64,000 nucleotides of DNA from Chelatococcus sp. HY11. Its GTDB lineage: Bacteria > Pseudomonadota > Alphaproteobacteria > Rhizobiales > Beijerinckiaceae. This document shows positions 1-64,000 of this stretch, piece after piece (position 1 is the first letter of the stretch; every line of letters begins with the position of its first letter). The translations under genes and the position numbers were made by a program. The notes beneath the pieces are model-generated. The model was not told where the DNA came from, searched no databases, and saw only the letters and a program-made list of their open reading frames with translations. The stretch is taken from contig NZ_JAHBRX010000001.1 of NCBI RefSeq assembly GCF_018398335.1, forward strand, positions 186,001 to 250,000. Direction: 5' to 3'.

Positions 1-1951
1 TGATCAAGGTGTGCTCGCTATTGTCCGCGAAAATGTAGGAGTTGCCATTGAAGGCGAACCAGCCCCAACCATCTTTGTCTGTTAATTCAACGGCCTTGCC
101 ATGGGCCTGATGAAGGCTCGCGGCTGCACTCACGGTATTGATAGCTGATTGGATGTCCCTCAGCAAAGCGAGATCGGCACAATCAGTACGCTTGAGGAAG
201 GGCAATTCGATCCGATCAAATCGCAAAGGATCAAAATCGTAGATCACGGTCATGTTGTCATCGCTCTCGCCTAGAGTCGACTGCGAGGCTTTCTCGATGA
301 CTATACGATCCTTTCCAGAGCCGGTGGAGATGATGTTGTGCCCACCGCCAGCATAAATGGTGTCATCGCCGGATCCCGTTGTGATGAGGTCGGTGCCATT
401 ACCGGTTCTGACGGTGACTTTTTTCGAATCTTGCCAGCAGAAGTCGCTACCATGAGCGCTTCCGTAAAATTCGATTGTCTCTATATCGTCCTTATGCCTC
501 CAATTCTTCTCGTAGTGGAGTACAAGACTCCCTTTGCATCCTGTCGCATCGATGCGACGGAGCGAAGGCGTTGTCGCGTGGGACAGGTTGAGCGCGATGT
601 CGCTTTCGCTAACAATCCTGAGTGTCAGCAGATTGGGAGAATCAAGGCCGATAGGCGCCATTATCCCTTCCCCGATCGTCAATTTCAGCCAGCTCGCCCG
701 GTTGAAATGCAGGTCGCTTGCCTGCCCAGCGATATGGATATCCCGTTCGCTGAACCATGTCTTCGCCGGACGGAAGTCGAGCGTCGTGGAATGGGCCGCG
801 TTGCGGATATGGACGGAGACATCACTATCCAGGTTCGGGACTTTGACCGGGAAGGACAGGCTATCGAGCTTGAGGGTTCTCAACTCTCCAAATCCGTATC
901 CGTTGATCAATGCTCCGTTCGTCTTGGAGGCCGTATTCAATCCGCTCTGTGGGACGACCTCGGCGGGGCGTATCCAGAGCTCTTCGATACTGATGAGCTT
1001 GGCGTCAACGACCGTCTCGCTCATCTCCAGCGACAAAATGTCATGCCCGGCACAGCCATCGACCGTATTTCGGCTTAGTACAGTTGAGTTAATCCGCGGA
1101 CGCTCGGTACTATTCGACACGATATAAGCTGGCGCGCGGATGAAATCACCGAATGGTGTTCCAACGAAATGCTGATGCGAACTGGAGATGACATGTTCTG
1201 TCCAGTTCACGGAATTGGCCGCGCCCTCGGATCCCGCGGCGCGGCAGATCCTTGGGTCATCTGGGGTTTGTGTGAGTGGCGGGGATGTATCGGGAAGACC
1301 CGGAGCTTCGTGGGCCACGGCGTTTTGGGGAGGCTCGGGCGAGCTTTCAGGGACGATGGATGCATTGACGATCTGGTCAGATGGGGGAGCCTCTTGGAGA
1401 GCGTTGGAGAGGCTAGGTGAAGTTTCCTGTGGTTCGTCCGCGACATCGGTTTCGTTGATGTCAGCGGGCATTGGAGGGTGGCGCAGCAGAAGCGAGCCGA
1501 TATAATTTTCCGTGCGGTTGTGCAGCCCATCCAGAAAGACACCGATATAGGGCTTGAGAAAGGTGCTTATCTCTGATGCCTGCGCGAGTTTCGCCAGGAG
1601 TTGCCCCGCCGAGTGCGTTTCAAACTCGGGTCGCCAAGCGTATTCCTTCGAAATGATCCTATTTGAGCCTAGGGCATTCGCAAGAAATTCGTGATAGATC
1701 GAGCGCGGCGTCCAGGAGCCATAAAGCGAATTGAACTCGGGATTGTCGATGAAGCGTGTCGCCACATCGCCGAAGGATTGGCGTCCATCGAGCATGCTGG
1801 TCCAGTAATCCAGCCCAGTGCGGTCCGGTACGCGATTGAACGTGATCTGATAAAGTCTCACGGCCTGAACGGCGCGGCCATGCCAGGCGCTGCTTTGGCT
1901 TCGATCGCTGTCGTCTATTTCTTGTACCATGTTGTCTATGAATTCGGACAT
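1..1951 (-). CDS. Secreted DUF4214 / RTX-like calcium-binding protein, 3' end beyond window
   Basis: The frame is open from an ATG at 1951 to the window edge (650 codons, no stop). An in-frame TAG lies upstream and an AGGGG Shine-Dalgarno sits 5-6 nt before the ATG. Residues about 30-80 (RLYQITFNRVPDRTGLDYW ... FIDNPEF) match the DUF4214 pattern found in alphaproteobacterial exoproteins. A Pro/Ser/Thr-rich linker covers about 165-225. Residues about 512-550 carry four glycine-rich nonapeptides (GNGTDLITT, GSGDDTIYA, GGGHNIIST, GSGKDRIVI), the signature of RTX Ca2+-binding beta-rolls. The visible end (WFAFNGNSYIFADNS) resembles the terminal part of RTX proteins, so probably only a few tens of residues are missing. 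No N-terminal signal peptide is seen, consistent with type I secretion through a C-terminal signal; that route is inference. GC is visibly lower than in the housekeeping genes. Ligand and role are unknown. Confidence 0.8.
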   Translation of the reverse strand, partial: MSEFIDNMVQEIDDSDRSQSSAWHGRAVQAVRLYQITFNRVPDRTGLDYWTSMLDGRQSFGDVATRFIDNPEFNSLYGSWTPRSIYHEFLANALGSNRIISKEYAWRPEFETHSAGQLLAKLAQASEISTFLKPYIGVFLDGLHNRTENYIGSLLLRHPPMPADINETDVADEPQETSPSLSNALQEAPPSDQIVNASIVPESSPEPPQNAVAHEAPGLPDTSPPLTQTPDDPRICRAAGSEGAANSVNWTEHVISSSHQHFVGTPFGDFIRAPAYIVSNSTERPRINSTVLSRNTVDGCAGHDILSLEMSETVVDAKLISIEELWIRPAEVVPQSGLNTASKTNGALINGYGFGELRTLKLDSLSFPVKVPNLDSDVSVHIRNAAHSTTLDFRPAKTWFSERDIHIAGQASDLHFNRASWLKLTIGEGIMAPIGLDSPNLLTLRIVSESDIALNLSHATTPSLRRIDATGCKGSLVLHYEKNWRHKDDIETIEFYGSAHGSDFCWQDSKKVTVRTGNGTDLITTGSGDDTIYAGGGHNIISTGSGKDRIVIEKASQSTLGESDDNMTVIYDFDPLRFDRIELPFLKRTDCADLALLRDIQSAINTVSAAASLHQAHGKAVELTDKDGWGWFAFNGNSYIFADNSEHTLI

Positions 1952-2593
1952 GAATTCCCCTGCCAGTTTTTCAAATGGCTATCTGCAGCTTCCAATTTTC
2001 GATGTAATCGAATTCTTTCAGCCCTGTATCGGCTGACGAAGAATTGTAATTTTTATCTTCTTTGATGTGTATTTATTTCGAATCGTTCTTTATTGACGAT
2101 GTATACATGCTTTTCGGCGCGTTCGTGAGTGCGCTGTATCTGTTCGGTGCAAGGAACGTGTGGGTCCGCAAGCGCTCGAACGGCCTACCCGGCACGGATC
2201 AAAACTGCGTCGGGCAAGGGCGGTGCGCTCAAGATGCGAGAGGTCATGGGTGTGTTTGCCGTCGTCAGCCAACGGCTCTTGCTGATCAGCATGTCAGATG
2301 TGCTCCGGGGACGCGATGAGCGCTCATCGCATTTTCGGGCGACCATAATTTTGGCGACAGAACTTGTTTTTGCAGTTTCGGAAAATGATATTTCAATCTG
2401 CGCATCTGGTGCGAAAAGCATAGTTCGAGGGCTAATATATAAAGTATATTGCAAATTGCATTAAATATCTCGTTATTCTGTCCGAATAAGTAGAAAGTTA
2501 TTTTGTTTTATTATTCTATTGTTTTATTTTTTAACCGAAGCTGATCTGCGAGGTGATCAGCTTCCCGCGCGGCGCCGCTGGTAGGACGCAAAA
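1952..2593. other. AT-rich intergenic region without a convincing gene
   Basis: This stretch separates the RTX-like gene from the aldehyde dehydrogenase and falls to very AT-rich sequence around 2440-2535. Short ORFs on both strands (for example 2062-2319 plus and 2185-2454 minus) have no recognisable domain and no good ribosome binding site. It must hold the promoter of the leftward RTX-like gene. A perfect 10-bp inverted repeat lies at 2537-2564. Confidence 0.5.
2537..2564. repeat. Perfect 10-bp inverted repeat, 8-nt loop
   Basis: The arms GAAGCTGATC (2537-2546) and GATCAGCTTC (2555-2564) pair perfectly. The T-rich sequence is on the 5' side when read on the plus strand, and an A-rich run follows on the minus strand. 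It is therefore not a canonical intrinsic terminator in either direction. It could be a protein-binding palindrome or a terminator remnant. Confidence 0.5.
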
Positions 2594-2632
2594 AAGCGAT
2601 CCAGCGCGGGCGGCGCCGGATCGCTTCTTTTT
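2589..2632 (-). terminator. Intrinsic terminator of the aldehyde dehydrogenase gene
   Basis: The 9-bp arms AAGCGATCC (2594-2602) and GGATCGCTT (2618-2626) enclose a GC-rich loop. Read on the minus strand, the stem is followed by six T residues. It lies about 30 nt past the stop codon of the leftward gene. The plus strand also has a T run (2628-2632), so it could work in both directions. Confidence 0.75.
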
Positions 2633-2659
2633 GTGCGCTCTCTCGCGTCCGGTCGCGGT

Positions 2660-4099
2660 TTACGGCAACGTGTAGGCCGTCTTCACGATCGTGTAGAACT
2701 CGGCGGCATAGCGGCCCTGCTCGCGTGGGCCGTAGCTCGAGCCCTTCCGGCCGCCGAACGGCACATGGTAATCGACACCCGCTGTCGGCAGATTGACCAT
2801 GACCATGCCGGCCTCGGCGTTGCGCTTGAAGTGCGAGGCATGTTTCAGGCTGGTGGTGACGATGCCGGACGACAGACCGAACTGCGTGTCGTTGGCGAGC
2901 GCCAGCGCCTCATCATAGTTCTTGGCGCGCGACACCGTCGCTACCGGCCCGAAGATCTCCTCGCGGGAGATGCGCGTTGAGGGATCGACGTCGGTGAACA
3001 GGGCGGGGGCCATGTAGAAGCCGGGCGTCTCACGGTTCAGGAGTTCGCCGCCGTAGACCAGCTTAGCGCCTTCGTCCTTACCGAGCTTGACATAGGAGAG
3101 ATTCTGGTCGAGCTGCGACTGGTCGACGACGGGGCCGATATGCGTGCCGGCCTTGAGCGCGTCATCGATGACAAGGCCCTTCAGGCGCTCGGTGACCGCA
3201 TCGACGAACGTGTCATGGATGCCATCGGTGACGATGAAGCGGGAGGATGCCGTGCAGCGCTGACCCGTGGAGAAATAGGCGCCGTTGACGGCGACCTCAA
3301 CGGCTGTCTTCAGGTCGGCGTCATCAAGCACGACGAGGGGGTTCTTGCCGCCCATTTCGAGCTGGAACTTCTTCATGGTCTCGACGCAGGTGGCGGCCAC
3401 CTGACGGCCGGTCGCGACCGAGCCTGTGAAGCTGATCGCATCGACGTCACGGCTCTTGAGGAGGGCGTTTCCGACCACCGAGCCACGGCCCATGACGAGG
3501 TTGAAGACGCCTGACGGGATGCCAGCGCGCACGATGATTTCCGACAGCGCGTGGGCCGAACCGGGTACGAGGTCGGCCGGCTTGAACACCACCGTGTTGC
3601 CGTAGGCAAGCGCGGGCGCGATCTTCCAGGCGGGGATGGCGATGGGGAAGTTCCACGGCGCGATGATGCCGACGACGCCGACGGGCTCGCGGGTGATCTC
3701 GATATCGATGCCGGGACGCACGGAGGCAAGCTTCTCGCCGGCGAGCCGAAGTGTCTCCTGGGCGAAAAACAGGAAGATCTGGCCGGCGCGGGCTGCCTCG
3801 CCGATGCCCTCGGGCAAGGTCTTGCCTTCCTCGCGCGACAGCAGGCGGCCGAGTTCGTCCTTGCGGGCGAGGATCTCGTCGCCCACCTTCTTCAGGATGT
3901 CATGGCGCTCCTGCGGGGTCGTACGTGACCACGCCGGCAGCGCGGCGCGGGCGGCGGCGATGGCGCGGTCGGCGTCAGCCGCGCTGGCGCGCACGAACTG
4001 TCCAACAATATCACCAGTGTTGGAGGGGTTGATGTCAGGGGCGGCCTCGGTACCGCTGACCCATTCGCCAGCAATGTAATTCTTGGAGTGATCAGTCAT
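2660..4099 (-). CDS. NAD(P)-dependent aldehyde dehydrogenase, 2-oxoglutarate-semialdehyde dehydrogenase-like
   Basis: This 479-residue protein oxidises an aldehyde to a carboxylate using NAD(P). The ALDH superfamily marks are all present: APWNFP near residue 150, FTGSVATG near 225, the general base in LEMGGKNP (E248) and the nucleophile in GQRCTASS (C282). The C-terminus (VNLPTAGVDYHVPFGGRKGSS ... YAAEFYTIVKTAY) resembles ALDHs that convert 2,5-dioxopentanoate to 2-oxoglutarate in sugar, glucarate or hydroxyproline breakdown. Substrate assignment is inference, and a succinate-semialdehyde dehydrogenase remains possible. The ATG at 4099 was chosen because GGAGGA lies 5 nt before it; an alternative start at 4117 has no such site. 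The gene is monocistronic and ends at a good terminator, with no linked pathway genes. Confidence 0.85.
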   Translation of the reverse strand: MTDHSKNYIAGEWVSGTEAAPDINPSNTGDIVGQFVRASAADADRAIAAARAALPAWSRTTPQERHDILKKVGDEILARKDELGRLLSREEGKTLPEGIGEAARAGQIFLFFAQETLRLAGEKLASVRPGIDIEITREPVGVVGIIAPWNFPIAIPAWKIAPALAYGNTVVFKPADLVPGSAHALSEIIVRAGIPSGVFNLVMGRGSVVGNALLKSRDVDAISFTGSVATGRQVAATCVETMKKFQLEMGGKNPLVVLDDADLKTAVEVAVNGAYFSTGQRCTASSRFIVTDGIHDTFVDAVTERLKGLVIDDALKAGTHIGPVVDQSQLDQNLSYVKLGKDEGAKLVYGGELLNRETPGFYMAPALFTDVDPSTRISREEIFGPVATVSRAKNYDEALALANDTQFGLSSGIVTTSLKHASHFKRNAEAGMVMVNLPTAGVDYHVPFGGRKGSSYGPREQGRYAAEFYTIVKTAYTLP

Positions 4100-4354
4100 C
4101 GCTTCCTCCGATTGCACGGCGTCAGGGCCGCTTGCCCCGCCGCAACCTCATGCTAGTCCCTGCAGGCGGATGGGCAGGGCCCGTCCGTCTCCCCCGCACT
4201 AGGGGGAGATGTCATCGATGTTAGCGCTCACTGCCAGGTCCCTGACAATGGTCCCTGACAATGATCGCCGACGCCTTGCTCTAAAGCATCAGGCGACGGC
4301 AAGGGAAGCGCTTTCCGCACACACGGCCTGTGGGCTCCGCAATTCCAGCAATTG

Positions 4355-5536
4355 TCAGCCGGCTGCTGCTGCGATGGAAGGGCGATCCGGTGAACCGGAG
4401 AGGCCCTCGGCGCCGACCCGTGCGCGCGCCCGGGTGCTCGCGCCACCGCCGTCATGCCCGTGCGCATCGACAAGTTCAGCGCGGCGACGGGGCAGGGCGT
4501 GCGGATAATCCGTTTGCAGAAAGGCAAGGAGCTTTTCGCGAACCTCACAGCGCAGGTCCCAGGCCCTTGGCGACGTGCGGGCGCTCATCAAGGCACGCAG
4601 CTTGAGCGTCTCCGTTTCCGCTTCCACGACCTGCAGGTTCACCACGGCGCCATCCCACAGTGGCGAGGCCTTGACGATCTCTTCCAGCTTGGCACGCAAT
4701 TTGTCCACCGGCACGGTGTAGTCGGCATACAGGAAGACGCTGCCAATGATCTGACCGGTGTTGCGTGTCCAGTTCTGGAAGGGCTGCTCGATGAAATAGG
4801 AGAGCGGCACGATCAGACGCCGCCAGTCCCAGATCTTGATGACAACATAGGTTGCGGTGATCTCTTCGATCCATCCCCATTCGCCCTCGACGACCACCGC
4901 GTCGTCGATGCGGATGGGCTGTGTGACGGCAATCTGAATCCCGGCGATCAGGTTGGCGAGCACGGGTCTGGCGGCGAGGCCAACGATCAGGCCGGCCGCG
5001 CCCGCCGAGGCGATGAGGCTGACCCCGTATTGGCGGACGGCGCTGAACGTCATCAGCGCGGCCGCGGTCGTGATGATCACCACCAGGATGTTTACGGTCC
5101 GCTTGAGGATGTTGACCTGCGTGACATGCTTGCGCGCGAGGAGGTTGTCATCGGTGTCGATACGAAAGCGCCGCAGATAGAATTGGGAGGCAAGCTCGAT
5201 CGCGGTGAGCGCGCTCCAGCCGACGAGGACGATGAAAGCGACCAGCAGGATCCTCGCGACGCTCAGCGCGGCGGCCGAGGTTAAGGGCGCCGCCGGGAGC
5301 GCGATGGCGACTGCGAAGACGATCACGGCCAGACGGCGCGGCCCTTCGGTCTGCGTCACCAGTTGCTGGAGGAAGGGATGGCTCGGACCAATCATACGCC
5401 GTAGCAAGCGTTTGACCGTGCGATGGAGGAGCAGGGCGAGCCCTGCGGCGCAGGACAGGAGCAGGATGGCGTAGATCCAGTCAGGGATCCAGAACAGGGT
5501 CTCGCGGGTCGAAGCGAGGAAGGCGCCGAGCGTCAT
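4355..5536 (-). CDS. MscS-family small-conductance mechanosensitive ion channel
   Basis: The product is a 393-residue inner-membrane channel expected to open under hypo-osmotic stress. Several hydrophobic helices cover about residues 15-110 and 150-205. The pore-lining region (SLIASAGAAGLIVGLAARPVLANLIAGIQI, about 172-203) matches MscS TM3, followed by the beta domain (PIRIDDAVVVEGEWGWIEEI) and an alpha/beta region to about 345. The last about 40 residues are an Ala/Gly/Arg-rich tail typical of no domain and may be poorly conserved. GGAG precedes the ATG at 5536. It reads away from ettA. A low-complexity GC-rich stretch separates it from the aldehyde dehydrogenase. Confidence 0.85.
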   Translation of the reverse strand: MTLGAFLASTRETLFWIPDWIYAILLLSCAAGLALLLHRTVKRLLRRMIGPSHPFLQQLVTQTEGPRRLAVIVFAVAIALPAAPLTSAAALSVARILLVAFIVLVGWSALTAIELASQFYLRRFRIDTDDNLLARKHVTQVNILKRTVNILVVIITTAAALMTFSAVRQYGVSLIASAGAAGLIVGLAARPVLANLIAGIQIAVTQPIRIDDAVVVEGEWGWIEEITATYVVIKIWDWRRLIVPLSYFIEQPFQNWTRNTGQIIGSVFLYADYTVPVDKLRAKLEEIVKASPLWDGAVVNLQVVEAETETLKLRALMSARTSPRAWDLRCEVREKLLAFLQTDYPHALPRRRAELVDAHGHDGGGASTRARARVGAEGLSGSPDRPSIAAAAG

Positions 5537-5751
5537 GCCGGGGCATCTCCTTTCGTGCTGGAGAAGGGCGGTGCGGATTACGTTGGGCTGGTGACCAAGC
5601 CTATCATCGGGTTCACACCATGCGCAAATCGTTTCGGGGCGGAGGATAAGCGCGCGGGGCCTTGCCGTTCTGGCGGGCGGTCGCTAGATACGAGGCTCAT
5701 TCCCGAAAGTCTGATCCGTCGCCGGCGTGCGCGGGGTGGAGCTCGTTGTTC

Positions 5752-7407
<1,656 letters not shown>

Positions 7408-7436
7408 TCGGCGGGCGCCGTAGCGCGGCCCGACCA

Positions 7437-7480
7437 AACCCCCCGCCCCACACCCCTCCCAACAGAAGGGAGGGGCAACG
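7437..7480. repeat. CTCCC-type intergenic palindrome after ettA
   Basis: The arms CCCCTCCC (7453-7460) and GGGAGGGG (7468-7475) pair perfectly across a 7-nt loop. They sit in a C-rich setting between the convergent ends of ettA and the exported-protein gene. It is a short member of the dispersed CTCCCC/GGGGAG repeat family seen elsewhere here, and may also act as a bidirectional terminator, although it has no T run. Confidence 0.5.
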
Positions 7481-7501
7481 GGCGGGATGGACCTCGCCAA
7501 T

Positions 7502-8005
7502 CTATTCCAGTGGGCGCCAGTATTCCTTCACGAAGCCACGCGGATCGACACTGCGCACGCCGCCCTTGTTCTTCACAGCCGCCCCATCGCAGCCCCAGGC
7601 AAAGATCGTATCCCGCCCGGTTGCGGACGTAGGCACCGATTCGCTGCCGGGGTGACCGCGGCAATAGGCACTGGCTTCTGGCGTGGCCATCGGTTGGCTG
7701 TCCGCGCGCCCGCAATGGCGCTCGCCGCCGGGGAGGCAGACATAGGCTCGCCCGCCCATGCATCGCCAGACGGCAGTGTTAGCCTCGTCCAGCGCACCTA
7801 CATCCTGGCCGAATGCGGCCTTGGCGGCCGCGAGAAGGGGCGGTGGCAGCGGCCGCAGCATATTGTCGTCGCCGGCGCTGCGGCACATGTTCACGGGGCT
7901 TTCTTGCGCGACGGCTCGTTGCTCGATCAGGAACGCACTTGCGATGAGAGCAAGCGTGATTGCCGCCGCCGATTTGCCGGCAACGCGAGTTGGTGGAATT
8001 GTCAT
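7502..8005 (-). CDS. Exported Cys-rich hypothetical protein
   Basis: The 167-residue product starts with MTIPPTRVAGKSAAAITLALIASAFLIEQRAVAQES, a typical Sec signal peptide with an AxA-type cleavage site near residue 32. The mature part is about 135 residues with several cysteines (MCRSAG, WRCMGG, YVCLPG, RHCGRA, AYCRG, WGCDG), which suggests disulfides in the periplasm. I do not recognise a named domain with certainty; the WRCMGGRAYVC pattern resembles small periplasmic proteins common in Hyphomicrobiales. The ATG at 8005 was chosen for its signal peptide and an AAGG 6 nt upstream; further in-frame ATG codons upstream would add about 20 basic residues. It is divergent from the lytic transglycosylase gene, and the shared 136-bp gap should hold both promoters. 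Confidence 0.65.
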   Translation of the reverse strand: MTIPPTRVAGKSAAAITLALIASAFLIEQRAVAQESPVNMCRSAGDDNMLRPLPPPLLAAAKAAFGQDVGALDEANTAVWRCMGGRAYVCLPGGERHCGRADSQPMATPEASAYCRGHPGSESVPTSATGRDTIFAWGCDGAAVKNKGGVRSVDPRGFVKEYWRPLE

Positions 8006-8141
8006 CCTTTGCCTTACCATTCGTCTGCCGCGCGGACGCACATATCGGATGCTCATGCTAAACCTGTGATGGCGCATTTCGGCCTTCTTGCGCAAGATGG
8101 ATGCAGAACAAGCTCTTTGGTTCCGGCCCCGAGGTACCTGA

Positions 8142-9368
8142 TTGAAACATCCAGCGCTTGTTGCCGTCGCCGTCGCGCTTTTGCAGGGATTTTTCTCACA
8201 GGCCCTGCTTGCGCAGGATTTCTCAACTTTCCTGCGCGAGATGCGAGCCGAGGCGCCGGCCGTCGGTGTGACGACCTCCACCTTCGACAGGGAGACCGAC
8301 GGGCTTACGCCCGACTTAGGTCTCCCCAATCTTGATCTTCCCGGTCGCCGTGGGCCGTCCAACGCCGGGCAGTCCGAATTCACTCTCACGCCTGGGCAGT
8401 ACCTCGCGCCGAAGGCCCTTGCAGCGCAGGCGGGACGGGGCCGGCAATATCTCGCCCGGCATAAACAAGCGCTTGTCGCCATCGAGCACCGCTATGGCGT
8501 TCCAGGCTCTGTGGTTCTCGCCATCTGGGGCCGCGAAACCGCATTCGGCGCGGCCAAGGTGCCCCATGACGCGGTGCGTGTCCTCGCCACCCAGGCTTTC
8601 GTCGGGCGCCGCAAGGCCGAGTTCCGACAGGAATTCCTGCTGGCGCTCAAGATGCTGCAGGATGGCGTGGTGACGCGGCCCGCGCTGCGCAGTTCATGGG
8701 CGGGCGCCATTGGCCTGACCCAGATGCTGCCGTCGCAGTATTACAAATATGGCGTCGATTTCGACGGCTCGGGCCGGGTCGATATCTGGAGATCGGAGAC
8801 AGACGCTCTCGCCTCGATCGCCAATCACCTCGCCGGTGAGGGCTGGGTGCGCGGTCTCGACTGGGCGCTGGAGGTGAAGCCTGCTGCCGGGTTCACCTGC
8901 GGCCATGCCAATCCCGAACAGGCGATGACGGTGACGCAGTGGCTCGCGCGCGGGTTCACCGTCATCGGCGGCAAGACACCGAGTCCCATCGACCGTTCGG
9001 CGCAGGCTTCCCTGTTCATGCCCGCCGGCGCCTATGGCCCGGCCTTTCTGATCACGCGCAACTACTACGCGTTGAAGGCCTATAATTTCTCCGATCTCTA
9101 CGTCCTTTATGTCGGCCATTTGGCGGATTTGATCGACGGAGGCCGGCCCTTCGCCACCCCGTGGCAGGGCATGAAACAGGCCTCGACCGCCGGTATCGCC
9201 GCCATCCAGCGGGAGCTCACCCGCCATGGCCACTATGCCGAGACCATCGACGGGCGCGCCGGCATGCGGACGCGGCTCGCCATCGGGCTCTATCAGGAAG
9301 CGCGCGGCCTTCCTGTGGACTGCTGGCCCGGCGAAGCTGTGCTGAACGCTTTGCAGGCGGCGCGTTGA
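8142..9368 (+). CDS. Lytic murein transglycosylase, MltB type, with C-terminal peptidoglycan-binding domain
   Basis: This 408-residue periplasmic enzyme cleaves the beta-1,4 MurNAc-GlcNAc bond to give 1,6-anhydro ends. A signal peptide spans residues 1-24 (cut after LLAQ/AQD). The SLT_2/MltB catalytic domain runs about 100-330: the catalytic Glu is in AIWGRETAFG (about 129), followed by GAIGLTQMLPSQYYKYGVDFDGSG. A peptidoglycan_binding_1 domain closes the protein (about 340-408, IQRELTRHGHYAETIDGRAGMRTRLAI). It starts with TTG at 8142 with GAGGT 7 nt upstream. There is no Cys lipobox, so it is probably soluble or wall-bound rather than a lipoprotein. Confidence 0.9.
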   Translation: MKHPALVAVAVALLQGFFSQALLAQDFSTFLREMRAEAPAVGVTTSTFDRETDGLTPDLGLPNLDLPGRRGPSNAGQSEFTLTPGQYLAPKALAAQAGRGRQYLARHKQALVAIEHRYGVPGSVVLAIWGRETAFGAAKVPHDAVRVLATQAFVGRRKAEFRQEFLLALKMLQDGVVTRPALRSSWAGAIGLTQMLPSQYYKYGVDFDGSGRVDIWRSETDALASIANHLAGEGWVRGLDWALEVKPAAGFTCGHANPEQAMTVTQWLARGFTVIGGKTPSPIDRSAQASLFMPAGAYGPAFLITRNYYALKAYNFSDLYVLYVGHLADLIDGGRPFATPWQGMKQASTAGIAAIQRELTRHGHYAETIDGRAGMRTRLAIGLYQEARGLPVDCWPGEAVLNALQAAR

Positions 9369-9455
9369 TCGGGGCCGATCTGCATTTCCTCACCCTGCGC
9401 GTCAGGGTGGCGGGTGTTATCACGCTGGGTGAAATCGTGAGTGAGGGAGAGCGTC

Positions 9456-10232
9456 ATGGCTGACTGGAACGCCCGGCTGTATTTGAAGTTCGAGGACGAG
9501 CGCACGCGGCCTTCCGCCGATCTTCTGGCGCGGGTTTCGCCCGTCGCGGCACGGCGTGTGGTCGATCTCGGCTGTGGCCCGGGAAATTCGACGGAACTGC
9601 TCGCCGCGCGCTTTCCCGACGCAGAAGTGATCGGCGTGGACACATCGCCCGACATGCTGGAGAAGGCGCGCCAGCGCCTGCCACGCGCCACGTTCATCGA
9701 AGCCGACGTCGCGACCTGGGGGCCGGAGCAGCCGGTCGACGTGCTGTTCGCCAATGCGGTGTTGCAGTGGCTGCCCAATCATGACGCGCTTCTTCCGCAT
9801 CTGATGTCATTGCTGGCGCCCGGAGGCATCCTGGCCGTGCAGATGCCCAACAATCTGACCGAGCCCTCGCATGCGCTCATGCGCGACGTGGCTCGTGAGG
9901 ATCGCTGGCGGGAGAAGCTCGCCAAGGCCAGCGCGGCGCGCGCGCCCCTCGCGCCACCCGGCCATCTCTATGACCTGCTGAAGCCTCATGCACGCCGTGT
10001 CGACATCTGGCAGACGGCTTACCAGCATCCGCTGGATGGTCCGGCGGCGATCATCGAATGGCTGAAGGCAACGGGCCTGCGTCCGTTCCTCGCGCCGCTC
10101 GACGCCGGTGAGCAGGAGGCTTTTCTGGCCGACTATCTCGAGCGGCTGACCGAGGGATATCCGCCACGCGTCGACGGCAAGGTGCTGCTCGCCTTCCCAC
10201 GCCTGTTCATCGTTGCCGAGAAGGCGCCATGA
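9456..10232 (+). CDS. tam: Trans-aconitate 2-methyltransferase
   Basis: The 258-residue cytosolic SAM-dependent methyltransferase is expected to methylate trans-aconitate, a toxic by-product that inhibits aconitase. [27 protein letters not shown] is the diagnostic Tam N-terminus. SAM motif I is [12 protein letters not shown] (about 35-46), followed by [13 protein letters not shown] and a [16 protein letters not shown] region. The ATG at 9456 has GAGGGAGA 5 nt upstream and is preferred to a GTG at 9441. It overlaps the next gene by ATGA, so the two are translationally coupled. Confidence 0.93.
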
Positions 10233-10849
10233 CGACAACTGGCGACCTCTTCGGGCCGGCGATCTTCCCCGGGCGCCGGCTCAGTGGCCGGGTGACGGCG
10301 ATGCTCGTGGCGGGGCAGAGCGGCGGCACCTATGACTTCGTGACTGCGGCGGTCCAGGATCTCACGGTCACCTATGAAGGCATTCCGGGCGATCGGCATT
10401 GCGGTCTCACCCGCCGCTCCGGCGCGCGGGAGCCGTGGTATCCGCGCGGCACCGAGATGCGCAACGATCGCCAGATCTCCCTTCTGGCGGTGGAGGAGCT
10501 CGCGGAGATCGCTGCCGGCCTCGCTATCCCCTCGGTCAAGCCCGAATGGATCGGCGGCAACATCGTCGTGGAAGGACTGCCCGCCTTTTCGATGATCCCG
10601 CCGCGAACGCGGCTGACGTTCGCCGGCGGCGTTGTCATCACGATCGAAGGCCAGAACGCCCCCTGCAAATACGCGGGCCAGATGATCGCCGAGGCCCATC
10701 CCGGGCGACCCACGATCGCCCTCGATTTCGTCAAGGTGGCGAAGCGCCTGCGCGGCCTCGTCGGCTCAGTCGAACGGCCCGGCGTGATCATGCCCGGGGA
10801 GGCGGTGGTCGCGCGCATCCCGGAGCATTGGGCCTATCCGGCGGGGTAA
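10229..10849 (+). CDS. MOSC domain-containing protein
   Basis: The 206-residue soluble protein carries a MOSC (molybdenum cofactor sulfurase C-terminal) domain. Residues about 45-75 ([18 protein letters not shown]) and the Cys in [13 protein letters not shown] (about 149) are the family's core; that Cys is thought to carry sulfur or bind the molybdenum cofactor. Homologs such as YiiM and YcbX reduce N-hydroxylated compounds. Whether this one does is inference. It is coupled to tam by a 4-base overlap, an arrangement with no obvious pathway link. Confidence 0.85.
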
Positions 10850-11155
10850 GGGGTGTCGGCATGGCAACAGCCGCGTTGCCATACTAGCCAGAAAGCGTAG
10901 GCTTTCTTGCGATTTTGCGCCCATAGACATCCACTTATTTTCAATTGGTTAGATGGGTTCAATCACTTGTCATCCATCGGCGTTCAGGGATATTTAATAC
11001 GCTCAATCTAGGGGGGGCTGCCACTTGCAGGTAATGGGCGATGCTGAGAGCAAAGCGCGCGCCGCGCAGGTACGTCTCAAGGCGCGAAGCGAACCTTACC
11101 GGCGTTGCCTGGATGTAGGTTTGCTTCTTGATCATGCAATTATTGTGCTGATCGC
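10850..11155. other. Intergenic region, left edge of lower-GC islet
   Basis: No gene is seen. Just after the MOSC stop, perfect 8-bp arms ATGGCAAC (10861-10868) and GTTGCCAT (10875-10882) form a hairpin without a T run, a weak terminator candidate. GC drops toward 10930-11155 and remains low through the two following genes. No tRNA, att-like direct repeat or integrase was seen here. Confidence 0.5.
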
Positions 11156-11962
11156 GTGATTCGGCGGTCGATCCCACTCCGTTTTGACAGACTTGCGGAA
11201 AACGGCAGAACTGAGCCGTTACGTATGTCGGTTTTCACCCAGGACGATGCCGAGCACGAGGTGTTCGTGAAAGTGTCATCCGGAAAGGAGTGCAGCGTTG
11301 AAGGTCTGATGAACGAGATGCTTGGGGCGCTGCTTGCATCCGACCTCGGCTTACCGGTCAACGAGCCCTTCTTCGTCGAGCTTGATCCGGATTTTATCCA
11401 GTCGGTCGTGCGCCCCGAAATTCGTACGCGTCTCTCCGCGTCCTGTCCGCTTGCCTTCGCGTCAAAGGCTGCTGGGCAGCAATGGCGGCGTTGGATTGCC
11501 TCGGACAAGATCGTCGAGTCACAAGTCGAACTGGCGCTTGGCGTCATTGCGTTCGATGGCTTCATCGCCAACAATGATCGAGGGCCACGGAACTCCAATC
11601 TTCTCGTGCGAGACCTCGACTGGCGCGTCATTGACCACGAGACCGCCTTCGGATTTCGCACAAAGTTGTTTCCCCGATGCGAGCCTTGGAAACTCGGCAA
11701 CCTTGCCCTTCTGTGCCGGTATGGCCAAGATAGTGAACACATTTTTGCCCGCTTGTTGGCAGGGCGAGACGACCTCGATTTCCCGGCTCTACGCGCCCGG
11801 TGGTCGGCCTTGTCAGATGCTCGTCTCGCCCAGTACGAGGCTACCTTGCCAGAGGAGTGGGAGGTGGTGCGCCCTAATTTGGCCGAGGCAATACGCCATC
11901 TTAAGCAGGTTCGGGACAATATCGACCTGTGCTTGGCCGAACTGAAACGGGTACTGACATGA
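11156..11962 (+). CDS. HipA-like kinase family protein (stand-alone, no HipB)
   Basis: The 268-residue protein has the layout of stand-alone HipA-like kinases (HipA_2-type family). Visible elements are a nucleotide-binding strand with Lys (EVFVKV, K39), an ELGLP-like segment (ASDLGLPVNEPFFVEL, 61-76), the catalytic loop FDGFIANNDRGPRNSNLLV with D141 and N146, and the metal-binding Asp in VIDHETAF (D160). In HipA the equivalent residues phosphorylate a protein substrate such as an aminoacyl-tRNA synthetase; the target here is unknown. No helix-turn-helix antitoxin gene lies next to it. Its stop overlaps the start of the DUF3037 gene (ATGA), so the two form one unit. Start: GTG at 11156, the only start after an in-frame stop at 11129, with a weak ribosome binding site. 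Base composition is lower in GC than flanking genes, suggesting horizontal gain. Confidence 0.78.
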   Translation: MIRRSIPLRFDRLAENGRTEPLRMSVFTQDDAEHEVFVKVSSGKECSVEGLMNEMLGALLASDLGLPVNEPFFVELDPDFIQSVVRPEIRTRLSASCPLAFASKAAGQQWRRWIASDKIVESQVELALGVIAFDGFIANNDRGPRNSNLLVRDLDWRVIDHETAFGFRTKLFPRCEPWKLGNLALLCRYGQDSEHIFARLLAGRDDLDFPALRARWSALSDARLAQYEATLPEEWEVVRPNLAEAIRHLKQVRDNIDLCLAELKRVLT

Positions 11963-12795
11963 CGAGAGAGCCCTACACCTATATGATCCTAAGATACCGC
12001 CACGACCCACTCGCTGGCGAGCTGGTCAACGTCGGTGTCGTGGTTCATGCAGCGAGGAGCGGTTTTCTGGATGCCCTAGTTCGGCGTGCCTACGGCCGCA
12101 TTTCCAAGCTGTTCCCGTCAGTAGATGGAACCACGCTACGTCATGACTTAGTTAACATTGAACGCGCGCTCCAACGGCTAGGTAAAGGTGATGTAGGCGA
12201 CGATATTTTTGATATGCCGAATGCCTCGACCTTCGCCCACCGTGTTCTTGGCAAGGACGACAGCTCTCTGATCTGGAGCGAGATGGGCTCGGGTCTGACG
12301 CGCGACCCGGCCAAAACGCTGGAGGAGCTGCATGCGCGGTTCGTTACCCAGTACGACGAGCAGCCGGCAGTTCGTCGGTCGGATGCCGATATTTGGAGGC
12401 CGTTCCGCGATCTATTGCTGGAGCGCAAGATCGACGCCATCTTTCAGACCAAGAGGATCACGGGCGCACATGACGCAGTCGAGTTCGACTACGCATGGAA
12501 GAACGGAAAATGGCATTGCTTTCAACCGCTGTCCTTTGACCTGACGACTGCTGAGGGCATTCAAGAGAAGGCAGCGCGATGGGTCGGGCACATGGTTGGC
12601 CTGAAGGAGGCAGAGGGTCAGTTCCAACCTTACTTCATCGTAGGCGAGCCGTCGGATCCCGCCCTCATGGCCACCTATGATCGCGCGGTGGAATTCATCC
12701 GTGCAGCGCCCTTGCGGCCAAAAATCGTGTCAGAAAGTAACATCAGCGAGTTTGCCGACGAATTGGCTCACAAGGTTCTTGAACATAAGGGCTGA
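11959..12795 (+). CDS. DUF3037 domain-containing protein, coupled to the HipA-like kinase
   Basis: The 278-residue product begins TREPYTYMILRYRHDPLAGELVNVGVVVHAARSGFLDAL, the hallmark of DUF3037 (an RYxxDxxxGExxNVGVV core). The rest is alpha/beta with a conserved-looking FDYAWKNGKWHCFQPLSFDL segment (about 184-203) that resembles a sheet core. No catalytic motif is evident, and no signal peptide or membrane segment is present. Its ATG at 11959 sits inside the end of the kinase gene, so translation is coupled and stoichiometric production is likely. By position it could be the kinase's partner, substrate or antidote, but the sequence does not say which. Function is unknown. Confidence 0.8.
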   Translation: MTREPYTYMILRYRHDPLAGELVNVGVVVHAARSGFLDALVRRAYGRISKLFPSVDGTTLRHDLVNIERALQRLGKGDVGDDIFDMPNASTFAHRVLGKDDSSLIWSEMGSGLTRDPAKTLEELHARFVTQYDEQPAVRRSDADIWRPFRDLLLERKIDAIFQTKRITGAHDAVEFDYAWKNGKWHCFQPLSFDLTTAEGIQEKAARWVGHMVGLKEAEGQFQPYFIVGEPSDPALMATYDRAVEFIRAAPLRPKIVSESNISEFADELAHKVLEHKG

Positions 12796-12960
12796 CCGCC
12801 CAAACCCGAGTGGATAGGTTCTGGGCTGGCCCGCTGTCTTTCTGCTGCGATAAGGGACCTGCGCTAAGGGTGATCGACCAAAGCGTATTCGAGCTCCCTC
12901 ACCCGTAGGAGTTAGAGCGCTGCGAAGTGCTTAGTGAAAGAGCTTCTTCGCACGATGCCC

Positions 12961-16707
<3,747 letters not shown>

Positions 16708-16760
16708 TGCGTTAACTTTCGTCCGTGATTTCAAGCGCTAACGTGCAACCAGCGCGTGTA

Positions 16761-16873
16761 CCCCTCCCCGGTGGGGAGAGGTCGGACGCGCAGCGTCCGG
16801 GTGAGGGAACATGGATTCCATGGAAAGCGTTGGACCCTCACCCTATCCCTCTCCCCACCGGGAAGAGGGAACG
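16761..16873. repeat. Composite CTCTCCCC/GGGGAGAGG intergenic repeat, copy 1
   Basis: The unit contains a CTCCCC-GGGGAG hairpin, a variable GC stem (GGACGC/GCGTCC), GGTGAGGG, a spacer, then CCCTCACCC and a second CTCTCCCC-GGGAAGAGG hairpin. The two halves are themselves inverted to each other. Related copies lie at 35153-35262 and 40710-40823. It sits between metF and metH. Confidence 0.75.
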
Positions 16874-16934
16874 ACATTTTCCTGACAGTCGCGCCTGACA
16901 AGACGCAAAAAAGAGGCCGAGGGAGGCCGCGTCC

Positions 16935-17855
16935 TCAAGCCGCCGCGACGGCCTTGGCCGGTGCGACGGTATCAGCTCTTAGCCCCAGGAGATGACAAAC
17001 TGCATAGACCAAGTCAGCACGATTCATCGTGTAGAAGTGGAGATCGGTCACGCCGCGGTCAACGAGATCGATGACCTGTTCGGCGGCGACCGCCGCGGCG
17101 ATGAGGCGTCGGGTTTCCACATCCTCGTCCAGGCCATCGAAGCGTGCGGCGAGCCAGGACGGCATGCTGGCGCCGGCGCGCTCGGCGAAATTCGCGGCCT
17201 GCTTGAAGTTCTGCACGGGCAGGATGCCCGGCACGATCGGGATGTCGATGCCAGCCGCCCGGACCTTGTCGATATAGCGCAGGTATAGGTCGTTATCGAA
17301 GAAGAACTGGGTGACGGCCCGGTCGGCGCCGGCATCGACCTTGCGCTTCAGAATATCGATATCGGCATCGATGGATGGGCTCTCGGGATGCTTTTCCGGA
17401 TAGGCCGAGACCGTGACCTCGAAATCGCCGATGCGTTTCAGGCCGGCGACGAGATCATAGGACGACGCATAGCCGCCGGGATGCGCTTCATAGGCGGTGC
17501 CAATGCCGGCGACGGGATCACCGCGCAGGGCGACCACATGGCGGACGCCGGCCTCCCAATAGGCGCGCGCGACATCATCGACTTCCTCCCGCGTTGCCGA
17601 GACGCAGGTGAGGTGGGCGGCCGGCTTGAGGATCGTCTCATCGACGATGCGCTTGACGGTGGCGTGGGTGCGCTCACGCGTCGAGCCGCCTGCGCCATAG
17701 GTGACGGAGACGAAATTTGGCTTCAGCGGCGCCAGACGCTCGATGGACGCCCACAGGGTCTCTTCCATCGCGGGCGTCTTCGGCGGGAAGAACTCGAAGG
17801 AGACGCGCACGGGCCGGGAGCTGTGGCGGCTGGGGCGAAAAGAAGCGGGTGCCAT
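16935..17855 (-). CDS. metF: 5,10-methylenetetrahydrofolate reductase
   Basis: The 306-residue flavoprotein makes 5-methyl-THF, the methyl donor for the neighbouring MetH. The TIM-barrel marks are VSFEFFPPKT (18-27, with the catalytic Glu in EFFPPKT), FVSVTYGAGGSTRERT, HLTCVSATREEVDDVA, GVRHVVALRGDP, FEVTVSAYPEKHPES and AVTQFFFDNDLYLRY. The ATG at 17855 shares its A with the TGA of the upstream ArsR-methyltransferase gene, so the pair is tightly coupled. The order regulator-metF-metH on one strand points to joint control of the methyl branch of methionine synthesis. Confidence 0.95.
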   Translation of the reverse strand: MAPASFRPSRHSSRPVRVSFEFFPPKTPAMEETLWASIERLAPLKPNFVSVTYGAGGSTRERTHATVKRIVDETILKPAAHLTCVSATREEVDDVARAYWEAGVRHVVALRGDPVAGIGTAYEAHPGGYASSYDLVAGLKRIGDFEVTVSAYPEKHPESPSIDADIDILKRKVDAGADRAVTQFFFDNDLYLRYIDKVRAAGIDIPIVPGILPVQNFKQAANFAERAGASMPSWLAARFDGLDEDVETRRLIAAAVAAEQVIDLVDRGVTDLHFYTMNRADLVYAVCHLLGLRADTVAPAKAVAAA

Positions 17856-18868
17856 CAGGCAACCTCCCGTTGAGTCGAACGCGGTTGAAAATCGGTGATG
17901 ACACGGCGGTCGCGCGCCAGCCAGAGCGATACGGTGAGCTGTTCCGGATGGTCCCGCTCGGGCTTGAGATCGCGATGGGCGATGACGTCGAGGCCGGCTT
18001 CCTCAAGCCACCCGCCGATCTGGTCCGCGGCGAAGCCGAGCCGGCGGTGAGCGTGCTCCTCGCGCAGGAATTCCAGCGCATGCGGCGCGAAATCGACCAC
18101 CAGCAGGCGCCCACCCGGCGCGAGCACGGCCGCGGCTTCGCGGAGCGCCCGGGCCGGATCGTCGAGATAATGGAGGACCTGATGTATGAGCACGAGATCG
18201 AAGGCATCGTGCTCGACAGGCAGGGCGTGGATGTCGCCCTGCTGGAGCTGGACCTTGGCGAGGCCGGCCCGTTCCAGATTGGCGCGCGCGACAGAGAGCA
18301 TGGCGTGGCTGGCATCGACGCCGACCACACGCGAGGCCAGAGGCGCCAGCAACTGCAGCATGCGCCCGGTGCCGGTGCCGAGATCGAGGAAGGCCTGCAC
18401 GGGCTTTGCCCCGACGACCTCGATGATCGCGGCCTCCACGGCCTCCTCGGGCACATGCAACGAGCGCACCTTGTCCCAATTGTCCGCAAGACGGGAGAAA
18501 TGCGCCTGCGCCGCTTCCGCGCGTGCTTGCCGCGCGGCCTTCAAGCGGGCGCGGTCTCCCGCCAGGCGTTGGTCCGCACTGTCGAGATGGGCGACGAGGT
18601 CGCGAATGGCGGTGGCGGCGGGATGATGGTCCGCCATCCGGAAAAAGGCCCAGGCGCCTTCGCGATGGCGCTCGACGATGCCGGCCTCCGCGAGAAGTTT
18701 GAGATGGCGCGAGATGCGCGGTTGGGACTGCCCGAGGATGTCGGTCATGTCCGAGACGGTCAGCTCGCCCTCGCTGAGCAGCGCGAGCATGCGCATGCGC
18801 GTTTCTTCGGCCGCGGCTTTCATCGCGGTGAGCAGAACGGGAAAGGGAAGGGCAGGTCTATCCATCAT
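17855..18868 (-). CDS. ArsR-family regulator fused to a SAM-dependent methyltransferase domain
   Basis: The 337-residue protein joins an N-terminal winged helix (about 10-85, TRMRMLALLSEGELTVSDMTDILGQSQPRISRHLKLL) to a class I methyltransferase domain (about 145-300; motif I AFLDLGTGTGRML near 168, then VVGVDASHAMLSVAR and DLVLIHQVLHYLDDP). The methyltransferase half is UbiE-like. Linkage to metF and metH suggests that it senses SAM or S-adenosylhomocysteine through that domain to control methionine-cycle genes; this is inference. An 8-bp palindrome 14 nt upstream of its start fits an autoregulatory site. The first ATG (18868) was chosen over a GTG one codon upstream. Metal-binding Cys motifs of arsenic-sensing ArsR are not seen. 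Confidence 0.88.
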   Translation of the reverse strand: MMDRPALPFPVLLTAMKAAAEETRMRMLALLSEGELTVSDMTDILGQSQPRISRHLKLLAEAGIVERHREGAWAFFRMADHHPAATAIRDLVAHLDSADQRLAGDRARLKAARQARAEAAQAHFSRLADNWDKVRSLHVPEEAVEAAIIEVVGAKPVQAFLDLGTGTGRMLQLLAPLASRVVGVDASHAMLSVARANLERAGLAKVQLQQGDIHALPVEHDAFDLVLIHQVLHYLDDPARALREAAAVLAPGGRLLVVDFAPHALEFLREEHAHRRLGFAADQIGGWLEEAGLDVIAHRDLKPERDHPEQLTVSLWLARDRRVITDFQPRSTQREVA

Positions 18869-18881
18869 CACGCCATCTCAA

Positions 18882-18903
18882 CACATAAAGATATGTTTAT
18901 GTG
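18882..18903. promoter_or_regulatory. Palindromic operator upstream of the ArsR-methyltransferase gene
   Basis: The arms CACATAAA (18882-18889) and TTTATGTG (18896-18903) are perfect inverted repeats around a 6-bp GATATG centre. This AT-rich dyad stands out in high-GC sequence and lies 14 nt upstream of the ATG. ArsR-type winged-helix dimers bind dyads of this size. It should overlap the promoter of the regulator-metF unit and so give autorepression; binding is inference. Confidence 0.65.
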
Positions 18904-18970
18904 AAATTTTGCGGCGATGCAAGGTCGATGTCAGAGACGTTTCGGGGCTGGTGAGGTGGGGCGCACATTG

Positions 18971-19131
18971 ACCCCCACCCCTTACCCCTCCCAGCAAGGG
19001 GGAGGGGACTGGTTGGCGTTTCTACCTTGCTTCCCAATAGCTTCCCAGTCGCATTTTTGAAGTGGCCTTGGAGATAATTCACACCGCTGCCGCGCCCCTC
19101 ACGCTTGCTGGGAGGGGTAAGGGGTGGGGGT
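18971..19131. repeat. 28-bp perfect inverted repeats flanking 105 bp
   Basis: The 28-bp sequence at 18971-18998 (starting ACCCCCACCCCTTACC) recurs as its exact reverse complement at 19104-19131. The left copy continues as a 36-bp unit (18972-19007) that matches 40532-40567 with a single difference. The 105 bp between the arms have no ORF or recognised motif. The whole lies between the divergent region of the ArsR gene and the end of the B3/B4 gene. Confidence 0.8.
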
Positions 19132-19147
19132 TACCCGCGATAACGCC

Positions 19148-19858
19148 TCAAGTTTCGATCGTCACCATGGGGGTCGCGGCATCGGCGATCTTGACGCTGG
19201 TCTGGCCGCCGCAATGAATGGCGATGAGCGTCGTGAAATCGGCGACGGCCTGGTTGATGTCGCCCTGACCGTTGGCCTGGATGGTGGCGATGACCCTTGT
19301 GGAGCGGGGTGAAATGCCGGTGCGCGCGTCCTGGCGCCAGTTCCAGCGGCGGCAGAGCACATGGCGGGCGTCGGCATAGACCACCTCGCCCGCCTTGGGC
19401 GGGTCGTTTTCCTCTCCGGGCTCGGAGGCGCCCATGTCGATGAAGCTGTCGCCCTCGCGCGCGAATCGGAAAGCAAGTGGCGGCTCGATCTTGTCGAGGT
19501 CATCCGCGCCGCAGCACATCACATGGGTGAGAGACACGGCGTTGTAGAGATCGACGAAGCTGTTCACGACCGGCAGCCGCTCGCCCGCGAGGACGCGCTT
19601 CACCAGGCGCTCGACCGAGGAGCGATAGCTGGTGCGCTTGATCCCAAAGCCTTTGTAGGCGGAGCGCCACGCGGCGATGCCGGGAATATCGGACAGTTCG
19701 CGGCCGCCCCAGTGTTCCCGACAGGCGGCCTCGCGCTCGGCGATCAAGGCATCGAGCGAGGGCGGGCGGGCTCCCTGGATCTGGAGGCCCTCGATCACGA
19801 CCGCCGCGACGCGAGCCTCCGGAAACTGCGGAGAAATTTCGGCAATGGATAGCTGCAT
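19148..19858 (-). CDS. Solo B3/B4 domain protein (phenylalanyl-tRNA synthetase beta editing-like domain)
   Basis: The 236-residue cytosolic protein consists of one B3/B4 (tRNA-editing) domain, seen in PheRS beta and in stand-alone bacterial proteins. Diagnostic segments are AWRSAYKGFGIKRTSYRSSVERLVKRV (about 70-96), LPVVNSFVDLYNAVSLTHVMCCGADDL and GEVVYADARHVLCRRWNWRQDART. Stand-alone members are suspected to edit misacylated tRNA or bind related ligands, but the substrate is unknown. The ATG at 19858 follows GGACGGGGACC. It lies downstream of amn on the same strand with a 117-bp gap. Confidence 0.8.
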   Translation of the reverse strand: MQLSIAEISPQFPEARVAAVVIEGLQIQGARPPSLDALIAEREAACREHWGGRELSDIPGIAAWRSAYKGFGIKRTSYRSSVERLVKRVLAGERLPVVNSFVDLYNAVSLTHVMCCGADDLDKIEPPLAFRFAREGDSFIDMGASEPGEENDPPKAGEVVYADARHVLCRRWNWRQDARTGISPRSTRVIATIQANGQGDINQAVADFTTLIAIHCGGQTSVKIADAATPMVTIET

Positions 19859-19975
19859 GGTCCCCGTCCCGTTCGAAGCGGGCACAGATTGCCCCCTTCG
19901 CGCGGAACAAGCCATGCCGCCACCGCAAGGGCGAGTTGCGGCGGTGTTACTTGTCGCGCTGTCGCGTTGGAGTGA

Positions 19976-21445
19976 TCAGCGAAACGGCGGCTCGTCGAAG
20001 CTGCGCAGTTTACGCGAATGGAGCCCGTGGGTCTCTTGGCGCAACAGGTCCAAAGCCTTGAGGCCAATGCGCAGATGCTCGCCCACTGCCCGTTCATAGA
20101 AGGCATTGGCGGCGCCGGGAAGCTTGATCTCGCCGTGCAGCGGCTTGTCCGAGACGCATAGCAGCGTCCCGTAGGGCACGCGCAGGCGATAGCCCTGGGC
20201 GGCGATCGTGCCGCTTTCCATGTCGACGGCGATAGCCCGCGACAGATTGATGCGCCGACGCTCCTGGCTCCAGCGCAGCTCCCAGTTCCTGTCACCATTG
20301 GTGAGGACGGTGCCCGTACGCAGGCGCTGTTTCAGGGCGTCGCCGCGATCGCCGGTGATGATCGCGGCCGCTTCCTGAAGCGCAACCTGGATCTCGGCAA
20401 GGGCAGGAACCGGAATATCGGTCGGCAACAGCCGATCGAGGATGCCATCCTGCCGGAGATAGCCGTGGGCGAGCACATAGTCGCCGATGGTCTGCGATTG
20501 GCGCAGGCCGCCACAATGACCGATCATCAGCCAGCATTGCGGGCGCAGCACCGCGAGATGGTCCGTGATGTTCTTGGCATTGGCCGGGCCGACGCCGATG
20601 TTCACGAGCGTCGTGCCCCGGCCATCCGCGGCGATGAGATGGTAGGCAGGCATCTGGAAGCGGTGCCAGGCGACGGCGGTCATCCGGGCGATGGCTTCGG
20701 CCTCCGAGAGGTCGCGCTCGATCACGACATTGCCCGGCAGAACGAGGCGTTCGGCGCGGCCGTCGGCGAGTTCCACAAGACCGAGCCGCATAAACTGGTC
20801 GACATAGCGGTGGTAGTTGGTCAGGAGAATCCACGGCTGGATGTGGCGCCAGTCACTGCCGGTATAGTGCACAAGCCGGCGCAGCGAGAAATCGACGCGG
20901 GCCGCGTCGAACAGCGCGAGCGGCTTGACCCCGGTCGCGTCATCTTCCCACAGGCCATCGGCGATCTCGTCACCCACCGAGGCCAGCAGGGGCGGCGGGA
21001 AATAACGGGCGAGTTCGGCTGCCGTCACGCCCGTTCCCGCCAGCTCGTCACCCCGCTCGACAACATAAGGATAGGGAATGTCCTGATGGCTCAGGCCGAC
21101 GGTGGCGGTGGCCCCGTATTCGCCCATCAGGTGGCGAAGCTGCTCGACCAGGTAGCCACGGAAATGACGTGGCTGGGTGATGGTGGTGGCGTAGACGCCC
21201 GGAGCCTGGAATTTCGCATAGGCGCGCGGTGTCACCGGCATCAGGCCGGGCGGTTCGTAGGTGACGCGAATTTCGGGATAACGATAGGAGGCGCGCTCGG
21301 TCGCCGTCGGGATGGTCTGATTGTCGAGATAGGCCTCGAGCGCCCGACGCAGCCCGTTGGCGGAGCCGGTATGCAGCTCCGTCAGGCGATCAACTGCTTC
21401 CTCGGGGGTTTTGACAGCAACGAAGCCGTTGGTTCGGCTGGGCAC
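19976..21445 (-). CDS. amn: AMP nucleosidase
   Basis: Amn hydrolyses AMP to adenine and ribose 5-phosphate and helps set adenylate levels. The 489-residue length fits the family. The N-terminal Amn-specific regulatory domain covers about 1-170 (RYPEIRVTYEPPG, FRGYLVEQLRHLMGEYG), and the C-terminal nucleoside phosphorylase-fold domain holds GRGTTLVNIGVGPANAKNITDHLAVLRPQCWLMIGHCGGLR and AVDMESGTIAAQGYRLRVPYGTLLCVSDKPLHGEIKLPG. The gene reads leftward from a 280-bp AT-enriched gap shared with the divergent SGNH hydrolase gene. Confidence 0.95.
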   Translation of the reverse strand: MPSRTNGFVAVKTPEEAVDRLTELHTGSANGLRRALEAYLDNQTIPTATERASYRYPEIRVTYEPPGLMPVTPRAYAKFQAPGVYATTITQPRHFRGYLVEQLRHLMGEYGATATVGLSHQDIPYPYVVERGDELAGTGVTAAELARYFPPPLLASVGDEIADGLWEDDATGVKPLALFDAARVDFSLRRLVHYTGSDWRHIQPWILLTNYHRYVDQFMRLGLVELADGRAERLVLPGNVVIERDLSEAEAIARMTAVAWHRFQMPAYHLIAADGRGTTLVNIGVGPANAKNITDHLAVLRPQCWLMIGHCGGLRQSQTIGDYVLAHGYLRQDGILDRLLPTDIPVPALAEIQVALQEAAAIITGDRGDALKQRLRTGTVLTNGDRNWELRWSQERRRINLSRAIAVDMESGTIAAQGYRLRVPYGTLLCVSDKPLHGEIKLPGAANAFYERAVGEHLRIGLKALDLLRQETHGLHSRKLRSFDEPPFR

Positions 21446-21728
21446 GCAGAGTTTCCTTCCTCGCAGACGACCGCTCGCGATGAATCTAGCGCGAAACGGA
21501 GCACATCGTCAGGTGAAACCGGCCCATCCCGGTGCGCATTGTCCGCGAATGGTTGCCATTTTGGGAAGACAGTTGCGTGGCGACGTTCCATTTTTCCTGT
21601 GTGATTTTTGCCAGCTTAAAAAATAATGAACGCCCGCAAACGTATGCACGGCAACGGTTCCGCTCGCACGGCGGTGCAGCATATGCTAGAGACTGGCTGG
21701 GTCCTGCCACTTTCCCGGTGACAACAGA

Positions 21729-22673
21729 ATGGTTCGAGGTTCAGTTTCGACGGCCGGCGCGACCGTCGCAAAAGTCTTGTGCCGTATTTCCCTCCCGATC
21801 ATTCCCGCATTCGTTGTCTCCGCCATGGCCGTGACGCTCCCCGCCACGTCATTCGCGGAAGGCCTCAACGCGGCTCAAGACGCCCATCGCGCGGTCGCGA
21901 CGTCCCAGACGACACCAGCCCCCGCGGCTGCCGGTTGGGAATGCCTCACCATGCAGCCGGTACTGGCGCTGAACGGCCGCCTCACGCACACTGCCGCGCG
22001 CTTTGCCACGGGTGGGCGCCTGACCATTCTGGCGATCGGATCCTCGACCACGGCGGGCGTCGGAACATCGTCGCCTGCCGCCGCCTATCCCGCCCAGCTG
22101 GTGGGACGGCTCGAGGAGAAGCTGCCTCTCGTCGACATCGACATGCATGTTTCGGGTATCGGTGGGGAGACAGCCGTGCAGACCCTGGCGCGGCTCGAGA
22201 AGCAGGTCGCCGAGCTGAAGCCTGATCTCGTCATCTGGCAGGTCGGCACGAACGATGCGCTGACCTCCGTCGGCGAGGACGTTTTCCGGAACCTCGTGGA
22301 GCGCGGCATCGCGGCGGCGACGGCTGCGGACGCTGACCTTATCCTGCTCGATCAGCAATTTTTCCCGACGATCAGCGACAAGCAGCGCTACGAGCGGTTT
22401 GTCAATCTGGTCACCGAGGTCGGCCTGAAGACAAAGACATGTGTCTTTTCCCGCTATGCCTTGATGAAAGGCTGGGGCGACCAATCGGCGGTCGCCTTGC
22501 AAGCCATGCTGTCAAGCGATGGCTTTCATATGAGCGATCGCGGCCATGCCTGCATGGCCCGCCTTCTCGGTCGCGAGATCCTGCGCGCGGCGCGTGAGGG
22601 TGACAAGCCCGTCGCGCTCGCCGGTCCGACGCAGGCTTCAGATAAGACCGCCATCGCCGCGCCCGGGTTCTGA
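21729..22673 (+). CDS. Exported SGNH/GDSL-family hydrolase
   Basis: The 314-residue protein has a signal sequence in its first about 45 residues (hydrophobic LPIIPAFVVSAMAVTLPATSFA). The SGNH fold follows: block I ILAIGSSTTAGVG (nucleophile Ser near residue 102), a Gly block (VSGIGGET), the Asn block WQVGTNDAL, and the Asp-His pair in SSDGFHMSDRGH. It is an esterase or acyltransferase-like enzyme acting outside the cytoplasm. An O-acetyl group on envelope polysaccharide is a plausible substrate, but nothing nearby confirms this. No cofactor or membrane anchor is seen beyond the signal segment. Confidence 0.82.
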   Translation: MVRGSVSTAGATVAKVLCRISLPIIPAFVVSAMAVTLPATSFAEGLNAAQDAHRAVATSQTTPAPAAAGWECLTMQPVLALNGRLTHTAARFATGGRLTILAIGSSTTAGVGTSSPAAAYPAQLVGRLEEKLPLVDIDMHVSGIGGETAVQTLARLEKQVAELKPDLVIWQVGTNDALTSVGEDVFRNLVERGIAAATAADADLILLDQQFFPTISDKQRYERFVNLVTEVGLKTKTCVFSRYALMKGWGDQSAVALQAMLSSDGFHMSDRGHACMARLLGREILRAAREGDKPVALAGPTQASDKTAIAAPGF

Positions 22674-22814
22674 AGCCCGTTCGTCGGATTCTGTTCTGAT
22701 TGAATTCCAGCCCCCGAGAAGCGTCGCGCCCGGAAGCGTCGCGCTTCTTTTGGGGGCTTACTTCTTTTGCGACATGTGGCGCGTCCGGGCGATGCGCCGA
22801 CTTCGCGAGCGTTT

Positions 22815-22849
22815 TGAAAAAATGACGGCCGGGACTTGCCGGCCGTCAT
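22815..22849 (-). terminator. Intrinsic terminator of the glycine-zipper lipoprotein gene
   Basis: Perfect 11-bp arms ATGACGGCCGG (22822-22832) and CCGGCCGTCAT (22839-22849) with a 6-nt loop are followed on the minus strand by a T run (A residues at 22816-22821). It lies 28 bp past the stop codon of the leftward lipoprotein gene and could also stop the convergent SGNH transcript. Confidence 0.88.
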
Positions 22850-22877
22850 CCTTAAGGACAGTCACGTCAGGCCGTTA

Positions 22878-23144
22878 TCAGCAATCCTGATATTGGCGGC
22901 CGCGATAATAATAAGTTTCGCAAGCCGGAGCGGTCGCGGCACCCACCAGCGCACCACCAGCCGCGCCGACAGCGCCGCCGACCAGAGCGCCGCTCGCGCG
23001 GCCTGTGGCTAGCCCTCCCACCGCGGCGCCGGTCGCGCCTCCTATGACCGCTCCGCCGACGGCCCGGTCCTGTGGCGTGTTGCAGGCCGCCAGACCGCCA
23101 GCCATTCCGACGGTGATGAGGCCAATCGCCAGGATCTTTTTCAT
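22878..23144 (-). CDS. Small glycine-zipper lipoprotein
   Basis: The 88-residue product has a lipoprotein signal peptide (MKKILAIGLITVGMAGGLAAC, acylated Cys 21) followed by a Gly/Ala-rich stretch (GGAVIGGATGAAVGGLATGRASGALVGGAVGAAGGALVG), a glycine-zipper repeat typical of small outer-membrane or envelope stress lipoproteins. The tail has a Cys pair (PACETYYYRGRQYQDC). Function is unknown; such proteins are common in Hyphomicrobiales. The ATG at 23144 has AAAGGAAA upstream and directly begins the signal peptide. A strong terminator follows. Confidence 0.8.
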   Translation of the reverse strand: MKKILAIGLITVGMAGGLAACNTPQDRAVGGAVIGGATGAAVGGLATGRASGALVGGAVGAAGGALVGAATAPACETYYYRGRQYQDC

Positions 23145-23567
23145 GGGGTCGTTTCCTTTCAAACCGCATGCATACGAGACCTCAACGCTTGGAAAAGCGG
23201 GACAGTTCCTCCCAAAGTCCGCAAATTTTGGATTTTATGGCGCGGATTTTCGGTGGGGACCGTATAGTTTCTGTTATTTCCAGATATTCAATGAATACAA
23301 TTATCGTAAGTAAGTTTGTGTAGAAAATCATCGGTTTGAAATAGAAAATTTCACTTTTTATTCTGGGCAATCTTGACAGTAATAGACGATTCTCCTGCCC
23401 GAAGATTGCCGCATTCTTGCGCGAAGTCACACGCTCAAGCTCGAATGTGACGAATGATTGCTGTGGCATGGCGATATGATTATCGCGTGTCTACGGCTGC
23501 GCTTAAGGTGATGTTATCCACATCGCTTTTTGGAACAGGAGGACGTGCGTATGGATCTGACGCGGGC
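23145..23567. other. AT-rich divergent intergenic region with a six-codon minileader
   Basis: No full gene is seen. The region is AT-rich at 23215-23400 and must hold the promoters of the leftward lipoprotein and rightward lytic transglycosylase genes. At 23551-23571 a six-codon reading frame (MDLTRA) preceded by AGGAGG ends in TGA overlapping the transglycosylase ATG at 23568, which suggests translational coupling. Confidence 0.5.
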
Positions 23568-24560
23568 ATGAAGGGCGCGTACAGAAACGTCAGGATGCTG
23601 CTGACGGCGTCGCTTTTGGCGACAGTGGGCTGCATCACCGCGGCATCCGCCCAGAGCGAGCGGCGTGCTTTGGAAATCCCGCCTGATTTGCAGGCGACGG
23701 CCAAGGCCACCGGCAAGAATGGGAAGGGTGATTACCGGCGCAAGGCACAGCGGACCCGCGCCGGCGGGAGCAGCGTTGCCACATCGTCCGGCAGCGTTTC
23801 CCCACAGGCGGCGGCCGTACCTGAAGTGAAGGCGCTCGCGCCCGATCCGGCGCAGGCCGTCACGCCGCAACCGAAGGTGGCTTCGACCGCGACAGGCCGG
23901 CGTAAAGCGCCGCGCCCGCTCGATTTGAAGTCCGCGGCTCTGCGTAAGCCTGTTGCCGCTTCGCTCGTGACAGGCGCGCCACGCTCGCCCGTTGCCAGTG
24001 CGACGGCTGCTGAAGGCCCGGCCGACAAGGCGGACGTGACATCTTCGATTGCAGTCCGCACGCCACAGCCGCCGCCAGCTCCCGCACGGGCGGCTGCCGC
24101 GCCGGCGAAGCCGCTGAAGGTTGCGATTGCCGAGCCAGGCACCGCTGAAATCGCCGCCACGCGGTCCATGACAGACGCCGGCCCAGCCGCGGGGGGCGTG
24201 CATTCGCTGATCGCCCGCCATGCGTCGGCCAATGGCGTGCCAGTGGATCTCGCGATCGCAGTCGTGCGAGTCGAGAGCCGGTTCAATCCGCGTGCCCGCA
24301 ATGGCGTCAATGTCGGGCTGACGCAGATCAGCACGGCGACAGCGCGGGGAATGGGATACCAAGGCCCGATCCAGGGTCTCTACGACGCTGATACGAACTT
24401 GCGTTATGGAATTCGTTATCTCGCGCAGGCCTATCGCCTTGCGGGAGGGGACACCTGCCGGACTGTCTTGAAGTATCAGGCCGGTCATCGCGCGACGTCC
24501 ATGACGGGCGCGGCGCGGGCATATTGCGCCAAGGTGAAACCCCACGTCAGTCGGCGCTGA
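23568..24560 (+). CDS. Exported lytic transglycosylase (SLT domain), paralog 1
   Basis: The 330-residue protein has a signal peptide (KGAYRNVRMLLTASLLATVGCITAASAQS, cut near residue 28), a long Ala/Pro/Lys-rich low-complexity spacer (about 30-215) and a C-terminal SLT lysozyme-fold domain (about 220-330). The catalytic Glu lies in AIAVVRVESRFNP, followed by GLTQISTATARGMGY and YLAQAYRLAGGD. It cleaves peptidoglycan glycan strands in the periplasm. The ATG at 23568 overlaps the stop of a six-codon upstream ORF that carries the strong Shine-Dalgarno. The catalytic domain is clearly homologous to the next gene, so the two are tandem paralogs separated by a terminator. Confidence 0.85.
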   Translation: MKGAYRNVRMLLTASLLATVGCITAASAQSERRALEIPPDLQATAKATGKNGKGDYRRKAQRTRAGGSSVATSSGSVSPQAAAVPEVKALAPDPAQAVTPQPKVASTATGRRKAPRPLDLKSAALRKPVAASLVTGAPRSPVASATAAEGPADKADVTSSIAVRTPQPPPAPARAAAAPAKPLKVAIAEPGTAEIAATRSMTDAGPAAGGVHSLIARHASANGVPVDLAIAVVRVESRFNPRARNGVNVGLTQISTATARGMGYQGPIQGLYDADTNLRYGIRYLAQAYRLAGGDTCRTVLKYQAGHRATSMTGAARAYCAKVKPHVSRR

Positions 24561-24626
24561 TCCTTCGGCCCGGTTCGGTCAAGGCTCAGCATAGGCCGGC
24601 ATTCTTGCCGCTATTGGAGCTGGCAG

Positions 24627-24660
24627 GCTGCGAGGCATAGCCTCGCGGCGCGGTTTTTTA
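24627..24660 (+). terminator. Intrinsic terminator after lytic transglycosylase paralog 1
   Basis: The stem GCTGCGAGGC (24627-24636) pairs with GCCTCGCGGC (24640-24649), with one G-U pair and a 3-nt loop. It is followed by GCGG and seven T residues (24653-24659). It lies 66 bp after the first paralog and 27 bp before the start of the second, so the paralogs should be separate transcripts unless read-through occurs. Confidence 0.85.
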
Positions 24661-24686
24661 TTGAGCCATTTTGAGGAGTGAGAGTA

Positions 24687-25358
24687 TTGCGTTTTGTCAA
24701 AGTGATTGCGTGCATCAGTTTTTCCACGTTCTGCATGGCCGGCGCCGCGTCGGCTACCGAAACCAGGACAGGGCCAGAGGTCCCGGGCGCTCTCGATATC
24801 AATCGCATGGGTGAACTGGTTCTCGGCATCAAGGTGTCCCAGCCGCTGATCGACGCCCACAGCCATCCTGTCATCGGCTACAAGGGGGCGATCCGCGTGA
24901 AGGCGGGCAAGGCGCTGCGCTACAATTCAGCTTATCGCAGCCGCTATACCGCGCTCATCGCGCACTATGCCAAGGAGAACGGCTTGCCGGAGAGGCTTGT
25001 CGATGCCGTCATGCGCGTGGAAAGCCGCTACAAGCAGAACGCGTTCAGCGGTGTCGCGGTTGGTCTGATGCAGATCAAGCCATCGACGGCGCGTGACATC
25101 GGCTATGTCGGTACGGTCGCGGGCCTCTACACGCCCGACGTCAACATCATGTACGGCGTCAAATATCTGGCTGGGGCCTATCGGCGTGCCGGGGGCGACA
25201 TGTGCGGCACCATCATGCGCTACAACAGCGGCTACTACGCCAAGCGGCCGAATGCCACCAATCGCGATTACTGCGCGAAGGTGAAGGGCATCATCGCCGA
25301 GGATATCCGCCAGAATCAGCCCGATGCCAGCAAACAGGTGGTCGCAGACCGCGGTTGA
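24687..25358 (+). CDS. Exported lytic transglycosylase (SLT domain), paralog 2
   Basis: The 223-residue product has a signal peptide (RFVKVIACISFSTFCMAGAASATE) and an SLT domain at about 85-205: the catalytic Glu is in LVDAVMRVESRYKQ, then GVAVGLMQIKPSTARDIGY, YGVKYLAGAYRRAGGD and MRYNSGYYAKRP. It lacks the long low-complexity spacer of paralog 1. The TTG at 24687 is chosen because GAGGAG stands 8 nt upstream; the GTG at 24678 overlaps that site. It is followed 52 bp later by the RNase P RNA gene on the same strand. Confidence 0.87.
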   Translation: MRFVKVIACISFSTFCMAGAASATETRTGPEVPGALDINRMGELVLGIKVSQPLIDAHSHPVIGYKGAIRVKAGKALRYNSAYRSRYTALIAHYAKENGLPERLVDAVMRVESRYKQNAFSGVAVGLMQIKPSTARDIGYVGTVAGLYTPDVNIMYGVKYLAGAYRRAGGDMCGTIMRYNSGYYAKRPNATNRDYCAKVKGIIAEDIRQNQPDASKQVVADRG

Positions 25359-25410
25359 CGGCGCCTCGCGCCGTCTTGACCCGGGGGCTGGCGGCGCCTA
25401 TCGAACAGGC

Positions 25411-25803
<393 letters not shown>

Positions 25804-26194
25804 ACAACCGCCCCATCTACTCCTTCCTCACGCCGATGCCGTCCGCATTGGCGGCATCGCGGGCGCTGCGTTTCTGATTCAAAATGTCGCGCCATCCTGC
25901 TGTACGGGAATCATTTTTCCTCCGGCTGCCCCGCGCGACGCCGCTATCGTTGCCTTCGCGCCATGTGGCGCAGGGGCAAGTTGGGCGGCATCCGGCTAAG
26001 GCTTTGGGATGGCGCCCCACAGCGCGACGCGGGGGCTGACGGGCTTTGGCTAGATCCGCGCGCAAGTCCTTGCCGCGGAATCGCATTTTTGCCCTGTCCG
26101 GCGTGTCGTCACGCGATGACTGGGTGTCGTCCGTGACGACGATACTGATTCAACTATCAGACTCAAGGTGTTGAAAATAAAGATTTTATAACGA
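25804..26194. other. Intergenic region downstream of rnpB
   Basis: No gene is seen. The arms CGATGCCG (25834-25841) and CGGCATCG (25852-25859) form a perfect 8-bp hairpin about 30 nt after the RNA and may end its transcript, although only a short T-rich stretch follows. The remainder (to the kptA stop at 26195) becomes AT-rich near 26150-26190 and has no recognisable motif. Confidence 0.45.
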
Positions 26195-26734
26195 TCACTC
26201 GCTGATGACCGCGAGAAACTCCGGCGGCACATGGTTTGTCAGCCACACCCCGTTCTCCGCCTCCAGGAAAGTGAAGCCGGCCTGGCGCATCGCGCCTGTG
26301 TCGACTGTCAGGATGGCGGGCGATCCATGCCGCATCCCGACGGTCCGGGCGGTCTCGGCGGTCAGGGAAAGATGGACGTGCTGGCGCTGTCCAGGTTTCA
26401 GTCCTTCCGCGAAGATAGACCCCAGGTTGCGCCGTGCCGTCCCATGGTGGAGCACGGCGGGCGGTTCGCTCGGCGCGATGCCGAGATCCACGTTCACGGA
26501 ATGGCCCTGCGCTGCGCGGATGCGCTTTCCGTCTGGTGAAAGCGTAAAGCGTTGCTTGTCGCTGGCGGCTACCACGGCGAGGAGGGTCTCGCGGTCAAGA
26601 TTCTGTCCCGCGGTCCGCGCCTTCGTGATCAGCGTATCCACGTCGGCCCAGCCCTGGGGATCGAGCTGAAGGCCGATGGAATCCGGCGCGTGGCGGAGCA
26701 CGTAGCTGAGAAACTGACTGATGGCCTTCGACAT
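26195..26734 (-). CDS. kptA: RNA 2'-phosphotransferase, Tpt1/KptA family
   Basis: The 179-residue enzyme transfers an internal RNA 2'-phosphate to NAD+, giving ADP-ribose 1'',2''-cyclic phosphate. Family marks are SKAISQFLSYVLRHAP (N-terminal winged helix with LRH), GHSVNVDLG, LHHGTARRNLGSIFAEGL (NAD-binding H and R), HVHLSLT and GFTFLEAENGVWLTNHVP. In eukaryotes the enzyme finishes tRNA splicing. Bacteria lack that pathway, and the bacterial role is unclear, possibly repair of 2'-phosphorylated RNA ends. The ATG at 26734 starts the conserved domain. It is divergent from the mra region. Confidence 0.92.
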   Translation of the reverse strand: MSKAISQFLSYVLRHAPDSIGLQLDPQGWADVDTLITKARTAGQNLDRETLLAVVAASDKQRFTLSPDGKRIRAAQGHSVNVDLGIAPSEPPAVLHHGTARRNLGSIFAEGLKPGQRQHVHLSLTAETARTVGMRHGSPAILTVDTGAMRQAGFTFLEAENGVWLTNHVPPEFLAVISE

Positions 26735-26984
26735 TGCAGGGGTGATCCGCGAGGGCGGCGCGACACGCCGGGGTCCGGCAATCATGGCGATTGGCTGGGA
26801 AATGTCGACGTCGCCGGCCGTGCGCTACCAGTCATCGCGCTTATCCTCCGCCTTCTTTCCTGAAAAAAGTGACGTGATTTTGAGCGGCTTCCGCGTCGGC
26901 AAGCGCTGAAAAGCAAGCCTTCGTTAACCTTGAGGGAGTGTCATGGCGGCTCCTGGGAGCCATCACCGGAACTCCCTGATTCCA

Positions 26985-27013
26985 TTGACGACCATAAAAT
27001 CCCATGCTATCCC
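26985..27013 (+). promoter_or_regulatory. Putative mra promoter
   Basis: TTGACG (26985-26990) fits a sigma-70 -35 element. Seventeen bases later TATCCC (27008-27013) occupies the -10 position, a poor match but acceptable in alphaproteobacteria. The -10 and spacer overlap the repeats proposed as MraZ boxes, as expected for autorepression. Assignment rests on spacing and position only. Confidence 0.4.
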
Positions 27014-27024
27014 AAATCATCCCG
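27000..27024 (-). promoter_or_regulatory. Three MraZ-box-like direct repeats
   Basis: On the plus strand TCCCA (27000-27004), TCCCA (27010-27014) and TCCCG (27020-27024) recur at exactly 10-bp spacing. On the minus strand this is TGGGA, TGGGA and CGGGA separated by 5 nt. MraZ is known to bind TGGGN direct repeats separated by 5 nt upstream of its own gene. The match in spacing and position makes autoregulation likely; the orientation relative to the operon is reversed from the usual description. Confidence 0.6.
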
Positions 27025-27166
27025 TCAACGGCGGGATTCACAAGCTCAGACAAGGTGTTTGGCGCCTCCTACGGGACCGGCGACGAGCTGTCGTTTGGGA
27101 TGTCTGGGGTCAGTGTGCGTGCGCCTGCGGGGCTCGCAGGCGAGGGGACGGCTGGGATCGGTTGCC

Positions 27167-27661
27167 ATGGACCGCTTTGTGTCCAACTTCACCAACCGGT
27201 TGGACGCGAAGGGACGGGTCTCCATCCCGGCGTCGTTTCGGGCCGTTCTCGTAAGGGATGGTTTCGAGGGGCTCTATGTGCATCCGGCGCTGGACACGCC
27301 AGCTTTGGACGCGGGGGGCAACGCCCTGTTGACGGAGATCGACGGCTTGCTGTCGACGCTGTCTCCCTATTCGGAGGAGCGGGACCATCTCTCGACAGCG
27401 CTGCTTGGGACGAGCGAGGTTTTGAAGGTGGATACGGAGGGGCGCGTCATCCTCACGGATACGCTGCGCGACCACGCCGGTATCTCCGACCATGTCACCT
27501 TTGTGGGGCATGGGCAGAAGTTTCAGATGTGGAAGCCGGACCTGTTCCGGACCCATCTCGAGGAGGCGCGGGCGAAGGTGCGGGAGCTCAAGCGCGCCCT
27601 TGGCACTGCCACCCTTGGCACTGCGCCAAAAGTTCCGGGGTCTTCCGGAGCACGGGAATGA
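27167..27661 (+). CDS. mraZ: Division/cell wall cluster transcriptional regulator MraZ
   Basis: The 164-residue protein has two AbrB-like swapped-hairpin modules: [25 protein letters not shown] (1-25) and [26 protein letters not shown] (about 84-109). MraZ forms ring-shaped oligomers that bind TGGGN repeats and repress the first promoter of the dcw cluster. It is a little longer than the E. coli protein because of a C-terminal tail ([18 protein letters not shown]). The ATG at 27167 begins the conserved MxxF pattern. It overlaps rsmH by 4 nt. Confidence 0.95.
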
Positions 27662-28779
27662 CGACGGGTCGCGGTGGCGGCCAGGCCGGAGACGGCCCGG
27701 CTGATACCGCTGGCGGACCGGCCCGTCACATTCCCGTGCTACTGGAAGAGGTTCTGGACGCGCTCGCCCCGCAACCGGGCGGTTCCTATCTCGACGGCAC
27801 GTTCGGCGCTGGTGGTTATACCGGCGCCATTCTGAAGGCGGCCGATGGGGTGCGCGTCGTCGCACTCGACCGTGACCCCGATGCGATCCGCGACGGGCGG
27901 CCGCTCGTTGAAGCGGCTGCGGGACGGCTTCACCTCATCGAAGGCCGCTTCGGCGATCTCGAGGACCACGCGGCTGAGGCGGGCTTTCTCCCGCTCGATG
28001 GTGTGGTGCTCGATATCGGCGTGTCATCCATGCAGGTGGACCAGGGCGAGCGGGGCTTTTCCTTCCGCAACGATGGTCCGCTCGACATGCGCATGGAGCA
28101 GGCCGGACGCAGCGCAGCCGATATCGTCAATGAGGCGGATGAAGGCGAGATCGCCGACATCCTCTACCATTTCGGCGAGGAGCGCCGGTCGCGGGCGATC
28201 GCGCGGGCGATCCTGGAAGCGCGGCGCCGGGCGCCTATCCGCACGACAGGCGAACTCGCCGATCTCGTTGCCGGCATTGTGCGGGCCGAGCCGAATGGTC
28301 CCCATCCCGCGACGCGCTCCTTCCAGGCGCTGCGCATCGCGGTCAATGACGAGCTCGGCGAACTCGTGCGCGCGCTCCACGCCGCTGAGCGGGTGCTCAA
28401 GCCGGGAGGCCGGCTCGTGGTCGTCACCTTCCATTCGCTGGAAGACCGCATCGTCAAGCAGTTCATGGCGCGGCGCTCGGCGCGCACGGCCGGCGTCTCC
28501 CGGCATCTGCCCGGCGAGGCGGTGGACGATGCGACCTTCACACTGGCGACGCGTGGCCCGGTGATCGCATCGGAGACGGAACTGCGCGCCAATCCGCGTG
28601 CGCGTTCCGCCAAGCTGCGTGCCGCCGAACGCACGACCGCACCGCCCCGCGCGGAAGACGAGGACGTTCTGGCGTTGGCGGCGCTACCCGAGGCGGGCCG
28701 TGCCGGAAAGCCCCGGTCCAAGAGTGGGGGACCGGGGAGTGGGCGACCAGGCTCCAGTCGAGGAAGGACGCGTACATGA
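27658..28779 (+). CDS. rsmH: 16S rRNA (cytosine(1402)-N(4))-methyltransferase
   Basis: RsmH (MraW) N4-methylates C1402 of 16S rRNA in the decoding centre. The 373-residue protein has [29 protein letters not shown] (SAM motif), [41 protein letters not shown] and [18 protein letters not shown]...[19 protein letters not shown] basic Gly/Arg/Ser-rich tail (about 340-373) follows the domain. The ATG at 27658 overlaps the mraZ stop, and the gene's end overlaps ftsL by 4 nt. Confidence 0.96.
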
Positions 28780-29165
28780 TCCGCCTCATGCATCTCATCG
28801 CCATCGCCTTGCTCGTGGGCTCGGCGGGATACGCGTATTCCGTCAAGTATGAGACGATCTACTACGCCGAGCAGGTGGCCAAACTGAAGACGCGTGTCCA
28901 GCGCGAGAAAGAGGCCATCGCGGTGATGCGGGCGGAGTGGCAGTATTTCAATCGCCCGGATCGTCTGCAGGTTCTGGCGAAGCGGCATCTCGACCTGCAA
29001 CCGCTCACGGTGAAGCAGATCGCGAAATTGAGCGACGTGCCGGAACGGCAGGCGAAGGTCGATGCCATCGGACGCAAGCTCGAGTTGCTTGGCCTCGGTG
29101 AACCGACGGCAACGCCCCAGACCGGTTCGACGTCAGCAGCCAGCACCCCCTCCGTGGCGCGGTGA
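28776..29165 (+). CDS. ftsL: Cell division protein FtsL
   Basis: The 129-residue bitopic inner-membrane protein has a short cytoplasmic start, one membrane helix (about 4-22, [20 protein letters not shown]) and a periplasmic coiled coil (about 28-60, [40 protein letters not shown]). FtsL forms the FtsQLB complex that activates FtsWI. The W-YL-RPDRLQ pattern is the conserved part of this fast-evolving family. It overlaps rsmH by 4 nt and is followed by ftsI. Confidence 0.9.
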
Positions 29166-29173
29166 GAGTTCCT

Positions 29174-31003
29174 ATGTCCAACGTTCCGACGATCGACGCT
29201 CCTTACTCCGGCCAGTATGGTTCCGACGCTACGGTGGCGCCGGGTGAGCGCCCTTCGCCTGCCGGCCGGGCTCGCCGGATCCTGCTCGCGATCATCGCCT
29301 TTCTCAGCCGCTTCTTCCACATGCGGGCCGACAAGGGTGTGGCCCGCATCGGCCTCGTTGGCGTCTTCTTCTCGCTGCTTTTCATGCTGATCATCGGCCG
29401 GCTCACCCTGCTCGCGCTGGCGCCGGAGGCCCAGAGCGAGTTCCATCGGAGAGCAACGGCCGCCATCATGGCCTCACGCCCCGATATCGTCGACCGCAAT
29501 GGCGTCATTCTGGCCACCGACGTCAAAACCGCCTCGGTCTTCGCCGAGCCGCGCAACATCATCGACAAGGACGAGGCGACGGAGCTTCTGACCGCGGTGC
29601 TGCCGGATCTCAACGCGACAGATCTGCGTAACAGGCTCGGCACCAAGCGCGGCTTCGTCTGGGTGAAGCGCGAGGTCTCGCCGAAGCAGCAGGCGGAAGT
29701 GCACCGTCTCGGCATCCCCGGCGTCGGCTTCATTCCGGAGAACAGGCGCGTTTATCCCAACGGTCCGATCGGCGCGCATATCCTCGGCTTTGCCAATGTC
29801 GACCACGAGGGTATCGCCGGGATCGAGAAATACCTCGATGGCCAGGGCCTGCAGGCTCTGTCCGGTTTTGGTTTTGCCCGCAGCGCCGACGACATGAAGC
29901 CGATCGCCCTGTCGCTCGACCTGCGCGCCACCCACGCGGTGCGCGACGAACTCGTGAAGGGCATGGCGTATTTTCGCGCCAAGGCGGCGGCGGCCGCGAT
30001 CCTCGACGTCAACACCGGCGAGATCGTCTCGCTCGTTTCGCTGCCGGATTTCGACCCGAGCAACCCTGTCGACGCCCAGGACAAGGACCGCATCAACCGC
30101 CTCAATGTCGGCGTCTATGAGATGGGCTCGACCTTCAAGGCGCTGACGGTCGCGATGGCGCTGGACAGCGGCAAGGCGAACATCAACTCGACCTACTCCA
30201 CCGCGGGCGGCATGATGCGCTTTGGCCGGCAGGTCATTCGCGAGTATCACGGCACGGGCCGCACGCTGACGGTGCCGGAAGTTTTCGTGCATTCATCGAA
30301 CATGGGCTCGATCAAGATGGCGCTGTCTGTCGGAGTGGAGGGCCACAAGGCCTTCCTCCGCAAGATGGGGCAGCTGGATCGCATGCGTACCGAATTGCCC
30401 GAAAGCGCCGAGCCCCTCGTGCCGGGCCGCTGGGGCGAGATCAATACCGCCACCATCGCCTTCGGCCATGGCCTGGCCGTGGCGCCTATCCAGGCGCTAG
30501 CCGCCGTCGGCGCGCTGGTAAATGGCGGCTATTTCATCAAGCCGACCTTCCTGAAGCGCTCGGAAGCGGACGCCAAGGCGGATGCCCCCCGGGTGATCAA
30601 GCCGGAGACGTCGGAGGCGATGCGCTATATCATGCGCATCAACGCGGAGCGTGGTTCGGCGCGCAAGACCGAGGAAGCAACGAGCGGCGCCTATTACATC
30701 GGCGGCAAGACGGGCACGGCCGAGAAGGTGATCAACGGCCGCTATGCCAAGAACAAGAACTTCACGACGTTCATGGCGATCGCTCCGGCCGACAAGCCGA
30801 AGTATGTTTTCCTGACGCTCTATGACGAGCCGCAGGCGACGCCGGAGAGCTATGGCTACACCACGGCTGCCTGGAACGCGGGCGTGACCACCGGCAAGAT
30901 AATCGAGCGGGTGGCCCCACTTCTCGGCTTGCCGCCCCACACCGCGCCGCTTGCCGTGGCCTTCCCGACCATGGCGCGTCAGGGCGCCTGGGGGATCCGC
31001 TGA
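29174..31003 (+). CDS. ftsI: Septal peptidoglycan transpeptidase FtsI (PBP3)
   Basis: FtsI cross-links septal peptidoglycan with FtsW. The 609-residue class B PBP has a cytoplasmic N-terminus, one membrane helix (about 56-80, GLVGVFFSLLFMLIIGRLTLLAL), a pedestal domain (about 95-240) and a transpeptidase domain. The nucleophile Ser is S319 in MGSTFKALT, with SSN in VHSSNMGSIK (about 376) and KTG in GGKTGTAEKV (about 512). The ATG at 29174 is preferred to the GTG at 29162 that overlaps ftsL. Confidence 0.95.
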   Translation: MSNVPTIDAPYSGQYGSDATVAPGERPSPAGRARRILLAIIAFLSRFFHMRADKGVARIGLVGVFFSLLFMLIIGRLTLLALAPEAQSEFHRRATAAIMASRPDIVDRNGVILATDVKTASVFAEPRNIIDKDEATELLTAVLPDLNATDLRNRLGTKRGFVWVKREVSPKQQAEVHRLGIPGVGFIPENRRVYPNGPIGAHILGFANVDHEGIAGIEKYLDGQGLQALSGFGFARSADDMKPIALSLDLRATHAVRDELVKGMAYFRAKAAAAAILDVNTGEIVSLVSLPDFDPSNPVDAQDKDRINRLNVGVYEMGSTFKALTVAMALDSGKANINSTYSTAGGMMRFGRQVIREYHGTGRTLTVPEVFVHSSNMGSIKMALSVGVEGHKAFLRKMGQLDRMRTELPESAEPLVPGRWGEINTATIAFGHGLAVAPIQALAAVGALVNGGYFIKPTFLKRSEADAKADAPRVIKPETSEAMRYIMRINAERGSARKTEEATSGAYYIGGKTGTAEKVINGRYAKNKNFTTFMAIAPADKPKYVFLTLYDEPQATPESYGYTTAAWNAGVTTGKIIERVAPLLGLPPHTAPLAVAFPTMARQGAWGIR

Positions 31004-31046
31004 TGGACACGAGCGCGACCTTGCCTGAACGCGGGAGAATGGGTCC

Positions 31047-32525
31047 ATGAAGAGCCCTGTGTCAGAGGCCGCCAGATCGCTTGGCGACCTGATCCCCGGT
31101 CAATTCGCGGAGAGTGAAGCCCGGCGCGCCATCGCCGGGCTTACTGCCGATTCACGTGCCGTGAAGCCTGGTTTCCTCTTCGCCGCAGTCCCGGGCACGA
31201 AAACCGATGGCCTCACTTTCGCCGGCGATGCCGTCGCGCGCGGCGCTGTCGCGATCATCGGCGAGGGGCCAAGGCCAGCGGATGTTCCGACCGATATCGT
31301 CTTCGCGCAGGTGACCAACGTTCGCCGCGTGCTCGCGCTCGCCGCGGCGCGCTTCTATCCGCGCCAACCGGAGACGATCGTCGCGGTGACGGGGACGAGC
31401 GGCAAGAGCTCTGTAGCCGAGTTCACGCGGCAGATCTTCGCGGCGCTGGGGCACCAGGCGGCAAGCCTCGGCACGATCGGCGTCGTTGCGCCGGGCGGGG
31501 CCGTCTATGGCTCGCTGACGACGCCTGACCCCGTGGCGCTGCACCGGACGCTTGATCAGCTGGCCGGCGATGGGGTCACCCACCTCGCAATGGAAGCGTC
31601 TTCCCACGGGCTCGACCAGCACAGGCTCGATGGCGTCAGGCTCACAGCCGGCGCCTTCACCAATCTTGGCCGCGACCATCTCGATTATCATCCGACGGTC
31701 GAGGCCTATCTTGAGGCCAAGCTCCGTCTGTTCACGGACCTTCTGCCGGGTGATGCGGCCGTCGTGGTCAATGCCGACGCGCCCGAATCGAAGGCTGTGG
31801 CCGATGCCGCCCGCGCGCGGGGTCTGCGGCTGATCAGCGTCGGCGAAGCCGGAGCGGATCTCAAGCTCGAAGGGATCGAGCAGCAGGGCTTTGACCAGGT
31901 CCTCTCCATCAGCCATGGCGGCAGCGCCGAAACGGTGCGTCTACCGCTTGCCGGTGATTTCCAGGCATCAAACGCCCTCGTGGCGGCCGGGCTTGCCATT
32001 GCGGCGGGCGAGGATGTGCGACAGGCGCTCGCGGCCCTCTCGGGCCTTGCCGGCGTCAAGGGCCGGATGGATCGGGTCGCGACGATCAATGGTGCGCTTG
32101 TCATCGTGGATTTCGCCCACAAGCCCGACGCGCTCGACCATGTCCTGACCGCCCTGCGCCCCTATGCGAGGGGCAAGCTCGTCGTCGTGTTCGGCACCGG
32201 CGGTGATCGCGACCAGGGCAAGCGCCCGATCATGGGCCGCATCGCCGTAGAGCGGGCGGACGTCGTCATCGTCACCGACGACAACCCGCGCTCGGAGGAT
32301 CCCGCGACCATCCGCGCGGCCATACTCGCCGCGGCGCCGGGCGCGCGCGAAATCGGCGATCGCGCTGCGGCGATCCGAACGGCCGTCGCCGAGCTCAAGG
32401 CCGGCGATGTGCTCGTGATTGCCGGCAAAGGCCATGAAACGGGCCAGATCATCGGCACAAAGACATTGCCCTTCTCCGATCACGACGCCGTGACCGAAGC
32501 CATTGCCGCGTTGAGGCTACCATGA
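31047..32525 (+). CDS. murE: UDP-MurNAc-L-Ala-D-Glu:meso-diaminopimelate ligase
   Basis: MurE adds meso-DAP to UDP-MurNAc-dipeptide using ATP. The 492-residue Mur ligase has an N-terminal substrate domain (TADSRAVKPGFLFAAVPG), the P-loop VTGTSGKSSV (about 114-123), the central HLAMEASSHGLDQHR and FTNLGRDHLDYH motifs, and a C-terminal domain with VVFGTGGDRDQGKRPIMG and TDDNPRSEDP. The DNPR motif (about 411) is specific for DAP-adding enzymes, so the peptidoglycan is of the usual meso-DAP type. It overlaps murF by 4 nt. Confidence 0.96.
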   Translation: MKSPVSEAARSLGDLIPGQFAESEARRAIAGLTADSRAVKPGFLFAAVPGTKTDGLTFAGDAVARGAVAIIGEGPRPADVPTDIVFAQVTNVRRVLALAAARFYPRQPETIVAVTGTSGKSSVAEFTRQIFAALGHQAASLGTIGVVAPGGAVYGSLTTPDPVALHRTLDQLAGDGVTHLAMEASSHGLDQHRLDGVRLTAGAFTNLGRDHLDYHPTVEAYLEAKLRLFTDLLPGDAAVVVNADAPESKAVADAARARGLRLISVGEAGADLKLEGIEQQGFDQVLSISHGGSAETVRLPLAGDFQASNALVAAGLAIAAGEDVRQALAALSGLAGVKGRMDRVATINGALVIVDFAHKPDALDHVLTALRPYARGKLVVVFGTGGDRDQGKRPIMGRIAVERADVVIVTDDNPRSEDPATIRAAILAAAPGAREIGDRAAAIRTAVAELKAGDVLVIAGKGHETGQIIGTKTLPFSDHDAVTEAIAALRLP

Positions 32526-33973
32526 GTGCGACGATGACGAGTTCCAAGTCCTTGTGGACCGGTGCCGAGCTGGCCGAGGCCATGGGCGCGCGCCTCGAGG
32601 GTGAAGCTGCCGGCGCCATCACTGGCGTGTCGATCGATACGCGCACGCTTGCCCCCGGTGATGCTTATTTCTCCATTCGTGGCGACGTGCACGACGGCCA
32701 CGCCTTCGTTGCGGAAGCGTTCCGCCGGGACGCCGCGGCGGCCGTCGTCGACGAGGCGCATGTGGGTGAGCTCGCGGGCGCGGGTCCCATGATCGTCGTT
32801 CCCGATGTGCTGCGCGGCCTTGAGAGCGCCGCCCGCGCGTCACGCGCGCGCTCGCCGGCCCGCTTCGTCGCCGTGACCGGTTCTGTGGGCAAGACCAGCA
32901 CGAAGGAAGCGCTGCGCCTCGCGCTCGGTTCCCAGGGTGAGGTGCATGCCTCGGCCGCGTCCTACAACAACCATTGGGGCGTGCCGCTGTCGCTCGCGCG
33001 TATGCCGGCGCACTGCGACTTCGGCGTCTTCGAGATCGGCATGAGCGCTCCCGGCGAGATCGTGCCGCTGACGCATATGGTGCGTCCTCACGTGGCCGTC
33101 GTGACCACGGTCGCGCCGGTTCACCTCGAATTCTTCCCGTCGATCGCGGCGATCGCCGACGCAAAGGGCGAAGTATTTCTGGGCCTTGAGCCGGGCGGCG
33201 TCGCGGTCATCAACCGCGATATCGGCGAGTATGGACGGTTGAAGTCCCATGCCATGGCCTCGCCGGCCGGCCGGATCATCACCTTCGGCGAGCATGACGA
33301 GGCGGATGTCCGGGCGCGGCGCATCATTCCTCAGGCCGATTGCACTGTCGTTGACGCCACGGTCTTCGGCGTGCCGGTCGCCTATCGCATCGGCAGCCCG
33401 GGCCGGCATATCGCCCTGAACAGCCTCGCCGTGCTGGCCGCTGTCAAGGCGCTCGGTGGCGATCTAGCGCTGGCGGCGCTGGCGCTCTCGGAGCTCGCGC
33501 CGCCGGTTGGCCGGGGCGAGCGCACGCGCCTGACGGTTGCCGGCGGTGAGGTGCTTCTCATAGACGAAAGCTACAACGCCAATCCGGCCTCCATGCGCGC
33601 GGCTATCGAGGCTCTTGGGCAGTCCGACATCGGGTTCCGGGGGCGCCGCATCGCCGTGCTCGCCGACATGCTGGAACTGGGCAGCGAGAGTGAGCGGCTG
33701 CACGAGGCGCTTGTCGCAACTTTGGAAGAGAACGCCGTCGATGTGGTCTTCGCGGCCGGTCCCGCGATGAAGAGCCTCTGGCGTCATTTGCCCATGAACC
33801 TGCGCGGCTCCTATGCGCCCGCTCCGGCGGAGCTGGAGGCCACGGTCACGGCGGCGCTTCGGGCCGGCGACGTCGTCATGATCAAGGGCTCGAACGGAAC
33901 ACGCATATCCCGGCTCGTCACAGCGTTGAAAGGCCGTTTTGCAGATACTGCCCCCGCGACGGTCAAGGCGTAA
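32522..33973 (+). CDS. murF: UDP-MurNAc-tripeptide:D-Ala-D-Ala ligase
   Basis: MurF attaches D-Ala-D-Ala to complete the cytoplasmic pentapeptide precursor. The 483-residue enzyme has GVSIDTRTLAPGDAYFSIRGDVHDGHAFV at the N-terminus, the P-loop VTGSVGKTSTKEALR (about 117-131), HASAASYNNHWGVPLSLARMP, and a C-terminal domain with LLIDESYNANPASMRAAI. Its start overlaps murE by ATGA, and the gap to mraY is 32 nt. Confidence 0.96.
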   Translation: MSATMTSSKSLWTGAELAEAMGARLEGEAAGAITGVSIDTRTLAPGDAYFSIRGDVHDGHAFVAEAFRRDAAAAVVDEAHVGELAGAGPMIVVPDVLRGLESAARASRARSPARFVAVTGSVGKTSTKEALRLALGSQGEVHASAASYNNHWGVPLSLARMPAHCDFGVFEIGMSAPGEIVPLTHMVRPHVAVVTTVAPVHLEFFPSIAAIADAKGEVFLGLEPGGVAVINRDIGEYGRLKSHAMASPAGRIITFGEHDEADVRARRIIPQADCTVVDATVFGVPVAYRIGSPGRHIALNSLAVLAAVKALGGDLALAALALSELAPPVGRGERTRLTVAGGEVLLIDESYNANPASMRAAIEALGQSDIGFRGRRIAVLADMLELGSESERLHEALVATLEENAVDVVFAAGPAMKSLWRHLPMNLRGSYAPAPAELEATVTAALRAGDVVMIKGSNGTRISRLVTALKGRFADTAPATVKA

Positions 33974-34005
33974 GCGGGCCCACTAGACTCAAGGAATAGT
34001 CGCGC

Positions 34006-35109
34006 ATGTTCACCTGGCTCGCGGAGTTCTCCGGTACCTTCTCCGCCCTCAACGTCTTCCGTTACATCACCTTCCGTGCGGGTGGCGCGACGGCGACGGC
34101 CCTGTTCTTCGTCTTCATGTTCGGGCCGTGGCTGATCTCTCTGCTCAGGGTGAAGCAGGGCAAGGGGCAGCCGATCCGCGTGGATGGCCCGCAGTCGCAT
34201 CTGGCCAAGCGCGGCACGCCGACCATGGGCGGCCTGATGATCCTTTCAGGCATCATCGTGTCGACGCTGCTCTGGGGCAATCTCGCCAACGCCTATGTGT
34301 GGATCGTGCTGTTCGTCACGGTCGGCTTCGGCGCGATCGGCTTCTACGACGATTATCTGAAGGTCACCAAGCAATCCCACAAGGGCTTTTCCGGCCGCTC
34401 GCGCCTCGCCATAGAGGCCGCGATCGCCTGCGTTGCGTGCCTCGCCCTTGTCTACGTCAGCAAGGGCGCGTTGCCGCCCGCGCGCCAGTTTCTCGCGACC
34501 TCGATCGCCATCCCCTTCTTCAAGGATCTTCTCCTCGACATCGGGCTCCTGTTCGTGATCTTCGGCGGCTTCGTCATCGTCGCCTCAGGCAATGCCGTCA
34601 ACCTCACCGACGGCCTCGATGGCCTCGCCATCGTGCCGGTGATGATCGCCGCCGCGACTTTCGGCATGATCGCCTATCTCGTTGGCAACGCGATCTTCGC
34701 GAATTACCTGCAGATCAATTTCGTGCCGGGTACCGGTGAGCTCGCCATCATCTGCGGCGCGTTGATCGGCGCGGGCATCGGCTTCCTCTGGTTCAACGCG
34801 CCACCGGCGCAAATCTTCATGGGTGACACGGGGTCGCTGGCGCTCGGCGGGCTGCTCGGCACTGTCGCGGTCGCGGTGAAGCACGAGATCGTGCTGGCCA
34901 TCGTCGGTGGGCTGTTCGTGCTCGAGGCGCTATCGGTCATCATCCAGGTCGCCTCCTTCAAGCTCACCGGCAAGCGCGTCTTCAAGATGGCGCCCATCCA
35001 TCACCATTTCGAACAGCTCGGCTGGACGGAGCCGCAGGTGGTGATCCGCTTCTGGATCATCTCCGTGGTGCTCGCCCTGATCGGCCTGTCGTCGCTCAAG
35101 CTGCGGTGA
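34006..35109 (+). CDS. mraY: Phospho-MurNAc-pentapeptide transferase
   Basis: MraY moves phospho-MurNAc-pentapeptide onto undecaprenyl phosphate to make lipid I. The 367-residue polytopic membrane protein has about ten helices. Conserved loops include [17 protein letters not shown] (about 64-80), [23 protein letters not shown] (Asp pair near 113-114), [15 protein letters not shown] (about 197-211), [15 protein letters not shown] and [28 protein letters not shown]. After it, a 264-bp repeat-filled gap interrupts the otherwise dense cluster before murD. Confidence 0.97.
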
Positions 35110-35152
35110 GGGGGCGGTGATGGGGGTAAGCACATCGATCACCAGGCTGTTC

Positions 35153-35262
35153 CACCTCTCCCCGGCGGGGAGAGGTCGCGCCGCAGGCGCGGGTGAGGGG
35201 GTGATTTCCGGCGATGGGTTTCCCCCCCTCACCCTGTCCCTCTCCCCGCTGGGGAGAGGGGA
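35153..35262. repeat. Composite CTCTCCCC/GGGGAGAGG intergenic repeat, copy 2
   Basis: The same architecture as copy 1 is seen: CCTCTCCCC-GGCG-GGGGAGAGG-type hairpin, a GCGCC/GGCGC variable stem, GGTGAGGGGG, a spacer, then CCCCTCACCCTGTCCC and a second CTCCCC-GCTG-GGGAG hairpin. It lies between mraY and murD and would be transcribed within the dcw run. Confidence 0.75.
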
Positions 35263-35288
35263 CGCCAGTCTCCACGCGCGCCGGCGGG

Positions 35289-35314
35289 GATCCCTCCCCG
35301 TGAGGGGAGGGATC
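35289..35314. repeat. 11-bp perfect palindrome with GTGA tetraloop
   Basis: The arms GATCCCTCCCC (35289-35299) and GGGGAGGGATC (35304-35314) flank GTGA. The same arms recur with a CGAA loop at 53321-53346. No T run follows. It may be an RNA hairpin affecting mRNA stability, or a mobile palindromic element. Confidence 0.7.
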
Positions 35315-35373
35315 GCTGGGTTTGTCGTCGTGCGCGGCCGTCCAGCGTTGTCGAAAACGGGGGAGGATCGCCC

Positions 35374-36774
35374 GTGATCCCTGTCACCTCCTTTGCCGGC
35401 AAGCGTGTTGCGGTCTTCGGGCTTGGCGGGTCAGGCCTCGTCACGGCGGAAGCCTTGATCGCCGGCGGTGCCGATGTGGTTGCCTGGGACGACGGCGAGG
35501 CGGGGCGCGCCAGGGCGGCCGGGGCCGGTGTCCCGGTGGCGGACCTCAACGCGGAGGACTGGAGCGCGATCGCGGCGCTCGTCCTGTCCCCTGGCGTTCC
35601 GTTGACGCATCCCGCGCCTCACTGGAGCGCGAAGCTCGCCAAGGCGGCGGGTGTCGAGATCATCGGTGACATCGAGCTTTTCTGCCGCGAGCGCGCGAAA
35701 GTGGCGCCTGACGCGCCTTTCGTCGCCATTACCGGTACCAACGGCAAGTCGACGACGACGGCGCTGACCGCCCATATCCTGAAGGCGGCGGGTCGCGACG
35801 TGCAGATGGGCGGCAACATCGGCCGGGCCATCCTCTCGCTCGATCCGCTGACACCCGAGCGCGTCTACGTCATCGAATGCTCATCCTTCCAGATCGATCT
35901 CGCGCCGTCGCTCGCGCCGACGATCGGTGTGCTGCTCAACCTCACGCCGGACCATCTCGACCGTCACGGCACGATGGAGAACTACGCCGCCATCAAGGAG
36001 CGGCTGGTGGCGAAGTCGAAGCTGGCGGTGATCGGGATCGATGACGACTACACGGCCGCCATCGCGGCGCGGCGCGCCGAGATCGAGCGGCCTGTCGTCG
36101 AAATCAGCGCGGTTCATCTGTTGACCGAGGGCGTGCATGTGGAAGGGACGCGGCTCTTCCGTGACGGCGACCAGCCTCTCGTCGATCTTGCCGGGCATGG
36201 CTCCCTGCGCGGCCGGCACAACGCGCAGAACGCGGCGGCGGCTTTCGCCGTGACGCTCGCGCTTGGCCTCGACGCGCCGGGGATAGCCGGCGCGATCGCC
36301 AGCTTTGTCGGGCTTGCCCATCGCATGGAAGAGGTTGGGCGCATCGGCGCGACGCTCTTCATCAACGATTCCAAGGCCACCAACGCCGATTCCACCCAGA
36401 AGGCCCTGGCGGCCTTCCCCGGCGGCATCCACTGGATCGTCGGCGGCAAGCCCAAGGAGGGCGGAATAGCGCCCCTGGCCGCGTATTTCCCGCGCATCGC
36501 CCACGCCTACCTCATCGGCGTGTCGAGCGATGACTTTGCCGCGACGCTCGATGGCCAGGTGGCGTTCACGCGCTGCGAGACGCTCGAAAACGCGATCGCC
36601 GCCGCCACCGCGGATGCCGCGCGATCCGTGGACGCGCAGCCCATCGTGCTGCTCTCCCCGGCCTGCGCGTCCTACGACCAGTTTCCGAATTTCGAGGTGA
36701 GAGGCAATCGCTTCCGCGATCTCGTCCTCGCCCTGCCGGGTCTCATCCCGGCCACCAGCAACAAGGGGCATTGA
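35374..36774 (+). CDS. murD: UDP-MurNAc-L-alanine:D-glutamate ligase
   Basis: MurD adds D-Glu to UDP-MurNAc-L-Ala. The 466-residue enzyme has an N-terminal Rossmann-like domain ([19 protein letters not shown], 10-28), SPGVPLTHP, the P-loop [14 protein letters not shown] (about 119-132), [31 protein letters not shown] and a C-terminal domain with [13 protein letters not shown] and [22 protein letters not shown]. It begins after a repeat-rich gap, so expression may depend on read-through from mraY or on its own promoter. Its stop is 3 nt before ftsW. Confidence 0.96.
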
Positions 36775-36777
36775 GCC

Positions 36778-37959
36778 ATGGCGTCACGCGCTGAACGCAC
36801 ACTGGTCGGCGAATGGTGGTGGACCGTCGATCGCTCGATCCTGGTCGCGATCGCGGTGCTGATGGTGGCCGGGCTCGTGTTCCTCATGGGCGGCGGCCCG
36901 CCGGTCGCCGAGCGCCTCGGCCTGTCGACCTTCCATTTCGTCAGCCGGCAAATCGTCTATCTGGCGCCGGCCATCGCGCTGATGATAGCGGTCTCGTTTC
37001 TTTCGCCGCGCTACGTTAGGCGCGCGGCGCTCCTCGTCTATCTCGGCGGCCTCGTCATGGTCATCGCCGCGCTCTACCTCGGGCCTGAGGTGAAGGGCTC
37101 GCGTCGCTGGCTCAACCTGGCGGGCATGACCATCCAGCCGTCGGAGTTCGTGAAACCCGCCTTCGTCGTCCTGACGGCCTGGCTGTTCGCGGAGGGAAGC
37201 CGCCGGCGCGATGTGCCCGGCACGCTTCTCGCCATGCTGATCCTGCCGGTGACGATCGTCCCGCTGATCCTGCAGCCGGATATCGGCCAGACCATGCTGG
37301 TCTCCATCGTCTGGGGCTGCCTGTTCTTCACCGCTGGCCTGCACATCTTCTGGGTCGCGGGCATCGGCGGCATCGGCCTCTTCGGCCTGTTCGTCGCCTA
37401 TGAGCTGATCCCCCACGTGCGCGATCGCATCTCGCGCTTCATGGACAAGGAAGCCGGCGACACCTTCCAGGTCGATACGGCGCTGGAGGCCTTCGCCCAG
37501 GGCGGCTGGCTCGGCAAGGGGCCGGGCGAGGGCACGGTCAAGCGCATCCTGCCCGACGCCCATACCGACTTCATCTTCGCGGTGACGGCCGAGGAATTCG
37601 GCATCCTGATCTGTATCGCGCTGGTCTGCCTCTTCGGCTTCATCGTGCTGCGCGGCCTCTATCTTGCCCAACGCAACGAGGAGCCGTTCTGCCGCCTGGC
37701 GGTGACCGGGCTCGTCACGCTGTTCGGCATCCAGGCCTCGATCAACATGATGGTGAACGTCCATCTCATTCCCGCCAAGGGCATGACGCTGCCGTTCATT
37801 TCCTACGGCGGCTCCTCGCTGCTGTCGCTGGCCATCGGCATGGGTTTCCTCATCGCCTTGACGCGCAAGCGCCCACGCGCCGAAATCCTCGATCGCATCA
37901 CGCCAAACCACAGGCCGGCCAATCGGTCCTATGGCAGCAGGACGGCGCAAGATGTCTGA
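36778..37959 (+). CDS. ftsW: Septal peptidoglycan glycosyltransferase FtsW
   Basis: FtsW is the SEDS-family polymerase that extends septal glycan strands with FtsI. The 393-residue protein has about ten membrane helices. Conserved parts include GSRRWLNLAGMTIQPSEFVKPAFVV (about 103-127), LQPDIGQTMLVSIVWGCLFFTAGL, FQVDTALEAFAQGGWLGKGPGEGTVKRILPDAHTDFIFAVTAEEFG and LIPAKGMTLPFISYGGSSLLS near the C-terminus. The cytoplasmic tail is short and basic. It overlaps murG by 8 nt at the chosen murG start. Confidence 0.96.
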   Translation: MASRAERTLVGEWWWTVDRSILVAIAVLMVAGLVFLMGGGPPVAERLGLSTFHFVSRQIVYLAPAIALMIAVSFLSPRYVRRAALLVYLGGLVMVIAALYLGPEVKGSRRWLNLAGMTIQPSEFVKPAFVVLTAWLFAEGSRRRDVPGTLLAMLILPVTIVPLILQPDIGQTMLVSIVWGCLFFTAGLHIFWVAGIGGIGLFGLFVAYELIPHVRDRISRFMDKEAGDTFQVDTALEAFAQGGWLGKGPGEGTVKRILPDAHTDFIFAVTAEEFGILICIALVCLFGFIVLRGLYLAQRNEEPFCRLAVTGLVTLFGIQASINMMVNVHLIPAKGMTLPFISYGGSSLLSLAIGMGFLIALTRKRPRAEILDRITPNHRPANRSYGSRTAQDV

Positions 37960-39115
37960 GGGAGCGATCTCCGGAGTAAAGAAGACAACCCGTAACGCGC
38001 GCCCGCTCGTGTTGCTGGCGGCGGGCGGCACGGGTGGCCACCTGTTTCCGGCGCAGGCGCTGGCGGGTGTTCTTGCGTCACGCGGCATCCGGGTGGAGCT
38101 CGCGACCGATGAGCGCGCGGCCGCCTACGCCACTGATTTTCCGGCAGACAAAGTCCACGTCATTCCATCGGCGACACCCTCGCGGCGGTCGATCCCCGTG
38201 GCAATCAAGGCGGCGCTCACGCTCGCCCGCGGCATATGGAAGGCGAGGGGGCTCGCCCGCGAGATCCGGCCCGCCGTCGTGGTGGGCTTCGGCGGCTATC
38301 CATCCGTGCCCCCCTTGCTCGGCGCATCCTTTGCCGGCACGCCGACGATCATCCACGAGCAGAATGCCGTGTTTGGCCGCGCCAACCGTTTCCTGGCGCC
38401 TCGCGCCACGGCGATCGCCACAGGCTTCGCCTCGGTGGGCGGGTTGACCGGCAGTTTGAACAGCAAGGCGACGCAGACAGGCAACCCGATCCGGCCGGCC
38501 GTGATCGAGGCGGCGCGGAAGCCGTTCTCGCCCCTCGCCGAAGGCGGCATGCTTCATCTCTTGGTCACCGGTGGCAGCCAGGGCGCCCGCGTGATGAGCG
38601 ATATTGTCCCGGCGGCGATCGAAAAACTGTCGACGTCGGATCGTAGCCGGCTATCCATCGTCCAGCAGGCGCGCGCCGAAGATGTCGCGCGTGTCGAAGA
38701 AACCTATCGCGGGCTCGGCGTCCGCGCCGAGATCGCGCCCTTCTTCAAGGACCTGCCGGCGCGGATCGCGGATGCGCATCTGGTGATCGGGCGGGCGGGA
38801 GCCTCCACGGTTGCCGAACTCGCGATCATCGGTCGCCCGTCGATCCTTGTGCCGCTGCCTGGCGCGCTCGACCAGGACCAGGCGGCGAATGCCGCTACCC
38901 TCGGAAGCCTAGGCGCGGCAACGGTTATCCCGCAGGACGCCTTCACGCCCGAGCGCCTCGCCGCGGAGATTTCGGAGCGTCTTGTTGCGCCCGGACTCTT
39001 GACCCAGGCGGCCGAAGCGGCGAAGAGCGCCGGTATCCCTGATTCGGCCGACCGACTCGCCGACCTCGTTGTCCGCGTTGGCCATATCGATTCCGCACCG
39101 GAGACCCGCCCATGA
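37952..39115 (+). CDS. murG: UDP-GlcNAc:lipid I N-acetylglucosaminyltransferase
   Basis: MurG adds GlcNAc to lipid I at the inner membrane face, making lipid II. The 387-residue GT28 enzyme has [19 protein letters not shown] (about 21-39), [48 protein letters not shown] and [37 protein letters not shown]. The N-terminal about 20 residues ([17 protein letters not shown]) extend beyond most homologs. The start is uncertain: ATG 37952 is used, with ATG 37931 (seven more codons, 29-nt overlap with ftsW) also possible. The gene ends in an ATGA overlap with murC. Confidence 0.95.
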
Positions 39116-40521
39116 AATTGCCTCGTGAGCTTGGCCCCATTCATTTCATCGGCATCGGCGGCATCGGCATGTCCGGCATCGCGGAGGTGCTCCTCAACCT
39201 CGGCTATACCGTCCAGGGATCGGACGCCGGCGACAACGCCAATGTCAAGCGATTGCGTGACAAGGGCGCGAAGACTTTTCTCGGCCACGCGGCCGACAAT
39301 CTCGGCGACGCCGAGGTGGTCGTGGTGTCCACCGCCATCCAGCGCGATAATCCGGAACTCGCGGCGGCCCGCGAGAAGCGTCTGCCGGTCGTGCGGCGGG
39401 CGGAGATGCTGGCGGAGCTGATGCGGCTGAAGACCTGCGTCGCCATCGCCGGCACCCATGGCAAGACGACCACGACGTCGATCGTCGCGACGCTGCTCGA
39501 CGCCGGCAATTTCGACCCCACGGTCATCAACGGCGGCATCATCAACGCCTACGGCACCAATGCGCGGCTCGGCGCGGGCGACTGGATGGTCGTGGAGGCC
39601 GACGAGTCCGACGGCACCTTCCTCAAGCTGCCGGCCGATGTGGCCATTGTCACCAATATCGATGCCGAGCATCTCGATCACTTCAAGACTTTCGATGCCG
39701 TGAAGGCGGCATTCCGCTCCTTCGTCGAGAATATCCCGTTCTACGGCTTCGCCGTGATGTGTATTGACCATCCGGTCGTGCAGGATCTCATCGGTCATAT
39801 TCAGGATCGTCGGGTGATCACCTATGGCGAGAACCCGCAAGCCGACGTGCGCCTCGTCATCGATGACCTGACGGGGGGCAAGAGCCAGTTCATCGTGATC
39901 ATCCGCGACCGCAAGACGGGCGCGCGGGTCGTCATCGATGACCTTGTCATGCCGATGCCCGGCCATCACAACGCGCTCAACGCCACGGCGGCGATCGCGG
40001 TGGCCTATGAGCTCGGGATGGAGCCGGAGGCGATCCGCAAGGCGCTCGCCTCCTTCGGTGGCGTAAAGCGCCGCTTCACGCGCACGGGCGAATGGAACGG
40101 CGTCACCATTTTCGATGACTACGGCCACCACCCGGTGGAGATCGCCGCTGTGCTCAAGGCGGCGCGCGCGTCGACCAAGGGGCAGGTGATCGCGGTCATG
40201 CAGCCGCATCGCTACAGCCGCCTGGCCTCGCTGTTCGACAGCTTCTGCACCTGCTTCAACGACGCCGACGCGGTCATCGTCGCGCCCGTCTACGCGGCGG
40301 GGGAGCAACCGATCCCGGGAGCCGATCGCGACAGCTTGGTGGCCGGCCTGAAGGCGCGTGGGCACCGGGACGTCGTGGCCCTCCCGGAGCCGGCCGCGCT
40401 CGCCGGCATGGTGCGTGAGCTCGCCAAGCCCGGCGACTACGTCGTCTGTCTCGGCGCGGGCACCATCACCGCCTGGGCCTATGCCTTGCCGGAAGAACTC
40501 GCGGCGGGGGACGCTGCGTGA
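39112..40521 (+). CDS. murC: UDP-MurNAc:L-alanine ligase
   Basis: MurC adds the first residue, L-Ala, to UDP-MurNAc. The 469-residue enzyme has [23 protein letters not shown] (10-32), the P-loop [18 protein letters not shown] (about 118-135), [89 protein letters not shown] and [16 protein letters not shown]. It is translationally coupled to murG. A 364-bp repeat-rich gap follows. Confidence 0.97.
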
Positions 40522-40531
40522 CGCCAGCCTC

Positions 40532-40567
40532 CCCCCACCCCTTACCCCTCCCCGCAAGGGGGAGGGG
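40532..40567. repeat. 36-bp CCCCCACCCC-type intergenic unit
   Basis: This unit matches 18972-19007 at 35 of 36 positions by eye (a single A/C difference in the loop-side sequence). It contains a CCCCTCCCC-GCAA-GGGGGAGGGG hairpin. Two near-identical copies 21 kb apart in non-homologous gaps show that it is a dispersed element, not a gene remnant. Confidence 0.8.
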
Positions 40568-40709
40568 CGCGTCGGACGTTGAGGCTTGTCCGGAAAGTCC
40601 GGCGCTGATCCCTCCCTCTCAGGGGAGGGTGGCCTCGCGTCAGCGAGGTCGGGTGGGGTCGAGGTTGATTGTAATCAAGGAGGCACCCTCCGTTGCCGCG
40701 AGCAGCGTC

Positions 40710-40823
40710 CACCTCTCCCCAGCGGGGAGAGGTCGCTCGCACAGCGAGCGGGTGAGGGGGATTGCCTCCCGGCGGTTCGGTGCGATGCCCTCACCCTGTC
40801 CCTCTCCCCGCCGGGAAGAGGGA
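40710..40823. repeat. Composite CTCTCCCC/GGGGAGAGG intergenic repeat, copy 3
   Basis: Copy 3 has the CCTCTCCCC-AGC-GGGGAGAGG hairpin, a variable CGCTCGC/GCGAGCG stem, GGTGAGGGGG, a 30-nt spacer, then CCCTCACCCTGTCCC and CTCTCCCC-GCC-GGGAAGAGGG. The variable stem differs from copies 1 and 2 while staying self-complementary, which indicates selection for RNA or DNA folding. Confidence 0.75.
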
Positions 40824-40885
40824 ACGAAACCTTCATGGGGCCTCGCCCTGCTGCTTTGGAAGGCTGGGGAGAGAGGGGCCATGCC

Positions 40886-41821
40886 ATGACATCGCCTGCC
40901 GCTGCGCCTTTCCCTGACATCACGGGGGATCTTCGGGCCATTCCGGGCCTGCGGGGCAGGCTGGAGGCCAATGCGCCGATGGCGCCCCTGTCGTGGTTCC
41001 GCACGGGCGGGCCGGCGCAGGTGCTGTTCACCCCGGTCGATGAGGACGATCTGGCGCTGTTCCTGGCGCAGGCGCCGCGCGAGCTGCCGCTCGTCGTCGT
41101 CGGGCTGGGATCGAACCTCCTCGTGCGCGATGGCGGCGTGCCCGGCATCGTGGTGCGGCTCGGCAAGGGCTTCGGCGAGATCGTGGTTGAGCCGGGTCAC
41201 CATGTGCGTGCAGGTTCGGCCGCGCCGGACGTCAAGGTGGCGCGCGTGGCGGCGGAGGCCGGCATCGACGGGCTTGCCTTCCTGCGCGGCATTCCCGGTG
41301 CGATAGGCGGCGCGCTGCGCATGAACGGCGGCGCCTATGGCGGCGAGACGTCCGACGCCTTGGTCAGCGCGCGCGCGCTTGACCGGGCGGGGAACCGCCA
41401 TGAGTTGAGTGCCGCGGACATGGGGTTTTCCTACCGCCACTGCGATGCCCCCGATGATTTCATCTTTGTCGAGGGTCTGTTCGCCGGGCGTCCCGGCGAA
41501 CCTGCCGAGATCCTCGCGCGCATGAACGCCATCACCGAGGCGCGGGCTTCCTCGCAGCCGGTAAACACGCGCACGGGCGGATCAACCTTCAAGAATCCGG
41601 TCGGCGCCAAGGCCTGGGAACTCGTCGACCAAGTCGGCGGGCGTGGCCTCAGGCAGGGCATGGCGCAGGTATCGGAGATGCATTGCAACTTCCTCGTCAA
41701 TCTCGGCGGCGCGACGGCGGCCGACATCGAGGGGCTCGGCGAAGAACTGCGTCGGCGCGTGCGTGAAACGGCGGGCATCGAGCTCGAATGGGAAATCAAG
41801 CGCATCGGGCTGGCGGCTTAG
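40886..41821 (+). CDS. murB: UDP-N-acetylenolpyruvoylglucosamine reductase
   Basis: MurB reduces UDP-GlcNAc-enolpyruvate to UDP-MurNAc with NADPH and FAD. The 311-residue enzyme has [16 protein letters not shown] (35-50), [26 protein letters not shown] (FAD-binding), [44 protein letters not shown], and the short C-terminal motif [50 protein letters not shown] typical of type II MurB. The ATG at 40886 has GAGAGGGG 6-7 nt upstream; earlier starts would translate palindromic repeat DNA. ddl follows after 26 nt. Confidence 0.95.
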
Positions 41822-41847
41822 GCCAGACCGGACAGCGGAGGACAGTC

Positions 41848-42771
41848 ATGACGCAACATGTCGCGGTGCTGATGGGCGGATGGTCGGCCGAACGGGACGT
41901 TTCGCTGTCATCGGGCAACGCCTGCGCAGATGCTCTCGAAGGCGAGGGCTACAGGGTCACGCGGGTCGATGTCGATCGTGACATCGCAGCCGTGCTGACC
42001 AAGCTCAAGCCGGACGTGGCCTTCAACGCGCTGCACGGCAAGGTCGGCGAGGACGGCACCATCCAGGGGATTCTGGAGGTCCTGCGGATACCTTACACGC
42101 ATTCCGGCGTGCTCTCCTCGGCGCTCGCCATGCAGAAGGACAAGGCCAAGCTGATCCTCGCTGCGGCCGGCGTTCCTGTCGCGCATGGCCTCGTCGTCCA
42201 CCGCCGCGACGCGGCCAAGGCGCATGTTCTGCCGCCGCCCTATGTGCTGAAGCCCGTCAACGAGGGCTCCTCCTTCGGGGTCATCATCGTGCGGGAGGAC
42301 CGCACGCACCCGCCGCAGGAATTGTTAAGAGATGACTGGCCCTACAGCGACTATCTCCTGGCCGAGACCTTTGTCGCCGGACGGGAGCTGACCTGCGCCG
42401 TGATGGGCGACAAAGCCTTGGATATCATCGATATCCGCCCTGCCACCGGCGAGTTCTATGACTTCGACGCCAAATATACGAAGGGCGGATCAATTCACGT
42501 CGTTCCGGCACAAATTAAACCGAATATTTACCAACACGTTCAACAGTTGGCGTTAACGGCGCATCAAGCTCTCGGGTGTCGAGGCGTCAGTCGTGCCGAC
42601 TTTCGCTATGACGACCGCCCTGAGGGGAGGGGAGAACTGGTGTGCCTGGAAGTGAATACCCAACCGGGAATGACGGCGACAAGCTTGGTGCCGGAAGCAG
42701 CGGCCTATGCCGGTTATTCCTTCGGTGAGCTTGTTTCATGGATGGTGAAGGACGCTTCCTGCGACCGTTAG
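41848..42771 (+). CDS. ddl: D-alanine:D-alanine ligase
   Basis: Ddl makes the D-Ala-D-Ala dipeptide used by MurF. The 307-residue ATP-grasp enzyme (DdlB type) has VAVLMGGWSAERDVSLSSG (5-23), FNALHGKVGEDGTIQGILEVLRIPYTHSGVLSSALAMQKDKAK, PYVLKPVNEGSSFGVIIV, AETFVAGRELTCAVMGDK and LVCLEVNTQPGMTATSLVPEAA. GGAGGA lies 7 nt before the ATG at 41848. Codons between about 42476 and 42560 are strikingly AT-rich for this genome while the protein remains normal, suggesting an embedded promoter for ftsQ. It overlaps ftsQ by 34 nt. Confidence 0.96.
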   Translation: MTQHVAVLMGGWSAERDVSLSSGNACADALEGEGYRVTRVDVDRDIAAVLTKLKPDVAFNALHGKVGEDGTIQGILEVLRIPYTHSGVLSSALAMQKDKAKLILAAAGVPVAHGLVVHRRDAAKAHVLPPPYVLKPVNEGSSFGVIIVREDRTHPPQELLRDDWPYSDYLLAETFVAGRELTCAVMGDKALDIIDIRPATGEFYDFDAKYTKGGSIHVVPAQIKPNIYQHVQQLALTAHQALGCRGVSRADFRYDDRPEGRGELVCLEVNTQPGMTATSLVPEAAAYAGYSFGELVSWMVKDASCDR

Positions 42772-43712
42772 CGGTCGCTGCGGAAAAAGGCGTCGCAGCA
42801 GGAAGTGTGGCCGGGAGTAGCAACGTGTCCGCGTCCATCTTTGGAGTGATGAGAGGTAGACGTCGCAGGTCTCGCGCGCGGGATGCCGCCGCGACCTCGC
42901 TCGAACAGTACCTGCCCCGTGGCACGGGCAGCGCGTTGACGATCGGCTTCCTGGCGGCCGTCAGCATCTATGGCATCGTGCTCGGGGGCCACATGGAAGA
43001 CTTCCGCCAGGCCTACGGCGAGCCGCAGCATGCCGTCGCGCGGGCGCTTGGCTTTGGTATCAACCAGATCAATATTTCCGGCCTTGTCGAACTCTCCCCG
43101 ACGGAGGTTCTTGGCGCGGCCGGCATCTCTCCGAAGATCTCGCTGGCGCTGCTCGATGCGGCGGAGGTGCGTCGTCGCCTCGAGCTCGTGCCCCTTATCA
43201 AGGAGGCATCGGTCCGCAAGCTCTATCCAAACGAGCTGTCCATCAGCATCACTGAGCGCCAACCGCATGCCCTTTGGCAGCAGAATGGCGAGCTGTTCGT
43301 GATCGCGACGGACGGCACCGTCATCGACATGCTGAATGATGCGCGCTTCGCGAGGCTGCCTCTCGTCGTCGGTGACCAAGCCAATGTGCAGTCGAAGGAC
43401 TATCTGAAGCTGCGCGAGGAAGCGGGGCCGCTGAAATCTCGCATTCGCGCCGGTATCCTTGTCGCCGGCCGCCGTTGGGATCTCAAGCTCGACAACGGCG
43501 TCGACATCCGCCTTCCCGAGGAAGGGGCAGGAGCGGCGCTTAGCCGCCTTGCCGCCATGGAGCGCGACCAGCACATCCTGGACAAGGACATCCTGTCTGT
43601 CGACATGCGCATGGGCGACCGCCTCGTCGTGCGCCTGAGCGAAGAGGCAGCACAGATCCGGGCCGACCGGCTCAATAAGAAACCAAACAAGCAGAAGGGG
43701 CCGGAGATATGA
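42738..43712 (+). CDS. ftsQ: Cell division protein FtsQ
   Basis: FtsQ bridges the early and late divisome in the FtsQLB complex. The 324-residue bitopic protein has a long basic cytoplasmic N-terminus (1-75, with RGRRRRSRARD), one membrane helix (about 74-92, ALTIGFLAAVSIYGIVLGG), a POTRA domain (about 105-175, INQINISGLVELSPTEVLGAAG ... PLIKEASVRKLYPNELSISITERQPHALWQ) and the beta domain. It starts inside ddl with a 34-nt overlap and ends with an ATGA overlap with ftsA. Confidence 0.94.
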   Translation: MDGEGRFLRPLAVAAEKGVAAGSVAGSSNVSASIFGVMRGRRRRSRARDAAATSLEQYLPRGTGSALTIGFLAAVSIYGIVLGGHMEDFRQAYGEPQHAVARALGFGINQINISGLVELSPTEVLGAAGISPKISLALLDAAEVRRRLELVPLIKEASVRKLYPNELSISITERQPHALWQQNGELFVIATDGTVIDMLNDARFARLPLVVGDQANVQSKDYLKLREEAGPLKSRIRAGILVAGRRWDLKLDNGVDIRLPEEGAGAALSRLAAMERDQHILDKDILSVDMRMGDRLVVRLSEEAAQIRADRLNKKPNKQKGPEI

Positions 43713-45046
43713 GCTTCAGCAACGGTCTCACACCTCGGCTGAAGCCGCTTTCGGCTCGCAAGAGCGCCATCCTGTCCGTGCTCGACGTGGGCACGAGCAA
43801 GGTGGTTTGCCTGATCGCGCAGCTCAATCCGGTCTCGGAAGGCGAGGCGCTTCGGGGCCGTACGCATCTCGCGCGCGTCCTTGGTATCGGGCACCAGCGT
43901 TCGCTGGGGCTGAAGGGCGGCATCATCGTCGACCTCGAGGCCGCGGAACGTTCGATCCGCCAGGCGGTGGATGCCGCCGAACGGATGGCCAAGGTCGAGG
44001 TGCGTTCCGTTCTCGTCAACCTGACGGGCGGTCGCACGGGGTCGCAGAGCTACGCCGCGAATGTCGGCGTGCGCTCCGGTTCCGTCTCGAACGGTGACAT
44101 CCACCGCGTGCTCGACGCGGCGAGCGCCTACAGCGTCCGTCCCGGCCGGGCGGTGCTGCATGCCCTGCCGACGGGGTTTTCCTTGGACGGCCAGACCGGG
44201 ATCCTCGATCCCGCCGGCATGATCGGCCAGAATCTCGGCGTCGACATGCATGTCGTGACCGCAGACAGCGCTGCCGCGCGTAACCTGATGCTCGCGGTGG
44301 AGCGCTGCCATCTTGATGTCGAGGCGATCATCTCGACGCCCTATGCCGCCGGTCTTTCGGCGCTCGTGGACGATGAAGCGGAGATTGGCGCCACGCTCAT
44401 CGACATGGGCGGGGGCACGACCTCCGTGGGCGTATTCGCGGGCGGACATCTCGTTCATGTGGATGCATTGGCCGTCGGCGGTCATCACGTGACCATGGAT
44501 ATTGCGCGCGGACTGTCTACGCGCGTCGCCGTCGCCGAGCGTCTGAAGACTCTCTACGGCGCGGCGATCTCGTCACCTTCGGATGAGCGGGAAATTATTT
44601 CTGTCCCGCAGGTAGACGAAGAAGAGCGCGATGTTGCTAATCATATGCCAAAGTCTAGTCTAGTGCGAATCATCAAGCCACGCGTCGAGGAAATACTTGA
44701 GCTGGTGCGTGATCGATTGCGGCGTGCGGGCTTCGCGGCGGGGGCGGGCCGTCGTGTGGTTCTCACGGGCGGGGCGAGCCAGCTCACCGGCATGCCGGAG
44801 ATGGCGCGCCGTATCCTCGGCAGTGACAAGGGAGCGGCCCAGGTGCGTATCGGCCGGCCGCTCGGTGTGAAGGGGTTGCCCGAAGCGGCGAAGGGGCCGG
44901 CCTTCTCCGTGGGGATCGGCCTTCTGGTCTATCCGCAGGTGGCCCATGTGGAACATTTCGAGCCGAACACCGGGGGGGTGTACCTCGGCACAGGCACGGA
45001 TGGGTATTTGGCGCGTATGGGGCGGTGGATCAAAGATAGTTTTTGA
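43709..45046 (+). CDS. ftsA: Cell division protein FtsA
   Basis: FtsA is an actin-like ATPase that tethers FtsZ to the membrane. The 445-residue protein has phosphate 1 [17 protein letters not shown] (about 23-39), the 1C domain (about 90-170), [40 protein letters not shown] (phosphate 2), and [21 protein letters not shown] (adenosine). The C-terminal amphipathic tail [14 protein letters not shown] is the membrane-targeting helix. Codons at about 44588-44700 are AT-rich with rare AGT, CTA and ATA, unlike the rest of the gene, and may hide a promoter for ftsZ. Confidence 0.96.
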
Positions 45047-45153
45047 CCGCCAACAGATTTGACCGAAGGCGGTGCGGCGGCCGCCAAGAGGTCCGGGACA
45101 GGCACGGAGAGGCGCGCAGCCGAGCGCCGTTCAGTACGAGAAGAGGCCACGAC

Positions 45154-46857
45154 ATGGCGATCAATCTGCAAGCCCCGGACATCCGGGAACTCAAGCCGCA
45201 TATCACGGTGCTCGGCGTCGGCGGCGCGGGTGGCAACGCGGTCAACAATATGATCGATTCCGGATTGATGGGAGTCGAGTTCTGCGTTGCGAACACCGAC
45301 GCTCAGGCGTTGTCGAGCTCGCATTGCGAACGCATCATCCAGATGGGCCTGGAAGTAACGCAGGGCCTCGGCGCCGGCTCGCAGCCGGAAATCGGCCGCG
45401 CGGCAGCCGAGGAAGTGATCGACGAGATCCGCGATCAGCTGTCCGGCGCGCATATGGTGTTCATCACCGCCGGCATGGGCGGCGGCACGGGCACGGGTGC
45501 GGCCCCGGTCATCGCCCGGGCGGCCCGCGACATGGGCATCCTCACGGTCGGCGTCGTCACGAAGCCGTTCCAGTTCGAAGGCATGCGCCGCATGAAAGTG
45601 GCGGAAGCTGGAATCGTCGAGCTGCAGCAGGCCGTCGATACGCTGATCGTCATCCCGAACCAGAACCTCTTCCGGGTCGCCAACGAGCGCACCACCTTCG
45701 CCGACGCCTTCGCGATGGCCGACCAGGTGCTCTACTCGGGCGTCGCCTGCATCACCGACCTCATGGTCAAGGAAGGGCTCATCAACCTCGACTTCGCCGA
45801 CGTGCGCGCCATCATGCGCGGCATGGGCAAGGCGATGATGGGCACGGGTGAGGCTTCCGGCGAGCGCCGCGCCATCACGGCCGCCGAGGCCGCGATCGCC
45901 AACCCGCTTCTCGACGATGTCTCGATGCGTGGGGCCCGCGGTCTCCTCATCTCGATCACCGGCGGCAACGACCTCACCCTCTATGAGGTTGATGAAGCCG
46001 CGACCCGCATCCGCGAGGAAGTGGACCACGAGGCCAACATCATCCTCGGCGCCACCTTCGACGGCAGCCTCGATGGCGTGATCCGCGTGTCCGTGGTCGC
46101 CACGGGCATCGACCATGCGCTGCTCGAAGGCGCGCAGGACCCGTCCATCACGGAGCAGCGCATCGCCGAGGTGGCGGAGCGCCTGCGCACGGAAGCGCGC
46201 CAGCGCGTGACCCCCGCGATCCCGGCGGCGCCCCAGGCGGCTGCTCCGCTGCCCGAGCCGGCCTTCGTGCCTCCGGTGGCCGTGGAAGCCGCGCCGCAGG
46301 CGCCGGCCGCCGTGGTGCATCGCGATGTGACGATCGAACCGGCTCAGCCACGCCCGGCGATGGCTGCCCAGCCCACCGCCGCTCCCGCTCCGTTGGAAGC
46401 CGCGCCGCATCCGCAGCACTTCATTCCGCCGCAGGCCGAGCGGGCGACCATCCGCCCGACCCGCATGCCGCGCGTCGATGAGCTGCCGCTGCCGGCCCAG
46501 AACCAGATCCGCGCCACGCGTGGTGAGCCCGACAACCGTGCGGCCGCCGCTGACACGAAGCGCATGACCCTGCTGCAGCGTCTCGCTTCGGTCGGCCTCG
46601 GCCGTAAGGAGGAGCCGCAGCCCGAGCCGCGTCAGCAGCGTCAGGCGCCTCCCGCTGGCTACCAGCAGCAGGCTCCCGTGCAGCCGTCGGCCACCCATGC
46701 CGAATACGGCCGCCGCCCGGCACCGGCCCAGGCTCCGCAGGGCTACCGCCCGGCCCAGGGCAATCTCGATCAGCATGGCCGCGCTCCCGCGCAGCCGCGC
46801 CCGACGGAAGATGATCAGCTGGAGATTCCGGCATTCCTGCGCCGGCAGGCCAATTGA
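45154..46857 (+). CDS. ftsZ: Cell division protein FtsZ
   Basis: FtsZ is the tubulin-like GTPase that forms the Z-ring. The 567-residue protein has the GTPase core at 1-320: [25 protein letters not shown], the tubulin signature [10 protein letters not shown] (about 109-118), NQNLFR and [13 protein letters not shown] long Pro/Ala/Gln-rich intrinsically disordered linker (about 330-550) follows, and the conserved C-terminal peptide [12 protein letters not shown] binds FtsA and other partners. The linker length is typical of alphaproteobacteria. The ATG at 45154 has GAAGAGG upstream. The 107-nt gap to ftsA is longer than others in the cluster. Confidence 0.97.
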
Positions 46858-47224
46858 TCGCTTCGTCGCTCAAGTTGCGCTGATCGCCAAGGCAATCAGC
46901 GCAAGGAACGATTCGTTAATGACGTGCGCCACGACCTGTCAAAGCTGTTGACGGGTTGTGGCGCAATTCATTTGGGGGGTGGATCGAGCGGGTTCGTTCG
47001 TAATTTGTAAACCATTGATTAATAGATTGAATTTTGAGAGCCTTATCACCAGCGCGTTGTTACAGAACGTAAGGAAGCGTGATTTGGCCTGCACAGGGGT
47101 GACGCGTATGGTGCGCCGGACATTGAAGATCGACGGGTGATTTTCTATCAGTTTGCCTACGATCGACATGTCATTAGTTGCTCATGAAACGAACCCTCGC
47201 ACCGCGGGGCGCAGCCGGACACGA
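46858..47224. other. Intergenic region between ftsZ and lpxC with an inverted repeat
   Basis: Perfect 10-bp arms TTGCGCTGAT (46875-46884) and ATCAGCGCAA (46895-46904) form a hairpin 18 nt after the ftsZ stop, without a T run; it may end or protect the ftsZ mRNA 3' end. Beyond it, 46975-47060 is AT-rich (around the TTAATAGATTG stretch) and probably holds the lpxC promoter. No gene is seen. The end depends on the uncertain lpxC start. Confidence 0.55.
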
Positions 47225-48208
47225 ATGATGCCATCAAGCAAGCAGACGACCCTCGCAGCCGTAGTGACGCTCGATGGAATCGGCGTTCATTCCGGCAAGC
47301 CGGTCAGTCTGGTGCTTCACCCCGCCGATATCGGCCATGGTGTCGTGTTTTTGCGTACTGGCCTGCAGGGCAAGGCTGATCGCCTCATCGAGGCGAATCA
47401 CCTGCATGTTTCCGCGACTGAGCTCTGCACCGTCGTCGGCGATGAGGCCGGCGGCGCGGTGGCGACGATCGAGCACTTGATGTCCGCCCTCTACGGATTG
47501 GGTGTTGATAACGTGCTCGTCGAGATCGACGGTGCGGAGGTTCCGATCCTCGATGGCAGCGCGGCGCGCTTCGTCGAGGCTATTCTTCAGGTGGGCCTTG
47601 TCCCCCAGAAGGCCCAGCGCCGTTTCGTGAAGGTGCTGCGGCCTGTCCGCATCGATCAGGGACGCGCGTTCGCGGAGCTGCGTCCTTACGACGACGGCTT
47701 CCAGCTCGATGTAGAGATCAATTTCGACCATCCCGTGATCGGTCGCCAGCGCAAGATTGTGGACCTTGATGAAGGGATCTTCCGCCGTGAGATCGCGAGC
47801 GCGCGCACGTTCGGCTTCATGCGTGACGTCGAGCGGTATTGGAAAGCCGGCTTCGCTCTTGGCTCCTCGCTGGAGAACACTGTCGCGATTGGAGATGATA
47901 GCGTCGTGAACGCCGAGGGCCTTCGCTTCCCGGACGAGTTCGTACGCCACAAGCTCCTGGATGCGGTGGGCGATCTCGCTCTGGCCGGCTATCCCATCCT
48001 GGGAGCCTATCGCTCTTACTGCGGCGGTCATCGCATGAATTTCGGCATTCTTCGCGAGCTCTTCAGCGATCGCGCCAACTACACCCTGGTCGAGGGGCCG
48101 AAGGTGGAGCGTGGCAAGGGCGAGATGGTCAAGGTTCGTCGCGATGGTGGCCACGCCGAGGTGCCGGCGGGGATGGCCGCCGTGGCTTTCGCGCCTGAGG
48201 TAAATTGA
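47225..48208 (+). CDS. lpxC: UDP-3-O-acyl-N-acetylglucosamine deacetylase
   Basis: LpxC catalyses the committed step of lipid A synthesis with Zn2+. The 327-residue protein has QTTLAAVVTLDGIGVHSGKPVSLVLHPA (6-33), VATIEHLMSALYGLGVDNVLVEIDGAEVPILDGSA (zinc His in EHLMSAL, about 80), ARTFGFMRDVERYWKAGFALGSSLENTVAI, FPDEFVRHKLLDAVGDLALAG (His and Asp zinc ligands in RHKLLDAVGD) and YCGGHRMNFGILREL. The start is uncertain: ATG 47225 begins MMPSSKQTTL and fits homologs; ATG 47165 would add 20 residues. Placement after ftsZ is the usual proteobacterial order. Confidence 0.94.
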   Translation: MMPSSKQTTLAAVVTLDGIGVHSGKPVSLVLHPADIGHGVVFLRTGLQGKADRLIEANHLHVSATELCTVVGDEAGGAVATIEHLMSALYGLGVDNVLVEIDGAEVPILDGSAARFVEAILQVGLVPQKAQRRFVKVLRPVRIDQGRAFAELRPYDDGFQLDVEINFDHPVIGRQRKIVDLDEGIFRREIASARTFGFMRDVERYWKAGFALGSSLENTVAIGDDSVVNAEGLRFPDEFVRHKLLDAVGDLALAGYPILGAYRSYCGGHRMNFGILRELFSDRANYTLVEGPKVERGKGEMVKVRRDGGHAEVPAGMAAVAFAPEVN

Positions 48209-48397
48209 TCCGCGTGGGCGATGAAAGCCGTTTCGCTTTCGTGCCTTGGAAAGGTCGTTTTCCTCCTGAAGTTTCCACAGCGTCACTATCCCGGTGATCC
48301 TTCGCGTCGCTTGGCGTATGCCCTTCGTTAGGGTAAACAGCCGAGGGGCGCGATTGATTGTGCTTTTGGATGCACCGACTTGGAGGACCTTCCAGGG

Positions 48398-49291
48398 ATG
48401 TATTTCTCATATCTGTCGAAGATCGGGCGGTCTGGCTGCCGCGCCGCTCTCCTGAGGGGAACGGTGCTCGTCGTTGCCAGCATTCCGCTGGCGGGCTGCG
48501 ATTCGCTGTCTTCGCTGAACCCGTTCGACAAGGCGGAAAAGTACAAGCCCGAGATCATTCCGGAAGTTCCGGGCGATCAGATCTACAATGAAGGGCTGGC
48601 GCATCTCGACAAGCGCAACTACAGCGACGCGGCGAAGAAGTTCGATGCGCTCGACAAGCAGTATCCTTATTCGCAATGGTCGCAAAAAGCGCTCATCATG
48701 AACACCTACGCCAATTATGAAGGCGGGGCTTATGATGATGCAGCCAACTCGGCGCGGCGCTATCTCGCGTTGCATCCGGCGAGCCAGGATGCGGCCTATG
48801 CGCAATACCTTTTGGCCATGTCCTACTATAAGGAAGTGCCGGACGTATCGCGTGATCAGGAGCGCGCGGAGAAGGCGCTCACCGCCTTACAGGAACTCGT
48901 CGATCGCTATCCGAAATCGGAATATGTCGCCGACGCCAAGTTCAAGATCCAGGTGCTGCGCGACCAGCTCGCCGGCAAGGAGATGGAAGTCGGACGCTAC
49001 TATCTCAAGCAGCGCAACTACACGGCGGCGATCAATCGCTTCCGCATCGTGGTCAGCAAGTATCAGACGACCCGCCATGTCGAGGAGGCGCTGGAGCGTC
49101 TCGTGGAGGCCTATATGGCACTTGGGATCGTCGCCGAGGCGCAGACGGCGGCGGCCGTGCTCGGCCACAACTTCCCGGACAGCCAGTGGTATAAAGATGC
49201 CTATGCGCTTCTCGCCAAGGACGGGATCCAACCGCGTGAAGATACCGGCTCCTGGATCAGCAAGCTCTTCAGTAGCGGCCGGCTCGGCTGA
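48398..49291 (+). CDS. bamD: Outer membrane assembly lipoprotein BamD
   Basis: BamD is the essential lipoprotein of the BAM complex that folds outer-membrane beta-barrels. The 297-residue product has a lipoprotein signal ending VASIPLAGC (Cys near residue 34) and tetratricopeptide repeats over about 60-275 (YNEGLAHLDKRNYSDAAKKFDALDKQYPYSQWSQKALIMNTYANYEGGAYDDAANSARRYLALHP is the first pair). Family-typical segments include GRYYLKQRNYTAAINRFRIVV and NFPDSQWYKDAYALL. The ATG at 48398 is taken because it directly begins the signal peptide; the earlier TTG at 48380 overlaps the GGAGG site. Confidence 0.95.
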   Translation: MYFSYLSKIGRSGCRAALLRGTVLVVASIPLAGCDSLSSLNPFDKAEKYKPEIIPEVPGDQIYNEGLAHLDKRNYSDAAKKFDALDKQYPYSQWSQKALIMNTYANYEGGAYDDAANSARRYLALHPASQDAAYAQYLLAMSYYKEVPDVSRDQERAEKALTALQELVDRYPKSEYVADAKFKIQVLRDQLAGKEMEVGRYYLKQRNYTAAINRFRIVVSKYQTTRHVEEALERLVEAYMALGIVAEAQTAAAVLGHNFPDSQWYKDAYALLAKDGIQPREDTGSWISKLFSSGRLG

Positions 49292-49393
49292 TTCGCCTTT
49301 CAGGTTGGCGGCCTTCACGAAGCGGGCCGTCAGCGTGACGCACGTGCGTTATTTCGGTTGCATTGATCGCTCCTGTTGCGTTGAGACTGGCTG

Positions 49394-51067
49394 ATGCTGA
49401 CCCAGCTCACGATTCGCGACATCGTCCTGATAGACCGCCTCGACCTGACGTTCGACGGCGGTCTCAGTGTTTTGACAGGCGAAACCGGGGCCGGAAAGTC
49501 GATCCTGCTGGATGCTTTCGCCCTGGCGCTCGGTGGCCGTGGCGATGGCTCGCTGGCGCGGCATGGCCAACCCCAGGGCCAGGTGACGGCTGTCTTCGAT
49601 CTATCGAGCGACCATCCGGTGCGCCGGTCATTGGCTGGCTATGATATCGAAGCGGATGGCGATCTCATCCTTCGCCGCGTGCAATATGCCGACGGCCGTA
49701 CCCGCGCCTTCGTCAATGACCAGCCTGTCAGCGTCCAGGTCCTGAAGGCCATCGGCGGCGAGCTCGTCGAGATTCACGGTCAGCATGATGACCGCGCGCT
49801 TGTTGATCCCGCACAGCACCGTTCCTTGCTCGACTCCTTCGGCGGTCTGAATGCCGATGCAGCTGCCTTGCGTGAGGCGCATGCCAGGCTCGCGGAGACG
49901 CGGAGCACCTTGAAGCGCCATACCGACCGGATGGAAGCTGCCCGCAAGGAGGTCGATTTCCTGCGCCATGCGGTGGAGGAGCTTTCACGCTTGGCGCCGG
50001 AAGCCGGCGAGGAAGAGCGGCTCGCCGAGCGCCGCCAGACCATGATGCAGGCCGAGAAGGTTGCGAAGGATATCGCCGAGGCCTTCGACGCTGTCGGCGG
50101 TCCCGCGTCGCCGGTTCCCCTGCTGTCGGCGGCGGTGCGGCGTCTCGAGCGGCGGGCGACCCAGGCGCCACAACTGGTCGAGCCCAGCGTGAAGGCGCTC
50201 GATGCCGCGCTGGTCGCGCTGGATGATGCCCGCGCGGTGATCGAGACGGCCTTGCGTGACGCTGAATTCGATCCGCGGGATCTGGAGATGGTCGAGGAGC
50301 GGCTTTTCGCCCTGCGCGCGGCGGCCCGCAAATATGATGTGCCGGCCGACGACCTCGCCGCCTTGTGTGAGCGCTACACGTCTGACGTAGCCAGCATTGA
50401 TGCCGGCGAGGCGGAGCTTGCTACGCTTGAGGCCGCGGTCGTCTCCGCGGAAACGCTTTACGTGAAGAAGGCCGACGCGCTCAGCAAGGCGCGCCGCAAG
50501 GTCGCGACGAGGCTCGATGCGGCCGTCAATGCCGAGCTGCCGCCGCTCAAGCTTGAGCGGGCACGTTTCATCACGCGGGTCGATGTCGATGAGACGGCGC
50601 GCCTCGCGGAGGGTTTCGACCGGGTTGAATTCTGGGTTGAGACCAATCCCGGTACGAGGCCGGGACCGCTGATGAAGGTGGCGTCGGGCGGCGAATTGTC
50701 CCGCTTCATGCTGGCGCTGAAGGTGGTGCTCGCCGATCGCGGCTCCGCGCCGACGCTGGTGTTCGACGAGATTGACACGGGCGTCGGCGGAGCGGTGGCC
50801 GATGCCATCGGCGCGCGGCTCGGGAGAATGGCGGATCAGGTTCAGGTCATCGCCGTCACCCACGCGCCTCAGGTGGCCGCGCGCGCCGACAGCCATTTCC
50901 TGATCGCCAAGGAGGCCGTGTCAGCGAAGGACAAGCGCGTCGCGACGCGGGTGCTGCCGCTTGAGGCGGATACGCGGCGCGAGGAGATCGCCCGCATGCT
51001 GGCCGGAGCCACGATCACCGAAGAGGCCCGCGCCGCCGCTGCCCGGCTTCTGGAAGCGGCGGGGTGA
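49394..51067 (+). CDS. recN: DNA repair protein RecN
   Basis: RecN is an SMC-like ATPase acting on double-strand breaks. The 557-residue length matches the family. Walker A GETGAGKSILLDAFALALGGRG lies at about 30-51, the Q-loop/DNA region VEIHGQHDDRALVDPAQHRSLLDSFGG follows, two coiled-coil arms span about 165-345, and the C-terminal half has the signature VASGGELSRFMLALKVVL, Walker B TLVFDEIDTGVGGAVADAIG and VIAVTHAPQVAARAD. The start at ATG 49394 gives MLTQLTIRDIVLIDRLDL, the usual RecN N-terminus. Confidence 0.97.
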   Translation: MLTQLTIRDIVLIDRLDLTFDGGLSVLTGETGAGKSILLDAFALALGGRGDGSLARHGQPQGQVTAVFDLSSDHPVRRSLAGYDIEADGDLILRRVQYADGRTRAFVNDQPVSVQVLKAIGGELVEIHGQHDDRALVDPAQHRSLLDSFGGLNADAAALREAHARLAETRSTLKRHTDRMEAARKEVDFLRHAVEELSRLAPEAGEEERLAERRQTMMQAEKVAKDIAEAFDAVGGPASPVPLLSAAVRRLERRATQAPQLVEPSVKALDAALVALDDARAVIETALRDAEFDPRDLEMVEERLFALRAAARKYDVPADDLAALCERYTSDVASIDAGEAELATLEAAVVSAETLYVKKADALSKARRKVATRLDAAVNAELPPLKLERARFITRVDVDETARLAEGFDRVEFWVETNPGTRPGPLMKVASGGELSRFMLALKVVLADRGSAPTLVFDEIDTGVGGAVADAIGARLGRMADQVQVIAVTHAPQVAARADSHFLIAKEAVSAKDKRVATRVLPLEADTRREEIARMLAGATITEEARAAAARLLEAAG

Positions 51068-53278
<2,211 letters not shown>

Positions 53279-53320
53279 GCCGCGGCGTCAGGTCCAGCGC
53301 TGCAGATAAGAGGGCGGATC

Positions 53321-53346
53321 GATCCCTCCCCCGAAGGGGAGGGATC
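53321..53346. repeat. 11-bp perfect palindrome with CGAA tetraloop after ligA
   Basis: The arms GATCCCTCCCC (53321-53331) and GGGGAGGGATC (53336-53346) are identical to those at 35289-35314, but the loop is CGAA instead of GTGA. No T run follows. It lies 43 nt after the ligA stop and could form a very stable 3' end hairpin. Confidence 0.75.
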
Positions 53347-53557
53347 AGCGCCGCAGATGAGAAATAGGTAGCTTGGTGCACCGCGCCTGACTCGATAGAT
53401 CGGTGAATTTGGCTCGCTCCTGCGGGTGCGGCCTGTGGCCGAGCCTTCGGCGTGTTTCGGCCTAGTCAAATCAGCTTCCGGACGTGACATTGCCGCTCCG
53501 CTGTGGTCATTGCATCGGAAAGCCGCGTGCGACCCATGTTTCTTGTGATTGGTACCC

Positions 53558-54535
53558 ATGCTTGAAGGTCTTCCTCCCCACGCCCCTACCCATGTGCTGC
53601 GCATCGAGACCGACGAGGCGTCCGCCCGGCGGTTGACGGATCTGCTCGGGGAGGTGTTCGACCCTGCGGAGACGGCGGTCGCCGCCTTCGAGATCGAGCC
53701 TGAGGACCCCAAGGAAGGGAATGCCACCGCGCAGCCCTGGCTGCTCGAGGCCTATTTCTCGCGTGAGCCCAATGAGGAGGCCATTCGCGATCTCCTGCGC
53801 CTGATCGTCGGCGAGAAGGTGGATACGGCCGTGTTCGACGCGGTTGCGGCGAAGGACTGGGTGAAGGCGAGCCTCGATGGGCTCAAGCCGGTGCGTGCCG
53901 GGCGCTTCCTTGTGCACGGCGGGCATGACCGCGAGGTCGTGAAGACAAACGATATCGCGCTCGAAATCGAGGCGGCGCTGGCCTTTGGTACCGGTCACCA
54001 CGGAACGACGCTCGGCTGCCTCATGGCGCTCAAGGATGTTCTCAAGCAGCGCCGGCCCCGTCATGTTCTTGATGTCGGCACCGGCACGGGCATTCTCGGG
54101 ATAGCGGCGGCCAAGGCCCTCAAGGCGCGGGTGGTGGCGGGCGACATCGATCCCATCGCCGTCGAGGTGGCACGGCGCAACGCGCGGCTCAACGCGGCCG
54201 CCGGTCATCTCGATCTCTATGTCGCGCCCGGCGTGCGCCATGCGCTCGCGGCGCGGCCGGAGCGGTTCGACCTTGTCTTCGCCAATATCCTGGCACGGCC
54301 GCTCAGGCGGCTCGCGCACTCCATCGCGGCGGTGCTGGCGCCCGGTGGGTTACTTGTGCTTTCTGGATTATTGCCCAGCGACGTGCCCGGTGTTCTCTCG
54401 GCCTATGCCGCGCAGGGGCTGCGCCTCATGCAGAAAAGCCAGCGCGACGGCTGGGCGACACTTCGCCTGCGCAAGGGCGGGGCGGCCGCCCGCAAAATGA
54501 CACGCACACAAGCAAAAGCCCGCCCCTGGCTCTGA
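53558..54535 (+). CDS. prmA: Ribosomal protein L11 methyltransferase
   Basis: PrmA methylates lysines of ribosomal protein L11. The 325-residue protein has an N-terminal ferredoxin-like targeting domain (about 1-105, with VAAKDWVKASLDGLKPVRAGRFLVHG bridging) and a class I methyltransferase domain: IEAALAFGTGHHGTTLGCL, VLDVGTGTGILGIAAAKALKARVVAGDIDPIAVEVARRN and FDLVFANILARPLRRLA. The N-terminal part is longer and more divergent than in E. coli, as usual in alphaproteobacteria. The ATG at 53558 is chosen over a TTG at 53549. A GC-rich hairpin overlaps the stop codon. Confidence 0.94.
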   Translation: MLEGLPPHAPTHVLRIETDEASARRLTDLLGEVFDPAETAVAAFEIEPEDPKEGNATAQPWLLEAYFSREPNEEAIRDLLRLIVGEKVDTAVFDAVAAKDWVKASLDGLKPVRAGRFLVHGGHDREVVKTNDIALEIEAALAFGTGHHGTTLGCLMALKDVLKQRRPRHVLDVGTGTGILGIAAAKALKARVVAGDIDPIAVEVARRNARLNAAAGHLDLYVAPGVRHALAARPERFDLVFANILARPLRRLAHSIAAVLAPGGLLVLSGLLPSDVPGVLSAYAAQGLRLMQKSQRDGWATLRLRKGGAAARKMTRTQAKARPWL

Positions 54536-54547
54536 CCGGGCGGGCTT
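54516..54547 (+). terminator. GC-rich hairpin spanning the prmA stop codon, possible terminator
   Basis: The arms AAGCCCGCCC (54516-54525) and GGGCGGGCTT (54538-54547) pair perfectly, with the prmA TGA (54533-54535) in the loop. Only a short GCTTGCGG follows, so intrinsic termination would be weak. The hairpin could also serve the convergent small gene that ends at 54621. Confidence 0.45.
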
Positions 54548-54620
54548 GCGGACAACAACCACCGGTCCGATCACCCGGAAGGCCAGTGAAAGCTCCGGGC
54601 GGGATCGCGGCTGGTGGTCT

Positions 54621-54737
54621 TTAGATGTGTGGGTAGCGCTTCGCCATCTCGGCGCGCATTTCCATGGCTTCATTGATGACTTCATGGGCTGCGACGAGGA
54701 AACGGGCCACGCTGTTGAAGAGGGTCACCAGGATCAT
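54621..54737 (-). CDS. Small 38-residue hypothetical protein
   Basis: An ATG at 54737 with AAGGA 7 nt upstream opens a 39-codon frame encoding a hydrophobic N-half (MILVTLFNSVARFLVAAHEV) and a charged C-half (INEAMEMRAEMAKRYPHI). The RAEMAKRYPHI tail resembles the helical end of short proteins of unknown function that are widespread in Hyphomicrobiales. No domain is assigned. It lies 86 nt downstream of the 64-residue gene on the same strand, so the two may be co-transcribed. Confidence 0.5.
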   Translation of the reverse strand: MILVTLFNSVARFLVAAHEVINEAMEMRAEMAKRYPHI

Positions 54738-54823
54738 CTTGATGTTCCTTGCTGTGCTTCCCTGTGGAACCCCGTCATCGCGGAAGCGTCGACGACGGAT
54801 AGAGGCCTTCAGGGCCTCGTCAA

Positions 54824-55018
54824 TCAGTTCGCGGATTTATCCGCCTTGTGCATCGCGACCAGCTCGCGCGCCAACGAGGGATAGTGCTGCTCGAAATAGC
54901 GCTGGGCCTTCGCCATCTGCGCCGCTTCGATCCGCGCCCACAGCCGTTCAATAAGGCCGACTGCCTTCCGCGGCTTCTTCGCCGCTACGGCATAGCCGGA
55001 CATTGCTACTTCTGCCAT
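54824..55018 (-). CDS. Small 64-residue hypothetical protein
   Basis: The ATG at 55018 has GGAGGCGG 2-4 nt upstream, a strong ribosome binding site. The protein is short and amphipathic, with a basic start (MAEVAMSGYAVAAKKPRKAVG) followed by a predicted helix (LIERLWARIEAAQMAKAQRYFEQHYPSLARELVAMHKADK). It has no signal peptide or known domain. The AxMAKAQRYFEQHYP part echoes the RAEMAKRYP tail of the 38-residue neighbour, suggesting that the two are distant relatives. Function is unknown. Confidence 0.65.
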   Translation of the reverse strand: MAEVAMSGYAVAAKKPRKAVGLIERLWARIEAAQMAKAQRYFEQHYPSLARELVAMHKADKSAN

Positions 55019-55241
55019 TGCCGCCTCCGTATATGGACGGCCATCGCCGTCCGTTCACGCATTGCAATATAGACAATGTTGCATGTGCGAAGAAGATGGG
55101 TCAGTGCATGTGACCTAACTGATATATGCAATGAACGCATGGCTCCTGCGGTGTCTGCCGCTGTCTGCACAGGAAATGCGCGTCGGCTGCATGTTTCGGT
55201 GACAAAGCGCGCAAAAACCATCCTCTCGCGTTGCGGCTTCG

Positions 55242-55256
55242 TTAACCCCTCATTAG
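55242..55256. promoter_or_regulatory. CtrA-like site upstream of the aminopeptidase P gene
   Basis: TTAA (55242-55245), seven bases, then TTAG (55253-55256) matches the alphaproteobacterial CtrA consensus TTAA-N7-TTAA at seven of eight fixed positions. It lies about 43 nt before the start at 55299. Such a short motif can occur by chance. Confidence 0.3.
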
Positions 55257-55298
55257 TCTTGAACGCATTGGTTCGCGGATGAATGCGGTGGGATCTCA

Positions 55299-57125
55299 AT
55301 GGCGTCTTGTGTTTTTCAGAGCTTCGACAAGCCCACGTCGGCATCGACCGGCGGCCCTCGGCTCAAAGCCCTGCGCGAGGAGCTCGTTCGCCGGGGTGTC
55401 GATGGCTTCGTGGTGCCGCGCGCCGACCAGCATCAAGGAGAATATGTGCCCCCGAGCGATGACCGTCTTGCATGGCTGACCAGCTTTTCAGGTTCTGCGG
55501 GCTATGCGGTCGTGCTGCCCCATGCGGCGGCGGTACTCGTGGATGGTCGTTATACGCTGCAAGTGCGAGATGAAATCGACCTCGATGCCTTCACGCCGGT
55601 CGCACTCGCGGACACGAGCCTTGAAGGCTGGATCGAGGCCAACCTGAAAATCGGTGGCCGGCTGGGCTACGATCCCTGGCTGCATACGGTGCAGCAGGCC
55701 GAGCGTCTGGCTGCCGCCGTGGATGCGGCGGGCGGGGAACTCGTGGCTCTCTCGTCAAATCCGCTGGACGCGGTGTGGAGCGATCGTCCGGCTCCGCCCG
55801 CCTCGCCTGTCGTCGTCCATCCGTTGGAATTCGCGGGCGAGGCCAAGGGCACGAAGGTCGCTGCCGTGCAAGAAGCGCTCGTCAAGGCGCGTGTCGGTGG
55901 GCTTGTCATCAGCGATCCGCACAATCTCGCCTGGCTCTTCAATATCCGCGGTGGTGACGTCACGCATACGCCGCTGGTGCTGGCCTATGCGCTCCTTCCC
56001 GCGCGGGGACGCGCGACATTCTTCATTGATTCCGCGCGCATTGATGAAGAGGTCAGCGCTCATCTCGCCGGCGTGGCCGATGTCGCAGCGCCGTCTTCCT
56101 TCACCGAGGCGCTTGCAACGGTCGCGGCCGGCGGCGCCCCGGTGCGCCTCGACGCGGCCACCGGCGCCATGGCGCTGAAACAGGCGATCGAGCAGGGCGG
56201 GGGCAAGGCGGATGTCGGCGCGGATCCGATCACGCGGTTGAAGGCCGTGAAGAACACCGTCGAGCAGCAGGGCAGCCGGAGCGCCCATCGCCGCGACGGC
56301 GTCGCCATGGCGCGCTTCCTCGCCTGGCTCGCGCGGGAGGCGCCCGGCGGGGAGCTCACGGAGATCGCCGCGGTCGAGGCGCTCGAGGAGTTCCGCCGCC
56401 AGACCAACGCGCTAATGGACGTATCTTTCCCGACGATCGCCGGCGCCGGACCGAATGCCGCGATGCCACATTACCGCGTGACCAAGGCGTCTGACCGGAC
56501 GATCGGGCAGGGGATCTTCCTCGTCGATTCCGGCGGGCAATATCGCGACGGTACCACCGACATCACCCGCACTGTGAGCGTGGGCGCAGTCACCGAGGAG
56601 ATGCGCGACCGTTTCACCCGCGTGCTCAAGGGGCATATCGCGATCGCGACGGCGATTTTCCCCCGCGGCACCTCGGGAGCCCAGCTCGACGCGCTGGCGC
56701 GGCGTGCGCTCTGGCAGGCGGGTACGGACTTCGACCATGGCACCGGCCATGGCGTCGGCTCCTATCTCTCGGTGCATGAGGGGCCGCAGCGGCTGTCGAA
56801 GCTCGGGACGGTGCCGCTCGAGCCCGGCATGATCCTGTCCAACGAGCCCGGCTATTACAAGGAAGGCTCTTACGGCATCCGCATCGAGAACCTTGTTCTC
56901 GTGGAGCCGCGGGATGTGACCGGGGGCGAGCGGCCAATGCTCGGTTTCGAGACATTGAGCTTCACGCCGATCGACCGGGCGCTGATCGACCCGTCGCTGA
57001 TGACCGAGGATGAAATTGCCTGGCTCGACGCCTATCACGCCGACGTGCTCGCCCATATCGGGCCGCTCGTCGACGGAGAGACGCTGCAGTGGCTGCAGGA
57101 GGCGACGCGGCCGCTGCAGGCTTGA
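55299..57125 (+). CDS. pepP: Xaa-Pro aminopeptidase P, peptidase family M24
   Basis: The 608-residue enzyme removes N-terminal residues preceding proline. It has the three-part layout of the long (eukaryotic APP-like) bacterial form: a creatinase-like N-domain (about 15-155, RLKALREELVRRGVDGFVVPRADQHQGEYVP), a second such domain (about 165-320), and the pita-bread catalytic domain. The dimetal ligands lie in FLVDSGGQYRDGTTDITRT (two Asp, about 408-426), HGTGHGVGSYLSVHEGP (His), MILSNEPGYYKEG (Glu) and YGIRIENLVLV (Glu). The gene is alone on its strand, facing the azlCD operon. Confidence 0.93.
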   Translation: MASCVFQSFDKPTSASTGGPRLKALREELVRRGVDGFVVPRADQHQGEYVPPSDDRLAWLTSFSGSAGYAVVLPHAAAVLVDGRYTLQVRDEIDLDAFTPVALADTSLEGWIEANLKIGGRLGYDPWLHTVQQAERLAAAVDAAGGELVALSSNPLDAVWSDRPAPPASPVVVHPLEFAGEAKGTKVAAVQEALVKARVGGLVISDPHNLAWLFNIRGGDVTHTPLVLAYALLPARGRATFFIDSARIDEEVSAHLAGVADVAAPSSFTEALATVAAGGAPVRLDAATGAMALKQAIEQGGGKADVGADPITRLKAVKNTVEQQGSRSAHRRDGVAMARFLAWLAREAPGGELTEIAAVEALEEFRRQTNALMDVSFPTIAGAGPNAAMPHYRVTKASDRTIGQGIFLVDSGGQYRDGTTDITRTVSVGAVTEEMRDRFTRVLKGHIAIATAIFPRGTSGAQLDALARRALWQAGTDFDHGTGHGVGSYLSVHEGPQRLSKLGTVPLEPGMILSNEPGYYKEGSYGIRIENLVLVEPRDVTGGERPMLGFETLSFTPIDRALIDPSLMTEDEIAWLDAYHADVLAHIGPLVDGETLQWLQEATRPLQA

Positions 57126-57190
57126 GCGGGGCGTACCTTCCGGAACGCACACGCAAGACCGCCCGTGGTCTTGCGTGTGGCCGAGGGGCC

Positions 57191-57511
57191 TCAGCCCGCG
57201 ATGGCCCGGAGCCCGACAACGGAGAGAACGCCGATTGCGACCGTGGCGAGCAGCGGCAGGCGGGTCGCCGACAGGGCGGCGATCGCCGCCGCGACGGTCT
57301 CCGGCCAGCCGGTCGCCAATGCGCTTGGCGCGATCACCGCGACGAGAACCGCTGGCGGAATGGCGTCAAAAGCCGCCTTCGCGCGTCCTGAGAGCGTGAG
57401 CCGTCCGGCCAGCGCGATGCCGGCGATGCGTGTGAGATAGGTCACCGCCGCCATCGCGAGGATGGCCATCAGGGCGGAACTGTCAATATTCATGGCGTTT
57501 TCGCTATTCAT
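57191..57511 (-). CDS. azlD: AzlD family branched-chain amino acid transport subunit
   Basis: The 106-residue protein has three to four membrane helices (ALMAILAMAAVTYLTRIAGIALA; AIPPAVLVAVIAPSALATG; TRLPLLATVAIGVLSVVGLRAIAG) and the family's YLTRIAGI motif. AzlD works with AzlC (LIV-E family) in export of branched-chain amino acids or analogs. Its ATG at 57511 overlaps the azlC stop (ATGA), so the two subunits are coupled. Confidence 0.9.
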   Translation of the reverse strand: MNSENAMNIDSSALMAILAMAAVTYLTRIAGIALAGRLTLSGRAKAAFDAIPPAVLVAVIAPSALATGWPETVAAAIAALSATRLPLLATVAIGVLSVVGLRAIAG

Positions 57512-58329
57512 GGGCGGCTTCCTGAAGGGCAGTCGAGCGGAGCGGCGGGATCGAGATTCGACAACGCGTCGCTGATGAGGTTGCGCTCGGCGGCTTCCGC
57601 GACACGGTCTCTCGGTGCCGTTACATAGGCGACCGTCAGTCCCACCGTCGCGCCGATGACGATATGCCAGGGTGCGCCAAGGGCCACATAGCTGAGTGTC
57701 GCGGTCACACAGCTCGCGAGAACAGCGGAAAGCGCTGTGCGTGTCGTCGTGAACCCGGCGATCAGACTGATCAGGAGGGCGGTAAAGGTGAAGTCGGCCC
57801 CGATCGCGCAGGGGTCGCCCAGGCAGTTCCCGAAGCGGGCGCCGATGTAGGTGCCCGCGCTCCAGACGACCGGGATGACGACCGCCAGTGAGAACCAGAA
57901 CGTTGGCGTCAGCGGGTGGTTCAAAACGCGTCGCTCCGACAGAGCCCAGGCTTCGTCCGTCAGGAAGAAGAAGGCGAAGAACCGCTGCCGGGGGCTAAAG
58001 CCGTGGGTTTTCGGCGCGAGCGACAAGCCCATCAGGATATGTCGCGCGTTGATCAGGAAGGTCGAAAGCGCGATCGCCGCCACCGGCATCGGGTCGAGCC
58101 ACAGGTCCATGGCCGCGATCTGGGCGCCGCCCGCGAATACCAGGATGGACATCAGCCCGGCCTCGAGCAACGTCAGGCCTTTCGCGCTGGAGAGCGCGCC
58201 GAAGAGCAGGCCGACGGGCATGACGACGGCGGCGACGGGCGCCACGGCTTTGAGCCCGTCACACCACTCGCACCTGGCTGCTCGATGCGTGACATGGATG
58301 GCCGCTGGCCCGTTCGATTCCGCGGTCAT
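57508..58329 (-). CDS. azlC: AzlC family branched-chain amino acid transport subunit
   Basis: The 273-residue inner-membrane protein has about seven helices over 30-255. Family motifs are VMPVGLLFGALSSAKGLTLLEAGLMSILVFAGGAQIAAMDLW, STFLINARHILMGLSLAPK and FFLTDEAWALSERR. With AzlD it forms an LIV-E-type exporter. The ATG at 58329 (MTAESNGPA) was chosen; an in-frame start at 58377 would add 16 residues. It is a paralog of the gene at 58589-59440 and is separated from it by a 259-bp AT-rich gap. Confidence 0.9.
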   Translation of the reverse strand: MTAESNGPAAIHVTHRAARCEWCDGLKAVAPVAAVVMPVGLLFGALSSAKGLTLLEAGLMSILVFAGGAQIAAMDLWLDPMPVAAIALSTFLINARHILMGLSLAPKTHGFSPRQRFFAFFFLTDEAWALSERRVLNHPLTPTFWFSLAVVIPVVWSAGTYIGARFGNCLGDPCAIGADFTFTALLISLIAGFTTTRTALSAVLASCVTATLSYVALGAPWHIVIGATVGLTVAYVTAPRDRVAEAAERNLISDALSNLDPAAPLDCPSGSRP

Positions 58330-58588
58330 GTTAGTATCGCCAATGCGGATAGGCTGGTCCGGCGTAGGGCGTCGCACGCATTGATGGCTCGGACCATTTT
58401 GGCTGAATAACGCATCAATTTTCTCCTCACTTCCATTGTGTTGCGAGAAAAAATTGCCCTTCCAAGGGTGCGCGAAAGATAGTGAAACGCGTGTTCGGAA
58501 CGATTAAAAAAATATCGGTACTTATGCGTCCGATCTATCAATTTATGTATATGATATTTCATCGTGAGGATGGGGAATTAATGCTTGT

Positions 58589-59440
58589 TTATTTGGAGTT
58601 TTGTCGGTCTATATTTTCATTTTCGGGGTTCATCGTTGGCGGGGATCCCGTTGTCGCGCTGAGGTGGGCCTCGCTGTCACTGGACTCCGGTGCGGTCATG
58701 TAGGCTGCGGCGATGCCGGCGATGGCGCCCGCGGCCACGTGCCAGGGTGGGCCGAGTGTGACATAAGCGAGCGCGGCTGCGCCTCCGCTCGCGGCGATGG
58801 TAACCGCCGTCGTGCGCCCCTTCCAGAAGCCCGCGATCAAGCCGATGAAGAGCGCTGTGAAGGCGAAATCGGCGCCGATACGCCTGGGGTCGCCGAGAAA
58901 CGAGCCGACTACCGCGCCAGCGAGGGTCGAGCCGATCCACGCCGTGGGCAGCACCGTCGCCAGGGCGAACCAGTAGGCGGGGGTGAGGGGGGCGGCGACA
59001 GCCCGTCTCTCGGCAAGCGCCCAGGTCTCGTCCGTCATGAAGTGAAAGCCGAGGTATCGCTGCAGGGGCGAGAACAGCCCCGTCTTGGGGGTGAGCGACG
59101 CGCCCATCAGCACATGCCGGGCGTTGATCAGAAGTGTTGAGAAAACCAGTGCGGCGATGGGGACCGGCGTCGTCCACAGCTCCAGTGCGGCGAACTGGGA
59201 GCCTCCCGCAAAGATGAGGGCGGACATCAGCCCCGCCTCGGCGATTGTGAGCCCCTTGGCGCTGCAGAGGGCGCCGAACAGAAGACCGATCGGGATGGCG
59301 GCGATGGCCACGGGAACGATCGCCGCAATGCCCGCACGCCATTCGCGGCCCCGAGACGCTCGGTGCGATGGCTTTTGGCGCGATGGCTTTCCGTGCGGGG
59401 GCTCGTGATCCAGTTTCTGGGGCTGTGCGCGGTCCAGCAT
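58589..59440 (-). CDS. Second AzlC family transporter, no adjacent AzlD
   Basis: The 283-residue membrane protein is clearly paralogous to the AzlC downstream: IPIGLLFGALCSAKGLTIAEAGLMSALIFAGGSQFAALELW, STLLINARHVLMGASLTPK and HFMTDETWALAERRAV. The N-terminus is polar and basic (residues 1-35), and the C-terminus has a hydrophilic tail (SSDSEAHLSATTGSPPTMNPENENIDRQNSK) absent from the other copy. GAGG lies 6 nt before the ATG at 59440. No azlD follows directly, so it may share the AzlD at 57191 or act alone. The AraC-type gene upstream on the same strand is a likely regulator. Confidence 0.88.
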   Translation of the reverse strand: MLDRAQPQKLDHEPPHGKPSRQKPSHRASRGREWRAGIAAIVPVAIAAIPIGLLFGALCSAKGLTIAEAGLMSALIFAGGSQFAALELWTTPVPIAALVFSTLLINARHVLMGASLTPKTGLFSPLQRYLGFHFMTDETWALAERRAVAAPLTPAYWFALATVLPTAWIGSTLAGAVVGSFLGDPRRIGADFAFTALFIGLIAGFWKGRTTAVTIAASGGAAALAYVTLGPPWHVAAGAIAGIAAAYMTAPESSDSEAHLSATTGSPPTMNPENENIDRQNSK

Positions 59441-59487
59441 GGGTAGCCTCGAGGGTGTGACAGGACGAGGGTGGGTCGATGTCGCCG

Positions 59488-60375
59488 TCAGGATACCGCG
59501 GCGCGAAAGGCTCCCGGCGTAATGCCGATGCGGGCTTTGAAAGCGCGGGTGAGATGGGCCTGATCGCAGAAGCCCGTAGCGGCCGCGGCCTCGGCCGGGG
59601 TGGCGCCACGCCGCAGGGCCTGTTGAGCAGCGATGACACGCCGGTCGAGGATGAAGGCATGCGGGGTCATGCCGGTCTCGCGGCGAAAAGCGCTGATGAG
59701 ACGGTGGCGCGGCAGCCCCGCTTCAGCCGCCAGGCGGCTGAGGGACAGGTCGTCGGCGTAATGTTCCTTGATCATGCGGCCGATCCGGGTGACCTGGTCC
59801 GCCTCGCGGCCGGTTGCCGGCTGAGACGTGACACGCGCATGGCGCACCAGGCAATGGGCATAGGCGCGATAGAGCAACTCCTCGCCGGCCCGCGCGTCTC
59901 CATGCACATCCATCGCGGCATGCGCGGCGACGAACAGCGCGACTCCCGCCGGATCGTTGACCACGGTTTCCGGAAAATAAGGCGTGGCCGTCACGTCCCT
60001 TTCGCGAAGCTCGCTCGCGATCTGGCGGAGCAGCTCTATGGACGGGTAGCTCATCCGATAGCAATAGCCACTGCCATGGGGGGCGCCGTCATGGACTTCC
60101 TGGGGATTGACGAAAACGAAGTCGCCGGGCCCGGCATAGCCGCGTATGCCACGCACCGTCCACGTTTCGCAGCCGGCGATGACGGAACCGATGACGAAAG
60201 TGTCGTGCGTGTGTGGGACGTAGCGATAGGTGCGGAAGGTCGCAGTCAGGCAATCGAGCGCGGCGAAATTCGGGCAAGCGAAGAAGCGCGTGCGCTCCCC
60301 CTTATCCAGGGCGAAGATGCCCATGGCTTCGTTGGTGGCTGGCTTTGGCCCGTTATGCGTCGCGTTTCCTTCCAT
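59488..60375 (-). CDS. AraC-family transcriptional regulator next to azlC genes
   Basis: The 295-residue regulator has an N-terminal cupin ligand-binding domain (about 25-160, TYRYVPHTHDTFVIGSVIAGCETWTVRG ... GDFVFVNPQEVHDGAP) and a C-terminal double helix-turn-helix (about 195-290, RIGRMIKEHYADDLSLSRLAAEAGLPRHRLISAFRRETGMTPHAFILDRRV ... ATGFCDQAHLTRAFKARIGITPGAFR). It stands directly upstream of the second azlC with a 47-nt gap, a common arrangement for AraC regulators of AzlCD exporters. The ligand is unknown; an amino acid is inferred from context. Confidence 0.92.
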   Translation of the reverse strand: MEGNATHNGPKPATNEAMGIFALDKGERTRFFACPNFAALDCLTATFRTYRYVPHTHDTFVIGSVIAGCETWTVRGIRGYAGPGDFVFVNPQEVHDGAPHGSGYCYRMSYPSIELLRQIASELRERDVTATPYFPETVVNDPAGVALFVAAHAAMDVHGDARAGEELLYRAYAHCLVRHARVTSQPATGREADQVTRIGRMIKEHYADDLSLSRLAAEAGLPRHRLISAFRRETGMTPHAFILDRRVIAAQQALRRGATPAEAAAATGFCDQAHLTRAFKARIGITPGAFRAAVS

Positions 60376-60490
60376 GCGCGAATTCTAGCGCGGCCAATTC
60401 CGCTGTCTTGAAAAAAAGTTATGGCCGGCTCAGGCTCCGCCCGAACCGACCTCAGTTGCGCTGAGTCAACCTCAATGTGACGGTGTCAGC

Positions 60491-60676
60491 TTACTTCCGG
60501 GCGTGTTGGTCTTTGTCCTTACCGGCGCCGGGCGCGGACTGCGGGTTGTGCTGGCCGGGCGAGCCGGACGCGCTCTGCGTTCCGCTGCTCTGCGTATGAC
60601 CCTTGGAGGGATGCATATCCTTCTGCATGTCCTTCTGGCCGTGCTTACCCGTGTCGTGTCCACCTTGGTTCGGCAT
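60491..60676 (-). CDS. Small hydrophilic Gly/Gln/Lys-rich protein
   Basis: The 61-residue product (MPNQGGHDTGKHGQKDMQKDMHPSKGH ... GKDKDQHARK) is very hydrophilic and probably disordered, with no hydrophobic core. AAGGAG lies 7 nt before the ATG at 60676, a strong site. Similar Gly/His/Lys/Asp-rich peptides are often stress-induced in Hyphomicrobiales, but no family is assigned. It is monocistronic. Confidence 0.6.
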   Translation of the reverse strand: MPNQGGHDTGKHGQKDMQKDMHPSKGHTQSSGTQSASGSPGQHNPQSAPGAGKDKDQHARK

Positions 60677-61028
60677 GATCATCTCCTTATGACCGTATGC
60701 TTGACCGGATATGCCGGCGAGACGTCGACTATCCATGTCGTACCGTCATCGACTGCCGGCGCCATAAAGAATGGCTGGATGGGATCTTTGTTCCGCGTTT
60801 TTATGGTAAGCAAGAAAAGTAATCGATCGCGGCATTCAATATGTCGCAAATATGTTTTAATGTTGATTTTTAATCGACCCGATTGGGCAGAAGTAAATGC
60901 CAAGATTGCGCTTGTGGCGACCTGCAAAGATCAAGTTCGGTATTGACGTTATTTAAGCTTCGCTGCATGCGGCGGGCCGCCGTATAATGGCCCGTGCATG
61001 AAATCAGCGGTTGATGAATGGTCGCCGG
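60677..61028. other. AT-rich intergenic region between small protein and uvrD genes
   Basis: This gap has no gene. Sequence at 60790-60960 is AT-rich. An interrupted inverted repeat at 60966-61000 (CATGC/CGGGCC with GGCCCG/GCATG, loop GCCGTATAAT) lies just beyond the uvrD stop and could be a 3' end hairpin of that leftward gene, but no T run follows on the minus strand. Confidence 0.45.
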
Positions 61029-63467
61029 TCAGCCCTGCCGCTGCACGAAGCTGTCGAGCACCATCTTGCGGCCGGCCTTGTCGAAGTCGACCGTCAGCTT
61101 GTTGCCGTCGACGGCGGCCACCGAGCCTGGTCCGAACTTGATGTGGAACACCCGGTCGGACGGCGCGAAGGCGGAGGCCGGTCCCGAGGACTTGGCGACG
61201 AGCTCCCCCTCGATCAGCAGGCCGCCGCGTCCCGGGCCGGAGGAGCCGCCGTAGCCACCACGCCCTTGCGCGAAACCTCCGCGGCTGCCGCCTCCGCCAA
61301 AGCCGCCGCTGCCTAGACCACCCTTGTTCTGGGCGCGTTGCCAGCCCGGCGTGGCATAGGATGAGGAAAACGATTCCACATCGTCAAAGCGGCTCTTGCC
61401 GTAACCGCCATAGGAGAAGGCGGCGGGCGCTTCCGTCACCTCGACATGGTCCTCCGGCAGCTCGTCGATGAAGCGGCTGGGGATCGTGGCGTTCCAAAGG
61501 CCATGGATACGGCGGTTGGAGGCGAAATAGATCTTCGCACGGCGTCGGGCGCGGGTAATGCCAACATGGGCGAGACGGCGTTCTTCCTCCAGCCCCGCGC
61601 GACCGCTCTCGTCGAGGGCGCGCTGGTTGGGAAACAGCCCTTCCTCCCAGCCGGGCAGGAACACGGTGTCGAATTCCAGGCCCTTGGCGGCATGCAGCGT
61701 CATCAGGCTGACGCGGTCTTCCGTGTCGTTCTCGACCGCGTCCATGACCAGCGAGACATGTTCCAGGAAGCCCCGGAGATCCGGGAATTCCTCGAGGCTT
61801 CGGACGAGCTCCTTCAGGTTCTCCAGGCGCCCGGCCGCTTCCGCCGACCGGTCCTTCTGCCACATTTCGGTGTAGCCGGATTCCTCCAGAATCATCTCGG
61901 CGAGTTCCGTCTGCGGCGTATTGTCGATCAGCGAGCTCCAGCGAGAGAACGCTGCCAACAGATCGCGCAGGGAACCGCGCGGCTTCGGCTTCAGCTCTTC
62001 CGTCTCGACGATGAAGCGCGCCGCTTCCATCAGGGGAATGCGCGCCGCCCGCGCATGGGCATGGAGAACCTGCACGGTCGCGTCGCCGAGGCCGCGCTTT
62101 GGCGTATTCAGGATGCGCTCGAAGGCGAGATCGTCGGCGGGCTGGGCGACGCAGCGGAAATAGGCGAGCGCGTCGCGGATCTCCATACGCTCGTAGAAGC
62201 GCGGGCCGCCGATGACGCGGTAGGGCAGGCCGAGCTGCACGAAACGGTCTTCGAGCTCCCGCATCTGCGCGGAAATGCGCACGAGGATGGCGATTTCGGA
62301 GAGATTGTGCCCCTTGGCCTGCAACGCCTCGATCTCTTCGCCGACGAGGCGGGCCTCTTCCTCCGAGTCCCACGCGCCGGTGATCGTCACCTTCTCGCCC
62401 GGTTCATCGTCCGTGCGCAGTGTCTTGCCGAGCCGGCCCTCGTTATGGGCGATGAGGTGGGAGGCAGCCGCGAGGATATGAGCATGGGAGCGGTAGTTGC
62501 GCTCCAGTCGCACCACCACGGCACCCGGAAAATCGTGCTCGAAGCGCAGGATGTTGTCCACCTCCGCGCCACGCCAGCCATAGATCGACTGGTCGTCGTC
62601 ACCGACGCAGGCCAGATTGCGCTGGCCGGGCTCGCGCCCCTGGGCCAGCAGCCGGAGCCACAGATACTGCGCGACGTTGGTGTCTTGGTATTCGTCCACC
62701 AGCATATAGCGGAAGCGCTTCTGATACTGGGCGAGGACGTCCGGATGCTCGCGGAAGAGGCGGATGGTCTCGGTCAACAGGTCGCCGAAATCGGCGGCAT
62801 TCAGGATCTTCAAGCGTTCCTGATAATGGCGGTAAAGTTCTGTGCCCCGGCCATTGGCGAAGGCGGCGCCCTCACCGTGCGGCACTTGGTCGGGGCCGAG
62901 TGCCCGGTTCTTCCAGCCGTCGATGATGCTCGCGAGCTGGCGGGCCGGCCAGCGCTTCTCGTCGAGATTAGCGGCCTGGATCACCTGCTTCATGAGGCGG
63001 ATCTGGTCGTCCACGTCGAGAATGGTGAAATCGCTCTTGAGGCCGACGAGCTCGGCGTGGCGGCGCAGGATCTTGGTGGAAATGGCATGGAACGTGCCGA
63101 GCCAGGGCATGCCTTCGGCCGCCGGCCCGACCAGCATGCCGACGCGCGCCTTCATCTCGCGCGCCGCCTTGTTGGTGAAGGTGACGGCGAGAATGTCGGA
63201 AGGGCGGGCGCGGCCGATGGCGATCAGATGGGCGATGCGCGTGGTGAGCACCCTGGTCTTGCCCGTGCCGGCACCCGCGAGAACGAGCACCGGCCCCTCG
63301 GTGGTCTCCACCGCGAGGCGCTGCTCGTGGTTGAGACCGGCGAGATAGGCAACAGGCGCTGCCTGCGCTCGGGCGCGCTCGCTGAGGCTGCCGCCACGCG
63401 GCGCGGCCCGGGTGGCCTCGCCGTCGGCGTCGTGCTTCCGGGATGGGTGGTTCAGACCTTGATTCAT
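61029..63467 (-). CDS. uvrD: ATP-dependent DNA helicase, UvrD/PcrA type
   Basis: This SF1A 3'-5' helicase acts in nucleotide excision and mismatch repair. The 812-residue protein has motif I LAGAGTGKTRVLTTRIAHLI (about 62-81), Ia VTFTNKAAREMKARV, II MLVDEYQDTNVAQYLWL, III LACVGDDDQSIYGWRGAEV, IV VVRLERNYRS, V LMTLHAAKGLEFDTVFLPGWEEGLFPNQRALDESGRAGLEEERRLAHVGITRARRRA. A Gly/Phe/Arg-rich low-complexity segment (GGLGSGGFGGGGSRGGFAQGRGGYGG, about 705-740) precedes a short Tudor-like C-terminal fold (FHIKFGPGSVAAVDGNKLTVDFDKAGRKMVLDSFV). The ATG at 63467 is chosen; an in-frame start at 63485 would add six codons. Confidence 0.94.
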   Translation of the reverse strand: MNQGLNHPSRKHDADGEATRAAPRGGSLSERARAQAAPVAYLAGLNHEQRLAVETTEGPVLVLAGAGTGKTRVLTTRIAHLIAIGRARPSDILAVTFTNKAAREMKARVGMLVGPAAEGMPWLGTFHAISTKILRRHAELVGLKSDFTILDVDDQIRLMKQVIQAANLDEKRWPARQLASIIDGWKNRALGPDQVPHGEGAAFANGRGTELYRHYQERLKILNAADFGDLLTETIRLFREHPDVLAQYQKRFRYMLVDEYQDTNVAQYLWLRLLAQGREPGQRNLACVGDDDQSIYGWRGAEVDNILRFEHDFPGAVVVRLERNYRSHAHILAAASHLIAHNEGRLGKTLRTDDEPGEKVTITGAWDSEEEARLVGEEIEALQAKGHNLSEIAILVRISAQMRELEDRFVQLGLPYRVIGGPRFYERMEIRDALAYFRCVAQPADDLAFERILNTPKRGLGDATVQVLHAHARAARIPLMEAARFIVETEELKPKPRGSLRDLLAAFSRWSSLIDNTPQTELAEMILEESGYTEMWQKDRSAEAAGRLENLKELVRSLEEFPDLRGFLEHVSLVMDAVENDTEDRVSLMTLHAAKGLEFDTVFLPGWEEGLFPNQRALDESGRAGLEEERRLAHVGITRARRRAKIYFASNRRIHGLWNATIPSRFIDELPEDHVEVTEAPAAFSYGGYGKSRFDDVESFSSSYATPGWQRAQNKGGLGSGGFGGGGSRGGFAQGRGGYGGSSGPGRGGLLIEGELVAKSSGPASAFAPSDRVFHIKFGPGSVAAVDGNKLTVDFDKAGRKMVLDSFVQRQG

Positions 63468-63635
63468 GGGACGACCTTGGACCAAAACGCGAACGGCGTC
63501 GAGCTTTCCGGCGATGCGGATGGCGTTATGGGCACGCTGCCCACACTAAAGCCATGGCGCGCGACGGCTTCCATCCCATATAAATAGCGCGCTCTGATGT
63601 AGGTACGCGGGGCGCGGTATGGGAGGAGCGGTGCG

Positions 63636-63968
63636 ATGTGTACCGAAATGCGTACGCGTGTTTCCTGGGGTCGGGAAAGACCTCAGTCTGGCAAAAGCGA
63701 GAAGGGCATTGCGCCGCGCGCCGTGGTCTCATTTGGTGCGATGATCGCGATCCTTGTGGCGACACAGGGGGCACTTGCGCAAACGAACAATCAGTTCCAG
63801 CGCGACTACCAGCAGCAGAACCGCGCTATCGAGCGCCAGTTGCAGGACAATAGCCAGCAGCAGCTTCAGCAGCAGCAGATGAATCAGCTGCGCAACCAGC
63901 AGATGCGCCAGCAGCTCACGCCGCCAGCCTATGTTCCGCCGCCGCCAGTGCAGAATTTCCGGCGATAG
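63636..63968 (+). CDS. Exported Gln-rich hypothetical protein
   Basis: The 110-residue product has a basic N-terminus, one hydrophobic segment (about 31-48, VSFGAMIAILVATQGALAQ, with an ALAQ cleavage motif) and then a mature part dominated by Gln and Asn (FQRDYQQQNRAIERQLQDNSQQQLQQQQMNQLRNQQMRQQL), ending in a Pro-rich tail (TPPAYVPPPPVQNFRR). It is probably a periplasmic, coiled-coil-forming protein. No family is assigned. GGAGGAG precedes the ATG at 63636 by 6 nt. It is divergent from uvrD. Confidence 0.65.
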   Translation: MCTEMRTRVSWGRERPQSGKSEKGIAPRAVVSFGAMIAILVATQGALAQTNNQFQRDYQQQNRAIERQLQDNSQQQLQQQQMNQLRNQQMRQQLTPPAYVPPPPVQNFRR

Positions 63969-64000
63969 GACGTTGCCGTCAGTGGCTGGCCGATGGGTGA

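Follow-up and report, generated by a model that had tools for sequence, protein, structure and literature searches.

A recently acquired HipA-type kinase/DUF3037 gene pair in Chelatococcus sp. HY11, probably a HipAD (PDC-M66) defense module

The kinase/DUF3037 islet

Two intact genes, encoding a HipA_2-type kinase and a DUF3037 protein, lie in the same orientation between a MOSC-domain gene upstream and metH downstream in Chelatococcus sp. HY11 (Table 1). The kinase gene comes first and its stop codon (TGA, 11960 to 11962) overlaps the start codon of the DUF3037 gene (ATG, 11959 to 11961), confirming the ATGA overlap reported in the initial annotation of this DNA. Because of this overlap and the toxin-first gene order, translation of the two proteins would be coupled. 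The whole genome carries one copy each of the kinase and DUF3037 families. Also as initially described, no HipB-type gene adjoins the pair, the neighbors being the MOSC gene and metH and the islet itself lacking any helix-turn-helix gene.

Table 1. Features of the islet (positions within the window, i.e., the whole 64-kb stretch of DNA analyzed)
Feature	Position	Strand	Remarks
Lower-GC islet between MOSC gene and metH	10862-12948		Missing from three congeners
HipA_2-type Ser/Thr kinase, 268 aa	11156-11962	+	GTG start; PDC-M66A; probable toxin/effector
DUF3037 protein, 278 aa	11959-12795	+	PDC-M66B; probable antidote/regulator; ATGA-coupled to kinase gene
N-terminal DUF3037 domain, residues 8-129	11980-12345	+	E21, N24, and G26 invariant in aligned relatives
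Partner C-terminal domain, residues 142-278	12382-12792	+	Predicted alpha-beta-beta-beta-alpha-beta fold

The islet has a GC content of 0.563 versus 0.642 for the window, and the two genes (GC 0.57 to 0.58, third-position GC [GC3] of about 0.65) differ from their neighbors (GC3 0.77 to 0.89), bearing out the difference in base composition that had been noted. The site is empty in three congeners: their MOSC and metH flanks align at 84 to 92%, the islet DNA finds no match in them, and the gap between the two flanking genes measures only about 185 to 325 bp versus about 2.1 kb here. The DUF3037 protein was found in none of 59 other genomes (3 congeners, 32 from the same family, and 24 from the same order). 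Wider searches detected DUF3037 in 2 of 385 class-level genomes and in 23 of 398 genomes of the phylum sample, each of these two counts including the source genome. Vertical inheritance in all close relatives, an outcome that the initial annotation had named as speaking against its proposal, is thus not what we observe. Together, these data show that the pair is a recent acquisition.

Neither an integrase nor a transposase gene, a tRNA, or a flanking repeat was detected at the islet, and insertion as a transposon or integron was rejected given that there is no tRNA and there are no direct or inverted flanking repeats of at least 9 bp. No sizeable open reading frame (ORF) and no recognizable vestige of a restriction-modification gene occurs in the 295 bp preceding the kinase gene. 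An operator-like palindrome common to relatives was not found upstream of the kinase either, leaving autoregulation unsupported. The pair is solitary among housekeeping genes, outside any defense island.

Elsewhere in the window, a second low-GC stretch at positions 2 to 1951 (minus strand) contains a large ORF cut by the window boundary, in which an RTX calcium-binding repeat and a weak match to DUF4214 were identified. Rfam gave a single match across the window, a bacterial class A RNase P RNA at 25412 to 25806 (plus strand).

Family assignment and predicted structures

Pfam assigns the kinase to HipA_2 (PF20613, E = 6.6e-15, above the cut-off and the sole family matched) and its partner to DUF3037 (PF11236, E = 9.1e-17); a search of NCBIfam gave no match. 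Alignment of 26 kinases shows no variation at E54, D134, N139, D141, R142, and D160, and conservation of at least 90% at K39 and N146. The HipA-type catalytic residues K39, D141, N146, and D160 are all present in the window kinase and had been correctly identified in the initial annotation.

Both proteins match the PADLOC models of PDC-M66 over nearly their full length, the kinase PDC-M66A (E = 4e-57, residues 2 to 267) and the DUF3037 protein PDC-M66B (E = 2.2e-76, residues 5 to 277), with no difference seen at the level of the family models; PDC-M66B was also matched by 21 of 23 aligned DUF3037 proteins. Adjacency in the order kinase then DUF3037 and an intact kinase active site are likewise features that the window pair shares with HipAD/PDC-M66. 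The family is named HipAD or DS-6 in the literature: DS-6, from the DefensePredictor study, was renamed HipAD, for which that study cites Brenes and Laub 2025 (doi 10.1016/j.chom.2025.04.021) as the source paper; in DS-6, an active-site mutation in the kinase abolishes phage defense and AlphaFold3 predicts a kinase-DUF3037 complex (PMC13092281). In the Retron-Sda1 operon, a HipA/DUF3037 pair is sufficient for defense against phage Bas51 when the retron parts are absent; deletion of its kinase abolishes defense and deletion of its DUF3037 gene is toxic (PMC12548924). The initial annotation had suggested that DUF3037 might be the antidote in an undescribed defense module. The suggested role agrees with these published tests on relatives, but the PDC-M66 matches and the published HipAD/DS-6 systems dispose of the claim to novelty.

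As in HipAD/DS-6, the window locus combines a HipA-type kinase with a DUF3037 protein in which the N-terminal DUF3037 domain is followed by a further C-terminal domain, and lacks HipB. It differs in host and genomic setting, not lying in an Escherichia coli prophage. The C terminus of DS-6B is assigned to DUF1829 (PMC13092281); for that of the window partner, a Pfam search at E = 0.1 did not recover DUF1829, and the resemblance seen is one of predicted fold, to a DUF1828 protein. Like the Retron-Sda1 pair, the window locus has its kinase and DUF3037 genes organized as a self-contained toxin/antidote defense unit (PMC12548924), although that pair sits inside a retron operon and no retron genes adjoin the one studied here. 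HipBA and HipBST have in common with the window kinase the HipA-type fold and active-site residues; unlike them, the window pair has the toxin gene first and possesses neither HipB, HipS, nor a HipA N-terminal domain. HipBA was rejected on the lack of an adjoining HipB helix-turn-helix gene and on kinase size (268 aa with HipA_2 only, versus about 440 aa with the HipA N-terminal domain), and HipBST because the islet holds only two genes, with no separate HipS or HipB.

The AlphaFold2 model of the kinase (pLDDT 92.5, pTM 0.91) found its best PDB matches in CtkA, PI4K, VPS34, HipT(Lp), and HipA, and a profile search matched actin-fragmin kinase, CtkA, and HipT. CtkA-like compact HipA-fold kinases are the best solved-structure matches by fold, at a low sequence identity of 10 to 12%; we know of no DUF3037 partner for these kinases.

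The DUF3037 protein is modeled as two domains (pLDDT 86.7, pTM 0.53), their placement relative to each other being uncertain owing to the low pTM. A sequence search of the PDB returned no match for this protein, and in a Foldseek search of the PDB no match to its model reached E = 0.001. Among the top subthreshold matches were MUS81-EME1, Card1, Can2, BstEII, and EndoMS, all of which are PD-(D/E)XK-type proteins, and against viral models one named match was a DUF1828 protein (E = 8.7e-5). The C-terminal half is accordingly predicted to adopt a DUF1828/PD-(D/E)XK-like fold, at low Foldseek significance against the PDB. K181, N182, P190, F193, and D194 are conserved in the alignment of this domain. 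A PD-(D/E)XK nuclease was rejected as a candidate, the alignment having no conserved D...(D/E)xK, ExK, or DxK motif. Since the nuclease catalytic motif is not conserved, we infer that the domain serves in binding or sensing.

Conserved pairing and the two forms of DUF3037

We examined 28 bacterial loci with a DUF3037 gene (23 in genomes, 4 on plasmids, and 1 in a metagenome-assembled genome). At 27 of these loci the DUF3037 gene is immediately preceded, on the same strand, by a HipA_2-type kinase gene, the two overlapping or nearly so; the exception (L050) has only a 150-aa ORF at that position. HipA_2 was assigned by Pfam to 25 of 26 aligned kinases, including that of the window. Among 20 further loci on viral contigs, the upstream ORF was intact in 17, and every one of these matched the kinase profile; two others were truncated at the end of the contig, and L070 had no intact ORF at that position. 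Pairing at 27/28 bacterial and 17/17 viral-contig loci argues that the association is a real unit, and disposes of the objection, raised at the outset, that the two families might not be consistently paired.

Relatives of the pair thus occur on plasmids and in viral contigs; a search of phage records for relatives of the DUF3037 protein found none. At two viral-contig loci (L066, positions 3054 to 5210, and L069, positions 3906 to 5201) an ATGA overlap joins the pair to the 3′ end of an HsdM or HsdS gene, making it part of a type I restriction-modification operon, and at other loci the two-gene unit stands alone, too. Known defense families are present among 102 neighbor genes of the relatives, an observation that, having no matched control, we do not count as enrichment.

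A divergent branch of kinase/DUF3037 pairs, 20 to 32% identical among themselves, was also seen (L059 to L062). Their GC content is 3 to 19 points below that of the surroundings, and in L061 a transposase-like gene is directly downstream of the pair.

Nine loci (L041 to L049) encode a single-domain DUF3037 protein of about 125 to 150 aa, paired with HipA_2 kinases of 63% mean identity (seven compared), and the GC content of these pairs equals that of their surroundings (differences of -0.010 to +0.015). At the other 19 loci the partner mostly has two domains and the GC content of the pair is below that of the surroundings in 18. In another proteobacterial family, DUF3037 was detected in 32 of 99 genomes, nearly all with scores of the single-domain type, and the single-domain loci examined there have ordinary metabolic neighbors. 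This suggests a resident, single-domain form of DUF3037 as opposed to a mobile, two-domain form; the resident, nonmobile form may have another role.

Proposed function and alternative explanations

With a probability of roughly 0.8, we regard the pair as a horizontally acquired HipAD (PADLOC PDC-M66) toxin-antitoxin-like defense module in which DUF3037 restrains the kinase. The compact HipA-type kinase would be the toxic effector and the translationally coupled DUF3037 protein would bind it and hold it inactive. Phage infection would release the kinase, which would then phosphorylate an essential host factor, and the ensuing growth arrest would limit phage spread. Activity of the window copy, its target, its trigger, and direct kinase-DUF3037 binding are inferred; control of toxicity and kinase-dependent defense have been demonstrated for relatives. 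Identity within the family is often 15 to 41%, so that the function of the window pair could differ from that of the tested relatives. A tentative and rather doubtful elaboration is that the partner is modular, the DUF3037 domain alone inhibiting the kinase and the mobile forms adding an inactive nuclease-like C-terminal domain as sensor of phage DNA or another trigger.

The solitary insertion amid housekeeping genes, with no other defense genes, together with the patchy presence of the pair and its plasmid-borne relatives, would also fit a selfish toxin-antitoxin pair that persists mainly by addiction, with no useful phage defense in this host. We consider this unlikely, as two published relatives protect against phage in a kinase-dependent manner (PMC12548924, PMC13092281) and others are coupled to restriction-modification genes. 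That the kinase instead phosphorylates DUF3037 or another regulator and adjusts metabolism without toxicity, as a resident signaling pair, could be envisaged from the related single-domain proteins with host-like GC and metabolic neighbors in many genomes of another family. However, the window pair is a recent low-GC acquisition of the two-domain form that lies below its surroundings in GC at 18/19 loci, and loss of DUF3037 causes toxicity in a relative that was tested (PMC12548924), making such a role very improbable. Least probable of all is that the pair is an inactive leftover from a bigger acquired island whose partner genes or promoter were lost: only about 2.1 kb is left, without mobility genes or flanking repeats and with about 295 bp free of ORFs before the kinase, but both frames are intact, all catalytic residues and the ATGA overlap have been preserved, and two-gene units are self-standing elsewhere.

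The locus is therefore real, but the system is largely explained and already described elsewhere in bacteria, and it carries little weight as a discovery. What it offers is a new host for a kinase-based phage-defense family validated only recently, and a clean acquisition of a single module with a dated empty site. A compact, intact member of the HipAD family, together with the contrast between one- and two-domain partners, could help to dissect the target of the kinase and the phage trigger.
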